A stretch of DNA of 64,000 bases, from NCBI GenBank assembly GCA_030685235.1, contig MU839104.1, forward strand, positions 124,001 through 188,000. The letters are read 5' to 3'. The position numbers and the translations under genes were made by a program. This document shows, piece by piece, positions 1 through 64,000 of the stretch. Below the pieces are notes generated by a model, which made no database searches, had not been told where the DNA came from, and was given only the letters and a program-made list of their open reading frames with translations. Each line of letters begins with the position of its first letter. Positions within the stretch are counted from its first letter, which is position 1. The stretch comes from Copromyces sp. CBS 386.78. Taxonomy: Eukaryota > Ascomycota > Sordariomycetes > Sordariales > Sordariaceae.

Positions 1-1172
1 GGACGAAATGCGGTGAAATGGAAGAAAAAAGAAAAACATTCGTTACCAGAAGTTCCGAGTCCGCGGTAGTGCGACCGTTACAATGCGGCTCAAAGCCAAG
101 GTCGTAGTAATAAAACCGACTCTTCACATGTTTGTCATGTTATCTCTGCTTCATCAGTCATCACACGTCTGTTGACTTTTTAGCGGGGCCTGTCCCAGGT
201 GACAGGGGAAGAAAAAGGTCCGAAAGATGCCGTCTCAGAAGCTCCTTCATGTTTTTAGATTTCGGACTACCAGCTGTTATTCTAGTCCAGGTGGAAGCAA
301 GTGCGAGCGACTTTGTGTTTTGCCACAGCTTTACCAAGTTGGTTGCGTGGCATCATGAAAATTGGAAATCTTTCCATGTCTCCTGGGAACCTGGCAGCTG
401 CAATTCTTCTTGGGCCAGCGCATACATTTTTCAAACTGAAAGTTACGGAAGCGGACTCACTGGTGTTCATCATGCTTTGAATTGTTGAAATGTCACATTT
501 TTTCTCTCTCTGTTAATGACTGCGTCGCCCAGCCAGCGCCTATCAAGGTTCCTGAAATCAGGGCACCAGGATCCCCCGCACCGCTTGCTGTAGGGCGGGG
601 AGGGGATTGCGGGACCTGGACCTGTCTCCAACTTTTTTACGATGCCGGGGGACGGGACGGGATGAAGGCCAACCGATTTCCAAACAATAAAACCAGCGAC
701 TTCATCCCGTCCAACGTCCCTTCACCATATCTATTTACATACACTTCACCAACCCTTCAACAACACAACAAAGCCCACGGTTTCTCAAGGTTCATGTTGC
801 CGCTTCACTTGCTCTTTGTGCAGATCTGTTGGTCATTTTGTTGGCCCGACGCCCATTCACGAGCCTTTCTCTGTTTACCCGGAAACCTTGACCTTCGGCT
901 GTAAGGTTTTGTCTGAACTAGCATCTCATTCACCTCGTCGACGTCCAATTCACGGCCTTCGACGACCCTTGGCACCAGGTCGAAATTATTTCCTGTCCTG
1001 GATATAAAATACCCCTTCCCACCACCAACTTTGCACTTTCCACTTCCTCCAAACACACCTAGATCAAGACTTCAACTTTTTCCAAAGCAAGTCTCGACAG
1101 CGAACCCGCTCTTCCCACGACACTCTTACCAGTATCACTTAGGCTTCCAGACTTTGTCTCCCATTCGCAACA
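1..1172. other. Left flank and 5' region of the HAD gene
   Basis: No convincing gene is seen in the first kilobase. The open frames here are short, overlap on both strands and match no family I recognise. The right part is the promoter and leader of the HAD hydrolase, with a TATA box at 1003-1010 and a pyrimidine-rich, ATG-poor leader up to 1172. Confidence 0.6.
1003..1010 (+). promoter_or_regulatory. TATA box of the HAD hydrolase gene
   Basis: TATAAAAT lies 163 bases before the chosen ATG, at a distance that leaves room for a leader of about 130 bases. It is inferred from sequence only. Confidence 0.55.
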
Positions 1173-2314
1173 ATGGCTCCTCGCACCGAGTAAGTTGCGC
1201 AATCTCACTTCACAATCGACTGATACTAACAACTGCCTGCAGTTTTCCCCCCGTTCGGGCTTGTCTTTTTGACATGGACGGCCTGCTCCTCGACACCGAG
1301 GACATCTACACCTTGTGTGTAAACGAGCTTCTGAGGAAGCACAAGAAGGAGAAAGCCCCTCTGCCTTGGAGCATCAAGGCTCAACTCCAAGGCCGCCCTG
1401 GCCCAGCTGCACTCGACATTTTCCACAACTGGGCCGAGTTGCCCATCAGTCGCGAGCAGTATAAGGAGGAATACTATGCTCTCCAGGCTCAAAAGTTTAA
1501 GCACACCACGGCCCTTCCCGGTGTCAAGGAGCTTCTGCAGAAGCTTGGCAGCACCCGCTACTGGGACCTGAAGAAGGATGACGAGTGGCCCGCCCCGAAG
1601 CCTCATCGGGTTCACATCGCCCTGGCTACCTCGTCGCACGAGGCAAACTTCCGGATGAAGACCAACCACATCCAGGAACTCTTTTCGGTCTTTGAGACCC
1701 ATCGTCGCGTTCTCGGCGACGACCCCCGCATTCCCGAAGGTCGTGGCAAGCCCCTTCCTGATATCTACTTGATCGCTCTCAAGACGATCAACGACTCGCT
1801 TCCTGAGGGCGAGGAACCCATCACTCCCGAGGAGTGCTTGGTGTTCGAGGACAGCATTCCCGGCGTCGAGGCCGGTCGCCGCGCCGGCATGCGCGTTATC
1901 TGGTGCCCGCACCCAATGCTCAAGCAGGAGGTCGACAAGACTAACGGCGCGAAGCTGGTGCTGGCCGGTCTTCTCAACCAGGCCCAGATCGAGAAGGAAA
2001 AGGCCGAGAAGAAGAAAGCCCAAGCCGGCCTCACCAACGGCACCGTGGAGGCCAACACGGATGGCACAGCCGACATGGAGAAGACCACTGAGGGCGTTAC
2101 CGACAAGACCGCCAACACCGAAAACGATAAGCCGGGCGAGATTGACGACGGCTGGGCGGAGTATCTCCCCAGCTTGCTCTGCTTCCCCTACGAGAGGTAC
2201 GGAATTCAGATTCCCGACGCCGTGGTCAACGAGGAGCCCTCGATGGTCGAAACCGCCAAGATCGACGAGGGAGAGGTCCTTCAGGCCGTTCAGACTGAGG
2301 TCGCCGATAACTGA
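1173..2314 (+). CDS. HAD-superfamily hydrolase, pseudouridine-5'-phosphatase-like
   Basis: Two exons, 1173-1189 and 1243-2314, encode 362 residues. The first exon codes only the first five residues and part of the sixth codon; the intron has GTAAGT, a TACTAAC branch site and CAG. HAD motif I is DMDGLLLDTED near residue 15, with both catalytic Asp. Motif II lies in ALATSS. The C-terminal signature is KPLPDIYLIALK followed by LVFEDSIPGVEAGRRAG, the metal-binding acidic pair. The family dephosphorylates small phosphometabolites; the cap and motifs resemble human HDHD1 and yeast YKL033W-A, pseudouridine-5'-phosphatase-like proteins. After the HAD core come a charged Lys/Thr-rich linker and a short aromatic segment (GWAEYLPSLLCFPYERYGI) that looks conserved rather than disordered. 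The substrate cannot be read from sequence. The start is supported by the in-frame splice and the adjacent motif I. Confidence 0.88.
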
Positions 2315-2990
2315 GCATAACTCGGCACGCTCACTCACATATCCGACTTGCATTACTTATCACGTTCATTTCGTTGTATGGGCCTCAGGTTAGCACTTGT
2401 CGGATTTTTCTTCCTGGGTGGCGGGAGCATAGCGAGTCACCGGTTAGTTGGCTTAGGCGAATGGAGTTAGGGTAGGGATGTGGAGGATCAAGGCCGAAGG
2501 GAATATTTTGACAGAAAAGTTGCAACATACACAGCATACGCTGCGATGGAATTTCGAGGAAAGGGGTAATGAGGCACATAGGAAGGGCCACTTGAACAGT
2601 ATCTAGATTAATTGCTTTCCCAAAAAGTTTGCTAGAGCTTCTTAGATACCCCTTAGATTTCTTATGCGCATTACATCAACTGAACAGGATTAACAATATA
2701 TCGGACATGACCTATTTTGGATGCTGACAGTCTCGTAACTACACCAGAACAGCATCCGATACCGAAAGTTCTCACAGTGATCCCAAACATTCCACTTACT
2801 GGGAGCAAAGAAGTTCGACAGACGATCAAGAACACAACAACGGTCAATTGGAAAACACTTGATAATCTACCAAAATAAAACACCACTTTGTCTCTGCACC
2901 AAGCCACTCGACGCCACCATACAAACCACAAGCATACAACCAAACAACAGAGCACATTTCCTACCTCACACCCCATCTTCCCTCAAGCCC
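2315..2990. other. Convergent intergenic region
   Basis: This holds the 3' ends of the HAD gene and of the minus-strand orphan at 2991. AT-rich tracts compatible with poly(A) signals are present. I see no gene or repeat. Confidence 0.6.
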
Positions 2991-5216
2991 TCACTGCGTC
3001 TCAAAACCCTCCTCACCTCCCTCATCATCCTTTCTCCCCATCCCAAACCCCCAATCAAACCCTTTCACTTCCTCACTCGTCCTCCTCCTCCCATCAACCC
3101 TAACCCCCGACTCCAACACCGTTGCCGAAGAAGAAGAAGCAGAAGGAGTCCTCTGCAACTCCTGAACCAACCTCCTCTTCCCTTCCCCATCCACACCCAG
3201 CGTCTCGGCAGTCATCATCAGTCGAGCGGACACGGTGGCGGGGAAGCGGAGGAGATGGGCGTTGGAGAGGTAATCTTCTGTTTTGGCGTTTGTGGGGCGG
3301 CCTTTGATGTCGTAAGTGGGGTTTGAGGAGGGAGTTGGGGAGGAAGACCGCGAGAGTAAGCGGGAGGGTGAGTGGGATGGAGGCCGGGATGGAGAGGGAG
3401 AGGAAGAGGTAGAAGTAGGGAAGGCAGGGGATAAGGCAGAAGAAGGAGGGAGAGGGGAGCGGTCGATATTCCGTGGCGAAGGACGACGACGGAAGACATG
3501 GCCAGATGGGCTGGACCTGCTTTTCCAACAGAGGCTAGGTGAGCGGCCACGGCGAGGGGAGTATGACCTATAGACGGGGGAACACAGAGCGGGGATGCTT
3601 GTAGAGTCCCGACGAGTCGGGCTGACTGAGGAACTAGAGTTCGACCCGGAAAGGGAAGGACAGCGATATCGAACTCGTCCTCTTGCACTAATGGTAGGTG
3701 ATGAAAGGGGCGTCGGCGTCGCAGGCCTGCTTCGGATGTTGCTGTCTTCTTCATCATGGTCGCTGCCAATTACCGACGCTGCTGTTGAGGAAGCAAAACA
3801 GTAAGAAGAGAATCTAGATTCCGACTCAGGAGACCTCAGCTTGCGAGAACTCTCCAACACCCACTGAGAAAACCACTCGGCGTACCACTCGTCAAATTCA
3901 GGGGTTGAAGAATCGCTGCTAGTAGTGGCCTGGACAGACTCCTGCGCATCCTCTCCGTTATCTTCATGTTCCGAGTGAACACTCCCACCTCCGCTAACGG
4001 TTGAGAAAAAATCCTCAGGACGCAGCGAGGAATCAGTTTCCTCGCTACTTGCGAAAGATCTAGAGGTAGGTGAAGTAGACCTACTCGCCCTCTCCCAGCC
4101 TGAAGCCACTACCTCCTTCTCCTTCTCCCTCCGCTCTCGATGCTCAGCCAACAAAATCTTGGCCATCACCTTCCACCACATATCCTTGACTTCTTCCCTG
4201 GTCTTTACCATTCGGCTCGTGGGTGGCTGATGTTCTGTAGCTTCATCGTTGTCATCGTCGTTACTGACAACATTTTGAGTAGGTGGAGATGCTTGTGGTG
4301 ACAATGATGAACTTGGCCATTCTAATAGCTTCTGCGGGTTTGACTGTTCTTCGTTCCTCGGGGGAAGAGAGGGAAATATGGATGCGCGTGTCCTTATTCC
4401 AAGAAGGGATCCGAAGCTTTGACCAAGAGGTAGGAAGTTGGCTTGTGTGTTCCGGAACCACTGATAGAGGGAGGAGAAGGGCCTGTAGATGAGCTTTTGC
4501 CAGTAGAAGCCGAAGAGATTGCGGAGTCTGGAAAGCCAGTCATTGTTTACCGGCAGCGTGTTGATTGCGCTTGGTTGGAGGAGTACCAAGTCCGATCTTG
4601 CTGGGGTTGGAGGAGAGGGGGAAGATGATGTAGGCGCCGCTTCCGGTTCGGGGGAGGTGTTTGCTGACGAAGACGGGAATTTTTGAGCCTCTGGATTGAC
4701 AGTTCTTCCCGGGGATGTTCGGGATGTACTTCTCGATGGCGACTTAGATGATGACGGCGTAGAACTAGGTGATCTTGCTGCGCTTCCGCCGTAATGGGGT
4801 CTTCCATAACAAGGCCCCGAAGGGCAATATTCGGGATTGACGTTGCAAAAGCATAAATGCTCTTCGGGGCACCATCCTTCGGCGACCAACTCGAAACATG
4901 CCTCGAAGAACTCTTGTATGCGATCTTCCGTCAAAGGAGGAGACTCTCCACGACCTTGGCGAAACTTGGTAGCTAAATGCTTATAGGTGTCTTTCAAGAT
5001 GTTGTTCCAGCGACCCTTTGAACAATATTCGCAGCCCTCGTTGTCCGCGCCAATCATAGGCTGGAGGTATCCTTGAACTAAATGCATCGTGTAGCCTCGG
5101 CGACATATCTGCGGGCTAATAGCCGTTATGACTGGACAAGCTTCGGCATCATATCGTGTTCTGGCCGTGCTGTCGTGGGCATCGGTCTTTTTGTTAATGG
5201 TAGGAACGGTGTGCAT
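2991..5216 (-). CDS. Large Ser/Pro-rich orphan protein with a Cys-containing N-terminal head
   Basis: An uninterrupted 741-codon frame. I do not recognise a family. Residues 1-140 are of ordinary composition and hold about ten cysteines, including CEYC, CFCNVNPEYC and a CYGRPHYGG end, so they may form a small folded, possibly metal-binding head. The remainder is very rich in Ser, Pro, Arg and Thr with RS and SP pairs, and is predicted disordered. A short hydrophobic patch near residue 240 (LRNLFGFYWQKLIYRPF) could be amphipathic. No signal peptide is visible. The ATG at 5216 is the first of the frame, but an additional 5' exon cannot be excluded. Length and low stop density on one strand support a real gene; function is unknown. 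Confidence 0.7.
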   Translation of the reverse strand: MHTVPTINKKTDAHDSTARTRYDAEACPVITAISPQICRRGYTMHLVQGYLQPMIGADNEGCEYCSKGRWNNILKDTYKHLATKFRQGRGESPPLTEDRIQEFFEACFELVAEGWCPEEHLCFCNVNPEYCPSGPCYGRPHYGGSAARSPSSTPSSSKSPSRSTSRTSPGRTVNPEAQKFPSSSANTSPEPEAAPTSSSPSPPTPARSDLVLLQPSAINTLPVNNDWLSRLRNLFGFYWQKLIYRPFSSLYQWFRNTQANFLPLGQSFGSLLGIRTRASIFPSLPPRNEEQSNPQKLLEWPSSSLSPQASPPTQNVVSNDDDNDEATEHQPPTSRMVKTREEVKDMWWKVMAKILLAEHRERREKEKEVVASGWERASRSTSPTSRSFASSEETDSSLRPEDFFSTVSGGGSVHSEHEDNGEDAQESVQATTSSDSSTPEFDEWYAEWFSQWVLESSRKLRSPESESRFSSYCFASSTAASVIGSDHDEEDSNIRSRPATPTPLSSPTISARGRVRYRCPSLSGSNSSSSVSPTRRDSTSIPALCSPVYRSYSPRRGRSPSLCWKSRSSPSGHVFRRRPSPRNIDRSPLPPSSALSPAFPTSTSSSPSPSRPPSHSPSRLLSRSSSPTPSSNPTYDIKGRPTNAKTEDYLSNAHLLRFPATVSARLMMTAETLGVDGEGKRRLVQELQRTPSASSSSATVLESGVRVDGRRRTSEEVKGFDWGFGMGRKDDEGGEEGFETQ

Positions 5217-5508
5217 GACTGGTAAAGCGTGTTGGCCGGCTTCAGCAGTCCAAAACGTTCGATGAAGGGCGCCAGGGTATGAAAAGACGGAGGTGGAGGA
5301 AAGTGCTCCATGCGTAAGGAAATGAGTTTGGGTATCAAGATGACTGAAGGGCGGAAAAATATATACAATTGCCCAAGGAAAATAAAATCAAGACAACCCC
5401 ATCTCTAGTGTCTCGCAATCGCTTTGACGAGAAGAAATCCCACAGCTACATGAACGCTTCCTGTCTCAACAAGTCTCAAACCCATTGTTTGGGAGCCAAA
5501 CGGAAAGC

Positions 5509-6608
5509 TTAAAAGATCTTGTTGAGCACTCTTTGTACCTGCTCCGGCTGTTGCTCATCGAGCTTCCTCTTCTTGGCCAAGGGTATTTGCTTGAATGTCC
5601 TCCTCCTCTCGCCGCGCGAGTTGTCATTTGTCGTCGTTGCTGTCTGCGTGGTTTCCGAGACTTGGGTGGCACCCTCACCGCCCTCCTTGTTGCCCTTGGA
5701 AGCCTTCTTTGCCTGGATGCCCTGCTGCACCTTGGCCCTCTCCACGTTGCGGACGAACTCCTTGTTCTCTTTGGTGGTCTTTGAAATTTCGGCGCGCATT
5801 CTGCTGGACCGCTCGGCGTTCTCAGCAGCGATTTGTTCCGTCAGGTTGTGCCACTTGAAACCCTTGAGGTAGAGTAGGTTCCAAATATCGTCGCGGTAGT
5901 AGGATCCCTTCTTTCCTCCGATTGGACGAGCGTTGAGCAGTTCGCATACCTTTTTGGCATCTGTAAACGGATTCTCTAGTGTTAGTGTCTTTTGTTCTTT
6001 GAGTTTCAGCGAACCTCGTGGAAGCACGACCTACCCTTCTTCTTGACAAACTCAATCCAGCCTTCTGTAAACGACTTCTTCTTGTTGCCTCCGTTGCGAA
6101 TGCGCTTGCGCCGCGCAATTGGGTCCTCGGGGGCCAGGAAAATGCGATTCATCTTTCCATATGGCTCCAACAGAGAGCGCACCTTGGCAGGGGTCATGAA
6201 AGGTGGTACCCTGGAGATGTACACCACCCCCGACTTCTTGATGGCCTCCTCTGTGACAATGAGGTTCTTCTTTGTGAGGGGCTTCGTCATGCCCGGAAGA
6301 TCACCCTCTAGTACCAATTTCTTCTCCTTCTCCTTCTTCTTCTTTCCGTCCTTCTCGTCCTTTCCATCTGTTGTTTCCTGGCCGTCCTTTGCAGATGCAC
6401 CCTTGGTTTCGGCATCATCGTCGTCGTGTTCCTCCTCTGCGTCGGTAAAGTCGTCGACTTCGCTGTCCTCGTCGTCGCTCATTCTTCTGCGTTTCGCATT
6501 GCGACCGCCCTTCTGGAAGTCATCCTCCGACTCGGAGCCACGACCCGCATCGTCGTCACTGTCGTCGCCAGCGTCGAGAAACTTGTTTCTAATATCGTCT
6601 TCGGGCAT
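5509..6608 (-). CDS. esf2: Pre-rRNA-processing protein Esf2/ABT1 family
   Basis: Two exons, 6608-6035 and 5960-5509, give 341 residues. The 74-nt intron has GTAGGT, a CTAAC branch site and TTTACAG. Splicing joins EFVKKK to DAKKVCELLNARPIGG, restoring the RNA-recognition fold. Residues 1-100 are acidic, with runs of Asp/Glu and Ser. An ESF2-type RRM starts near GVVYISRVPPFMTP and continues past LLEPYGKMNRIFL, followed by the family signature YYRDDIWNLLYLKGFKW and a basic C-terminal tail. In yeast Esf2 works in the nucleolar SSU processome, binding U3-containing pre-rRNA complexes and stimulating the helicase Dbp8 for 18S rRNA maturation. It is divergent from the aldehyde dehydrogenase across a 640-bp shared promoter region. 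Identification is firm. Confidence 0.93.
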
Positions 6609-7249
6609 TGTTGATGGATTATTAATGAATCTGTAGAGTACGCCTGTAGGTCGTGGGGGTTTTGTCGTATATGGAAGTTTTGTAGGTTGAATTGGGGTTG
6701 GTGTGAGATTTGTGGCAGTGATTTGTTTGCTTTGGAGAAAGATCATCCCAAGTCTTCTTTTTGGCGTGGAAGCAACACTGGACCGACATGGATGGAATCG
6801 CTGCTGGCTTCTCAAAATTTCTGGCTCCACTTGCGCAAACGGGACCGTGCACTCACAACCGATAAGAGATACGATGGAGATGGCAGATCCCTTGGGTTCC
6901 TTGCTACAGACCCCGCTGTGTCCGAGAGGGACCTAGCTTTGTAGGTAGCTGCCCACTCTGTGTGTGATGTCGTGTTCCTGTTTGTTAGTGCGACGGCGAG
7001 GCGACATTGTTTGGTGTCATTGGGTCATGAGGGATGGAACGAGTCTGTTTCCTCTTTCCCTCTTTGAGAAGAGGTTATATATATAATCATAAGGACATGC
7101 ATCCTCTTTCCTCCCCTTTTGACTCCCTTTTCGCTTCCTGTGACTCGCATCATCTCCAACCATCACTGCACCCAACATCAAGATCACTATCACTTACCAA
7201 GTAGCATAACAAACAGTACAGCACATACGTCAACGCCACCACCCACATC
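6609..7249. other. Divergent promoter region between esf2 and ALDH
   Basis: This intergenic stretch serves both neighbours. It contains a TATATATATAA stretch at 7076-7086 oriented to the aldehyde dehydrogenase and pyrimidine-rich leader sequence after it. No gene is seen. Confidence 0.6.
7076..7086 (+). promoter_or_regulatory. TATA-like element of the ALDH gene
   Basis: An alternating TA stretch lies about 165 bases upstream of the ALDH ATG and is followed by a C/T-rich leader. It is the only TATA-like site in the divergent promoter. Confidence 0.45.
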
Positions 7250-8770
7250 ATGTCGGTCGAAGTGATCACCACCGTCTCGCCCACCACGGGTGAACCCATC
7301 ATCTCTCGCAATGGCATTTCAGACGAGGAACTCGTCCAACTGCCCGAGACCGCCTTCAAGGCCTTTCAGGGATGGCGCACCACCAAGCTGGAGGACAGAC
7401 AGATCATCGTCAAGAAGGCCTTGAAGTTGCTTGGTGATAAGCAGGATGAGCTCGCGGAGGAACTCACTGTCCAAATGGGCCGTCCCATTGCTTATACTGC
7501 CAAGGAGGTTGCCACTGCCATCAAGCGCTCAGAGTATCTGGTCAAGATCAGCAACGATGCTCTCAAGGACACTGATGGCGAGGAGGAGAAGGGATTCAAG
7601 AGATTCATCCGAAAGGTTCCTGTTGGGCCTGTTCTCATCATCTTTGCTTGGAACGTAAGTTGTGCCCATCATGTTGTTTGACACACGATCCCTTCTAACA
7701 TTGAGCAGTACCCCTATCTTATTCTGGTCAACGCCTTGATTCCAGCTCTGCTGTCGGGAAACTCGGTCATCCTCAAGCCTTCGCCTCAGACACCCACGGT
7801 TGCCGAGCAGGTGGCTAAGGCGTTCGCCGAGGCTGGGTTGCCCGACGGCGTCATCCAATACTTCCACTCGGGTTCGCCGACAGTTATTGAAACAATTGTG
7901 CGAAACCCCAAGATTGCCAACATTTGCTTCACCGGCTCGGTTGCTGGTGGTTTGGCCGTTCAGAAGGCCGCATCTGATCGCATCGTCAACGTTGGTCTCG
8001 AGCTGGGTGGCAAGGACCCTGCGTATGTTCGCGGTGACGTCGATATTGCCTGGGCCGCAGAAGAGATTGTCGACGGCGCACTTTTCAACTCGGGTCAGAG
8101 TTGTTGCTCGATTGAGCGAGTCTACGTGGACGACAAGATCCACGACGAGTTTATTGCGGCCGTCCAGAACGTTCTTAAGGGATACAAGCTTGGAGATCCC
8201 TTGGACAAAGGGACGCATCTTGGTCCAGTCATCTCGGCGCGCTCCAAGGAAACGATCCAGGCACACATCAAGGACGCGCTCGACAAGGGCGCCAAAAATG
8301 CGACGCCGGAGAATGAGACATTCAGCATTCTGCCGAACAAAGGTAACTTTGTCGCACCGACATTACTGACCGATGTGAATCACACCATGACCGTCATGAC
8401 TGAAGAGACTTTCGGGCCCGTCATTCCAGTCATGAAGGTCAAGAGCGATGCCGAGGCAATTCAATTGATGAACGACAGTGAATTTGGCCTCACTGCCAGC
8501 ATTTGGACCAAGGACACGGCCAAGGGATACGAACTCGCCGACGAGGTGGAGGCAGGGACTGTTTTTGTGAACCGTTGCGATTTCCCCAGCCCTGTAAGTA
8601 CTCGGTGCCCTGCGACAACAATTTACCACGCCGTGTCACTGACACGCATCTCACAGGATCTGGCCTGGACTGGCTGGAAAAACTCGGGCAAGGGCCAAAC
8701 GTTGAGCAAGTATGGCTTCGACCAGTTCGTCAAGTTGAAGAGCTACCACTTGAAGGATTATCCCAAATAG
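7250..8770 (+). CDS. NAD(P)-dependent aldehyde dehydrogenase
   Basis: Three exons, 7250-7654, 7709-8593 and 8657-8770, encode 467 residues; all junctions are phase 0 with GTAAGT donors. The fold is a complete ALDH. The Rossmann-type nucleotide-binding part includes VILKPSPQTP and CFTGSVAGG. The general-base Glu is at about residue 233 in LELGGKDPAYV, and the catalytic Cys at about 267 is the first Cys of GQSCCSIER. The conserved EETFGPV segment also follows. The LELGGKDPAYV and SCCSIER signatures place it in the broad group of ALDHs related to succinate-semialdehyde and lactaldehyde dehydrogenases; the physiological aldehyde is not deducible. No targeting peptide is visible, so cytosolic location is likely. 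Length is typical for the family. Confidence 0.92.
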
Positions 8771-9909
8771 AGTTTCGGAACGCCCTGCCGCCCGGCCCTC
8801 GACGCAAGGAGGCCTGGATCGTCGATAAGGGAGGTACTCAGGCGCGTGCGCGCTGCATATCATCAGCAATAGATAGTAAGACACCAACCAGCCTTTTCTG
8901 CTTCAGGGTATGTCTCAAAGAGATCCCACATCAATTGTTCCGCATTCCAAGGGCCTTATCCCGAATTCTTAGCGAGGGGCGTCGCCGTGCTCATGGTTTC
9001 CGCGGAATCTTTTCCTCATTCCTCTCTACTCCCATCTTCTTCTCGTCGACTCATCCATTCACGATCCTTCACCTCAACCCACGGCCCTTTGAAAGTATCA
9101 ATGTTCATTTTTGTCTGCCCTGGCCAAGGGAACACGTTCCTGAAGCCTAACCGAATCGAGTTCGACGATCCGATGCGGCGGTAGTATATCTTCTTTGACC
9201 TCTCTCTTGGGTTCCCGGGAAGTGTGGTCCCCTTCAGGCAATCCTCTCTTTGTGCCCGGATTCATACTTCAGAAGGGGTAAACTGCCGAGCCGCAACTGG
9301 GTTGTCACCAGAGAAGGCCAGCAGAGAGAATCAATGGGTCACTTGGACGGGCGTGCCACTCCTTTGTCTTTCTGATCACTCTTACACTCTTTGTTGTTCA
9401 TCCTGTCCTCCTCCACTCTCTTTCCACGGTCACGGTAGAATCTTCCTTCGTTCCGCACTTTGTTGTGCGTCATTAGTTTCGCCGTTCACTTCGGCATTAC
9501 CCTTACTCCCCTCGTCTTTTAGATCTCCTGTTATCTCCTCATTTTTCACACACTGTCCTTTGTTCGTTCATCGCCATCATCAGGTACACACGCCGACCTC
9601 GGTAACGCCAGACGCCTATCACTTCTTTGCGTCTCTTTCTGCCCCGAGAAGGCACGTTACTTTCACTCACTCACTTAGACGCAACGTATGCCCACGCGCC
9701 GCAACTCGGAAGCGGCCCTTCGATACCGATTCGGTTCAGTTTCGGTCTTTATCCAATACTCAGTCACTCTCGTTTTATACAGTCTAACAACAAAACAACG
9801 TAATACACTAATACCAGCCGTCGGCAACCCCGGTCATTCATCCATCCATTCATTCCTTTTCTCTCTTCTAGAAAAATAGCGGGCAGCAGCAGTCCGTTAC
9901 ATCGCAATT
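8771..9909. other. Intergenic region and long leader of the next gene
   Basis: The first part is the ALDH 3' region. From about 9360 the plus strand is strongly pyrimidine-rich (CTCT/TTCC tracts), typical of a fungal promoter and leader, and leads to the ATG at 9910. Open frames here are composition artefacts. Confidence 0.55.
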
Positions 9910-11260
9910 ATGCAAGTCTGCTCCAACTTCAAGAGGTTTCGTGCCTCGCTCCAGGAGCTTTTGGGAATCAAGCGGAGGAAGCAAGTCAATGGTCATGATA
10001 TTGTAAGTGCTGTGTTACCCACCCGTGAGCATAGCAACGAGAACAACAAGCAAATCAACTAACATAGCCAACCCACGCGGCAGTCGGCTCCTTACAACTT
10101 CAAAAAAGAAACCACTGTCATCCCCGGTGTTACACAGGAAGAGTATGTCTTTTTTTCATTCTTCCACCCATCTCTCTATTCTATTATATATGCCTTCTTT
10201 TATCATCATCCTAACCTTCTCACTTCCATACAGACTTGAAGTCCTCCGTGACAAAGCCGCCGCCTCCCACCTCGACCCCCTTGGTCAACACTCAAACCCA
10301 CCTTCTGCTTCCCGCTCTCGTCGTGGTGTCGACCGCAACAGGAACACGACCAAATCCAAAAGCCACAACCAACTCCGCGGTTCCGCCAGCCTAGCCAACC
10401 TCGCCCTACCAACACCCTCCTCTTCCACCACTCCCCCCTTAACTTCCAACAACAAAAGACAACTAGGCACTTCCAAATCCTGCCTCTCTCTCAACAACCT
10501 CCCCTCTTCCTCTTTCTCGCCAGGCCAAGGACAGCAACCCCCCCGCAAATTCTCAGTCCCCAACTCCGCTTCGTCACCTACCGTCTCCTCCCACCAGCTT
10601 CTGGGTATTGGAGGTGGGGAGATGGGAACGGGGTTGAGGCCGCCTAGTCCTTGTTTGAGTCTGCCTATCAGGATTGGGATTACCTCGGTAGCGGGAGTGA
10701 CTGGTGCGGGCAGTAGTCCAGTTAGTCCAACGACGACGTCGCCTAGTTCGCCTTTGGGTATTGAAATGGGGGTTAAGGCGCAGAGGAGTAGGGCGTCGAT
10801 CAACGGAAGTGGAAATGGGGGTTACGGAAGCGGAAGTGGGAGTGGGAGTACAAGTGGTAGCGGCACAACGACGCCCAAGTCCCCCTCGTCGGTACTGGTT
10901 ATTGGGACGGAGGGTATCAGCCTTACTCCCATTAATACGGCCCTTTCTCATTCTACTAAGGAACGGACAACTGGAAGAGGTCTAGAGCTCAACACATCCC
11001 CCTCAACCACGACGACTACTTCGACTTCAACAGCAGTTACGGAAACTTACGTATCGGCCCCTGCCTCGGCGGCCGCCTCCGAAGTATCTGCCGTCTCCGC
11101 CGTGTCAGCAACAGCAGATCTGGATTTATTCGTGCTGGGAAGCCCGATTAGTCCTATCAGCCCTGCTAGTCCGGTCAGCCCACTCAGCCTCGATGACGAT
11201 GTCCAGCCGAAGAGAGTTGCCAGCGTTCGAGGCAAGAAGGCTGGAACAATGGATTTCTGA
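9910..11260 (+). CDS. Ser/Pro-rich orphan protein with short structured N-terminus
   Basis: Three exons, 9910-10002, 10084-10142 and 10234-11260, together code 392 residues. Both introns have good donors (GTAAGT, GTATGT), CTAAC branch sites and CAG acceptors, and the summed length is divisible by three, which supports the model. The first 75 residues are ordinary: a basic helix-like stretch (ELLGIKRRKQ) and a segment with NFKKETTVIPGVTQEELEVL. The rest is low complexity, rich in Ser, Gly, Thr and Pro, with a C-terminal run of SP pairs (SPISPISPASPVSPLS) that could be proline-directed kinase sites. I do not recognise a family. No signal peptide or membrane segment is evident. Confidence 0.72.
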
Positions 11261-12057
11261 GCCAGCTGTCTGGTTCCATGTTCAGAGAGGAGTGATGGGG
11301 GACATCATACTTCCATCTGTCTCTTGTCTCCGTTACACGGGTTTCTTTCTTTACGTTCCTCTCACTTTCTCTCGGAGTCTCTCTTTTTCTTTCATTTTTG
11401 GTTTTGTTGGGAAAGGTTCACGGAAAATTAATACCACCACTACTTATGGTCCACCAATAGTGCTTGGGTTTTATCTTTCTTTACTCTCTCTGTTCATGTT
11501 GGTTTTTCGTTCTTGGCGGGAAAGAGAGTCTAGACTGAATCTGGGAGATATATCGGCGCGGAGTTATTTTGGCAGGAGATGGGAAAAAAAAAAAACTGTT
11601 GGAAAATGGTGGAGGGTTGGCTGAGTTTGGGAGGCAGATGCAAACAACGAGTGATGGAGGGATTGCTTGATGGATACAAGCCTGAACGGATTTTGTTCAG
11701 TTGGATGTGTCAGATTGATGAAGAAAAGAAAAGTCGGTAGAAATTGTACGATATGTGTTTGTTGTTACAGCAGACGAAAGGGATGTGATCTCGGTGGTTT
11801 TATAAATGGAGAACTTAGTCTGGCAAACGGCCAGACAGTTCAAATTCTAATAATCACAAGATTGTAAGCGTGGATCCCAGTGTTTCGCACTTCATCACTC
11901 CCATACATCATACGGGTGAACTATTACTAAGATTATTCAGTAGTTACTCAAAAAGACTATCTACAATTGCTATACCGCAACTCGCTAGAGGTCTATACCC
12001 AACGCTGTGGCTTCATGTCATGCTCTGGTCTACCCACCATACCAAAAGATGAGCCTA
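11261..12057. other. Convergent intergenic region
   Basis: 3' regions of the orphan gene and of erg8. It contains a short A-run near 11586 and T-rich tracts. No gene or repeat was recognised. Confidence 0.6.
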
Positions 12058-13407
12058 CTATACCCACCCCTGATACTTGAGCAAATTCTCCTTCCTCGCG
12101 CCCTCCATCTCCCCACTAACCTCCATCAACCTGACCTTCTCGCCCTTCTTCTCACTCCACCCCCTCAAAAATTCCTCCAACTTCTTTGTCGTCTCCTCAT
12201 CATCCCTCACCAGCAGCGCCAGCGCATCATACCCACCCGCACCGGGCACCACACCACCATACACACCTTCCACCCCTTCCTCCAGCGCATCCAGCAACTC
12301 CTTCTGACTATCCGGCTCGATCGGCACCCCACTTTCCGTGCCCATCTTCCTCACCAGCTCGCGAATCGCGTGCACCGCCGGCCTGATCTCCTCCGTCTTG
12401 CCTTCCTTCAAAACGCTCGCCAACTTTTCGTTCCTTCGCTGCAACTCATCCCACAACTCCTTGGCCTCCTTGGGGTGAGCCGCGCGCCAGGCGAGCACCT
12501 GCTTGACCATGCCGACCGTCTGGCTGCCGCAGTCGACGTCGCACATGCGCACCGCCACGCCCTTGGGCAGGCTGACGGCATCCTTCACGACCTCGGTATC
12601 CCATACGGACTCGGCATCCTTGCCGTTGACGATGCTGAACAGCTTGGCGCTAAACCCGGGCTTGCCAGCCTCGGGCAGAGGGGAGAGGATGGAAGGCGAA
12701 AAGCGGCGGTAGTGGCTAGATCCGTAGACTGCAGCAGCCACGTCAAACCCGCTGCCAACTTTACCCTGAGCAGCGCAGTGCGCCGCCTGGGCGAGGTTGT
12801 GCAGGATGCGCTTGCCTTGGTCGGTGGCGAGGTCGAAGAGGGAAGGGTCTAGGTAGTGCGAGAGCAGCGAAGCAGTCAGGGCGGTGACGAGGGCGGCCGA
12901 GGAGCCGAGACCCGTCTTGTGCGCGTCTTCCAGAGTGGTGGAGTAGCCGGCGAAGCGGTTACGGCTGCCGCTGCCTTTAATGCCGGCGCTGCTGGTAGGC
13001 GAGCTGTAGTAGTCGTTGTCGGCGAGGATGGTGAGGGTGACGGGCTTCAAGGTCTTGGTGGTCCCGTACGCGGCGCGGCGGGTGATGTAGGTGAGCACGT
13101 AGTTGAGCGTGGTCTCGACGAACGGGTTGCTCTTGGCCGAGGAGGAGGCGCATCCCTGCAGCTGGATCGTCTTGATCCCGCCGTCCTCATAGGCCAGGTG
13201 GTAGCCGTAGCGCCATTCGGCCTTCAGGAACTGTGGGCTCTTGACGATGATCTCGTTGATGTGAACGCCCGGGCTGGCTTGGATGTCCTGGGAGATGACG
13301 TTGATGCGGGCGCTGAGACCGAAGACGAGTCCGGTATAGTTGCGGTCGAGGACGAGATATCCGCCTGCAAGGAGGACCTTACCGGGAGCCGAGACGGCCA
13401 GAGCCAT
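12058..13407 (-). CDS. erg8: Phosphomevalonate kinase
   Basis: A single exon of 449 residues. The enzyme phosphorylates mevalonate-5-phosphate to the diphosphate in the mevalonate route to sterols and isoprenoids. It shows the GHMP-kinase fold: an N-terminal SAPGKVLLAGGYLVLD strand-loop, the ATP-binding GLGSSAALVTALTA glycine loop near residues 166-178, and the C-terminal GGVVPGAGGYDALALLV loop. The frame is open 37 codons further upstream, but the family begins just before SAPGKV, so the ATG at 13407 is chosen. The length agrees with fungal Erg8 proteins. It has no intron, and transcription converges on the gene at 9910-11260. Confidence 0.94.
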   Translation of the reverse strand: MALAVSAPGKVLLAGGYLVLDRNYTGLVFGLSARINVISQDIQASPGVHINEIIVKSPQFLKAEWRYGYHLAYEDGGIKTIQLQGCASSSAKSNPFVETTLNYVLTYITRRAAYGTTKTLKPVTLTILADNDYYSSPTSSAGIKGSGSRNRFAGYSTTLEDAHKTGLGSSAALVTALTASLLSHYLDPSLFDLATDQGKRILHNLAQAAHCAAQGKVGSGFDVAAAVYGSSHYRRFSPSILSPLPEAGKPGFSAKLFSIVNGKDAESVWDTEVVKDAVSLPKGVAVRMCDVDCGSQTVGMVKQVLAWRAAHPKEAKELWDELQRRNEKLASVLKEGKTEEIRPAVHAIRELVRKMGTESGVPIEPDSQKELLDALEEGVEGVYGGVVPGAGGYDALALLVRDDEETTKKLEEFLRGWSEKKGEKVRLMEVSGEMEGARKENLLKYQGWV

Positions 13408-16400
13408 ATTGCTTCCTATGGTGACGGCTGTTTTTGGTGTTTGTGGGTGTTGGGTATGGTAAGAGGGGGAAAGGGGGTTCAAGGTTGGCGTTGACGGTGC
13501 GATGATGTGTACCAACAATTAACAATGAATTGAATATCACCAAAACGTCCGAACAGATGTGTTGTTGGATGTGCCAAGTGGAAGTTGATGATTGGGATGA
13601 TCGTCAGGGACAACAGTGAGTGGTGAATCTCGAACGAAAGAGCCATTCAGGGGAGCTTAAATCCAGGTGGGGTCGACATCACCGACAGTGCGGGGCGAGA
13701 GGTGGTGAGCCCCTTGCGCTTGTAAACACAACATGACGAACTGTTTTCATGAGAAGGAGCGACCACTATGGCTGTTGCCCTTTTCCAGTATATCGAAATT
13801 GGAGTTGTTTCGGAGAATTGGGGCAACCAGGCGGAATGGTTGACGAGACCTGGAGGTACAATAGTGCATTCTTTCCGTCTCAGTTCTCCCTACTTTCAAG
13901 CTCATAGCAGCCACTCAAGGGGACCGAACATTGGATAATATGATGGTGTTCACCAAAGGCTCGAGATTGAAGTTATGAACAGGGTACCGCGACTACCATG
14001 TGGAAAAAGACAGAAGCGAAGAGGCACTACCTATAGGTAGGTATCTTGTTGAAAATAGTAATCAGGCACTAAGAAACCATCATGATTCAAGCTCCTCATC
14101 GTCCAGATCTCGGATAGGAAGTTGTCATGTGGTCGTTGCCTGGGAAATGCCTCGGTGCGAATTGTGGATTTTTACAGTCCATTTGTCGGTGGAGCTGCGA
14201 TCTCTCCGACACCCGGTGGGTCCGACGCTAACGTTCCAAAAGACGGCCTTGATTCGGCTCCGCTGCTCCGAGCGGCCTCGGTGATAGCCGGGACGGACGC
14301 CCGAGGTAGGACCTGGTTGGGAATACGGAAGTCCACTGATGGGAGAGGGGTGGGGGTTTTCCGGTGTTAACAGAAGAAGTTCCATCAGAACCTTATTGGC
14401 ATGGCGACAAGGGTCTTGATGTCTGAGAGTCGAGTGCGGCTCGGACGGGGCATTGCAAAGGCCGACTCGTAACGGCAAATTCTCGTCGCAGATGCTGTCA
14501 GATGCACGTGTGACTCTTTTACACGATCCGAGGACCAACCAACTGAACCAAGTACTTGCCATCCATGTCAGATGGTGATGATCGGATCTGATAAGCGAAG
14601 CAGCTGGTCAAGTGCCACGGCGGACAACGGTGTGGTTGCATTCCAACACTAAAGTTGTCTTTCCGCAAGTTGGGGAAAAAGAAATGGGCAACTGTTGGAG
14701 TTGACGATTCCTTATGTCCGTCCGCCTTTCTCACGCTCGCTTTGACAAAAGGTTCGAGATCTGAAAACCGGATACCATGGGTTGGAACACTGTGCCATTC
14801 TAGCCCCATCGAATGTCTCAGTGCGGTGGCATCAACAATACAAAGACAGAAAGAAAAGAAAAAAAAGCGTTGCAAATGTCGCAGTCCCCATTGAAAACCG
14901 AAAAGGCGTTGAAGCTTCCAGCGCCCGTCTTCAGGGATGTTAAAAAACCTGGGGAAAGTCGCTTGCTGCAAGGAACTAATGCAGAGACACCTTCTTTTGC
15001 AGAAGAAGCACGGCTAAAAGACCCCAGCCCTGTTAGCGTCCTAGCAAAAGGGACTGTCCAACTGGCGCCGGTTTCTTCTCTTCACTTTCGCATTCCATTC
15101 TCGCGGCGGGGGGGTCGCATCTGCACCCACTTTCAAAACCGACCCTCCACTTTCCATGTTGTCCACCAGCAGCAGGTGGTTGACCGGGATCGAGAAGCGA
15201 CATGGAGAATCAGATGGGGAATTCATGAATCCTACGGACTGCATTCGACCGGTTTGGAAGAGCGGGAGAAAGTGGCAGGAAGATATCGCCTGGAGGATAC
15301 CATCAACCGTGGCGGATGGGCGCACAGCCTCAGGAAGATGGCCAAAAAGGGTGGAGGAGGAGGCGACCATGGACGCGTGTCACTGAATGGGTTCGGCTTG
15401 TGTTTGCGAGTGCTACGCCGTAGACACGCATCGCCATGACAATGTGGAATCTCAGCAACGAGGTTCGAATCTGACAGAAGGGCAAGGAGACGGACCTGAG
15501 GACACAGGCATGACCTTGGTTTCGTTTTGCCGGTCAAGATCTTTTCAGCCGTCTGAACCTGGAACACGGTCAGGGTCCATCGATGTTGAAGCAGTGGAAG
15601 CCAAGCTGTTCTCTTGTCGCCTCCCGCTCGAACAGAATATGGAATCCGTAGTTGAACGTCTCGGAGGTGATTCTATCCGGCACTCTTCTATCACACTCTG
15701 ACGTAGAGGAAATCAAGTTGTCAAGTTGATTGAGAAGGCTCTTCCGCTTCCAACCGTTCGCGTAACACAACTTCTCCAACTTCCACTGTCGTGATCCTCC
15801 CAAAATTGAAGATCAGGTACCGAGTACAGCATCGGTGATTAATCATCGAGGAAGGTAGGTACTGCGGGACGTATCTCCAAGTCAGAGTACGCTTTGGCCC
15901 GAGCAGCGGGAAGGAACGCTAGCATCTGACTAATTTTGGCTCGTTTGGTCCGAGTCCACCCGCGTAGCGACTCCAACAACGACGACAAGCCCCCGCAGGA
16001 CAAGCGGCACCCGCTAACTAACCACCCCTGATCCCTTTCGTCCACTCGGCGCGCAAACGGTGGGCAGGAGGAGACAGTTCGCCAGGGTGTCGATCGATGG
16101 CGGGGGTCGGCCTGACAGAAAAAAAACCCGCAAAAAGTTACAAGCGACCGGCAGTGATCATCGACATTTGAGTTGTCCAGGGCATCCATCGTCCCCGGCA
16201 CGCGGGCCACACACCGGGGCCGATACTTCAAATAAACTACGCATCCTAGAATACTCTTTTTCCCGACCGCACAAAGTCTTTCTTTTTTTCACTTTTGGTT
16301 GTTTTCGAACAGCTTCCCTCTCAATAACCTCTTTACGAGATATTTACCCCTAGATCGCGCGTTTGTTTGACGGCTTAACTGTCGTCAAATGAACCTGCAA

Positions 16401-16598
16401 TAGCGCATCGACCCTTCTTACCCTGTAAGTTGACGGCCAACTTCCATTCGTCCGTTTATCGGTTCCTGCCCTCATCGACCTCGCCCGGATATCGAACACC
16501 CCAACCGCCATGTATCACCATATCAACAAACAACAAGAACGACCATGCTAACCCTTACACCCAAACCGCAGACCCCCTCCTCCTCAGGTGTCTCCTAA
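13408..16598. other. 3.2-kb stretch without a convincing gene
   Basis: Holds the erg8 promoter at the left and the PPR gene leader at the right. Between 13.9 and 16.2 kb open frames occur on both strands, including one of 208 codons from 14813, but none shows a family motif or a credible splice pattern. A probable 5'-UTR intron of the PPR gene lies at 16425-16571 (GTAAGT, GCTAAC branch, CAG). A non-coding RNA cannot be excluded. Confidence 0.5.
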
Positions 16599-19500
16599 AT
16601 GCCCTCCGTCTACTCGACCGTCTTTCAGAACGTTATCCGCTCCGGATTTTCAAAGTCCTTCACCCACGGCTACGCCCAGTCATTCGTAGCTGCCACCCAC
16701 CACAATGTTCTAAACCCCCAGAACCGGCCATCCTTTGCTCGGCGTAGCAGCACGAGGTTGGGTGGCCGCCTCTCCAAGCTCGGTCTTCAGGATGCTTTCC
16801 GCACCAGCAACAACCTGAACGTTGGCGGTTCCGTCGAGGCTCGCCATGACAACAAGACGACGGTCCTCCCCAGCAATGCCGGTCTTCTGGATGCCTACTA
16901 TGAGCAGCTGCAAAAGTCGCAGGCTGCCCATGAGGCTGGAGAAGAACAAGACCAGGAATGGGTTCAGTTCCAATTCCCCAAGCTTATCGAGTGGAAGCCT
17001 ACCGCCGCTTCCGTTCTCGCCCAGGGAGACGCAAACACTCTCGCTTTGGCTGCTGATGAGGTTGCCAAACTGGATGATGGCGTCTCCCGGGTTCCGGCCG
17101 AGGCTGAGGCCGCCCTCGCTCACATCAACGCTAGAATCGAAGAGGAGATCGAGGTTCGGAAACAGCTAGAGGCCGTCGAGGAGGAACTCGAGTCTCTTCG
17201 GGCCACATCGCCCGCCCTTGCCGAAAAGCTGGAGGAAGAGATTCGATCCCGATCTCGCACTCCGGCCTCCCACCTGCGCACCCCTGCCAGTGTCGCCCGG
17301 ACTGCCACTCCTCCGCTTGACGCTCAGTCTATCAGCTACGCCGTCCACCTCACCAAGCTCTCCGAGGCTGCCCGCTATGCCGAGATTCCTGCCGTGTTCG
17401 AGGGCATGCTGCTCGCTAACATCCAGCCTACCGCGACCGCCTATAATGCCCTCCTCATGGCTGCTATTCACCTCCCCTCGGAGAAATCCGAGATTGTCTC
17501 CAAGGCCCTGGATGTCTACGCTGATATGCTCAAGCGCAAGGTGTCTCCTGACAGTGACACCTACAACATCCTCGTCGGCTTGCTTGCTTCTCGTTCGCTC
17601 GAGGTGTTTGCTTCCAAGAGTCTTCTTCAGGATAAGCGTCTCCGCTTCGGTGGCATGGACGAGCCTGGCAAGTTCATGTTTGTCTCACAGGAGCTCGACT
17701 ATGCCATTCTTTGCGAGGACGATCGTCTGGACTTGGCTTTGAAGCTTTTCCAGTCTTCCATGAACTCTGACAAGGCTGTCTACTCCTCCGAGACCTACCA
17801 CCAGCTTATCTCTGCTTGTGCTCAGTCTGGTCGGGTGTCGGACATGCTTCACCTGTTTGAGCATCTGGAGGCGAACCGGGTAATTCCGTTCGCCGCCACC
17901 TTCCCTGCCATGATCACAGCATTCGCCAACGCGGGTGATTTGGTCAGTGCCGTCGAGTGCTACAATGAGTACCGCAACCTCGCCATTGCCAACGACAACG
18001 GCGAGCCCACTCTTCAGGATCGCCTTGACGCCCAGGTGTACGCTGCAGTCATCAATGCTTACGTTGTCTCTGACAAGCTTGAGGGCGCCATGAAGTTCTA
18101 CAAGAAGATTGTTGACGAGTATGACGTCAGCGCCGCGGGTATCAAGGATGCCATCATCAGCGGTGGTTTTGTCAAGGGATTCCTCGACCGCGGTATCTAC
18201 GAGGAAGCACTCCGCTGGGCTCAGAGCGTGGAGCAGGATGACAGGACGCGTGTCATGAGCCAAGTTGTCATTGCGGCTGCTGACCATGGCCACAAGAACG
18301 TTGCCGTCACTGCCTTCTCCACCATTGCCTCTCACAACGAGGCCGCCGATCCTGCGATTGCTTTGCTCGCCATGAGCGTGCGCCAAGCCGATGTTGCCAG
18401 TGCTGCCAGGTACTGGGCCGCTCTTAGCCACCCCGAGGTCAAGGCCACTTCGTCTTTCATTGAGCCCACTGCCATGTTCGCTATTGCTCTCATTGGCTCC
18501 GGCCAGGTTGCCGAAGGCTTGACTGAAGCCGAGCACATGTTCCATCGCATTTGCGAGAGTGCTTCCGCTGAGACCAAGGCGCAGGTGGCTGATGAGATTG
18601 AGGAGGCTGCCGAGTTCATTCACGAGTTCATGACTGCTCGCGGCGTCACTGACCCTCGTACGCTCCCATCGCATGCTCCATACGCCCCTCAATCTCTCGG
18701 CGCTTCCCCGTACCTGCCTACCCCCACCGCGTCAATCGAGGATAGCTTCGACCCATATGCCCACAGCACCGACTTCAAGGGTTCCGCGCTCATCTCCGAG
18801 GATCTCGAAGGCAATGGCCGCAAGGGTCCCAAGTTGGACGATGCTCTTACTCGCTTCCGGAACATGCGCCGCGCTGGTCGTCATCCTCGCTACATCACCT
18901 ATGCCAAGCTTATCTCTGCTGCTGCCCGCGACGGCAAGATGGATCTTTGCTTCGACATCCTCGCCATGGCCCGCACTGACGTCCCGCTTCTCCCTCAGTA
19001 TGCTGTCGTTCGCTACGGTTGGTCCTCGATTCTGGATGCCATGGTTGGTGCTTGCCTTACCTTGGGTGACAGGGCCGGGGCCGAGCAGTACCACCAAGAA
19101 CTGCTCGCCATGGGCTCTACTCCCTCTGCCAACACCTTCGGTCTCTACATCACTACTCTGAAGGAGTCTACCAAGACTTTCGATGAGGCTTCGGAAGCTG
19201 TCAAGATCTTCCACCGGGCCAAGGCTGAGGGCGTCGAGCCCAGCTCGTTCCTCTACAACGCGCTGATTGGCAAGCTCGGCAAGGCTCGTCGCATCGATGA
19301 CTGCCTCTTCTACTTCAACGAGATGCGCAAGATGGGTATCAAGCCTACCTCTGTCACCTACGGAACCATTGTCAACGCTCTCTGCCGCGTCAGCGACGAG
19401 AAGTTTGCCGAGGAGCTCTTCGACGAGATGGAGGCCATGCCCAACTACAAGGCCCGCCCGGCCCCTTACAACAGTATGATGCAGTTCTTCCTGACCACCA

Positions 19501-20156
19501 AGCGCGACAAGACCAAGGTCCTCGAGTACTTTGAGCGCATGAAGGCCAAGGGCATTTCCCCGACCTCGCACACGTTCAAGCTCCTCGTTGACACCCACGC
19601 CACCCTGGACCCTGTCGATCTGACCGCTGCCGAATCCGTCCTCGACATGATCCGTGCCTCCGGCCAGTACCCCGAGCCCGTCCACTACGCCTCTCTCATC
19701 CACGCCCGCGGCTGCGTCCTTCACGACATGGAAGGCGCTCGCAAGGTCTTCGATTCGGTCATCAACGATGTCTCCATTGCTCCCAGCCCCTGCCTCTTCC
19801 AGGCTCTGTTCGAGGCCATGGTCGCCAACCATCACGTCGCCGATACCGAGCCCATGCTCGCCGAGATGCGCGCCAGGCGTATTGAGATGACTCCGTACAT
19901 CGCCAACACTCTTATCCACGGATGGGCGGCCGAGAAGAACATTGCCAAGGCTAAGGAGATCTACGCGGCTGTTGGTCGCGAGAAGAGGGAGCCTAGCACT
20001 TACGAGGCCATGACCCGCGCGTTCCTCGCCGTCGAGGAGCGCGAGAGTGCTAAGGGTGTCGTGAGCGAGATGCTCGGGCGTGGGTATCCCAGTGCTGTTG
20101 TTAACAAGGTGCTGGAGTTGTTGGGTGGCGGTAATGCTGAGGAGGCTTCTGCGTAG
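16599..20156 (+). CDS. Pentatricopeptide-repeat (PPR) protein, probably mitochondrial
   Basis: One exon, 1185 residues. PPR proteins bind organellar RNA through tandem 35-residue helical hairpins and control processing, stability or translation of single transcripts. The N-terminus (about 60 residues) is rich in Arg, Ser and small residues with almost no acidic residues, as in a mitochondrial presequence. A coiled-coil-like acidic segment (EEEIEVRKQLEAVEEELESL) lies near residue 185. PPR-like motifs then appear, for example PTATAYNALLMAA, PDSDTYNILVGLL, SSFLYNALIGKLGKARRID and KPTSVTYGTIVNALCRV. Many repeats fall between about 255 and 500 and again between 755 and 1170. The length is in the range of fungal CYA-5/Pet309-type proteins, but I cannot tell which orthologue group it belongs to. 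A leader intron precedes the ATG. Confidence 0.9.
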   Translation: MPSVYSTVFQNVIRSGFSKSFTHGYAQSFVAATHHNVLNPQNRPSFARRSSTRLGGRLSKLGLQDAFRTSNNLNVGGSVEARHDNKTTVLPSNAGLLDAYYEQLQKSQAAHEAGEEQDQEWVQFQFPKLIEWKPTAASVLAQGDANTLALAADEVAKLDDGVSRVPAEAEAALAHINARIEEEIEVRKQLEAVEEELESLRATSPALAEKLEEEIRSRSRTPASHLRTPASVARTATPPLDAQSISYAVHLTKLSEAARYAEIPAVFEGMLLANIQPTATAYNALLMAAIHLPSEKSEIVSKALDVYADMLKRKVSPDSDTYNILVGLLASRSLEVFASKSLLQDKRLRFGGMDEPGKFMFVSQELDYAILCEDDRLDLALKLFQSSMNSDKAVYSSETYHQLISACAQSGRVSDMLHLFEHLEANRVIPFAATFPAMITAFANAGDLVSAVECYNEYRNLAIANDNGEPTLQDRLDAQVYAAVINAYVVSDKLEGAMKFYKKIVDEYDVSAAGIKDAIISGGFVKGFLDRGIYEEALRWAQSVEQDDRTRVMSQVVIAAADHGHKNVAVTAFSTIASHNEAADPAIALLAMSVRQADVASAARYWAALSHPEVKATSSFIEPTAMFAIALIGSGQVAEGLTEAEHMFHRICESASAETKAQVADEIEEAAEFIHEFMTARGVTDPRTLPSHAPYAPQSLGASPYLPTPTASIEDSFDPYAHSTDFKGSALISEDLEGNGRKGPKLDDALTRFRNMRRAGRHPRYITYAKLISAAARDGKMDLCFDILAMARTDVPLLPQYAVVRYGWSSILDAMVGACLTLGDRAGAEQYHQELLAMGSTPSANTFGLYITTLKESTKTFDEASEAVKIFHRAKAEGVEPSSFLYNALIGKLGKARRIDDCLFYFNEMRKMGIKPTSVTYGTIVNALCRVSDEKFAEELFDEMEAMPNYKARPAPYNSMMQFFLTTKRDKTKVLEYFERMKAKGISPTSHTFKLLVDTHATLDPVDLTAAESVLDMIRASGQYPEPVHYASLIHARGCVLHDMEGARKVFDSVINDVSIAPSPCLFQALFEAMVANHHVADTEPMLAEMRARRIEMTPYIANTLIHGWAAEKNIAKAKEIYAAVGREKREPSTYEAMTRAFLAVEERESAKGVVSEMLGRGYPSAVVNKVLELLGGGNAEEASA

Positions 20157-21599
20157 AGCAGCTGTCTCTAGAGGATTGCCGAGTCGGTTTCTCTTTTCTT
20201 TTTCGGTTGTCCGATTTGATCACGGTCTCCTCTTTTTTTTTCTTTTTGGGTTGGGAATGACTTTTATGATACCCCCTAGCAAGAAAGTTTGCATCATGAC
20301 ATTGCTGAATGTGTTACGGTTTACGGTTTTTCTTGGCTTCAAAGGGGGTATTATTGCAAACGAGGTCATTGGGATTGGGATGCCGGATGGATAGAAGGAA
20401 GGAAAAAAAGAGAGGGAAGGCTGCGATCATGATTTTGTTTTTTCTTTCCAAAAGTTATTTCTGGGCTAGATCTGGGTCTGGTCATTTCGGTCAAACATCA
20501 GCGGGCGGCGTTCCGGTGTCAAATTCTTGTTGGATGGGTGGGTTGGTATCAAACCGGGGGCCCCGCCAGCCGACAATGTGTTCGGTCAAGGTTGTGTGGC
20601 TCGGTTGACGGAAGGGAAGGGTTGAAAATAGAGGATCGGGCTTGCTTTCTTTTTCTTTTTGTTATACCCTTCTAGGGCGGGCGCTGCTAGCTAGGTACCA
20701 TTTATCGGTTGAGGCTAGAAGGAAGGAAAGGAGGACAGGCATGGCATGGCGCGGCATGGAACGTATACCACCACGGCAAAGCCAACCGTTAGACGTTTCG
20801 AGGAAACGAAATCTCCACTCTGCACATATTATTAGAAGCAGCAAAAACAATTTAAATGGTACCACCACTCGGAGCAGCAGATTAAAACGTGATTGACAAT
20901 TCGAGATTCTAGCGTGCCCAATCCAATGCTGCTTTATTCGTTACCTCTATATCCTAGTTCCCAACTAAACCCATACCGACCTCTCCAAAATATCGCGATA
21001 ACACATTGAAGTGCGTAGACAATCATCGGCCAAAACACAAATATGAAGGTAGCGGGCTGTACAGAATCACTTGATTCATGACAGACACGCAAAAGCAGAA
21101 AGGATGAGAGCATGGAGAAGTTCAGCCCGTATGGACTAAGGTTTAACAATAAGTATACGGGGCACTTGGCACGACAAAGAGATATACCAGACACTCGCCT
21201 TTCAACAAAGAAGGTAGAAAAGAAGATACTGAGGTAGGAAGACAGATAGATGATTGCACAGGTGAAAGAAACGGGGGGAAAGTAAGGTAGAACAGCAATT
21301 GCAAGGAGGAGAATAGAAAGAAGGAGGGGGTAGCAAGAATGAGGAAGAGATAGGAGCAGAACAATAGAGGAAAGCAAAATGGAGAAAAGTCAACTCGAAC
21401 TATCCAGTCATCAGCCAGCCACTCGGCTGGGTTTGGTAGGTACATAGACATTCTCTTCGCAAATAAATCGATGGACGGTAGGTAATGGTGATCCGTGAAT
21501 GGGCGTATCGGTACGGGGCCATACATACATAGACGGAGTCTACCTAGTCGTATCTATTAACGTTGGTACCGTAGTGGAAAAATCGGGAAATCAGGAAGG
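20157..21599. other. Region between the PPR gene and the microexon locus
   Basis: The left part is the PPR 3' region. The right part (about 21.1-21.6 kb) lies downstream of the microexon array on the minus strand and probably carries its terminal exon. It has a 127-codon minus-strand frame (21526-21143) of mostly hydrophobic residues that may only reflect pyrimidine-rich sequence. Confidence 0.45.
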
Positions 21600-24065
21600 C
21601 TACTTGGGGGGATTGTAGGCTACACAGATCAAGTGGCCTACCCGTGTCAAGTACCTGTATGCGGGCCTGTTAGCACGTAACTCTATTCTAGAGTTGAAAT
21701 GGGCAGGAGGGATGACTTACCTCCCCTTGGAGGGGTTTATGAGAGTGAAAGTGAATTTATCTGTAGGTAGCTTGTCAGTGTGTGGGGGGTGGGGGGGGAG
21801 GGACTGGCTTACCTGTGACCGCATAGTAGTTGTCTCCTCTGTTTGATTTTACCCTAGGACCGGCCTAGAAAAGTGGTTAGCATGCCAGAAGAGGATGGTG
21901 GACTCACCTCATATATCTAGGTGAGTTGTATTTGGATAACCTAGATTGCAGCAGTCAGTTTACCAGAAAAGGGACAGGGAGTACTTACCTTACCTAGGTA
22001 TCGGGAAGTGTCGCTGGGTTTGTTTCGGCCTAGAAAGGAGTGAGCTTTTCTGTCGATAAGTGTTCAACTTACCTGTGAGTTATGGGTCTCTTCAATCTAC
22101 AAAGATTAATTAGCTTGCCAACAAAGGAATTTGCCTCTGATGTTTTGAGTTGAAGATAGCTCGGTGTCATCCGACCTGCGAAGGGTGATTAGCTTTCCAG
22201 ATGGAAGGGAATATTACCTAGAGTGGTGAGACAGAGTCCGTTATTTTCCGCTTCTGTCTGCACAAGCCGTCGAATCTAGAGTAAGTCGTCACTATTACGG
22301 GAAGGATAGCGAACTTAGCTTGGACTAGTAGTGTTGAGTTTTGTCATTCTAAAAAAAAACTTAAAAAATGTAGTCAGCTTTCCAACAGAGAGGGAGTAAC
22401 TTAGGTATCTGTGAACGTCGAGTTGCAAATCGGTTGGGTATCGATCGATTTCTGTAATCAAGTGCTCTGTCAGCTTCTAAAGGGAGCCGGATGTTGACTT
22501 ACCCGTGAAGTATTGTGTCTTTACTCCGGTCGGTGTCTCTTGGCTCGTCCTAGAGGTTATCGTCAGCTGTTGTGGATAGATGGACACTGACTCACCTTGT
22601 GCTCTGATCGAGTGACTCTGAAGTGATTTGTTCGGCCTAAAGACACAAAGTCAGCATGTGGACGACTGGACGGTGGCTTACCTTGATATTGGAAATCCGC
22701 GGATATTCTGGTTAATCGAGGGTGAGATGTGGGTGAAATCGCTTTTCGAGGTAAGATTCGGGGTCGGGCTATGACAGGAAGGGCCAAGTCGCATTTCGTT
22801 CTGTGGAAATGTTAGTCGAGGTTCCGAGTTGGGCCCGGGACCGGGCATCGGACGTCGAACGTGGTTCTACGAATTCGTCAGCTTTCCAAGAGATGTGTTG
22901 GGCTTACCTGGGAAATATTATAATTCGTCTCCTGCAGTGAGAAGAGGTCCGACCTAGAAGGAGTCACCTGTCAAGCCAGTAATTGGGTTGACTTACCTGG
23001 AGTATTGGCTCGGCGGGAGTTGATGAGATGGGCTCTCTTTGACCTAGCAAAAATCAGCTTTCACACTATGGGGAGGTTGACTTACCTGAAAGATTGCCTT
23101 GGCGATCATGTCCTATGAAGCAGGTGGTCAGTTCTTCGGTCAAGGGTCGAGATTGACTTACCTCTGATGGTTTTTTATGCTGAAATTGTTATCCTAGAAA
23201 AGCTGTCAGCCACCTAGCGAAGGGAGGGGTCACTTACCTGCGAAACTAACGGGCTTGTTTCATGTGGGTTATGGTTCGGCCTAGAACAGAGACTTAGCTT
23301 TGGACCTAGAGGAGATAACTTACCTGCCATTGTCGCCTTGGGGAAGATGAACCTGCCAGAAAAGTGTCAGCCTCCAGTCAGGGAAGGGGTTGACTTACCT
23401 GTGAAATAATCGTCCGGCAAAAAGTGACCTGTAGATGAGCAGTCAGCAGAGAAATCACTGAGGAGTAACTTACCTACCTATTAAGTATTGAGTTCGGGAA
23501 GGATTGTACCAAGCTAGTGAAAGAAGTGAAAGGTTTATTCGATAAATGGCGGCACTTACCTGTCAGATGTATGGTTTTCGACGGTGTGGTTCTCTAGTAA
23601 ATGGATAGTCAGTTGGTGACCAAAGGGGAGGTCGACTTACCTGCAAGGGGTCGTCGGGACGAATTTCCGGGTGAAAGTATTCTGGAAAGATCGTCAGCTA
23701 TACACTGAAAGAAGAGTTGACTACTTGTGAGAAGGGAACGAGGTGCTCCGAGGTTGGTTCTGCGAGAGGGATTAACTGGGTACAGGAGGTAGAGGGATAA
23801 CTTAACTGGAAGTGAAACCAGGATCAGCGGTTCTGGAGTAGATAGTAGAGATGGATTCGCCTCGAAACGATGATATCGGATGTTGTCTGAAAACGGTCAT
23901 TAGCTTCGTCTCGACATTTTATAAATCGTTGGTTCAGATGAATCTCTCGTATACTCCGCCGTGATATCTGTTGTCAAGGTTGATGGTGTGTTTGTGTTCT
24001 AGAATCTGTGTTGTGACATGGATGTTGAGATGTTCCGCCTGATGACTTCTCAAAAAACTTCCAGA
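21600..24065 (-). other. Microexon-array transcription unit (about 25 introns)
   Basis: Read on the minus strand, a TATA box at 24095-24088 is followed by about 25 introns. Exons as read: 23886-23807, 23759-23725, 23681-23641, 23593-23560, 23513-23474, 23428-23399, 23352-23324, 23280-23238, 23193-23162, 23112-23086, 23043-22997, 22953-22908, 22866-22682, 22636-22596, 22549-22503, 22451-22405, 22348-22319, 22275-22218, 22175-22135, 22096-22073, 22029-21994, 21940-21908, 21864-21813, 21760-21721, then a terminal exon from 21654. About half of the donors are GTAAGT, and others are GTAAGC or GTGAGT. Branch sites are mostly GCTGAC or GCTAAC; acceptors are CTAG or CAG. Introns are mostly 38-53 nt. 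Exon lengths are not multiples of three and no frame stays open throughout, so the product may be non-coding. Ends of the transcript are inferred. No known family is recognised. Confidence 0.75.
21655..23681 (-). repeat. Tandem array of diverged intron-plus-exon units
   Basis: About 22 units, most 65-100 bp long, each made of one microexon and the following intron. Exons tend to begin GCCGAAC or GTCGGAC and to end ATACTTCACAG or similar. Introns tend to begin GTAAGTCAACC, contain GGAAAGCTGAC and end TTTTCTAG. Similarity is partial and spacing varies, so this is old tandem duplication under selection for splice signals, not a simple satellite. The largest unit (exon 22866-22682) contains a relic of another unit whose donor is weak. 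Confidence 0.65.
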
Positions 24066-24087
24066 AACACAGAGGGGACCACAGCCA

Positions 24088-24095
24088 TTTATATA
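24088..24095 (-). promoter_or_regulatory. TATA box of the microexon locus
   Basis: TATATAAA on the minus strand, followed about 30 bases later by a leader containing A/C-rich sequence typical of fungal 5' UTRs. Its position just upstream of the first predicted donor (23954) supports transcription through the array. Confidence 0.6.
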
Positions 24096-24714
24096 CAATG
24101 AGGCCTTGAACAACAAGGGGGTCTATGGCGGCCCATTCCGCGAACAACGGATTGCTTCTCGAACAGAGCTCGGATGAAAACAAAGAGTGTCTGCCCTGCC
24201 TTTCCTCCGGGGAAGTATCCCGGTCTTTATGGGCTACGTTCGCTCAATGCCTGGTAAAAACCATTGGCTGCGAATCTCTACCCAAGTACACGGGATTTCA
24301 CTTTGGGTTCCCCGGTCATTGTGGGCTATTGGCAACACGCGGGTGTGGCTTGACATTGTTCCTCGGAAGTTGGGTCCTGTTGACCCGGCTTTGTCGCGAA
24401 CCAGATACCGGGTCGGCCTCGAGTCCTCAACCCAAATAAGGGCCGTACGCTTGAACAATGAACCAGGCCTGGAAGGGCATCTCGCACAAAAGACAAGACT
24501 TCCTCGAGTGCGAAGTTAAAAGAAGATGATACTGATGTAAGAATGCAACGACATCTGCACGGGTTGCTGCCGAGTGGGTATGAATAACGAATTTCGAACG
24601 CAACGTGAGATTAAAACCAAACATCTTGCAGCAGTGGGAGATAGGAGCAGAAAAAGGCAGACCGTTCTAAGGGAAAAAGGCAAAAAGAAACTTGATACGG
24701 AGATCGTAGCAGAG
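24096..24714. other. Upstream region of the microexon locus
   Basis: Presumed promoter of the minus-strand array. Overlapping frames of about 100 codons occur on the plus strand, but no family motif or splice support is visible. Confidence 0.5.
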
Positions 24715-24722
24715 AAAAAAAA
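24715..24722 (-). terminator. Pol III terminator of tRNA-Leu
   Basis: A run of eight T on the minus strand, 11 bases after the tRNA 3' end, fits a Pol III termination site. A shorter T4 precedes it. Confidence 0.7.
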
Positions 24723-24732
24723 CCAAAAGGTA

Positions 24733-24823
24733 TGACAAGAGTGGGATTCGAACCCACGCCCTTTCGGACTGCGATACTCAGGGATCCTGAACACAGCGCC
24801 TTAGACCGCTCGGCCATCTTGCC
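24733..24823 (-). tRNA. tRNA-Leu (CAG), with an 11-nt intron
   Basis: The acceptor stem GGCAAGA pairs with TCTTGTC, with discriminator A at 24733. The D arm carries the A box TGGCCGAGCGG and the T arm the B box GGTTCGAATCC. A long variable arm of the class II type fits leucine. The anticodon stem CTGTG/CGCAG closes a loop with anticodon CAG at 24789-24787. An 11-nt intron (24785-24775) follows the base next to the anticodon, and its CCTGA can pair with the anticodon loop, as usual for spliced tRNAs. Reads CUG leucine codons. Confidence 0.95.
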
Positions 24824-25496
24824 TTGGATTTTGTTGAAGATGCATAAACATCAAGCACCTATAATGACGACAACAGATACTGCAATTCTTTGGTTGAGAT
24901 ATGAAAACAACAAGGCGAGTTCAAGGTAGCATGAGTTGAGTTGGACACTGGCCAATATGATGAATCCCGGAAGGGGCAGCCCGTTCAGCAAATGGATGAA
25001 CAAAGCACTCTGGAGTGGGGTCGGTCGCACCCAGAAACCTGGTCTTTGCGAGCGATCCAGACCAGAAGGTTGGGAGAAGACGGTATAATAGAATAAAGAA
25101 ACCGGTGTGACGACAAATCCAAAACTCCCATTTGTTCCGTTAGATACATTCTCAAGCATGTTGACCGGGTAAGTATGCCATGCCTCCCAGATAACCACAA
25201 GTTGATGATAAGTCAGAAACAGTAAACATGTGTGCTGTCCTGTAAAACGACCGAAAGATGTGTTCCCAGCATTGAGACCGAAAAGCTGGCGATCAACGCC
25301 TGATAAACCGCAACAATCATTCCGAGCTCTTGAGCTCTCTCCACAGCCAGGTAGAAACAACAGCATCATCTGTTGCTCAGCTCTCTCCACAGCCAGGTAG
25401 AAACAACAGCATCATCTGTTGCTCACCTCTATTCCTCACCTCTTCAGAAGGTCGCACTCAAGTGACCACTCTCTTCCACATTTCCTAATTATCAGT
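24824..25496. other. Intergenic region between tRNA-Leu and atg33
   Basis: Contains a perfect 46-bp tandem duplication (25333-25424) shortly downstream of the atg33 stop. A 179-codon minus-strand frame here lacks an ATG start and is rejected. No gene is seen. Confidence 0.6.
25333..25424. repeat. Perfect 46-bp direct tandem duplication
   Basis: Copies at 25333-25378 and 25379-25424 are identical and adjoin without a spacer. They lie 73-164 bases beyond the atg33 stop codon, probably in its 3' UTR or just after it. Identity suggests a very recent duplication or an assembly artefact. Confidence 0.9.
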
Positions 25497-26328
25497 TCAA
25501 ATAATGACAATAGTCTGCGGACCCAGTCCATCGCCCCAAATGCCGACAACCGACATCAAGAAGGCAACGCCAGCCACAGCGCTCTGGACAATGTTCTTCT
25601 TCAAGAACACCTCCACATTAGCGCGGACCTCTTCACCATTGACATTGGCCAGCCCCTCCTCGACATCCTCAGAGCCCGAAGTCGCCTCGCTGTGGGAAGG
25701 ATCACCGAGAACCTCGTAGCTAGCCTCCAAGCCGCGGGGCGTGCTGCTCTTCTTCTTCTGTTGCTGGCTGCTGCGGGCGGTCACGAACGAGACGGAGGAC
25801 ATGCCGGACGAGAACGAGGCGGGGACGGCGGGGGTGATGAAGCTAAAGTACGGGCCGAAAAAGCCCGAGGTGATGAAGCGGGAGCCGAAGACGAGCAGCG
25901 AGGTGTAGATCAGGTAGGGGTGGCGGTAGGCGCGCGGGGAGAGGTAGTAGGCGATGGCGAAGGCGGAGCCCGAGACGGTGCTCAGTGTGCGCAGGTGCTT
26001 CTTGGCCGAGGTGGATAGCGATTCGAGTGCGCGCGCGGCATCGTTTGCCGATGGGAGGGTCAGGAGGGCGGGGATAGTGAGTGTCGAGAGGGTGAAAGAC
26101 ACGCCCTATGGAGATTGCTGGTTAGTGATTGGATATTCATTCAAGTTGAAGTGTGATAAGTCGAAGTAGAGCGCGGATGCTCGAATCTTCAATTGCGCCG
26201 TTTAGTAGCGTCAAAGTCATTGTCGCGACAGCGAAAAGGAAGAGGTGCGGGAGAGATAGACGTACTGTTAGCAGGCCGAGGGACACGGTCCCTACGAACT
26301 TGAGGACGGAAACGCCTCTCGTAGTCAT
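25497..26328 (-). CDS. atg33: Autophagy-related protein 33 (mitophagy)
   Basis: Two exons, 26328-26266 and 26105-25497, encode 223 residues. The 160-nt intron (GTACGT, CACTAAC branch, CATAG) joins LGLLT to GVSFTLSTLTIPALL at phase 0. In yeast Atg33 is a mitochondrial outer-membrane protein promoting mitophagy in stationary phase. Membrane segments are visible at VSVLKFVGTVSLGLLTGVSF, the AFAIAYYLS region, a stretch around LIYTSLLVFGSRFI, and near the C-terminus (AVAGVAFLMSVVGIWGDG). A polar Ser/Gln/Glu-rich loop separates the last segment. The start codon context and the characteristic N-terminal sequence fix the first exon. Confidence 0.88.
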
Positions 26329-28005
26329 GATTGCAACCTGGCCGTCAACGAAGCCGATGATGCGCGGGGACGATGTAAGATGGAAATGGTTGGGTTCACA
26401 GAAGGTCTGGAATCTCGTCGTGTCGGGTCAAGAGATGTCAAGGGCAAAATCCGAGTCTAGCTTCCTCAGCTTGGGAAGTGGGGATTTCACACTGGGTGCT
26501 AGGTATCGTCACGGTCCGCACAGAGGTCCCGCAGCATGCGATAGCGGGCAGTCAGTCAGTCCACCGTCACCACGGCCGCACGGCAACACCCACCATCACT
26601 GCCAGCCAGTCCCATCCTCCGGGCCTGTCACCTGACGAGATAAATACGGTCCATTATTACCCACGTCTTTTGTGTTCACCTTCGGAACTCTTGCCCAGTG
26701 TGCCTTGACACTTGAAAACTTCCGGCCGTTAATAAGGTGACAGAAGCGGAGAGAAGCATGGACCACTTGCGTCATTGTGAAACTTAGGTAAGGGAAGTGG
26801 GTTGCATGGCACGGGTAGAAGCTCCTCCCCAGCTTCTGTCGACAGCCCATATTAAACCCTAACCCTTTTACAAACTTGGATATTAGAGCCCAAACTGCGA
26901 GTAACGAGACAATATGTCACGCCTGTAAACGGTTGATCTCTCCTCTAGCAGAAATTCGAACGATCAATTGGGTCGTCAAGAACCTATTCTACAAGGTAAT
27001 CATGCTGCCGTGAAGAGTGAAGATTCCGGAATAAAGGTAGTGTGTGGCGTGAAGGTTCTGAAGAATGTCCCGCCTTGGATGTCCCGTGGTGAAGTGTGGT
27101 ATATTTTGCCCTCCGCCCATACCTGGATCACATCATGAGATGTGAATATCGGTTCAAGGTATATTGGCGCTATAGTGGCGGTTGAGCAGTGAACGCCATC
27201 CATTGCCTCTTGGTCGAGATCAAAGGTATCTATTACACTGCCCGCAAAGGAGCCGTCTATACCGCACCTGATCGGCCGAGATCCCACCTCAAGCCCGTGT
27301 TCCTAGCTGCCGTAGGAGGCCTGGTGACTACTCCTTAGGGCAATGACGGAGAATGAAGGTCGGCGAAGGCATGGTCAGTATTGGTGTCCCCAACGAGGCA
27401 ATGGATTGCACGAGGTGTGAGATGATGCGCGAGGTGGTTTGTCTTCAAGTTGAAGGGAGAGAAAGCAGTCAAAAGTAATGACACATGGCAGAGCCTATTC
27501 GTACCATGTTATTCAGTTCGTTGGATAATCAGGTAGGTAGCGGTTGTGCCAGTCACGGTTCTGCGACAGTGTACGGCCGGGTTAAACTGAAGACGAAGTA
27601 TCCGCGCACCGCAGTGGCTCGTTTGGTTGACGGGTTGTTGGACTCGAGGAACGAGTGGTTGATGAATGAGATGGGTCCTTAGCTGGATTGCTGCAAGATT
27701 TGGACACCAAAACGATAGCCGCGTAACAGCAGGCTGAGTGACCAAGCCTTACATGAACCCGTTACCCAACGTGGCTTACTTAGCAGATTAGCGCGATAAG
27801 CATTAACGTTGGTACGTCATCGCCTTGGCTTCCAGCGCACTGAGGGGAAGTGCGAGGGTCTCTTCGTTATAAAAGAGGAAGAGGAACCACAACATCTCAC
27901 GTTATGCCCAAGATACTTGCACATTGAGAAATCTTTTGAAACGACTCAAAACACTACTTTTAAACAACACCATATTCAACTTTGACACCACACATATCCG
28001 ACAAC
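26329..28005. other. Intergenic region between atg33 and the I78 inhibitor gene
   Basis: No gene recognised in 1.7 kb. A telomere-type AAACCCTAACCC motif sits at 26854-26865 and a TATA box for the downstream gene at 27868-27874. Short frames on both strands show no family features. Confidence 0.55.
27868..27874 (+). promoter_or_regulatory. TATA box of the I78 inhibitor gene
   Basis: TATAAAA lies 138 bases before the ATG, followed by an A/C-rich leader. A strong TATA box suggests high or regulated expression. Confidence 0.65.
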
Positions 28006-28322
28006 ATGCCTCTCGTTGTTCCCGGCGTTACCACCAACGACCCCGCGATCCAGAAGACGGAGGAGTGGATGAACAAGTTGTGCGGCAAGACGCTTGCTGA
28101 CCACACTTCGGAGACTGTTAGAACACCCCTTTCGCCGATACATGGGTTTTGAAGACAAGAATGCTGACTCTTTGCTTTTCTCAGACCTTCTGCAAGTCCG
28201 ATCTCCCACAGCCAACCCGCATCATCGAGCCGGGTACCATGGTTACTAAGGATTTCAACCCTGACCGTCTCAACGTACATGTCGGCGAGGATGGGAAGGT
28301 CAGCCACGTTGTCCACGGTTAG
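28006..28322 (+). CDS. Small peptidase inhibitor, I78 family
   Basis: Two exons, 28006-28116 and 28185-28322, encode 82 residues. The 68-nt intron has a GTTAGA donor, a GCTGAC branch site and TCTCAG. The C-terminal half matches the I78 inhibitor pattern: RIIEPGTMVTKDFNPDRLNV followed by a short strand ending in HVVHG. I78 proteins are small single-domain inhibitors of serine peptidases such as subtilases; fungal members are usually cytosolic or vacuolar regulators. There is no signal peptide, so secretion by the classical route is unlikely. A strong TATA box precedes it. Confidence 0.85.
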
Positions 28323-28895
28323 AGAGGAGCACGACGGGTTGATAGAGACGATGAGGACATGATGGCATGACTTGGGAAGTTAATGAGTAATGGAGATAGC
28401 AGCATGGCGCTGTGTTTTACGACTGCGATGAATATACATATAACACTCTACCATAGCTTTGTTTTTAACTTTGGATGAGCACCTTGACGGCTGTTGATAA
28501 ACCGGTTGCCCCGGAGACCCTTCGTAAAGCCCTTTCATTTGTTCAAACGCTGGACTTTGTCGACCGGTCCCTCTATCAGCTCCGCTATGATGACACCCTG
28601 GTCTGCTGCACAGATCCCAGCAAGGCGGCCTTGGCAAGCCGAGATCAAGGCCCCACCTTCGACTTCTTCCCCTCCCCCGCCATCAAACAATGGCCCGTCG
28701 CGACCTACCGTCGCCAGTTTCTTTGATTTCCACCGCGGAGCTCCTTGTCCACTTCAATTCTCAACACAACCACCACAGAGCCACTGTCCCTACATCACGA
28801 CTAGAGATCACGACGATTACGAAATCCGAAATACAGTTCTCAGTTACCACAAACGCATAATCTTGGAAAGTCGCAAAGTCGCAAATACCGCCACC
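28323..28895. other. Intergenic region
   Basis: 3' region of the I78 gene and promoter plus leader of the Tma20 gene. Nothing else is seen. Confidence 0.6.
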
Positions 28896-29666
28896 ATGTT
28901 CAAGAAGGAGTATGACATGCACCGCTTTACACATACCTCTTCTGCTCTCCCTCGCCCTGGTCGCAACCAATGCCGCTTTACTACCCGCCATTACAACACC
29001 CGCTAACTCTTTCTCTCCAACAGCATCACCCCCTCGCCCAAGCAAAAGCTCAAATCCTCGATCCAGCGCAACCTGCGCCAGTCGCTTTTGACCACCTACC
29101 CGCTCCTGACCCCTTTCATCGACGACATCATCCCCAAGAAGGCCTCGCTCGAGCAGATCAAGCTTCCCGACCGCGTCTCTCTGTACGTCATCGACGGTAC
29201 CACCCCCCTTTTTTTCCAGGCCGACACCCCTTCGCAACAAAACACCATCGTGCCCCATCTCAAGCTCGTCCACCGCTTCCCGCAATGCTTCCCCACCATC
29301 AGGATAGACCGCGGCGCCATCCGCTTCGTCCTTTCGGGTGCCACCCTGATGGCCCCCGGCCTGACGAGTAAGGGCGGGCGCCTGCCGATGCCGCATGAGA
29401 GGCCGCCGAGGGAGAAGAGCGCTGCCGAGGCCGAAAATGCGGACGATATCGAGGTGCCTAACGAGGGCGCGGATGAGGAAGGACACTGGAGTCGCGAGCT
29501 GGAGAAGGGCGAGCCGGTTGTCGTCGTCGCCGAGGGCAAGGAGGAGGCTTGCGCTGTGGGAGTGCTGGTTGCGGGGACTAAGGAGATTAAGGAGAAGGGT
29601 AAGGGACCGGTTATCGAGGAGGCGCATTTCCTTGGTGATGGGCTTTGGAGGATGGCGTTGGATTAA
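28896..29666 (+). CDS. tma20: Translation machinery-associated protein 20 (MCT-1 family)
   Basis: Two exons, 28896-28909 and 29024-29666, encode 218 residues. The first exon contributes only MFKK and part of a codon; the intron has GTATGA, CGCTAAC and CAACAG. The N-terminal region (TPSPKQKLKSSIQRN onward) is the MCT-1 fold, and the C-terminal half is a PUA RNA-binding domain (IRFVLSGATLMAPGLTSKGG, then GEPVVVVAEGKEEACAVG). Tma20 with Tma22 (DENR) acts on 40S subunits in recycling and reinitiation. A charged insertion of about 40 residues within the PUA domain, between GATLMAPGLTS and the final strands, makes it longer than the yeast protein (181 residues). Confidence 0.92.
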
Positions 29667-31787
29667 GCATGGAGTCTGTCTGACCCATGGCGGAGAAAAA
29701 GTTGGGGAAAAAGATACCTCCCTACAAAGCGTGTTGGGAGCCGGCCTAGGACGAACAGGGCCTTTTTAGCAATACGGAGGACAGTTGATTAGGTCAAGGG
29801 TTTTCTCTTTCTCCCCGGCCTGCCTATGTCCTTGTTGCTCCGTTTCCCATCTGGTCTACCTAGCTGTTACTGCGTAAGTGGATTCCAAAACCCATGGTGG
29901 TTATGTTTTGCTACACTTCGAGGAGCTGATGAATTATCAGCTGCGGAATTTTTTTACTGATGGAAAGCGCAAGCTTTCTGTTTTGACTTGACCGATTCGT
30001 CTCGGCTGTTGATCCGTTTTAATTTTAATTTTCCAAACTTTCTCAATCTTCCCAGCGTATCCACCCGGGTTTTGTAATCCGTGACTTGTCTCACTCTTAT
30101 TGAAGTTATCTTCCTGGCACTGCATCAAGGATGTCACTTCTTATTTTTGCCGCTTCATTGTCCTCTAAAGATCATCGCAAGCGGATTGCTAGTCTTTTTA
30201 TACTAGAAGGACACTACCTCACATTTACCGGATTTTTCCAAATACATCATCGTTAACTAGCCTCACTACTAAACCTACGCTGACTATTGGTCAACCGAAA
30301 CGGATATTGATGACATGGAAACAGAGTCACTTGACCTTTCTAACTGCCTAGTAAAGGCTACATGCATAATTCACAGACGGTCAGTTTCTGGGACTTCTTC
30401 TTAAGAAACAAACAACACCAGCTCTCCTTTATTAATTCTAGCCCTGACTTGTATTGATGGGCAGGGACACAGGCCGGTAAAAACCCAGTGGGAGAAAAGG
30501 TCTCTGTGCCCCCCGTCAAAATCCCAGAAAAGCTTTCTAATCCCTAAGAATGTATAAGCCGGATGGTCAGAGGGGTAGGTGTACATGCAATGTTGCAGGG
30601 AGAGGCTTACATACTGCAGGCATGATTCACATTCTACCACCATAGAGTCGGTTTCCGTGACTTTTTTTTCGTTTGCCAAGCAGAGAAAAAGGAAAAACGA
30701 AGAAGGAAAAAAAGGAAAAAAAAGAAAAAAAGAAAAAAAAAGAAAAAAAAAGGTAATAATAGGGGGAAAGAAACGTGAATAAAACAAGACCGAATTCCGT
30801 TTATTTAATGCTAGCCCTGGGGTGTATTGTTGGGTATAGCGGTGGTGTTGTCGGCGGCGGTGGTAGTGTTCGTGTTCGGACCTCGTGTATTTTTCGTAGC
30901 CCTGGTGTGTACTGTTGGGCGTTGTGTTGATCAGTTTGGTTTCGGATCATTCTCGTTTATCGATCCTAGCTCTGAGGTATATAGATGGGGGCGTTGGTGG
31001 TATTGTCTTCTTCCTTACAAGAGGATGTCCTAGTGTTGCGTGGGAGATAGTAAGGCGGTCGCCGCCACCACACCCATCTTGTTGGCAGGGCACACACAGG
31101 CTGGTAAAAATCCAGTGGGAGAAAAGGTCTCTGTTCTGTGCCCGCCAACATCCGGACAAAAAAAAAAAACCGAAAACATGGGATATTTTCGGTCCTTGTC
31201 CTCCCCGTCCTCATGTTCCACCTCAGTTCTGTGTGTCTTCTCTTGTCCACGAGAAAGGCGAGGAGGGGAGGTGAAATATGGAGGACTAAACAAATAGTTC
31301 TAGTTATCAAAGGAAACCTGTAAGGAATGACAGTATAAATCTGTTGGCTTTCCTTACCTGTTCAAGGAGAAGGGGGCACGGGAGAAGAAGGAGAGGTTGA
31401 AAAGAGAAGGGGCCAAGAAAGAGGGTGAATGGTTCATTGACAAAGGAAATCGTGATGACTGGGAAAAAAAAGAAACCCCCAAAAACAAGAACGCAAAAAA
31501 AAGGAAAAAAAAGAGATGAAGAAAGGGCAAGGAAAGAAGGTAAAAGAGCGGCGGGCTTCCTATCACGTCCGGGGGAGTGTTGTCGCCCGATGAAGTGTTG
31601 CCTTCCGTGGATGGTGTCAAGCGACCGTTGCTTCCGTCGGAGCTGTTCGCCATGTCGTCGGGGGCGGCGGCGGCGGCGGCGGCGGCTGTTGGTATCGGCT
31701 CCCTTGGCGAGGAGAAGGAGACGCTCAGCTGTGGCAAAGGGAGAAGCAGACTCTCGGCCAAGGTGTTTCTTCGGCCCCCTCAACCAG
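29667..31787. other. Gene-poor region with diverged repeats
   Basis: No convincing gene. A direct repeat of about 55 bp occurs near 30459 and 31084. A shorter motif around TAGCCCTG followed by TGTATTGTTGGG recurs near 30439, 30811, 30898 and 30970. Long A/G-rich and poly-A tracts lie at 30690-30755 and 31490-31515. Reading frames here are composition-driven. Confidence 0.5.
30459..31142 (+). repeat. Pair of diverged direct repeats about 625 bp apart
   Basis: Copies at about 30459-30511 and 31084-31142 share the core GTGGGAGAAAAGGTCTCTGT preceded by ACACAGGC(C/T)GGTAAAAA. The visible differences are mainly C/T transitions, and the second copy also has small insertions. This may be the relic of a repeat touched by RIP, or flanks of a lost element. 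Confidence 0.7.
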
Positions 31788-32321
31788 TTAGGTCGTGTCT
31801 GGCCCCTGAGGGGATTGTTTTTTCGATCGCCTTCGGAGTTTCCTTTTTTCGCTCTTTTGTTTTTTCCTGTCTGAGTCGTGGTAAAAAGGCAATTCTCCTT
31901 CCAAGACCCTTCTGCTTTCCTCCCCCTCTTCCTGCTTCCGCTTTAACGCCTCTTCCTCCTGGCGCTGTTTTTCCAACCGTTCCTCCTTCATGCGTTGTTT
32001 TTGAGCTTCGGTTTCCTGGATAAGCTGCAGTTTCTGTTGGTGGGCCTTTTCCCTCTCGGCCTCCGCCGCCGCTTCCTCGGCCCTTTTCTTTTGTTCAGCT
32101 TCCTTTCTCTGGAGCTCCGCCTTCGCCTCCTGCTGCTTCTGAAGTCGTGCCTTTTCCTCGGCCTCCTGGCGTTTTTTCTCGTTTACACATTTCACGCAGG
32201 GGTGATACACCCCATGATGACCATTTTGGCCGTGTACCTCGCAGGGCTTCCAGTGTCCCTTTCTAAGGCAGCTTAGATCGCCCACGGCTCTGCACTGCGG
32301 GCTGCGCATTTTCAACGGCAT
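31788..32321 (-). CDS. Orphan protein: Cys/His-rich head plus charged coiled coil
   Basis: Single exon, 177 residues, family not recognised. Residues 1-50 contain five cysteines and four histidines, ending in HPCVKC, a spacing suggestive of a small zinc-binding knuckle. From residue 48 to about 150 the protein is a continuous Glu/Lys/Gln/Arg-rich predicted coiled coil (for example EKKRQEAEEKARLQKQQEA). The C-terminus is very basic (KKQKSEKRKLRRRSKK), like a nuclear localisation signal. Continuity of heptads and the Cys/His head argue for a real gene. A second ATG 12 bases downstream is an alternative start. Confidence 0.6.
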   Translation of the reverse strand: MPLKMRSPQCRAVGDLSCLRKGHWKPCEVHGQNGHHGVYHPCVKCVNEKKRQEAEEKARLQKQQEAKAELQRKEAEQKKRAEEAAAEAEREKAHQQKLQLIQETEAQKQRMKEERLEKQRQEEEALKRKQEEGEESRRVLEGELPFYHDSDRKKQKSEKRKLRRRSKKQSPQGPDTT

Positions 32322-35300
32322 TTCGTTAGCAGTCGGAACCCAGCGGTCCGGGAAGAGTGCGGAGGCATGGACGCGGCTATCGTGGACATCTCGTGAGATT
32401 CGAAAGCTCGGTTGTGCAGAGTTGCTGTGTCAGTTCTGGAGTGATTCATCACGGGGTTCGGAATGTTTTCGATGCTACCGATACCACCATCCTGCTTGTC
32501 ACACGAGCGAGTAGCTAAGTTGACTGCGCTCGGGAATATCCGTCGTTGCGTGTGCCGCTCGCCGCTCATGTGATAAGAGCAGGCGGGTACGTAACCCGTT
32601 CGTCTCGTCCAGGGACTCCATCTGGCTCAAGCGAGAACCCGAATCCCCCGAGACATTGCGGCATCTTGTTTTCGGTGGACTTGCGCAGAAGGCTGTAACT
32701 GCCCAATCCCTCCCTGAATAGCAGACAGGTGGCACTGTCAAGCAGAGCAGGCCACTCGGGACAAGGATAATGTCTGTTGACGAATTTTCAGTTATAACGG
32801 TACTACAACTCAAGACAAACATCCGGAAGTGGGCGTCGGGTAGTACTTAATCTTGAGCTATCTTGCAATGTAACTGGCCTGCTATGCTTTTCGCTTTGCA
32901 AGAGAGTGCGTTGGGCAGATTAACTGCCTTGCTGGAGGCCACCAACAAAGATGCCGACCGATACCTAAGCCATCTTAGCACAAGATATATTGGGGGCTGG
33001 ACTCACCAGTGATGCACTGGATGTTTGGGAGGCATTGCGCTCTGTTCGTCTCTCAAACGTGAGCCAATGTTAGTGATGTTTGGTAGTTGGCTCTACTTCC
33101 AGGGGGAGTGTCGGATCGGCTGTATCGGGAGAAAATCTGTCTGATGTTATCCTTCATCGCCACGGTTACTTGTCAAGGTAACGTCAGCTAAGGAGGGGAT
33201 GGGTGTCGCCTGTGGTTGCTGATCGGTGGGGATGGATTCGGAGTCGATGGGTGTCCCTGATTTGGTCGAGTGACGACGGACAGCTCGTTAATCGTTGATA
33301 CCTTCTCGTATGGTAAGAAGATTTCGCTTGAGATTGTTTCTCATGGTTTGAAGGTTGCAAATGCCTACCGACGACTAAGTGAGTTGCCTTTCCGGATGCT
33401 GGGAAGGATGTTGTTTGAGGTTGAAGGGTTGGAGGAATCAAAAAAAAGGTCAAGTTTTGGAAAATGGGGAGGGGATTATATACTCGTGGATGAGAGCTGG
33501 GCAAAAATCAGGGGCTCGGTAGCTGGATCAGGTATATGCACAAGCCATGCAAATATGCAGTACTCTAGCCACGCTCATTCAGGTAATTATACGTCCGATT
33601 CGATGTTTTTTGAAGTCGTGATCCTGAAAGCTTGTTGCCTGACACTGTATTTTCTCTTCCGTTGTCCCAGGTTTCTGGTTTTCTTTTCCCTCTTTCCAAG
33701 TTTTCTTTTTCTCCGATGGATGCGTTGTATACTGAGGCGTTTTATATATTTACTATATATTCACCCTGCATATATGCATTCACACCTACAGTCGGCGCAA
33801 GGTGTTGCTCTCCGAGATGCGCATGTCAGATGCACATTACGGCCGTAGAATCATCATCGTTGGCCTCACGGCATACCTATGTGGTCTACCCGAGGCCCAG
33901 CCTGTCGTAATGCATGGCACAACGAACTGTCCATCAAGAAGAGACGACCTCGAGAAAAAAGTATAAGAAGCCGGCTATCTCTGCTCGAAAAGAACGAAAC
34001 ATCTCATCATCCAGCACAGCAACCAATAACATGGATTATTTCTCTCCGTACTCGTCGGATGGGGTGGCTACGGGCGCGGCTGGGAGTGCTGCTAATACGG
34101 GGCCTAGTGCTTTTACTTTGGCCTAAGGCACTTGAGAGAGAGCTTGATGAGGGGGCTTTGACGATGGATTTTTTTTTTTGTGGCTTTTGCGGAGATGGAA
34201 GGTGGAAGGGGAGTTTTGACATTGGGAAACACGGTGAGGTCGCAATCAAGTGGTAGGGAGGCTCAGGGGGGAAGGAACGGTGGACTAGTGTAACTGGCGG
34301 TTTAGCAGACTGAGATTTCCTTTGAGAAAATAACAAGAAAACGCCTTTCGGGCACCAAAACCTCTTGATCCCGTAAAACTTGTTGAAATTGATCATCTCC
34401 TGTCGTTTTGTGGACATCTTTTGAATTGTCGTGGGTTGTGTGCGACACACAAGGCAACGATGAAGCGTTTGATGATAGGTTGTAGTGAGTTGCTAAAGGG
34501 AAAGAATGTGTGGAGAGGTCTGGAGGGCTAAATGAGGCCGTGCGGTATACCGCATCCTCTCAGGCGATTTGGTTTTACTCAACAGGGGGTATAATTAGCT
34601 TTTGACCAATGTGCTGGTGAGTGGATGTGGATCGCAAGGTTTCTCGGGAACGATCCAGTAACATGATTGCCCTCTGGTTTGAGTAAAACCAAATCGCCTA
34701 AGAGGATGCGGTAGGTGAATGGCACCCAGGTGCACGTGCCTCCAACAGGTTGTATGTACCCCTTTCCTCCTCCCAAACGATCCGTCATGACCCACAACAA
34801 TGTCGTTGAACATCACCACGGACACTCGTCGATATCTACACCAAACAAGCTCCAAACTTCGTAGTAGAATCAACAGCTCTTGATGCATATGTAATGTTCC
34901 AGGTTTCATACTTGCTTCCTTCCACAAGACATGTTATTTGCTGACGTTTTAAACTGCACATCGTTGGTCAGTCACGGATGGGATGCATCAAAATTCTGGG
35001 GCTGCAACGAATAGACTAAAGGACGGGCAGATGGTATTTCCTTACTGCATAATTGAGTTTCATCTTCCAATCAAAAAACTGAGAGTCGGTTTAGGTGCTC
35101 CCAAGTTACGCAGATCCGGTGCACCAGAAGCCGTGTACTGTCACGGTGCTCATGTCGGCACTCCACGCCCGAGCCGGCGACGTTGCCGAACTCGACCGGT
35201 GTGGCACTGCTTCGCAGACCGTGGGGCAACTGAGAAGGTACTCCTAAGAAGGCAGAAGATTAGATGCAATGCAATCTGCAGTCCATGCATGGAGGGTCTG

Positions 35301-35983
35301 TATGCGGTTCGCCAACCTTGGTGCGTCGAATTGTCACCGACGAACCACCTGATATTTGAATCCCGACACAAGCCTCGGCGGATTATTACGAAGAATGAGA
35401 GTTGGCCATGCTTCCCAGCGGCCAGGAACCTGGGTTGCCTGAATGAACGAACACGCTAGATCACCGGAACATTTGCAACTGCCTCTATCAGGAACAGGTT
35501 TGCACCCCAAAGCGGCGCCACAAAACACATTCGCCGAGAATCGCACCATAACTGAGGCTCTTCGTGATCATGGAGTTTCTTTAACACGCTAGAATGACGA
35601 ATGAGGATTTTAACGAGACTGGATAGCAGCCCATGCTTCCGCCCGGCGGGCGACGGTCCTTTAAGAAAGCCGAAAAATCCGCCGGACTTGATAAACTCCA
35701 CCGCCATCCGACCATCCCATCCGCTGTTTATCCATCTATCTACGCAAGACAAATGCATTCACTAACCAGCCACCGCCAACGAAGAGATTTTTAGAGCCTC
35801 TGTACCCCCATCACCCACCCCCTCTCGTCGATTCCGACACCGACATCAACAGTAGACCAATCAATTACAGCACCCTATCCCTCCCCAACCAACCAACAAC
35901 AGATGACCAAAACATCCATCTGATTTCATCCAACAACTACTACCACCCCAACTCTCACAACAACCTCCAAATGAATTACCAAA
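32322..35983. other. 3.7-kb gene-poor region
   Basis: No family-bearing gene. It contains the MITE-like inverted repeat at 34550-34711. A 31-codon frame starts at 34031 (MDYFSPYSSDGVATG...) after an A/C-rich leader, but its status is uncertain. Other long frames lack ATG starts or motifs. The right end is the 3' region of the membrane-protein gene. Confidence 0.5.
34550..34711. mobile_element. MITE-like element with 33-bp terminal inverted repeats
   Basis: Arms at 34550-34582 and 34679-34711 are reverse complements with one C/T mismatch; about 96 bases lie between. The ends start CCGCATCC and are flanked on both sides by TA, the target duplication used by Tc1/mariner elements. There is no coding capacity. 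A stem-loop regulatory structure is an alternative reading. Confidence 0.6.
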
Positions 35984-37192
35984 TTACCTCAAAGCAGGGT
36001 GTCCCTCATTATGATCCGAGAAGGGATTCGGCACACCACTCGTCGGGCTTCCGCTTCCCGACCCCCCCCTAACGCCCGCCGCGCCTCCATACCCAGTATT
36101 ACTAGCCATATGCGGCGGCGGGGCGGGCACATCGTCATACTCATTGTTCAGCGGGACACCCTGATACCCACTACCGCCCATATAACCCGTGTTCCCACCC
36201 ATAAGCGGCTGCTCCAGCATGTGTTCCTGCTCCTGCTGGTGCTGGTCGCTTGCGGGGGCGGCAGCACCGCGCTTGCTAGCGACCATGGCGCTGGTCTTGG
36301 CCTCCTTAGCAATCTTGGCCGCCTCGGCCGCGCGCTCGAGCTTCTTTATCGTACGGCGCTCGCGGCAGCAGAAAAAGCACAACCCACAGATGGAAAGGGC
36401 GATGGTGGCGGCGAAGTAGACGGCCATGACAATGCCGGCCGTGTCGAGACCGCTCTGCTTGTACATGCAGCTGATGCCTTGGCCGTTCTCATTGCGGCAG
36501 ATCAGGCCCTCAACGCACACGTCGACGGGGACCGAGGTCTGGAAGCAGGGGAGTTTCTTGCCAGAGGAGGTGCCCGTGGACTGGATGGGGCAGGACTGAA
36601 CTTCCTTGTCGGACTTGGTCAGGCAGACGAGGGGCGACTTGGGCCGCTCGGTGCCGGCGACGGGGCGGGTCTCGGCGGTTTCACCGGCGCGGGGCAGGAT
36701 GGGCGCGGCGGTGATCTTGGACATCATCAAGGCGACATCGGGGTCGACGGGGGCCGGGGTGACGGCGGCGCGGGCGACGGCGACTGGCTGGGCGGGGACA
36801 ACGGGAATGCGCAGGCGGTGGTTGTAAAAGGCATCCTTCTCGTTGAGGGAGCGTTGGCCCAGCTGATGATGCTCGTGGGGGGCGGGCGCGGAGCAGCGCT
36901 TGGCGGCCGCGACGATCTGGCCGGGCGTTTCCTCCTCGTTGCAGCCGGAATCGATGTAGCACTTTGTCAGAGTCTTGAGGAATTTGGCGTCGCCGGTCGA
37001 CAGGTCGGTGGGAAAGGTGGAGAAGTAGTGGTTGAGGGCGCCCTCGTCACCGCAGGCCGCGATGGCGGCCAGCTCGTGGCTGCGGGTGCGCAGACATTCT
37101 AGACCGGGAACCTCAGAGGCAGAAACCGGTGAGAAGAGGAGGAGGGAGAGGGAAGCCAAGGCGGCGAGGGACGAGTGTTTCGTTGACGCCAT
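35984..37192 (-). CDS. Secreted-type single-pass membrane protein with Cys-rich ectodomain
   Basis: Single exon, 402 residues from the ATG at 37192; the open frame continues upstream, but only this start gives a signal peptide (LAALASLSLLLFSPVSA, residues about 9-25). The ectodomain holds a first Cys-rich module with cysteines in LECLRT, AACGDEG, KCYIDSGC and RCSAP. A Pro/Val linker follows, then a second module with six cysteines (LVCLTKSD ... CMYKQ). One membrane segment (GIVMAVYFAATIALSICGLC) is followed by CFFCCRERR, with palmitoylatable cysteines and basic stop-transfer residues. The cytosolic tail has a charged helix and a Gly/Tyr/Pro-rich end. This architecture resembles fungal wall sensors or plasma-membrane proteins; no named family recognised. 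Confidence 0.8.
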   Translation of the reverse strand: MASTKHSSLAALASLSLLLFSPVSASEVPGLECLRTRSHELAAIAACGDEGALNHYFSTFPTDLSTGDAKFLKTLTKCYIDSGCNEEETPGQIVAAAKRCSAPAPHEHHQLGQRSLNEKDAFYNHRLRIPVVPAQPVAVARAAVTPAPVDPDVALMMSKITAAPILPRAGETAETRPVAGTERPKSPLVCLTKSDKEVQSCPIQSTGTSSGKKLPCFQTSVPVDVCVEGLICRNENGQGISCMYKQSGLDTAGIVMAVYFAATIALSICGLCFFCCRERRTIKKLERAAEAAKIAKEAKTSAMVASKRGAAAPASDQHQQEQEHMLEQPLMGGNTGYMGGSGYQGVPLNNEYDDVPAPPPHMASNTGYGGAAGVRGGSGSGSPTSGVPNPFSDHNEGHPALR

Positions 37193-39259
37193 CTTTCTTT
37201 CTGTTCGTCCCGTCAGGCTGGTCGACTTGGCGGGCGGTCGGGCGGTCGTCAGTCGGGTCGGATCGAGCCGTGGCTTGCTTGCTTGCTTGTCGGAATGGGA
37301 TCCGATCACAAGTTGGCGAATGGGCAGTAGCGGTGGAGCTGAATGGCGACTGCCAGGTGGAATGCACAGGGCGGGATCTTCAGGTCGGCTTTCCTGTTCC
37401 TGGATGATTTTGTGAATGTTTGCAGCGGGAACCTGTTGTGCGCCCGAAACACGAGGTTTGGTGATCCCAGTAGGATGTGCGAAGTTGAGGAGTTTGGAGG
37501 GACTGAATGGGCGGCCTGGCACTCTGGTTTGTCGTCCTGGGTTGTGCAGTGTGTGTTTGGGTGATGCCCGTTGGTCCAGGGATCGATCGGCACGTTGCAG
37601 GTAGAATGTCGTAGGTTAGTGGAGACAAGAGACAGAGCTGAAGACAACAAAAACAACACAACAAAGTGAAGCTATCGCCGTCTTTTTTTCCCTTCCTAGA
37701 ATGAGTCGCAAGGGAGATGATGCGGAGGGTGGATGGACCAGGAATGTAAAGCAGGAGAGGAATGGAAGCGGACGGCGGCGTGTGTTTGAGAAATGGAAAA
37801 AGGTCAGCTTGAGCCATGTTTGAGCGAACCCCTGCAATTCCAGAGCGACCGCCTCCTTTTTCGCTCCTTTTTTTTTTTCTCTCCCTTGGCCGCCGCCCCC
37901 GTTCTCGATTCGACGACGGGGACCAGACAGGCCGAAAGAACCAAACATTGCTTGACAGCGATCTCCCCAGTGGGCATCAGGCACCTGGCATATCGTGACA
38001 TGGCTGACAGCCTCTCTCTGCCGCTGCCGCTGCCAGCTACGGGGACACTCCCGGCTTACCTAGGGCGGGCTGAAAATAGGAACTCTACAGGACCACCACC
38101 ACCAACACACTTTCACGACAACCTCTAGCATCCTCGCACATCCAACAAGGCGTAGCACCGCCCAACGTCCGTAGGGTTCCCGCAAGAAGCACAGCGCCAG
38201 CTGCTTGGCTTGTGCCTTGGGCTGCCTGCTTGCCTTCCTGTCGCTGTCAGATTCAGATTTCCATGGACGGACAGGGATCCATCCCTCGAAGGTCTCTTCT
38301 CGCCTTTTGGTCGCTTTGGTCCCAGCGAGATTGAGAAGGGGCTTGGCATGCGAGCCGAACCTAGGTCCCCACCTGCACTGTCAGTTTTACACCTGTCCAA
38401 TCAGGGGCACCGGATTGATGGACCCCTTTTGCCCAGCCTTTTGCTCCGTTTTGGGGGTTCCGTTTACCATGTCATCGATCCCAAACTGTCCCCAAACCTC
38501 TCAATGACAAAATGTAATGGCTAGGTACAGATTGGACAGCCATCATCGATATTCATCATAGCATAATGAAACTCCCAAATGGCATACTCGGGGGAAGATT
38601 ACGCCTTGGTTATAGAACGAAACGAATCAGATTAGATGTGAAAACACCTAGGGAGGTTGGCTCGAGGTCTTATGTATCTCGTCCCCGTCCGTTAAAAGTA
38701 CCGAGCTAACGCACAAACCAGTATTGGACTGTACATAGTCAAAATGTGGCTGAGCTTGACCACCACCAACATTAAACGCTTGCATGTCAAGACTCAACTC
38801 AATGTCTCAAAGCCAGCAAATTTCTCCTTACTTTGAATTGTACAGTAACCTTTCCTACCTACTTACGTAGCTGCTATTTCGCTTCCATGTTCAATCCATA
38901 GGTACATATGCTGCTGAAGGAAAAAAAAAAAAAAAAAACCAGACCAGACCACGGGAGATCAATGGGTATGATGAGCCTCATCAGCGTTCTCCTCCTCCTC
39001 TAATAACACACCAGTACTATCCCCCTCGCATCATTGTTGTGTGATGAATATTCGCTATTTCCTCCTCTTCCTCCTTGAATAATCAACAGCAAAAAGAAAA
39101 AGAAGAAAGAAAGAGAGAATGCATACTTCAAATGCCATGTTCCTTACAAGTCACGCCTATCGCTACTAGGTCGGCCTCCAATGTTCTATTACCCGTCCGT
39201 TTGGGGTCGCTGATCCACCTATACCCCTAATCAAATCAAAGCCTTCCCATCCATCTTAA
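37193..39259. other. Intergenic region
   Basis: Promoter of the membrane-protein gene at the left, 3' region of the nst1 unit at the right. An A18 run lies at 38921-38938. No gene was recognised between. Confidence 0.55.
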
Positions 39260-40243
39260 TCACCACCACGACGTTTTCCGTTCGGGGTTATTTCGCTGGC
39301 CTTGCTGATTACTTGCACTACGAGTCCCCGGCCTGGAAGGTGTGGCTGTCTCCGAAAGCGAGGGGACTGAAAATCTGCCAAACGAGAAAGCCTCTGGATT
39401 GTCGTGTCCCTGAGCAGCAGGTGCAGGTGATCCCGAGGAAGCTCGCCAATTCACCGAAGACGAGGCGTGGCCCCGATTTCTGCCAAAAGAAAAATCATCT
39501 AGATTGCTCTGATCTTGACGCACAGGCGTGGTCGATGTTGAGGGAGATCGCCAATTTGTCAAAGACGAGGAGTGGCCTTGATTTTGCGAATTATACGATG
39601 GCCCATGGCTACCGGATTGGGCAGTAGAAGATGACGTGCGGCCCCGATTTCTGCCAAAAGAAAAATCATCTAGATTACTCGGATCTTGACGCACAGGCGT
39701 GGTCGATGTTGAGGGAGATCGCCAATTTGTCAAAGAAGGGCGGCCTCGATTTCGCGAATAATATGCTGCCCAATCGCTATCAGATTGGACTGTAGAAGAT
39801 GACGCACGGCCCCGATTTCTGCCGAAAGAAATATCATTTGGATTGGTTTGTCCTTGAGCAGTAGGCGTGTTGAATCGCGAGGAGGATCCCCAATCGTTAC
39901 CATATGCGGAGGTAGTTGAATAACGCCTTTCTGCAGCCGTTTCAGAATGCGACAACCGACGCGAAATCTGGTCACCACTGGACTGATTGCGCAACCGTGC
40001 TGAGTCTGTACCCAGACCCGCGCCTGTCCTGAGTCGCTCTCTTAGAGACCCAAAATCTCTTAACACTACTTCACCTTCCGACGGTGCCTGTGATTGCCTT
40101 TCCGCATCCTCCCTTCCATCATCGTCACCGTTCACATCTCCTGCGCTTCCCCTCACCGTCACCGAACGGTACGAATGTTCCTCGGTTGTCCCCCCAGGCT
40201 GCGGTAGCTCTCTTTGCCCGGCCGAATGCGATGCGTTATCTTC
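39260..40243 (-). CDS. Met-less in-frame continuation of nst1 (327 codons after TAG)
   Basis: An open frame of 327 codons starts directly after the nst1 stop TAG (40246-40244), in the same frame, and ends at TGA 39262. It contains no ATG at all, so it cannot be translated as an independent gene without an upstream exon. Its composition is Ser/Arg/Asn/Gly-rich, with a repeat of about 57 codons around PVRQDxSNLDDFSFGRNRGR and LTNWRSPSTSTTP in three to four copies. A weak 57-nt intron, 40255-40199 (GTCAGA ... CCGCAG), would remove the stop in frame and give a 1560-residue Nst1. Stop-codon readthrough, or a recently created stop, are alternatives. Confidence 0.5.
   Translation of the reverse strand, partial: EDNASHSAGQRELPQPGGTTEEHSYRSVTVRGSAGDVNGDDDGREDAERQSQAPSEGEVVLRDFGSLRERLRTGAGLGTDSARLRNQSSGDQISRRLSHSETAAERRYSTTSAYGNDWGSSSRFNTPTAQGQTNPNDISFGRNRGRASSSTVQSDSDWAAYYSRNRGRPSLTNWRSPSTSTTPVRQDPSNLDDFSFGRNRGRTSSSTAQSGSHGPSYNSQNQGHSSSLTNWRSPSTSTTPVRQDQSNLDDFSFGRNRGHASSSVNWRASSGSPAPAAQGHDNPEAFSFGRFSVPSLSETATPSRPGTRSASNQQGQRNNPERKTSWW
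39470..39895 (-). repeat. Direct repeats of about 171 bp in the Met-less frame
   Basis: Copies starting at about 39470 and 39641 are nearly identical over roughly 85 bases and a third, more diverged, starts near 39808. The period equals 57 codons, so the repeat preserves the reading frame, which argues that the frame has been translated. Confidence 0.75.
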
Positions 40244-43200
40244 CTATGATCTGACATTAAATGAACCTGAACCGACGATCGGGCTGCCGATGTCTCCGGG
40301 ATGCTTAATAGGGCGGTATGGAGCCCGTGAAGCATCATCGTCCGGAACATAGCGAATGAGCGGGGTTCCCGTTGGCGAGGAGGGGTCCCGCACAATAAAA
40401 CTCCCACCGCCGTTGGACGGGTTTCCTTCCGTATCGCAGATATCAAGAACTTCTTTCTCGTTCCCTGTGTATTGCCCCTGCCTCATACGCACCATGATAT
40501 CCCCCAGCGGGATGAACCCATCGTAACCCGAACTACCACCAGTACCGAGTTCCTCACATACAGCGCAGAGCACCTTGCGAAGTGTCACAGACCTCGGGGC
40601 AGAACGCTCCGCGATGGATGGGTTTCGGCCTGGCGGTGCCGGCTGGCTCCACCCTCCGTGATGTGACGGTGATGGGAACCCCGGAGGTGTTTGTACGAAT
40701 GGGTTGTGTTGAAGTTGAGGATTCCAAGGGTTGTTCTGGTGTGACAGTGGAAAACTGGGTTCCATCCCAAACGGTCCCCCACCAAATCCAGGTCCAGATC
40801 GAAGCCCGGGCGCAGACGTCCCAAGCAGACTAAAATGAGATCGGGCAGGGAAATCTTGCTGAGTGTCATCAGGCTCAAGCAGTGCACTACTTCCGAGATG
40901 TACGTCTTGGTCCGCCTTATCGGTTCCGTTCGTTGAGGACTCGAGTGATCGTCGCTGGCCATGGACCACGCTGGCAGGTCTTCCTATGGGCGTAGGCCGA
41001 CTGATGGGCTGACTTGAAGAGCCGACAATCCCGGTTTCGAAGCTACCAGAGCCGTGACGAGCGTGAGACGGCACGCTATCGCTACCTATCAGCGAGCTCA
41101 AGCCTGCAAAGCTTGACATAGGTTGATCCAGGGATCCGGGGAATGGTGAATGTATCGACAGTGCCCGTGCACCCAATGGCGTGGGAAAACCTGGTGGTGT
41201 AGGAAAACCTGGTGGCACATTCATACCTGGTGTCACTCTGTTATAACTGTTGGCAGGGTTATAGAAATGAGGATACTGGGGCTGCATGTGGTTGCTGAAA
41301 CCAGGCGGGGGCTGAGGGGTTGGTTGGAATGGCATGTTCATCGAGGGGCCACTGAATGGATTTGGCTGGGATTGAAGTGATTTGGGACCCGCGTTGGCGG
41401 TTGTCGAGGGGGCGGGTGACGGTAAATGTATCCCGCCCACACCAAACCCGGGCTTGCTGGGTGGGTTCATGGGACCAGGACTTGTATGTACTGGTGTTAA
41501 GGTGTGTGGAGAAGGGTTCTGGCTCGCGGCTGATCCCGGCTGAGATGTCGACCCTGAAGACGTTGCAACACTCTCTTGCTGGTTTGTTTGACGACCCTGA
41601 GCGGGGGCTGGGGCTTTTGGAAACGCCGGGGTGGCGACGGGAATGACTGGCGAGGCGTATGCTGCAGGTTGCTGCGGTAAGGCTGGTACTGCGGCTGGTA
41701 CTGCGGCCGACACGGAAGTCTGAGCCGGCTGAGCAGGCCTCTTGGGTAGAGTGATGGGCACAGGCGCTGTTTTTGCGAGAGCCGCAGCCTTCTGCGCTGT
41801 TCGGTCTTCCTGCTTCGACTTCTCCTTGGCCGCCTTCGCAGCATCCATCTCCGCCTTGGCTTTGGCTTCCTTTTCCCTCTTCTCGCGTCCCTGCTGCTCC
41901 TTTTGTTCCCTTGCCTCTCGTTCCTTTTGCTCGCGGGCCTCCTTCTCCTTGAGACGTGCTTCTTCGCGGGCCTTCTTCTCCCGATCTCTGGCCTCTCGTG
42001 CTTTGCGCTCGTTCTCCTCCCGCTCATGATTGCGTCGCTGGCGTTCAGCTTCCTTGCGCTTTCGTTCCTCTTCCTCCGCCTTCTTCTGAGCCTCCTTCTG
42101 TTTCCTCTTTTCCTCTTCTCTCTGCCTCCTCAGTTCTTTCTGCTTGTCTTCCTCGGCTTTCTTCGCTTTCTCCTCAGCTATCTTTTCCTCTTCACGGCGT
42201 GCCTTCTCTTCAGCTTGCTGCTTTTTTTGCCTCGCCTGCCGTTCCTTCTTCTTTTGGGCTTCCTTCTGCTTTTTGACCTGACGTTCTTCGTCTCGCCTTT
42301 TCTCGGCCTCTTCTTCCTCGAGCAGCATGTTCTGCCGTTCCCTGGCGACCTTTTCACGGTATGCAGTGAGTACCCGCTGCTCGAACATCCTGGCAGCGAA
42401 GATCTGAAACATCCGGCGGCCTTCTTCCATGCGCTGCTCCTCGGTCATGGTCTCCTAAACAACACATTAATGACTCAACGCTCCCTAAAACGATGCTACA
42501 CGTAGAACCCATACCTCTTCGTCCTGACTGTCATAATCCTCATCGTCCTCGTTGTCATATTCGTCGTCGTCGTCGTATTCGTCGTCGTCGTCGTCGTCTA
42601 CCTCATCATCGGCCGGGGGGTGATAATGGGCATTGCGGTCGGCGCCATTGGTGTGAGGGAAGGGGCTAGTAAACTGCTCCCTCGCATCCTCCTCGCGAGC
42701 CATGCGCCGCTCGGCGAGCTGCTCCATCATTTCGATGAATTTTTTGCCGTCATTCTTCAGCAGGTCGTCGGCAACGGTTAGGATCCCGCCTAAAGAAGAT
42801 GAGCCATAAGCGTTATTGCTAGTCCCCGGAGAGGGAATACTCTGTAGAAAAGAGGGAAGAATGGGGAATCTGTCCCTACCCTGCACAGTCAGGCTATTTC
42901 CGAAATTAAAAAAGTCTGCCGGGTAGTCGGACCGGTGCAGTTCTTCTGAAGGCACATCATCACTATAATCATCCTCCTCCTGCTCATCCTCACTGTACTC
43001 TTCCTCAACCTCTTCCTCCTCGTCATCTTCGGCACCATGGTCGACTATTTGCCCATGTGAGGGCTGGTGGTGACTTGAATAGCTTGTGGAGAGGTCACGC
43101 GGGCGCATACCGGTCATGGAGCTGAACGAGGGGCGTCGCCCCAACATCGGAGGCGCTTCGCCCTGGTTGGGATGGTTTGCGTACTGTTCCAATTCCTCGT

Positions 43201-44059
43201 AGTAGGCATCGTAAAGGCCCTCCAGCTCCTCTTCGATGGCCGTCCGCTTCCTTCCACACACAGTACAACTGCATGTGTGCTTCTGCTGCTCCTTCATCTT
43301 CTTCAGAACAGCGTTCTTCTCGACTTTGACGAGATCTTTGCGTTCTGTCTCGCTCAACCCCAGCCAGAATTCTTTGATGCGCTCCCGCTCCTCCTGAGAG
43401 CTGGTGTTCCAGATCTTTTCCTTAGAGATGCCCGAACGCTGCTGTTGGGACAAATGGGGCGCAGGGATGAAGGCGTCATGGTGAGGACTGTGCGGCGGTT
43501 CGGTTGTGGTTTGACCAGCATTGCTCTTTTTCTTCTTTTTCTTGGACTTTTTAGAACTTGAAGTCGCCCCTTGCGCAAAGCCATTCTCGTGGATATTCGA
43601 AGTCTGCGAATCTCTGAGGTCATTGAACTCTTCTGGACGCTCATCGTGGCTGTCGTCGTGATCGGCCTCTGTGGATTGTTGCGCATTTGACGGGGAAGGG
43701 CTCGGAAAGCCATTCAAGGGTGCTGAGTTAGCGATGCCTTGGGTAGCAGCCGCTTTTGCCGCAGCTTTTTGACGCCGCTTTGCCTTCTTCTTGTTGACGG
43801 GTTGCACCTGTCCCTCCACCCGACCTTGACCATGACCTTGTGTATGCGAGGTAGATGCCGACTGTGGACCAGGAACAGCGTTCGCAGCGGCGGTGATCGT
43901 CGGGGACGGCTGGGCCGAGTCGGCTGGGGTTGACCCCTTGGGAACCGTGATGAACTTGGACCCATCTTTGTTTGTGTATTTTGCCGTGGCCTTGGAGGTG
44001 GGCGACTGCGGGGCTGGGGGCGGCGGTGGCACCGAAGGGTGACGACTGTTGCCCTTCAT
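40244..44059 (-). CDS. nst1: Stress response protein Nst1
   Basis: Two exons, 44059-42515 and 42454-40244, encode 1251 residues; the 60-nt intron has GTATGG and GTTTAG and joins DSQDEE to ETMTEEQRM. Nst1 was named for salt tolerance in yeast and is a large, mostly disordered cytosolic protein. Visible parts are a Pro-rich N-terminus and a basic [16 protein letters not shown] stretch. The conserved core has [18 protein letters not shown] and a [11 protein letters not shown] cysteine motif. An acidic Asp/Glu block at the exon 1 end is encoded by GAC/GAA-type repeats. A coiled coil of about 200 residues, rich in Glu/Lys/Arg/Gln, opens exon 2, followed by a Pro/Gly/Gln-rich tail with [10 protein letters not shown] repeats. 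The stop may not be the true C-terminus, since an open frame continues beyond it. Confidence 0.9.
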
Positions 44060-47000
44060 GGTTTAGGTACTCTGGTATCAAGAATACACGGCGCGAGCAG
44101 GTTCGAGGATCGGGCACATGTAATATCGCGCGGTGGTATCGGAGGGGCAAAGGGTCCGGCCGAGAACTAGGATAAGGGCAAAGTAAGCTACAAGCTCAGA
44201 AAGATGTGAGGCGGGTGGGCCACGGCACCACAGGTCGGATAATCGGGCGGGTAACGAGATGACTGAGTGGGATAAAATGCAGAGTATCACGACGTGAAGC
44301 CAAGCACGTAGCTCGCGAGAACAGAGCAAACGGCAGTTCGGCGCTGTCACGGTCGTTGTGGTTGGAAAAGAATGGAATGTAAAAGCGAGTCCTGGTTCGA
44401 GCTCGAGGCACAGAGTGGACTGGATTGGTTGGTGTGACTAGGTAGGCGCTGGGAGGGGTTGATATATGTACCACCGCTAGCTTGAGTAGAGGGAGTTGTG
44501 CAGATGATTCCAGCACGGTAGCTGAGGCAGGTGCATAGGTAGGTAGAGAGGTAGGTATGATGCGATCTGAGAGATCAGCGACTGGGGGACCAGGCGAAAC
44601 TCACCTGCAAGAGAGAGGTAATGGAAGGGCGATTAATTAGCCACGGGGCAACCACTACTACTGAGTGTGTAGGGAGCAGAAGGCGCGCGTTTAGACAAAA
44701 GAACCGGCGGCGTGGTGGCGTCGAAGTAGGATAACAGCCTCGCAAGGTCAGGTCAGGTAAAAGGCAGAGAGTTGAAAGGTAGGTAGTTGCAGCAGCGACG
44801 AGCAGCTACCAGGCATGGAGACGATGCGATTGGAACCTGTGAAAGTGGAACGCGGCACCGGCAACTGAAATGATGCACGGCGTGGACGAAGTGGAAGTTG
44901 AAGTGGAATGATTGGGCGGCCGTGGCGGCCAGGGCGGGCAGGGTCGGCAGCCTTCCACTTTCCCCTCAGCGAAGGTGGCTCCTTCTCCTCTGCTCCAGCG
45001 GATGTCTTCAGAGTTCAGGCGCCGCTACTAACCCTAACCCTAACATAACCCTACGAACAGTTTCGACAGGCTACACTCAAGCTTCCATTGCCAACCATAA
45101 TATTGGCCCAGATAAAGCAGAAGATGGCAGAGAGGGTGAAATCGGCCTTGGGGACCGGAAAGTATCATCTGCCAAGAATCAGGAATAGGGTCTTCCGATT
45201 TGTTTACTTACCCCTGAAACATAGTCTTGTCAAGGTGCTCAACATTGAATGACATAGGGATTAAGTTGAAGATGATTGAGTTGGGGGAATCGGTCCTGCT
45301 CAACATGACCAAGACATCGTACTCATGATCGCCGTACTTACCATGAGCATAGAAAGGTGAGCATTCCTAGCCTACCATGGGTCTGGAGATGCTGCGGGCG
45401 CCAAAACGTATCTTCCACTTCGTGAATCCGTAAAATCGGGCTGACCGTAATCTTGGCCGGCTACCGTATCCCAAGATAGGATACTTCATGTCAAAAGGGT
45501 GTAAAGCATCAACTCAGCTCGAATATCCTGCTCATCGAACGGAAGTCTTGCCCGGAAAGGAATAACTGACCAGGAACCCTGAAGGACAAAATCCTTACCC
45601 GAGAAAGTGAGTTGATGTCGACTGGCCTGACTGGTAATACCTAGACTGCCGGCAATCGGCGTCTTTAGGACCTTCATGTTGGATTCTCGATGCTGGGCTC
45701 CGGGAGAGTGAGTCGTGGGCAGTGAGCGGCTCGCGGATCGCTTCAGCCCCGAGCTTCAGGGGTCGTTTTCGCACCGTTTACACTTCAGCGCTGCCATGAC
45801 CTATCAGAAACCCTCGTTGCGCCCTGACATGCTTGACCTTCGAGCAGCGCGCGACCGTTATGGCTGTGATGACAAGCACAGGCTAGAGGTGCAAGCGGCC
45901 CACCCGTCAACACGAGGTAGGACCGCTCTTTTTTTGTATCTTGCCAGCATCCCGCATGGGGAAAAGAGTGACGTTCCATCACATCATGAGAGAGTCTCGT
46001 GAGAGGCAGAGAAGACTGCGCAGACTTATCGGAATGTCCAATTGTAAGGGTTGCTGGAGGCAATTGGAGGACGACGGTAGGACTTGTGCAACAGACAGCT
46101 CGGGACAGCTCCCACACAATCCACATCCTGAGTTGTTATGGCTCCTGTTGTTCTGGAGGGTCGTCAATGTCATCCTGAAAAGGGAACCTAGAAAGCAATC
46201 AGGGGCCCTTGGGTCGCCGGAGTTAGTGGGGCTACACAGGGCACCAAGCATTCGCTACCTAAGGTACCTTACATTGAACAATCTGATGCGCCGTGCCTGG
46301 GAATCGTGGATTTTGTGTGTCTCCCCAAATGTCCCCAAATGTGTCTCCGTCGCGGCGACAGGGGTCGGGCCAACACCAACCTGGAAGCATCCCAGCCGGC
46401 CGAAGACGAGCTTTTGGCGAGTTTTGACGAGCGAGCTTGTTAGTCACTGTGATGTTGACTGTGTTCTTCGCTGCTGTAGTGGATGAGTGTAATTAATTGG
46501 CCGCTGTTTGCACAAGCAAAGGGCGTAGACTCTGGTGTTGAATCTTTCTGGAATGTCGACACTGACGTTGGTTGGGGTCATGGATCGCAAAGACATGAAG
46601 AGTGAGAAACGGGAGTCAGGTGGAGCGCCCGGACCAGGTACCGTTTGGAGTTCGGCGTTTTGAGGCTTCGCAATTTGTTTATGTAAGCCGCCGTAATTCG
46701 TCCCATCAGCGGAACCGAACTCCTTCATAGCGAGAAGCCCCCCCCCGTCCTTGATCAGCAGCTATCAACCGTTGTTTTCCCCTCAAAATTTCCCACGAAA
46801 CCAACACCACAAGTCCAAGTCCAGGATTCCAGGCAACCAGTCTACGGTCAATTCCACTTTTGTTCCATTGTTAGGTTGCGGACTCCTCACTAGGTTGCTA
46901 CAGGTACTGCACAGTACTCATCTGCTGCTTACCAACCTTATCACCCGGGGTTACCTCTCTACCAACGACAGCGAGCACTGACACTGTACGCTGGTCAACT

Positions 47001-47570
47001 ACCGCTATCTTGACTCCCGCTCCGATAGCCGTTCACGGGTGGTGCGCGCGCGACTTCCACTTCTATTGCAGTCGGGTTCCAGGTCCATTTCCAGTTCCAG
47101 TCCTGGTTCATTACTGTTTTCAACTTTTCCACCTTTTCCCCTCGTCTCCAATTGCTCCTCGCTCCATCCCACCTGTTCATCCAATTCCGTCGTCAACGCA
47201 ATCCAACGCACGCGCTCTACCGCTCTCCCGATTGAACCGCTCGTCTGCCTCTTGGCCTCTCGCAAGCCTGCCGGCACCTCCAGGTTGACCGCCGCTCTAA
47301 CGCATCTTCTTGTACCTCTCTACCCGACACTCTCGACCAACCCCCTCACATCCCAACTGTTCGTACAGTTGCAACGGCGACGACTCCAATCCCCGAACGG
47401 AATATCCCGATAGATCATCGATAGCAATTCGAAACTGAAAATCGCAAGAGCATCGCCTACCACACACCGTCGAAAGTGCAGAGACCCAGGGGGCTCGAGG
47501 TCCTCTCAGGCGAAGTGAGCTTGGTTTGGACAAACACAAAGGCTCAGGACATCTAGAGCCATTACCCAAA
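44060..47570. other. Divergent intergenic region between nst1 and rho-2
   Basis: 3.5 kb with no recognised gene. It contains an interstitial telomere-type repeat at 45029-45053, several GGTAGGTA microsatellite-like patches at 44420-44560, and from about 46.8 kb the pyrimidine-rich promoter and leader of rho-2. Reading frames up to about 180 codons lack motifs. Confidence 0.5.
45029..45053. repeat. Interstitial telomere-type repeat (TAACCC)n
   Basis: Three tandem TAACCC-type units followed, after CATAAC, by a further CCCTAC, on the plus strand. TTAGGG is the telomere repeat of Neurospora and most filamentous ascomycetes. It lies about 970 bp upstream of nst1. Confidence 0.8.
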
Positions 47571-48715
47571 ATGGCATCAGGCAGCCCTCAGAATGTCATC
47601 CGCAGGTAAGCTAGCACCTGTCTTTGCTTGGGCTTTGCGATTCCGGAAATGATGGAGAACTACGGGACCGAATCAGTCCGATCCAGAGCTTTTCGAGTGA
47701 CCGATTTGGAACACCAAACCCCGTTGTGCTGCACCAGCCTCCAGAACAGACACACACCAGCAACTCGTTGCCGCGCCAATCCGCAAACGCTAATCCTCCG
47801 TGTGATTCAGGAAACTCGTCATCATCGGTGACGGTGCTTGCGGAAAAACCAGTTTACTGAGCGTCTTTACTTTGGGTTTCTTCCCAGCCGTAAGTTATCA
47901 TATCCAACTCCGCATACAAATCTTTCTTTCCTGTCATCCGTACCTTGAATCAATGGCTAACGTGTACCTGCGCGGGAACAGACATATGTGAGTAGAATCC
48001 GCCGGTGAAACCACACGCGGCACGGGCCTTCGGTGTCCCCGTGCCCAATGTTTCCTGTGCTCTTGAGCATATTGCATCGACAGCCTCCCCAAATACATTT
48101 GTCCCAGCACTCGCTGCCCATGTTCACGTTGCGCTGACTGGCACCAATATTCAACAGATTCCCACCGTTTTCGAGAACTACGTTACCGACTGCCGAGTAG
48201 ACGGCAAGTCGGTTCAGCTAGCGCTATGGGATACGGCCGGACAAGAAGATTATGAGCGATTACGACCACTAGCATACTCGAAGGCACATGTCATTCTAAT
48301 AGGGTTTTCTGTCGATACGCCAGATTCTTTGGACAATGTGAAACACAAGGTGGGTGGTTCGACCGACGCATCGTTCCTGCAAAACATCTAGACAAGACAG
48401 TCTGCTAACCCAGACCTTACACAGTGGGTTACCGAAGCCAATGAAAGATGCCCGAATGTTCCCATCATCTTGGTTGGTCTCAAGAAGGATCTCAGGGGAG
48501 ATCCAGTTGCCATCGAAGAAATGCGGAAGCGATCTCAACGATTCGTGATGGAGGACGAAGGCCAGAGGATAGCAAAGGAGATCGGCGCTCGAAAGTACCT
48601 CGAATGTTCCAGTCTTACTGGAGAAGGTGTTGACGACGTATTCGAGGCAGCCACGCGAGCGGCGCTGCTAACGTTCGAGAAGAAGGAAGGAAGCGGGTGC
48701 TGCGTGATTCTATGA
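47571..48715 (+). CDS. rho-2: Rho-family GTPase Rho2
   Basis: Five exons, 47571-47605, 47811-47889, 47982-47987, 48158-48349 and 48425-48715, encode 200 residues. Exon 3 is only six bases and codes Thr39-Tyr40, restoring the invariant [14 protein letters not shown] of switch I. Its flanks are good splice sites (GCTAAC branch and AACAG before, GTGAGT after). G motifs are GDGACGKTS at residues 18-26, switch I with [28 protein letters not shown] and ECSSLTGEG. The end CCVIL is a CAAX box ending in Leu, predicting geranylgeranylation, with a neighbouring Cys open to palmitoylation. The [17 protein letters not shown] and [15 protein letters not shown] segments match fungal Rho2 rather than Rho1 or Rho3. 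Rho2 acts at the plasma membrane in cell-wall integrity and polarity. Confidence 0.93.
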
Positions 48716-50313
48716 GGAGCAAGGGATAGGGGGACCCATTTGAAGACTCTCATTCGCCATCCTTTCTTCCGGACGATCGTGCGCCAAAATTTGAGAACAA
48801 GCGCGGCCGCAGCCGAGACGAGCACAGCCAGCTGTGTTTCGCGGATGACTGGTATATATGGCTTCAAACTCGAAAGGGAACGGCAGTGGGAATAAAAAAA
48901 CCACAAAGGAGACTTCCACTTTGGCTGGGAAGAAAAGAGTAGGGACCTGCACTCACTTGATTGGAGGGCTCTCGGTCTGTGCTCTCCCCAACTCGACAGA
49001 CAGCACACGCTCTCTCTATACTCATTGAAACCGACTTCACGGGTCCGACCTCGCCTTGCATATCTCCCCACATCGACCTTGTTGCTCAACATGGCATCGA
49101 ATGTCGGGACGAAAAATGACTATAATGATCCACATGGGTTTCATTTTCATTCAGCCAGATGGTTAGGCAGGAGTAAGGGACGCGGCATATGAGAAACTCC
49201 TCCATCCTTGTTCTCAGACATATCTTATGTATTAATATGGCTTTAGACTTTCCTTCGATTGTCACGGTTTTCTTTTCTGTCAACTAACCAAGCAGGGGGT
49301 TTGGATGACTTGGGCAACGGGGTCTCACATCTCGGACCATAGGCACTATTCATTCTGTGGTGAAATCTGGCATCATTTTTGTTATTTGGGTGTCAAAAAG
49401 GCAGAGACAGAGAGGTCAATGGGGATTCCATGTTTAACTTTTTCTATCTAAATATCTACAACCCACGGAAATCTGCTTGTGCAAAATAGCTGGAATGGCC
49501 ACTGGTGGAAGGGCTGCCAGGGATGGGAGAATATGGGGATGGGAAAGAAGAGCAAAGTCATCGGGGACGGAGGCAATCATCATTCTTAATCCGCAAACAT
49601 GTTGCAAAGGAGTTAGAACTGCTGGCCAGATACCTATTCTCTGCGACTCCAAATTCCATACATACCAGCAAGCACCGAGTGATCACGAAGAGTGAATGGT
49701 GAACTGAAATCTTGCTTAAAGTTTGACGGTGAGGTGCCAGTAATGCCTTGCGCGAAATTGCAGAGCAGAAACACACAAGGGAGGACAAGAAAGGACGTCG
49801 AGAAACGCACCAAGATTTATCAAGGGGCTTCCCCTAGTGTGCCTGTATCGCCTTGTTTCCTACCAAGCGAAATCTTTATACACATACAAGATATATAGGT
49901 GGTACCAGGCACACGGGCTTAGTCTCGGTATGTTGTCCTCCTCTCAACATATCCTGTCCCTTGACTCGACATGCATCTCGCCTACGATTTCGGTCGTCCT
50001 CGGATCACGATGATTTCATCTCGTCCCTCCGTTCCCAAATCGCAGACAGACATCGTGATCAGAGCCCACAAGCCAGAACCAAACCGGGGAAACTGACGAG
50101 AAAAACCGTAGCAAATCCATAGAAAACCCTGCTCTTTCCTACTCGTACAATCAATCACTCAAGTCCCTCTTGGTCCAGCGTCCGATTCCGTCTTGTTGCT
50201 TTTCCCCGAGATTGTTACATCTCTCTCTTTTCCAGACCAAACAGATCCCATCCACCCCCCATCTATCCTTTCCCTATCCTTTTATATCCCTTTTCCCCAC
50301 CTTCCAAGAGTGT
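48716..50313. other. Convergent intergenic region
   Basis: 3' regions of rho-2 and mrpl28. No gene or repeat recognised in 1.6 kb; small frames on both strands have no support. Confidence 0.55.
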
Positions 50314-50898
50314 TTACGGCTTCCACTCATGATTCCAAGCCTGCCTAGCCGGCGTCTCCACCAGCGCCCTAGAAGCATACTCAATCGGCACGCTCTTGAG
50401 TCCATAAACGCCATTCTTCAGCATCGCCACGCGATACAAGTATCCGACCTCCCTCGTTCCGGGACCTTCCGTGTTGCGCAGCTCCTCGCACGCGTTGCTG
50501 ATGCTCTGGTGCTGCTGCATCAGGATGCGCTCGCGCTGCTCGCGCTGCTGGCGACGGAACAAAAGCCAGCCGCGGTGGATCGTCCAGTGACGCAGGTATC
50601 TGTTGCGGCCAAACCTCAAAGGAGGGGGGATACGCTTGGGGGATAGGACGGCGAAGTGTCGCAGGATGTTGATGATGCGCGGGTCGGCTTGCTTGGGTCC
50701 TCCCTTTTTCTTGGAGCCGGGCTTTTGGCCCGAGAACATGCCGGCGGGAGGACCGGATTTGCCCTTTGTAGCGTAGGAGGCGGTTTGTTGGAGAGAGGGA
50801 GCGGTCGCGGGCTTGGTGAGGAGTGATGATGGCGAGGGACGGCCGGCGAAGAGGCGGGTGGCCAGGCCGCGAAGGGATGTGAATGTTGAAGGAGACAT
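50314..50898 (-). CDS. mrpl28: Mitochondrial large-subunit ribosomal protein mL40 (MRPL28)
   Basis: Single exon, 194 residues from the ATG at 50898. The N-terminal 45 residues are rich in Ser, Thr, Ala and Arg without acidic residues (MSPSTFTSLRGLATRLFAGR), a mitochondrial presequence. The mature part contains the fungal Mrpl28 core: DPRIINILRHFAVLSPKRIP, then RYLRHWTIHRGWLLFRRQQ and a Gln/Arg-rich helix, ending EYASRALVETPARQAWNHEW. It is a component of the 54S mitoribosomal subunit. A telomere-type AGGGTTAGGGTTA motif lies 370 bp upstream, a location reminiscent of telobox elements in ribosomal-gene promoters. Confidence 0.9.
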   Translation of the reverse strand: MSPSTFTSLRGLATRLFAGRPSPSSLLTKPATAPSLQQTASYATKGKSGPPAGMFSGQKPGSKKKGGPKQADPRIINILRHFAVLSPKRIPPPLRFGRNRYLRHWTIHRGWLLFRRQQREQRERILMQQHQSISNACEELRNTEGPGTREVGYLYRVAMLKNGVYGLKSVPIEYASRALVETPARQAWNHEWKP

Positions 50899-51957
50899 GG
50901 TGCGCGTTGCGTGTATTCGGTTTTTCACGTCTTTTACTTCGTGTACGGGTGTAGTATGGGTAGTATCGTGTATTTTTGGTTGCGCTGAACTTCGTTTGCT
51001 GTTGTTGCGCGCGATGTTGTGGTCGCCGAGAGTGCGTTTATGCCCAAATGTATTTCTTCACCTCACTTAGGGTCGGTCCCTTTGGTTGCGTCCGACACGA
51101 CACGGCGATGCTGGCGGCGACTGGCGGTATCGCTTTGATCGCTTTGGTCGAGGCCGCTGCTTTGTCCTTTTTGCGATAGTCAATTCCGGAGTTCGAGATG
51201 AGGGACGGCACGGGGGGCAGACAGGAGCCGGTGCCGTAGCTTGCCGGATTTTTCTCCAGGCCCCACAAGGGTTAGGGTTAAAACGGAGACGTACCAGTTT
51301 TGAACCACTCAGGGAAAGTTTCCCAACGTCAGCCTTGTAAGTCGTTAGCAAAAGTCATCTTTTTCCATCCAACAACCAACCAAGACTTTCGTCGAAAACT
51401 AACTTTCTTGGTAGAGATATGTTCTCTTTCTTTCCTTTCTTTACTCTCTCTGTCCTTGGCGATCGACCACTCCAGGTAGCGCCTCATCCGGAGTTCGTCA
51501 ATATAAGCGTTCATTTGGCGCCTTCGCTCCTCCCGCGGTAAATGGTTCCCTATTCCGTCGGTTAGTTCTGATCTAGCTTGATTACACTTCGTCGAACGGC
51601 ACAACTGGGCATGGAACTAGACGGCATCATCTCCAGAGAGCGAAAATTTGCTGGACGTTCAAACCCGTTGTTGTTACCAGCTCGTCGCTCTCGGCAAAGA
51701 GTACCAGGGTCGAGACGTTGCAATCAAAAACATACAGCATCTCGATGACAGATGGGAGAAGTAGCGAGAAGCACAAGTGTGAGCAGCGCGACCGGAAGTA
51801 TTGGGAGGGAGCAAATCACTATGACAGCTTTACCATACTGATGGGAAGCATGAAACTGTTACAGGTCCCGATGGGCAGAAGAGCATAACAAACGCGATAC
51901 AGGCACAGGCAACAGCAGACTGTGGAGAGCCAGAGGCCCAAAGGGCGATGGCACTGA
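50899..51957. other. Promoter region of mrpl28 and flanking DNA
   Basis: Contains AGGGTTAGGGTTA at 51268-51280. A minus-strand frame at 51604-51329 with a charged helix-like stretch has no supported start and is not called. Otherwise nothing. Confidence 0.5.
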
Positions 51958-52293
51958 TCAAGCTGTGTTCGTTCTTGAAACATCATGAAGGGAATGAAGC
52001 ATTCTGGTGGGCAAACTGACATGCAAAGAAAAGGGGGAAAAGAAGAAAGACATAGAAAGACGGAAAAGGACAGTAAAAGAAGGAGAACACAGTGGTAATA
52101 TATTGGTTGCATTGCCATTCAACTTACCACTTCTTTTCTTGGTGGTCTTCTTGACCTTGGCCACATGGGTCATCGATGGGCGCTCCTGCCCCTTGGTGCC
52201 GGGCACACACTGAGGTGCGCAGAGGTCGGCCGGCGTAGTGTTCTTGGTCGGAACCGCCGACGTGGTCTTGTTAGAGGTCTTGGTAGGTGCCAT
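51958..52293 (-). CDS. Small basic Lys/Thr-rich protein, unknown
   Basis: The exon from 52293 to 52128 ends at a clear GTAAGT donor; joined to an acceptor CACAG at 51963, the next codons are Ala then stop, giving 56 residues. The peptide is Lys/Thr-rich with two cysteines (LCAPQC) and a basic end (KKTTKKRS). I recognise no family. The 165-nt intron has no clear branch site, so the acceptor and C-terminus are uncertain; the first exon is better supported than the second. Confidence 0.4.
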   Translation of the reverse strand: MAPTKTSNKTTSAVPTKNTTPADLCAPQCVPGTKGQERPSMTHVAKVKKTTKKRSGKLNGNATNILPLCSPSFTVLFRLSMSFFFSPFSLHVSLPTRMLHSLHDVSRTNTA

Positions 52294-55200
52294 TATTGTT
52301 GTAGTCGGTTGTGTGTTGAATGGGTAGATGATGGATGCAAAGGAATGAAGTGGTTGCGATGTGAGGAAAGAAAGGAAGGTCAGTCTGAAATGGAGGCGGG
52401 CTTAAATGGTTCTTGCTTGAAGTTTTAAGATTCAATGTCTCCGGCATATATGCAGCCTCCGATGTAATCATCGGACTCACTGATTTCAACTGCGCCAGCA
52501 TGCCTATATCTGGAAAATATGCATTGATGAAGTACAGCAACCTAGTCAAACCACCAATTTTTGCCAGGTTGGATCCGACGGTTGTTGAGTCTGGAAGTGG
52601 TCCAGCGTAGGGAGAAGCGGTAAATTTTCCAAGGCTTTCACAGACATAGACACGAAAGCGTACGACAAAAATTCAAGAAAGCTCCGGGGAATGATTGTTC
52701 GTAAATGCTTCTTTGGGATCAGGACGCGGGAGCAGATATCACGGAATAATAGATAGCCAGAAGCATCTGCACGTGAAAAACTTCGTAACAGCTGAGCCTT
52801 AGATACTGCCTGCCGCCGCCCTGCCTCTTCCAGCCGGAACCGCAGGTCACATATTTCATCTCATCCCACTCCCTCCTTCCCGGGCCAAGGCCTACCACCA
52901 CGTCCAGTGACTGAACTTGTATCTTCCACTTATAACTCCCGTCCCGGCACCTCCTCTCAACACCCCCACCCAACGACCAGTTCGATCCTGGTTATTTGGC
53001 GCAGTCAGTACTACCTAAGCACCGCTACCAGCTCTGCATCTCCCGCTGTTGACTAGTTGGGCCCCGCCCGGTTGGAAGTTCGATTCTCTTTACGTAGCTT
53101 TTGTAGAAAAAAGTTGTGTGGTTGATTTTACAACGATACGGCGGGATTGTGTAAACTGCCGGGCTGGATCTTCTACTGCGCCTTGAAGTTGAACAAACAA
53201 TCGGTTGGTCTCATATGTTGGCATCTCTTTTTTTCCCTCTTTTTTTCTCCCCCCTTTCCCGAGAATGCAGTTGTCGAAGATTTTAAGGCTATTGTTAAGA
53301 GCGTGCGCAGATTCATGCATGGCATCAGCGCCGGAACATGAACGGAACGACTTAAATTCCACCAGCAACGATATTAGAAGGGCATGTCGAATGTAGGCAG
53401 TTAGGAAACGTTTTGCCAGTAAGTATCAATATGATGGAAAGCCTCAGTCCGGTTGGACATACTTGACGCCTCAAGGGCCCTCTTGCATATTTCAAAACCC
53501 AATTTCTACGAAGATGCACTGCGCTTGCATACTTAGGGACATCTCGGAGAACTTACCAGATGGCTCTGCCTGTCACCTCACGGACCGATTGTCGAGACTC
53601 AAATCAGACATCCAAATCGCCCCGGTTGGTGATTAATGCATTAACACTGAAATCAGCACGGCAGGTTTTGGCATATGAAATCTGCTAATGGTAGTCGTTA
53701 CCATCAACATAACCCCTCCAGGCTGCATACCTCCTGATATCGGCGAGGGAGGTTGAAGTATGTGAGCAAGACACATCGCGCGTCAAATATATTTCCATAT
53801 TTCAGGCTGTTCTGAGAAACGTAACCATTTGAACAGTCGCAATTTCGATACTGCTTTTTTGCCAAAATATTTGCGAACTGCATGCAGTGGAAGAAGATGG
53901 ATTTCCTTGAGGGAAGGGGCGGGGGACGGGGCGCGACATCCAATCGGCTTCAACCCGGACACTCAAGAGCAGCACCCCAGTCGTTCGAGGAGCACATTCA
54001 CACAACAGCTGAAACTCAACGTGAAGTAATAGACAAATGAGAATGTTATCAAAAACTTCGGCTTTCCTACATCAGTCTGTGTGTACTCAAGCCCGTTCCG
54101 ATCACATTCTCTCAAGCCGAATCAGTTTGACGTAGACGCCAGACCAACAGAGGACTCGCTGAATATCGACCACCAACACGACTCGAGGGTGATGAACGCA
54201 TAAAGGCCAGGTAGAGGCTCGAGACAACCGAAGGCGGCGGAGAAGGGAAGTGATGACGGGTTCCATCGGCTCCAGTTTGTTGTTGGAGATGTATGCTGTT
54301 CCGGTCGTCATTTGATGATTGCGGATGGTCAAGAGCATCTTCAGTTCACATCCACATCGACGCGAGTCTGGACTACCCATTAGACTGCAAACTTTGAATG
54401 GTTCACCCTCAATCGTTGTCAGTTCTGGAAATGGCGTCCTCCAAGATGTTCCAATGAAGTCGTGAATCGCGAAATGCTATCCCAACAGAGCCGCAACGCA
54501 GTGTAAGAAGCCAGGGGGAAAAGCACTGCTATGCCGTCCAACGTTTTTTTCCAGGAACATTTTCAAGACCAATGTCACACGTTACGTTAGGGTTGCAAGT
54601 CTGGCGGCCCATTCTCCGGTCTCCGCTGTCATGGCACTTTCCCGAGGACAGCTCCGACACTACTAACCCTCGGGTCAGCTGGTAAGCAGATTCGGATTTC
54701 GTAAGATTCCACATGATGTATGTTCCGGCCGCAGAGATCACGGCAGCTTGATGTGCAGTCATCAGTGCCTCGGTGGGAAGAACCTGATCCGCAGACTTTC
54801 GAGAAAAGAGGCATGCGGCTCACGCGGAGGGTTAGGGTCATACGTGGGCTACCTTCCAAGCAAACTCGCTATGTACCTACGCTAGTACAACTCTGTCAAC
54901 CGAACTCCAAACAAGCCCGTTCAAGGCTCTTTGACTGTGATGTCTTGAGACCTGCATCAACACGAGTGACGTCATCCGTGTTTCTTCAATAGTGAGCGGG
55001 CAGAATGGGCATATTCAAGTGTCTATACCATCGATGGGTTTATTCGCGGACGACGTTGACAGGACATTGACGAGATCGTCGCATGTCCGGTCCGGAGGTT
55101 GGACGGTGCGGTTAACAGCGGAGGACATGTCCCCGTCGACCGAGATGAAACGCGCAGGTCCGATGCCATACTACGAGACGTGGATGGGCCGGCCAGATTC

Positions 55201-55697
55201 GCCGATCAGCGGAGGACAGTGGACCGGAAGCGGCCCCGAGCGGGGCGCTGAACCGGACGGGGGCAACTACTTCGCTTAAGGCGGGTTAACCAATCAGCAA
55301 CACGGAATTCATGTAAATCAACCCCACCGAAAATTTTGGACAAACATGGTACACGCACGCCATCGCAGACTTCATCACAGTGGCATCCCGCTCGACTCCA
55401 GCGACCTTTCAGCGGAGTCCAGTGAGTGAAGTGACTGTGTCAGTGTGACTCCCATTGTGTTTCCTTATCTTATCACCCCGCCATCGTACCGTGACTCCCG
55501 TCCCCTCGCCTCTCAGACTTCCCAGGTCCCTTCGAATTTTGGAGATCTCTTCCTCCCGAACGCATCTCTCCTCCTTTGGAGAAGCGTTTGGCTGTGTGCC
55601 AATCCTCAAACCTCCAACTCACCAACCGCACCAACCCATATACCTACATACACCTCTTGGGTATTTTGCGCCTTTGCGCCTCACCCTCCATCCAACA
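52294..55697. other. 3.4-kb gene-poor region upstream of ade6
   Basis: No convincing gene. A GGGTTAGGGT motif occurs at 54830-54839 and a single TTAGGGTT near 54590. The last 300 bases form the ade6 promoter and leader. A 95-codon plus-strand frame at 54992 shows no motif. Confidence 0.5.
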
Positions 55698-58600
55698 ATG
55701 GAGTTCCTTACTCTTACGGGCAGCTCCTGCTACACGGCCTCCGAGGCCGTCAAGCTGAAGGAGCAGATCAACAAGACCGCCCCCATCAAGGTGTCGTCTG
55801 TCTCGGGCGTCTGGGTCTATTATGCGCACATCGCTGGCGATGCCAATTCCGCCCAGCAGAAGCTCGCCCAGCTTCTTCCTCTTTCTGCCGACCAGGCCGC
55901 CCCCCATCTTACACACATTGGCTACGGGCGCAAGTGGTATGTGACTCCTCGCTACCTCTCGCCATGGAGCTCCAAGGCCACCAGCATTGCCCAGGTCTGT
56001 GGCTACGAGAAGGAGATCCATCGCATTGAGCGTGGCCGTCTCATCCACATCGAGTTTGAGCAGCCCTTCAACGACAAGACCATCACCTTCCGCGATGTTC
56101 TGCACGACCGCATGACCGAGACCTTCTCGGCCGACGCCCCCAACCTGGTCACCATGTTTGCCGAGGGCCAGCCCCAGACTCTGGAAGTCGTCGACATCTT
56201 CGCCCCCGGCAAGGACCCTATCCAGGTCCTCCAACAATACAACAAAGAGCGTGGCTTGGCGCTTGACCAGTCCGAGATCGAGTACCTGGTCGAGAAGTTC
56301 TCCCAGCTCGGTCGCCCCCCTCACGATGTTGAGCTCTTCATGTTTGCTCAGGTCAACTCTGAGCACTGCCGTCACAAGCAGTTTAATGCCAACTGGACCA
56401 TTGACGGCTTCTCCAAGGGCAAGAGTCTCTTCGAGATGATCAGAAACACCCACAAGGTCACCCCCGACTTCACTGTCTCGGCTTACAGCGACAACGCTGC
56501 CGTCATGGAGGGTGACCACGTCAACTTCTGGTCCCCCGACTACTCGACTGGCTCGTGGAAGTTGAACAAGGAATTGATTCACGTCCTTGCCAAGGTCGAA
56601 ACACACAACCACCCCACTGCTATTGCGCCCTTCCCCGGTGCCGCCACTGGCTCTGGTGGTGAGATCCGTGATGAAGGTGCCGTTGGCAGAGGCTCCATGC
56701 CCAAGGCTGGTCTCTGCGGCTTCTGGGTCTCTGATCTTCACATCCCCGATCACACTGCTCCTTGGGAGATCGACGTCGGCCGCCCGGCCCACTATGCCAG
56801 CGCTTTGGATATCATGCTGGAAGCTCCCATTGGTAGCGCCCGCTTCAACAACGAGTTCGGCCGTCCCTGCCTTACTGGCACCTTCCGCACCCTCCTTACC
56901 GCCGATGACACCAAGGCGGAGGGTGAGTTCCGCGGTTACCACAAGCCCATCATGATTGCTGGTGGTGTCGGTACCGTCAGGGAGAAGCATGCGCTCAAGA
57001 ACCCATCCGACGTCCAGGAGGGCGCCCATGTCATTGTTCTTGGTGGCCCCGCTATGCTCATTGGTTTGGGTGGTGGTGCCGCTTCGAGCAATGACTCTGG
57101 CGAGGGTAACGCCGATCTTGATTTCGACAGTGTTCAGCGCGGTAATCCCGAAATGGAGAGGCGCGCCCAGATGGTCATCAACACCTGCATTGCCCTTGGC
57201 ATCCAGAACCCCATCGCCATGATCCACGACGTTGGTGCTGGTGGTCTTTCTAATGCCTTGCCCGAGCTTGTGCAGGATGCTGGCTTCGGTGGCAGATTCG
57301 AGCTGCGCGAGGTTGAGTGCGTAGACAAGAGCATGAGCCCCCTTCAGATCTGGTGTAACGAGGCTCAGGAGCGTTATGTCTTGCTCGTCAACCCCGATGG
57401 CATGGAGCGTTTCACCAGCATTTGCCGTAAGTTCACACTAATACCCCGAGTCATATGTATCTGGTAGTTCTGACAACATATGTAGGGAGAGAACGTTGCG
57501 GCTTCTCTGATGTCGGAACCGTCATCTCCAAGGAGGCTGATGGTGTGTCCAAGCTTATTTTGAGCGACAACCAGTCCAACGAGTACCCCCGTCCTATCGA
57601 TGTTCCTATGAATGTCCTCTTCCCCAAGGGACGTAAGCTCGAGCGCATCGTCACCTCCAAGAAGCCCCAGTGGCCTGCTTTCAGCCCTGTTGCCAGCCTC
57701 AAGGAGGCGTTTGGCGACTCTGCCAGCGACGAGGACCTTCTCAGACAGGCCGTTCAGCGTGTCTTCTGGCTTCCATCTGTTGGGTCCAAGTCCTTCCTGA
57801 TCACCATCGGTGACCGTACAGTTGGTGGTCTTACCGTGCGTGATCAGATGGTTGGTCCTTGGCAGGTTCCTGTTGCCGATGTTGCTGTCACCCTCTCATC
57901 CTTTGGCCTTAATGGTGTCAAGGGTGGCGAGGCCATGGCTATGGGTGAGAAGCCCACTCTTGCTCTCATTTCTCCTGCTGCTTCTGCCAGGATGGCGGTG
58001 GCCGAAAGTTTGTTGAACCTCGGTGCTGCCGACATCAAAGGTGGCTCTTACCGTGGTGATCTCAGGCGCGTCAAGCTCTCCGCCAACTGGATGGCCGCTG
58101 TGAACCACCCCGGTGAGGGTGCCGCTCTCTACGAGGCCGTCGAGGCCATTGGTATGGAGATGTGCCCTGAGCTCGGCATCAGCATCCCTGTCGGAAAGGA
58201 CTCGACCTCCATGAAGGCATCCTGGAAGGATGGCGAGGTCAAGAAGAGCGTCACTGCTCCTGTTTCCGTTGTCATTTCTGCCTTCACCACCGTTGAGGAT
58301 GTCCGCAGGACATGGACTCCCCAGCTTCGTCGCGTGGAGGAAGTTGGCGAGACCGTTCTCCTGTTTGTCGACTTGGCCAAGGGCTTCAAGGCTCTGGGTG
58401 GCTCTGCTCTTGCCCAGTCCTTCGGCGCGATCGGTCACGAGGCGCCTGATGTGCGCGATGTGGACGTCCTCAAGGACTACTTCGATGCTCTTGCTCAGCT
58501 CCACGAGAGCGGCGTTGTCCTTGCCTACCATGACAGGTCTGATGGTGGCTTGATTACCACTGTTGCCGAGATGATGTTCGCCGGTCGCTGCGGCGTCGAC

Positions 58601-59830
58601 TTGACCTTGGACGGCGTGTCCCAGTCCGGAAGCTTGGCCGATCTCACCGATGCGCTCTTCAACGAGGAGCTTGGTGCCGTCTTCCAGATTCGTGCCGGGG
58701 ATGAGATCAACTTCAAGCGCTGCTTCGCCACTTGCGGTCCTCCTGCTGGTCTGATCCGCAAGATTGGTGTCGTTCTGCCCACTGCCAAGCAGACACTCAC
58801 CATTCACTATGGCGAGGGCAAGCCCTTCGCCACTCTTGACCGGGCTGAGATGCAGCAGTGGTGGAGCAAGACCTCGTACGAGATGCAGAAGCTGAGAGAC
58901 ACCCCAGCCTGTGCTGACTCTGAGTATGCCGCGCTCCTTGACTCTCAAGATCCTGGTCTCTCCTACACCCTTACCTACTCTCCCGCCGAGAACATCATTC
59001 CCTTCACCGCCTCCATCACTGGCTTCTTCGGCAAAATGCCTCGTGTCGCCATTCTCAGAGAGCAGGGTGTCAACGGCTACGCCGAAATGGCCTTTGCCTT
59101 CCGTGCCGCTGGCTTCGATGCTGTGGACGTCCACATGACCGACATCATCAACGGCCGCTCTCTCGCCGACTTTGTCGGTCTCGCCGCCTGCGGTGGCTTC
59201 TCCTATGGTGACGTTCTCGGTGCCGGCCAGGGTTGGGCCAAGTCCATCCTGCTGCACGAGAAGGCCCGCGCCGAGCTCGAGGCCTTCTTCAACCGCAAGG
59301 ACACCTTCAGCTTGGGCGTCTGCAACGGCTGCCAGATGCTTTCCCGTCTCCGGTCGCTGATCCCCGGCGCCGAGCACTTCCCCACGTTTGTGCAGAACGC
59401 CTCGGCCCAGTTCGAGGCCCGCTACAGCATGGTCAAGATCGAGGAAGGCGAGGCCAGCAAGAACTCTGTCTTCTTCAACGGCATGGGCGGCTCCAGCCTC
59501 CCCATCGTCGTTTCCCATGGCGAGGGCCGCGCCGAGTTCGACTCGCAGGCTGACTTCCAGGCGCTCACCGAGCAGAACGGCATCCCCATCCGCTACGTCG
59601 ATAACCGTCTCAACGTTACGGAGGAGTACCCCTTCAACCCCAACGGCAGCCCGGCTGGTATTGCCGGTGTGGCTAGCAAGGATGGCCGTGTCCTGGCCAT
59701 GATGCCTCACCCTGAGAGAACCATCATGGCTGACGTGACGAGCTATGCTCCTGAGGACCAGCTTTCCCAGTGGGGCGAGTTCGGCCCTTGGTTGAGAATG
59801 TTCAGGAGCGCTAGACGCTGGGTTGGTTAA
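55698..59830 (+). CDS. ade6: Phosphoribosylformylglycinamidine synthase (FGAR amidotransferase)
   Basis: Two exons, 55698-57426 and 57486-59830, encode 1357 residues, matching the size of yeast Ade6. The 59-nt intron has GTAAGT and TGTAG. The enzyme converts FGAR to FGAM using glutamine and ATP in purine synthesis. Order of parts: an N-terminal PurS-like region, the linker motif SEHCRHKQFNANW, and the first AIR-synthase-like domain (VETHNHPTAIAPFPGAATG, GEIRDEGAVGRG). Next come the second domain with GVGTVREK and GGGAASSNDSG, and its counterpart near VGKDSTSMKASWKDG. The C-terminal class I glutamine amidotransferase has catalytic Cys near residue 1189 in GVCNGCQM and the PHPERT histidine and following Glu. 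It acts in the cytosol. The gene symbol follows yeast usage. Confidence 0.96.
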
Positions 59831-60347
59831 GCAAGAATGCCATGAGTTTGATGAAACAAGTCGAGGTAAGTACAGAGACATGTAGAAAACGTAAATAGAG
59901 ATGATCACACTAAAGGTTAAGGAAAGGGACAATTAAGATTAGGGAGGTTCAACATTTGCGGATTGCGGAGTATGAGGGAGGGTTTCATCCTACTGGATGC
60001 TGGGCAGGCACGGAAAAAAAGGATTGTTTCGTGCTTTGTTAGGAATTGTATATATGGGTGATAATTCAAATACCAAAAAATAGGGGCTCGCAGCCTGGAA
60101 TGGCTCTCAATCTTATGTTCTATTCGAAGTTCATTGTCACGGACATCATGTGTATTGTCGTCAAGTTCAAGTATCAGTAACACCGTAGAGCATAAACGAT
60201 CTGATTCAGCTCTTCATGCATTCATCCATTGCCTTCTGGTCTGCGTGTAAACTCATACTATGCCAACTTGTTTTATTATACCTGAGCTAAGCGGGTTAAA
60301 AATGCTGCAAGAATCATAAATCATCCATGAACAGTTCCACTAGCTCG
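59831..60347. other. Convergent intergenic region
   Basis: 3' regions of ade6 and sgt2, AT-rich. Nothing else is seen. Confidence 0.6.
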
Positions 60348-61590
60348 TTACCTTCCACCAGCACCACCAGCACCGCCAGCACCGCCGGCACCGCCGGCAC
60401 CGCCACCACCCATGAACGAGCGCGCCCTATCAACACTGTCAGCATTCTTGAACTCCTCGACTGAAAAGCATGAAGGGATAGACTCACAAGTCGGCAACGT
60501 TGGGATCGTTCATGAGCGAAGAGATATCAGGGAGACCGCCGCCGCCCTGGAACTGGTTCGCCATATCCCTGAGACGCGGGTTGCTCATAAGGTTGGCCAT
60601 CATGTCAGGGTTGCTCATCAGGTTCTGGGCCATCTGAGCAAACATGGGGTTGCCCATAATGGAGCTAAGATCGGGCATACCACCACCACCGGCACCAGCG
60701 CCCGCACCGCGACCAGCACCACCACCACCACCGAACATACCAGCCAAGCTGCTCAAATCAGGCATACCGCCGGCACCACCAGCGCCACGAGACGCAGCAG
60801 GCGCATCATCCTGACCCTCCAACTCCTCCACCCGCCTCTTGGCAGTCTCAAACCCCTTCTTCATCGCTTCGCTCCCGCCGTTGCCCTCGTACTCAATACC
60901 CTTCTGGTACGCCTCCATGGCGCCCTTGGCGTCGCCGAGCGCGAAGCGCGCCAGGCCCAGGCGGCTCCACGCCTTGGTGTACTTGGGGTCGATGGCGACA
61001 GCGGCCTCGGCGTCGGCGCGGGCAGACTCGTGGTCGCGGGCCGCGGAGTGGGCGGCGGCACGGTTGGACAGGTAGACGGCGTTACCCGGGTTCAAGGCAA
61101 GAGCTTGGGTGTAGAAGTCGATGGCGGTGGGATAGTCCTTTTGGGCCATGGCGGCGTTGCCCTTTGATTTGAGGGATTCGGCTTGCTTCTTATCTTCTTC
61201 TGTGGGGCCATTGCTGCTGCTCGAAGAGGCGGGAGCAGAGGTGGAGGAAGAGGCGGCGGCGGCGGAAGGCTTGGTAGCCTTGAGCTTCTCGTAAACGGAG
61301 TAGATCTGGAGAAGGTTCTGAGAACCGATGGCCTCGGTCACGGCAGCCTTATCGGAGGGGTCGACGCCGAAGGCCTCGCCGATGCAGTTGACGGCGATGT
61401 CGATGTTGTCCTTGTCGTCGGCCTGGAGGGTGCCGTCGGTCAGGGAGGTGTTGAGGAAGTCGCAGATGGCGAGCGCGAGGCGCTGCTTTGATGTCGTCTG
61501 TTTGGGAGGAGGAGGAGTGGTTAGCTTTTACCTAGTTCAAGGGAACGAACGGGGTAGGCAGAGAGGAGGGGAAGGGATATGGCATACCAT
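60348..61590 (-). CDS. sgt2: Small glutamine-rich TPR protein Sgt2
   Basis: Three coding exons, 61590-61588, 61497-60488 and 60426-60348, encode 363 residues. The first coding exon is the ATG alone: it is followed at once by GTATGC, and the 90-nt intron ends AAACAG before TTSKQRLALAICDFL. The last intron (GTGAGT ... GATAG) adds LARSFMGGGG and a Gly/Ala repeat tail. Domain order: N-terminal homodimerisation helices that bind Get4/5 (about 1-75), a Ser/Ala linker, three TPR motifs (from AESLKSKGNAAMAQKDYPTA to KAMEAYQ-like helices), and a Met/Gln/Asn-rich region with NPMFAQMAQNLMSNPDMMAN that binds hydrophobic clients. Sgt2 hands tail-anchored proteins to the GET pathway and recruits Hsp70/Hsp90 through its TPR clamp. 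Confidence 0.93.
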
Positions 61591-62403
61591 TTTGAATGTG
61601 TTGTGAGTGGTGACGATATGGGGGTATCTAAAAAAGTGAGAGAAAGTCGTGAAGGTTGACTTTTGGGTTGGTTTGGGACTACGGAATAGAGATGTGACCT
61701 GACAGGAAAGACGGATGCGGGCGGGCGGTCTGTACAATACAGCACACTGGTATGGAGGGGACGACACTGAGGGGCTGCAACCGCGGGACGCTTCTGGAAT
61801 TAGATGGGGCAGTCAACGCCCAGTTGGATGGGAGCAACCTAACTGCGGGGTCCGGCGCCTAGCTGGACATTTTACAGAAAACAAAATGGTTAGAGGCGAC
61901 AGGAGCACTTTGTATAGTCCTTGGAGATTGATTTAACTGTACAGCTCCCCAACCGAACCCTTGGGGTCAGGATGGGCACCCAGTGCCGTTGGGTGGAGCC
62001 TTGCTGATGTCACGCATGTGCTCCGTCAAATGCACAACGCTCTCGTCGACATTCGCGGTCGCGGTTGCGGTTGATAGCGCCCTATCTACAGCGCCTACTT
62101 GGAACATCGTCTTTACAACTCTCCAAGAGGAAGGCGGCTTCGCTCCCTGAAGTTTGACGGCGCTTCCGCTTACCGTACGTCGTTTATATATCTCGATTCG
62201 GGTCCCCCGGCCATGTTAAACCACTGCGGTCTGCTGACCTGAACCACAGCTGTTACAGTTTCCCGTCGTCGATTGAATCCCATTCTATCCTTCGTCACAA
62301 TACCCATATACCCAATCATTCACGACATACATCTTGCTTACCGATACGGCGAACGCATTAACCATCATCGAATCTTTCATCGCTCGCACCGAAATACTCC
62401 ACG
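61591..62403. other. Divergent promoter region between sgt2 and the RING-CH gene
   Basis: Serves both neighbours; a C/T- and A/C-rich leader precedes 62404. No gene or repeat is recognised. Confidence 0.6.
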
Positions 62404-64000
62404 ATGGCGACGCCAGACACCAGCTCACAAGCCACCTCGGCCCCCGTACCGAACCTTCTCACGCGTTCCAACACAAACACCTTCAAGCGATGCTGCATCT
62501 GCTTCGAGGATGAGGGCGAACGCACAAGTGAACCGGTCGTCCGACCTTGTACTTGCAGTTTCCCAGTTCACGAGACATGCCTTTTACGATGGTACGAAGA
62601 GAACCATACCGAGAGCAACAAAGACGGCGTGAGCTGTCCGCAGTGCAAGGCCCCGTTCAAAGTCGAGGAACCGTTCGACTTTATCGTGGCTCTGCGGAGC
62701 ACTATACACGCCAAATTCAGCCAGGTCTCGCCTCTTATACTCGGGTCAATGGTGGCTAGCGGTACCTTTGCCAGCTCTGCTACCTACGGTGTTGTCGCTG
62801 CGTCTTCCTTTGCCGGCTACGAGGCTGCCCTCAGGTGGGTAGGCCTCCAAGTCATTCCTGGTCAGGCTATTTCCATACCCGCGGCTAGAAGTGCACAAGT
62901 GGGAAGGGTCATGTTAAGGTTGTGGACTATGTCTTCCATCGCTCCGGCTGTCATCCTCAGCCGAGCAGTGCCCTTTCTGGCCAACTTCTTTTTTGTTCCA
63001 TTCTCCGCTATGGTATATCAACCCTTTCCCCCCATCCTGTCTCTAGGTCGTTGCTGACTTTGATCTGTCACCCAACAGTATGGCATGATGCTCATAGCCC
63101 AGGATGATCATCCAACATGGCCACCCTCTCCCACGTGGGCCATGGTGATGATGCCTTATGTACACATGAGCTATAACAGATTCTATAATTACTGGCTGAG
63201 GCCGATCGACAGACGCCTCAACCGGGCTCTACGGGGTTTTGAAAATAACTTGACTCAGACCACCGCTGGTGCCGCCGGCGGAACCGAAGCGGAAAACGCC
63301 GACGACGAAAACCAAGACCGTGGAAACCGCTTCATCCTGTCCGACCTCCTAGACCTGGGCCGCACCGCTTGGATTGTTCTCAGCAACAGCCCCGAGGTAG
63401 GCGGAGCAGAACTTGATGTCCGTATCGAAATCGGCGCGAATGTCGTCAACGATAACGATGACCCCGACCGCCAACTGGGTCTAGACGATAGTTTCCTCGA
63501 AGTTCATCCTCCGGAGGAGCCCCATAATGAGGAGATGGCTAGTGCCCTCGAACAAGCAATTGGTCAGGTCCGAGAAGTTCCATGGGCAGCAGAAGCCGAA
63601 GCCCGCCCTTCGACCCCAGCAGTGCCAGAACCAGCTACAGCTGCAGCTCCACCCCGACAGCCCCCAGCACCTGCACCTGCACCTGCACCTGCACGACAGG
63701 GGAACAACAACAACGACAGAGACCGAGACGGCGTTGAACTCCCTTCCTTCTCCTTCACAGATATCATCAACAACGTAGTCACCTCTCTCCTCTTCCCCTT
63801 CATCTCGTACGGCATGGGCGAGCTCATCCGCCTCTCACTTCCAAAGTCGTGGACCTCTCCACCCAAGCCCATCGTCACGTCCGGTTTCTTTAAGAGGGGA
63901 ACGATATTGTCGCAAGGACCCGGTGGCCTGTTGCAGCAGAGATGGGGCCGCAGTCTGGCGGGCGGATGCTTGTTCGTCGTCATAAGGGACGTGTTTGAGC
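62404..64000 (+). CDS. RING-CH (MARCH-type) membrane ubiquitin ligase, partial
   Basis: Exon 1 is 62404-63012; exon 2 starts at 63079 and runs past the window end. The intron has GTATAT and CCCAACAG. The N-terminus holds a RING-CH finger with the C4HC3 order: CCICFEDEG, then RPCTCSFPVHETCLLRWYEE and CPQCKAPF, at residues about 30-85. Hydrophobic segments follow (VSPLILGSMVASGTF, TYGVVAASSF, SIAPAVILSRAVPFLANFFF), then a long acidic/Pro-Ala-rich cytosolic region with PAPAPAPAPA repeats, and further hydrophobic stretches near the window end. Such proteins ubiquitinate membrane proteins at the ER, mitochondria or endosomes. The C-terminus is missing here only because the window ends. Confidence 0.88.

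Follow-up and report, generated by a model that had tools for sequence, protein, structure and literature searches.

What kind of transcription unit would carry some two dozen introns of near-minimal size, one directly after another, and which of its properties might selection maintain? The question is raised by a locus in a 64,000-nucleotide stretch of genomic DNA from Copromyces sp. CBS 386.78, which we call the window. On its minus strand a tandem array of about 25 tiny introns and microexons had been predicted. We have analyzed the architecture of the array, the relatedness of its parts, its coding potential and the retention of its splice signals, and have compared it with known systems.

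Architecture of the array and density of its splice signals

Parsing the minus strand by eye from 23805 to 21655 gives 24 slots for introns, each about 45 nt long (Table 1), and the predicted number is borne out with a little trimming. The introns are 33-56 nt long with a mean of 44.8 nt, the last (I24) being either 33 or 66 nt. If a single outsize exon of 185 nt is excluded, the exons of the array measure 24-58 nt (mean 39, SD 8.4, coefficient of variation 0.22). Their lengths are mostly not multiples of three, as had been stated, with only 5 of 23 divisible in this way. In 21 of 23 steps the distance from slot to slot is 75-101 nt, and the composition alternates along the array, with 30% T in the introns and 20% in the exons; the microexons between the introns are A/C-rich.

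A GTRAG[TC] donor is found in 18 of the 24 slots, and 20 slots start with GT, including I02 and I18, which have no GTRAG[TC] donor. The four slots with no GT start (I01, I16, I17 and I19) have donors that are dead or very weak. CTRAY branch sites are present in 18 of 24 slots, and donor and branch site occur together in 14, counting I24 in its 66-nt form; CTRAY is missing from I04, I07, I11 and I20, in which the donor is strong. The 185-nt exon contains what appear by eye to be remnants of further units, an acceptor-like CTAAC...CACAG and a remnant of GAAAAGCGAT.

Table 1. Features of the array and of its putative transcript (positions in the window)
Feature	Position	Strand	Basis
TATA box TATATAAA, presumed core promoter for transcription of the array	24088-24095	-	sequence; promoter function predicted
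Putative first exon, a leader in which the ORFs are very short, one of them ending in TAATG	23806-24060	-	by eye; start site predicted
I01, degenerate TTAAGT donor	23805-23760	-	held-out profile 7.6 bits
I02, weak GTAGTC donor, good branch site	23724-23682	-	held-out profile 13.1 bits
I03-I12, the core run: an unbroken series of ten introns of 41-49 nt, GTAAGT or GTAAGC donors throughout, exons 27-47 nt	22867-23640	-	
185-nt exon in which one or two units have probably decayed	22682-22866	-	by eye; decay presumed
I13-I15: introns of 45, 46 and 51 nt, donor and branch site strong	22452-22681	-	
I16, I17: intron-like, degenerate CTAAGT donors	22276-22404	-	
I18 (GTAATA) and I19 (GCAAAT): donors weak, branch sites good	22097-22217	-	
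I20-I24: strong donors; I20 without CTRAY	21655-22072	-	
I20	22072-22030	-	
I21	21988-21941	-	
I22	21907-21865	-	
I23	21812-21761	-	
I24	21720-21655 or 21720-21688	-	
Putative last exon	20933-21654	-	3' end predicted
127-aa ORF in the last exon	21526-21143	-	
Pyrimidine tract in the last exon	21400-21201	-	
AATAAA in the last exon	20938-20933	-	

The density of splice signals is far beyond that expected by chance, and the array is real in this sense. In 2.2 kb of minus strand the sequence AGGTAAGT was counted 12 times compared with 0.02 expected from 500 dinucleotide shuffles, and GCTGAC 9 times compared with 0.36 expected; the plus strand of these 2.2 kb has neither. A strict regular expression for donor, branch site and acceptor gave 16 matches in the array, corresponding to 15 distinct introns once it is allowed that I05 was matched through two donors. 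Elsewhere in the window the same expression matched 0-2 times per 2-kb bin on either strand. In 200 kb of the same genome, sampled as 20 stretches of which 4 were placed on already known matches, the densest 2.3 kb on one strand held 3 distinct matches (4 before deduplication). A chain model found 16 introns in the array, and at most 3 in any of the tiled 2.6-kb windows outside it. The claim that other genes of the window have 0-4 introns agrees with these window-wide scans, at the level of the scan rather than gene by gene.

Genome-wide searches with short composite patterns were more equivocal. The pattern CTGAC-AGG-microexon-AGGTAAGT gave 13 matches, four in the array and nine on nine other contigs, and the reversed control also gave 13; isolated matches are therefore at chance level and it is the cluster that is unusual. 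GTAAGT..AG..GTAAGT gave 153 matches, 9 of them in the array, but since the reversed control gave 342 the single matches are uninformative. Over contigs C1 to C81 the other runs of at least three such matches were AT-rich repeats on C14, in which branch sites were absent by eye. The search for GGAAAGCTRAY..AG was likewise uninformative, with 52 matches, 3 in the array, compared with 60 in the control. AT-rich tandem repeats with GTAAGT every 65-100 bp or so and no branch sites lie at C14:64905-65372, C14:71512-72218 and C10:131180-131351; they are probably a degenerate repeat family that mimics the array when donors alone are sought.

No second copy of the array DNA was found in its own genome at E ≤ 1, using a search that skips simple repeats and common words. 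A simple tandem repeat was considered and rejected, TRF finding within the array just short, low-scoring G-run repeats near 21780-21802.

Relatedness of introns, exons and units

We have compared the segments between donor and branch site in 20 introns with their own dinucleotide shuffles. The segments are clearly alike, with z = 7.6. The segments between branch site and acceptor are not clearly alike by the same method (z = 1.35), nor are the exon interiors when compared with shuffles (z = 1.0). The deduplicated set of 15 introns found by the regular expression gave a pairwise z = 5.05; an earlier value of 5.65 had included I05 twice. Control segments of 14-30 nt gave z = 0.47 for all 19 and values from -0.5 to 1.7 in six samples, where control introns are intron-like matches to the regular expression and not annotated introns.

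A leave-one-out profile gave a median of 11.6 bits for 18 held-out introns compared with 2.2 bits for 47 controls (highest 11.0), with p = 4e-8. Shuffles that preserve the splice signals reached the held-out score in 157 of 1080 cases, and 7 of the 18 introns (I04, I05, I07, I14, I15, I18 and I23) were matched by at least 10 of their 60 shuffles. For the six slots outside the profile, the number of shuffles out of 60 that reached the score was 0 for I16 and I19, 3 for I01, 7 for I24, 9 for I02 and 19 for I17. A sequence model built from the 18 introns gave 21 matches at E ≤ 10 in 264 kb of the 49.8-Mb genome, every one inside the array. They comprise 17 of the 18 members, which the construction of the model leads one to expect, and 4 of the 6 slots left out of it. 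The best match of all was a left-out slot, I16 (22349-22404, minus strand), which carries the CTAAGT donor, whereas I17 was unremarkable. From its sequence, I16 is apparently a recently killed intron.

The exons retain some likeness at their ends. An exon start of the form NNCGR is present in 7 of 22 exons compared with 0.74 expected and a maximum of 4 in 2000 shuffles, for a motif picked after looking at the sequence. The bases from -10 to -4 at the exon ends gave z = 3.1 and exon bases 2-8 gave z = 2.0. Evidently the original prediction that exons and introns resemble each other from unit to unit is correct for the introns and partly so for the exon ends, but fails for the exon interiors, and with these unrelated it cannot be said that whole exon-intron units are still recognizably alike. 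The comparison of units with shuffles carrying the same signals came out as had been anticipated, the units scoring higher both on average (z = 8.2) and for the top ten (z = 4.4), with the maximum reached by 6 of 200 shuffles.

The likeness of units does not depend on the distance between them; neighbors are no closer than distant units (Spearman -0.05, p = 0.49), and thus recent head-to-tail duplication is not visible. The simplest history would be an old duplication of an intron-centered unit, the exon interiors having drifted beyond recognition, with the copying of introns alone as the alternative. The array might then have grown by repeated short duplications of a segment centered on one intron, the copies diverging later.

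The alternative deserves consideration because related introns between unrelated exon interiors are the pattern expected if introns alone were copied. The locus would then be a site of intron multiplication, at which a single intron was copied, in the manner of introners, within a non-coding transcript, and the resulting array would have no function. We regard this as unlikely. The exon lengths are too even for random insertion, no similar introns were found in the rest of the window or in 200 kb of the genome (about 0.5% of it), and splice signals of no function should decay like the rest of the sequence. Nor is there a symmetric fold: neither the inverted repeats nor the stable folds of introner-like elements were found in the 24 introns, for which folding gave z between -1.61 and 0.84. 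Over its first 1200 nt the spliced RNA was also unremarkable in structure. Introner-like elements and the sister stwintrons of Hypoxylaceae (PMC4457414, PMC8469720) are also related spliceosomal introns in one fungal genome, and fungal introner-like elements reach hundreds to thousands of copies (PMC8469720). However, they are dispersed over many genes and have inverted-repeat symmetry, whereas the introns of the array are evenly spaced at one locus, as far as the 264 kb scanned can tell of dispersal, and are asymmetric.

Coding potential and small RNAs

The array could alternatively encode protein, as a fast-evolving microexon gene or the precursor of a repeat peptide, or as an intron-packed leader before a small ORF in the last exon. 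There are spliced ORFs of 123 and 112 aa, and the best ORF over 2048 splice choices is 142 aa. The longest in the array, at 123 aa, has p = 0.14 by comparison with shuffled exons, however, and 142 aa was exceeded in 8 of 25 shuffles. The ORF of 127 aa in the putative last exon was reached by just 3 of 500 shuffles of that exon, but when the whole spliced RNA was shuffled 77 of 500 reached this length. It spans the pyrimidine tract, a stretch of 46% T and 33% C that leaves no place for stop codons. Its advantage in length is offset by the bias of the sequence and by its codon usage. The codon adaptation of the 123-, 112- and 127-aa ORFs is 0.41, 0.34 and 0.40 compared with 0.34-0.45 in their other frames, which is the off-frame level; four genes of the window have values of 0.59-0.73 in frame and 0.30-0.33 off-frame. 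A word-seeded protein search of a collection rich in Sordariales proteins gave no homologue of the 123- and 112-aa ORFs, and the 127-aa ORF had only a sub-threshold Pfam match (16.9 bits compared with a cut-off of 25). ATG triplets number 9 compared with 6.7 expected, so that there is no depletion of the kind seen in leaders.

The micro-exon genes of flatworms have very short exons and are protein-coding, with microexons that are usually multiples of three in length. Neither a majority of exons divisible by three nor a supported open frame was found in the array, as judged from the exon lengths and from the ORF and codon tests above. The array shares very short exons with these genes and with the Xlr2 microexon of Trichoderma (PMC11121469), but those microexons are protein-coding, whereas ORF support is absent here; functional microexons are described in that source as previously undescribed in filamentous fungi. 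Taking these results together, we consider a protein-coding gene improbable, the length of the 127-aa ORF in the last exon being the single result that points toward coding. The suggestion that the locus generates combinatorial protein isoforms finds no coding signal to sustain it, and the proposal of an apparently non-coding transcription unit is upheld by the ORF shuffles, the codon adaptation and the homologue search. From its sequence the RNA of the array is most likely non-coding, a small protein from the last exon being the remaining possibility.

A non-coding transcript might serve as host for small RNAs encoded in its introns, either in the manner of a snoRNA host or as the source of a family of intron products of about 45 nt. 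Introns that are alike between exons that are not do recall snoRNA host genes. In N. crassa box C/D snoRNAs are mostly intronic, and some have non-coding hosts in which the ORFs are short; the snoRNAs shown in the published account are 73-125 nt in length (PMC2780460); the non-coding host RNAs of its clusters I-V, with short ORFs and some alternative splicing, resemble the array in these respects. Spliced snoRNA host RNAs are poorly conserved across fungi, and the internal exons of clusters in the Candida clade and Yarrowia are small or absent (PMC3596301). A snoRNA host would show, between species, introns better conserved than exons in a non-coding transcript; the values for the array (z = 7.6 for intron segments, z = 1.0 for exon interiors) compare paralogous units only. 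Fungal polycistronic hosts have few introns with a snoRNA in each, while the array has some 20 minimal introns in which no snoRNA was found. At 33-66 nt these leave no room for a box C/D snoRNA plus flanking sequence, and they have no stable folds. A search of the window with Rfam gave no snoRNA that reaches the gathering score, although unknown families would be missed; at E ≤ 5 between 20800 and 24720 there was one match, to sR38, which has 15.8 bits compared with a cut-off of 50 and lies on the plus strand, outside the introns. A small-RNA host is thus very unlikely. Telomerase RNA was also considered and rejected, there being no CTAACCC or longer telomeric form within the array.

The SNORD116 (116HG) and IPW-A exons of the Prader-Willi region likewise belong to tandem repeats of exon and intron within a single long transcript that is non-coding. 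The introns there carry snoRNAs, whereas no cargo was found in the 33-66-nt introns of the array, and its exon interiors are unrelated.

Possible selection on splicing and what it might mean

Having found neither a convincing coding signal nor an intron cargo, we can ask which parts of the units have been retained. In the 20 introns that start with GT, the commonest base is kept in 90-100% at positions 1-5 and 75% at position 6, compared with 45-80% (mean 58%) at positions 7-14. The splice signals are kept while the remainder drifts, as had been proposed. With neutral decay at 58% retention a unit of ten needed bases would be intact with a probability of 0.004, whereas 14 of about 26 slots have both signals, the total being the 24 slots and two suspected within the 185-nt exon. 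This argues for selection on splicing, although the presence of degenerate donors indicates that it does not act on every intron. The estimate treats the units as having diverged independently from a single ancestor, depends on how many bases are taken to be needed, and uses paralogous units of one genome in place of orthologues. The slots were defined partly through the signals that are counted, a bias that their regular spacing limits but does not remove.

That the array is a decaying relic, once functional and now losing its splice sites, would account for the four degenerate donors, the four introns with a strong donor and no standard branch site, and a 185-nt exon that resembles merged dead units, but there is only a slim chance of this, since 18 of 24 donors are strong and 13 are unbroken from I03 to I15, too many for a locus long neutral at about 58% interior retention.

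We therefore favor, with a probability a little above one half, a non-coding gene, presumably transcribed by Pol II, in which the selected property is repeated splicing and not sequence. Transcription would start near 24.06 kb and proceed on the minus strand to near 20.93 kb, and removal of some 18-20 introns would leave an RNA of about 2 kb. Purifying selection would act on the splice signals in most units. The most likely mechanism is that successive assembly of spliceosomes on the nascent RNA is what counts, the sequence of the exons being nearly free. The benefit might lie in export or stability of the transcript, in local transcription or in spliceosome load. Expression of the gene itself, an effect in cis on its neighborhood and the general load on the spliceosome are three roles that sequence may not be able to separate.

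A more specific form of this reading can be put forward tentatively. The product of the gene might be the act of splicing, with about two dozen minimal introns kept by selection, no cargo in the introns and no message in the exons; the locus would then be a device that engages spliceosomes, or a splicing-dependent regulator in cis. A function in splicing itself and a site of intron multiplication are mutually compatible suggestions, and either or both may apply.

Fungal lncRNA catalogues likewise contain intergenic non-coding transcripts, some of them spliced. In P. oryzae 395 such transcripts are joined from more than two exons (PMC8475275). The lncRNAs of A. fumigatus mostly have one intron and at most ten (PMC12921299), and most lincRNAs of N. 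crassa have none (PMC5738166). The statement that no fungal system of this kind has been described agrees with the titles and opening lines of abstracts in the literature covered, which takes in little from subscription journals. If spliced as predicted, the array would be the densest in introns of the fungal non-coding genes known to us. It would offer a natural test of whether splicing as such, irrespective of sequence, can be selected, and would document at a single locus the multiplication and death of minimal introns, with donors that are variously intact, weak and dead. Copromyces is close to Neurospora, in which the tools for testing exist.

The array is flanked by a convergent PPR gene (16599-20156, plus strand; Pfam PPR) and by a tRNA gene (24823-24733, minus strand). 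The latter lies upstream of the putative promoter and is read as tRNA-Leu with a CAG anticodon, its type being left open by ARAGORN. Beyond the tRNA, as seen from the array, is atg33, with an ORF at 25497-26105 on the minus strand that is 100% identical, over the query, to a protein of Copromyces sp. CBS 386.78 and 96-97% identical to Neurospora proteins among the matches listed. Just past the 3' end of this ORF there is a 46-bp tandem repeat of 2.1 copies with 98% matches (25333-25430).
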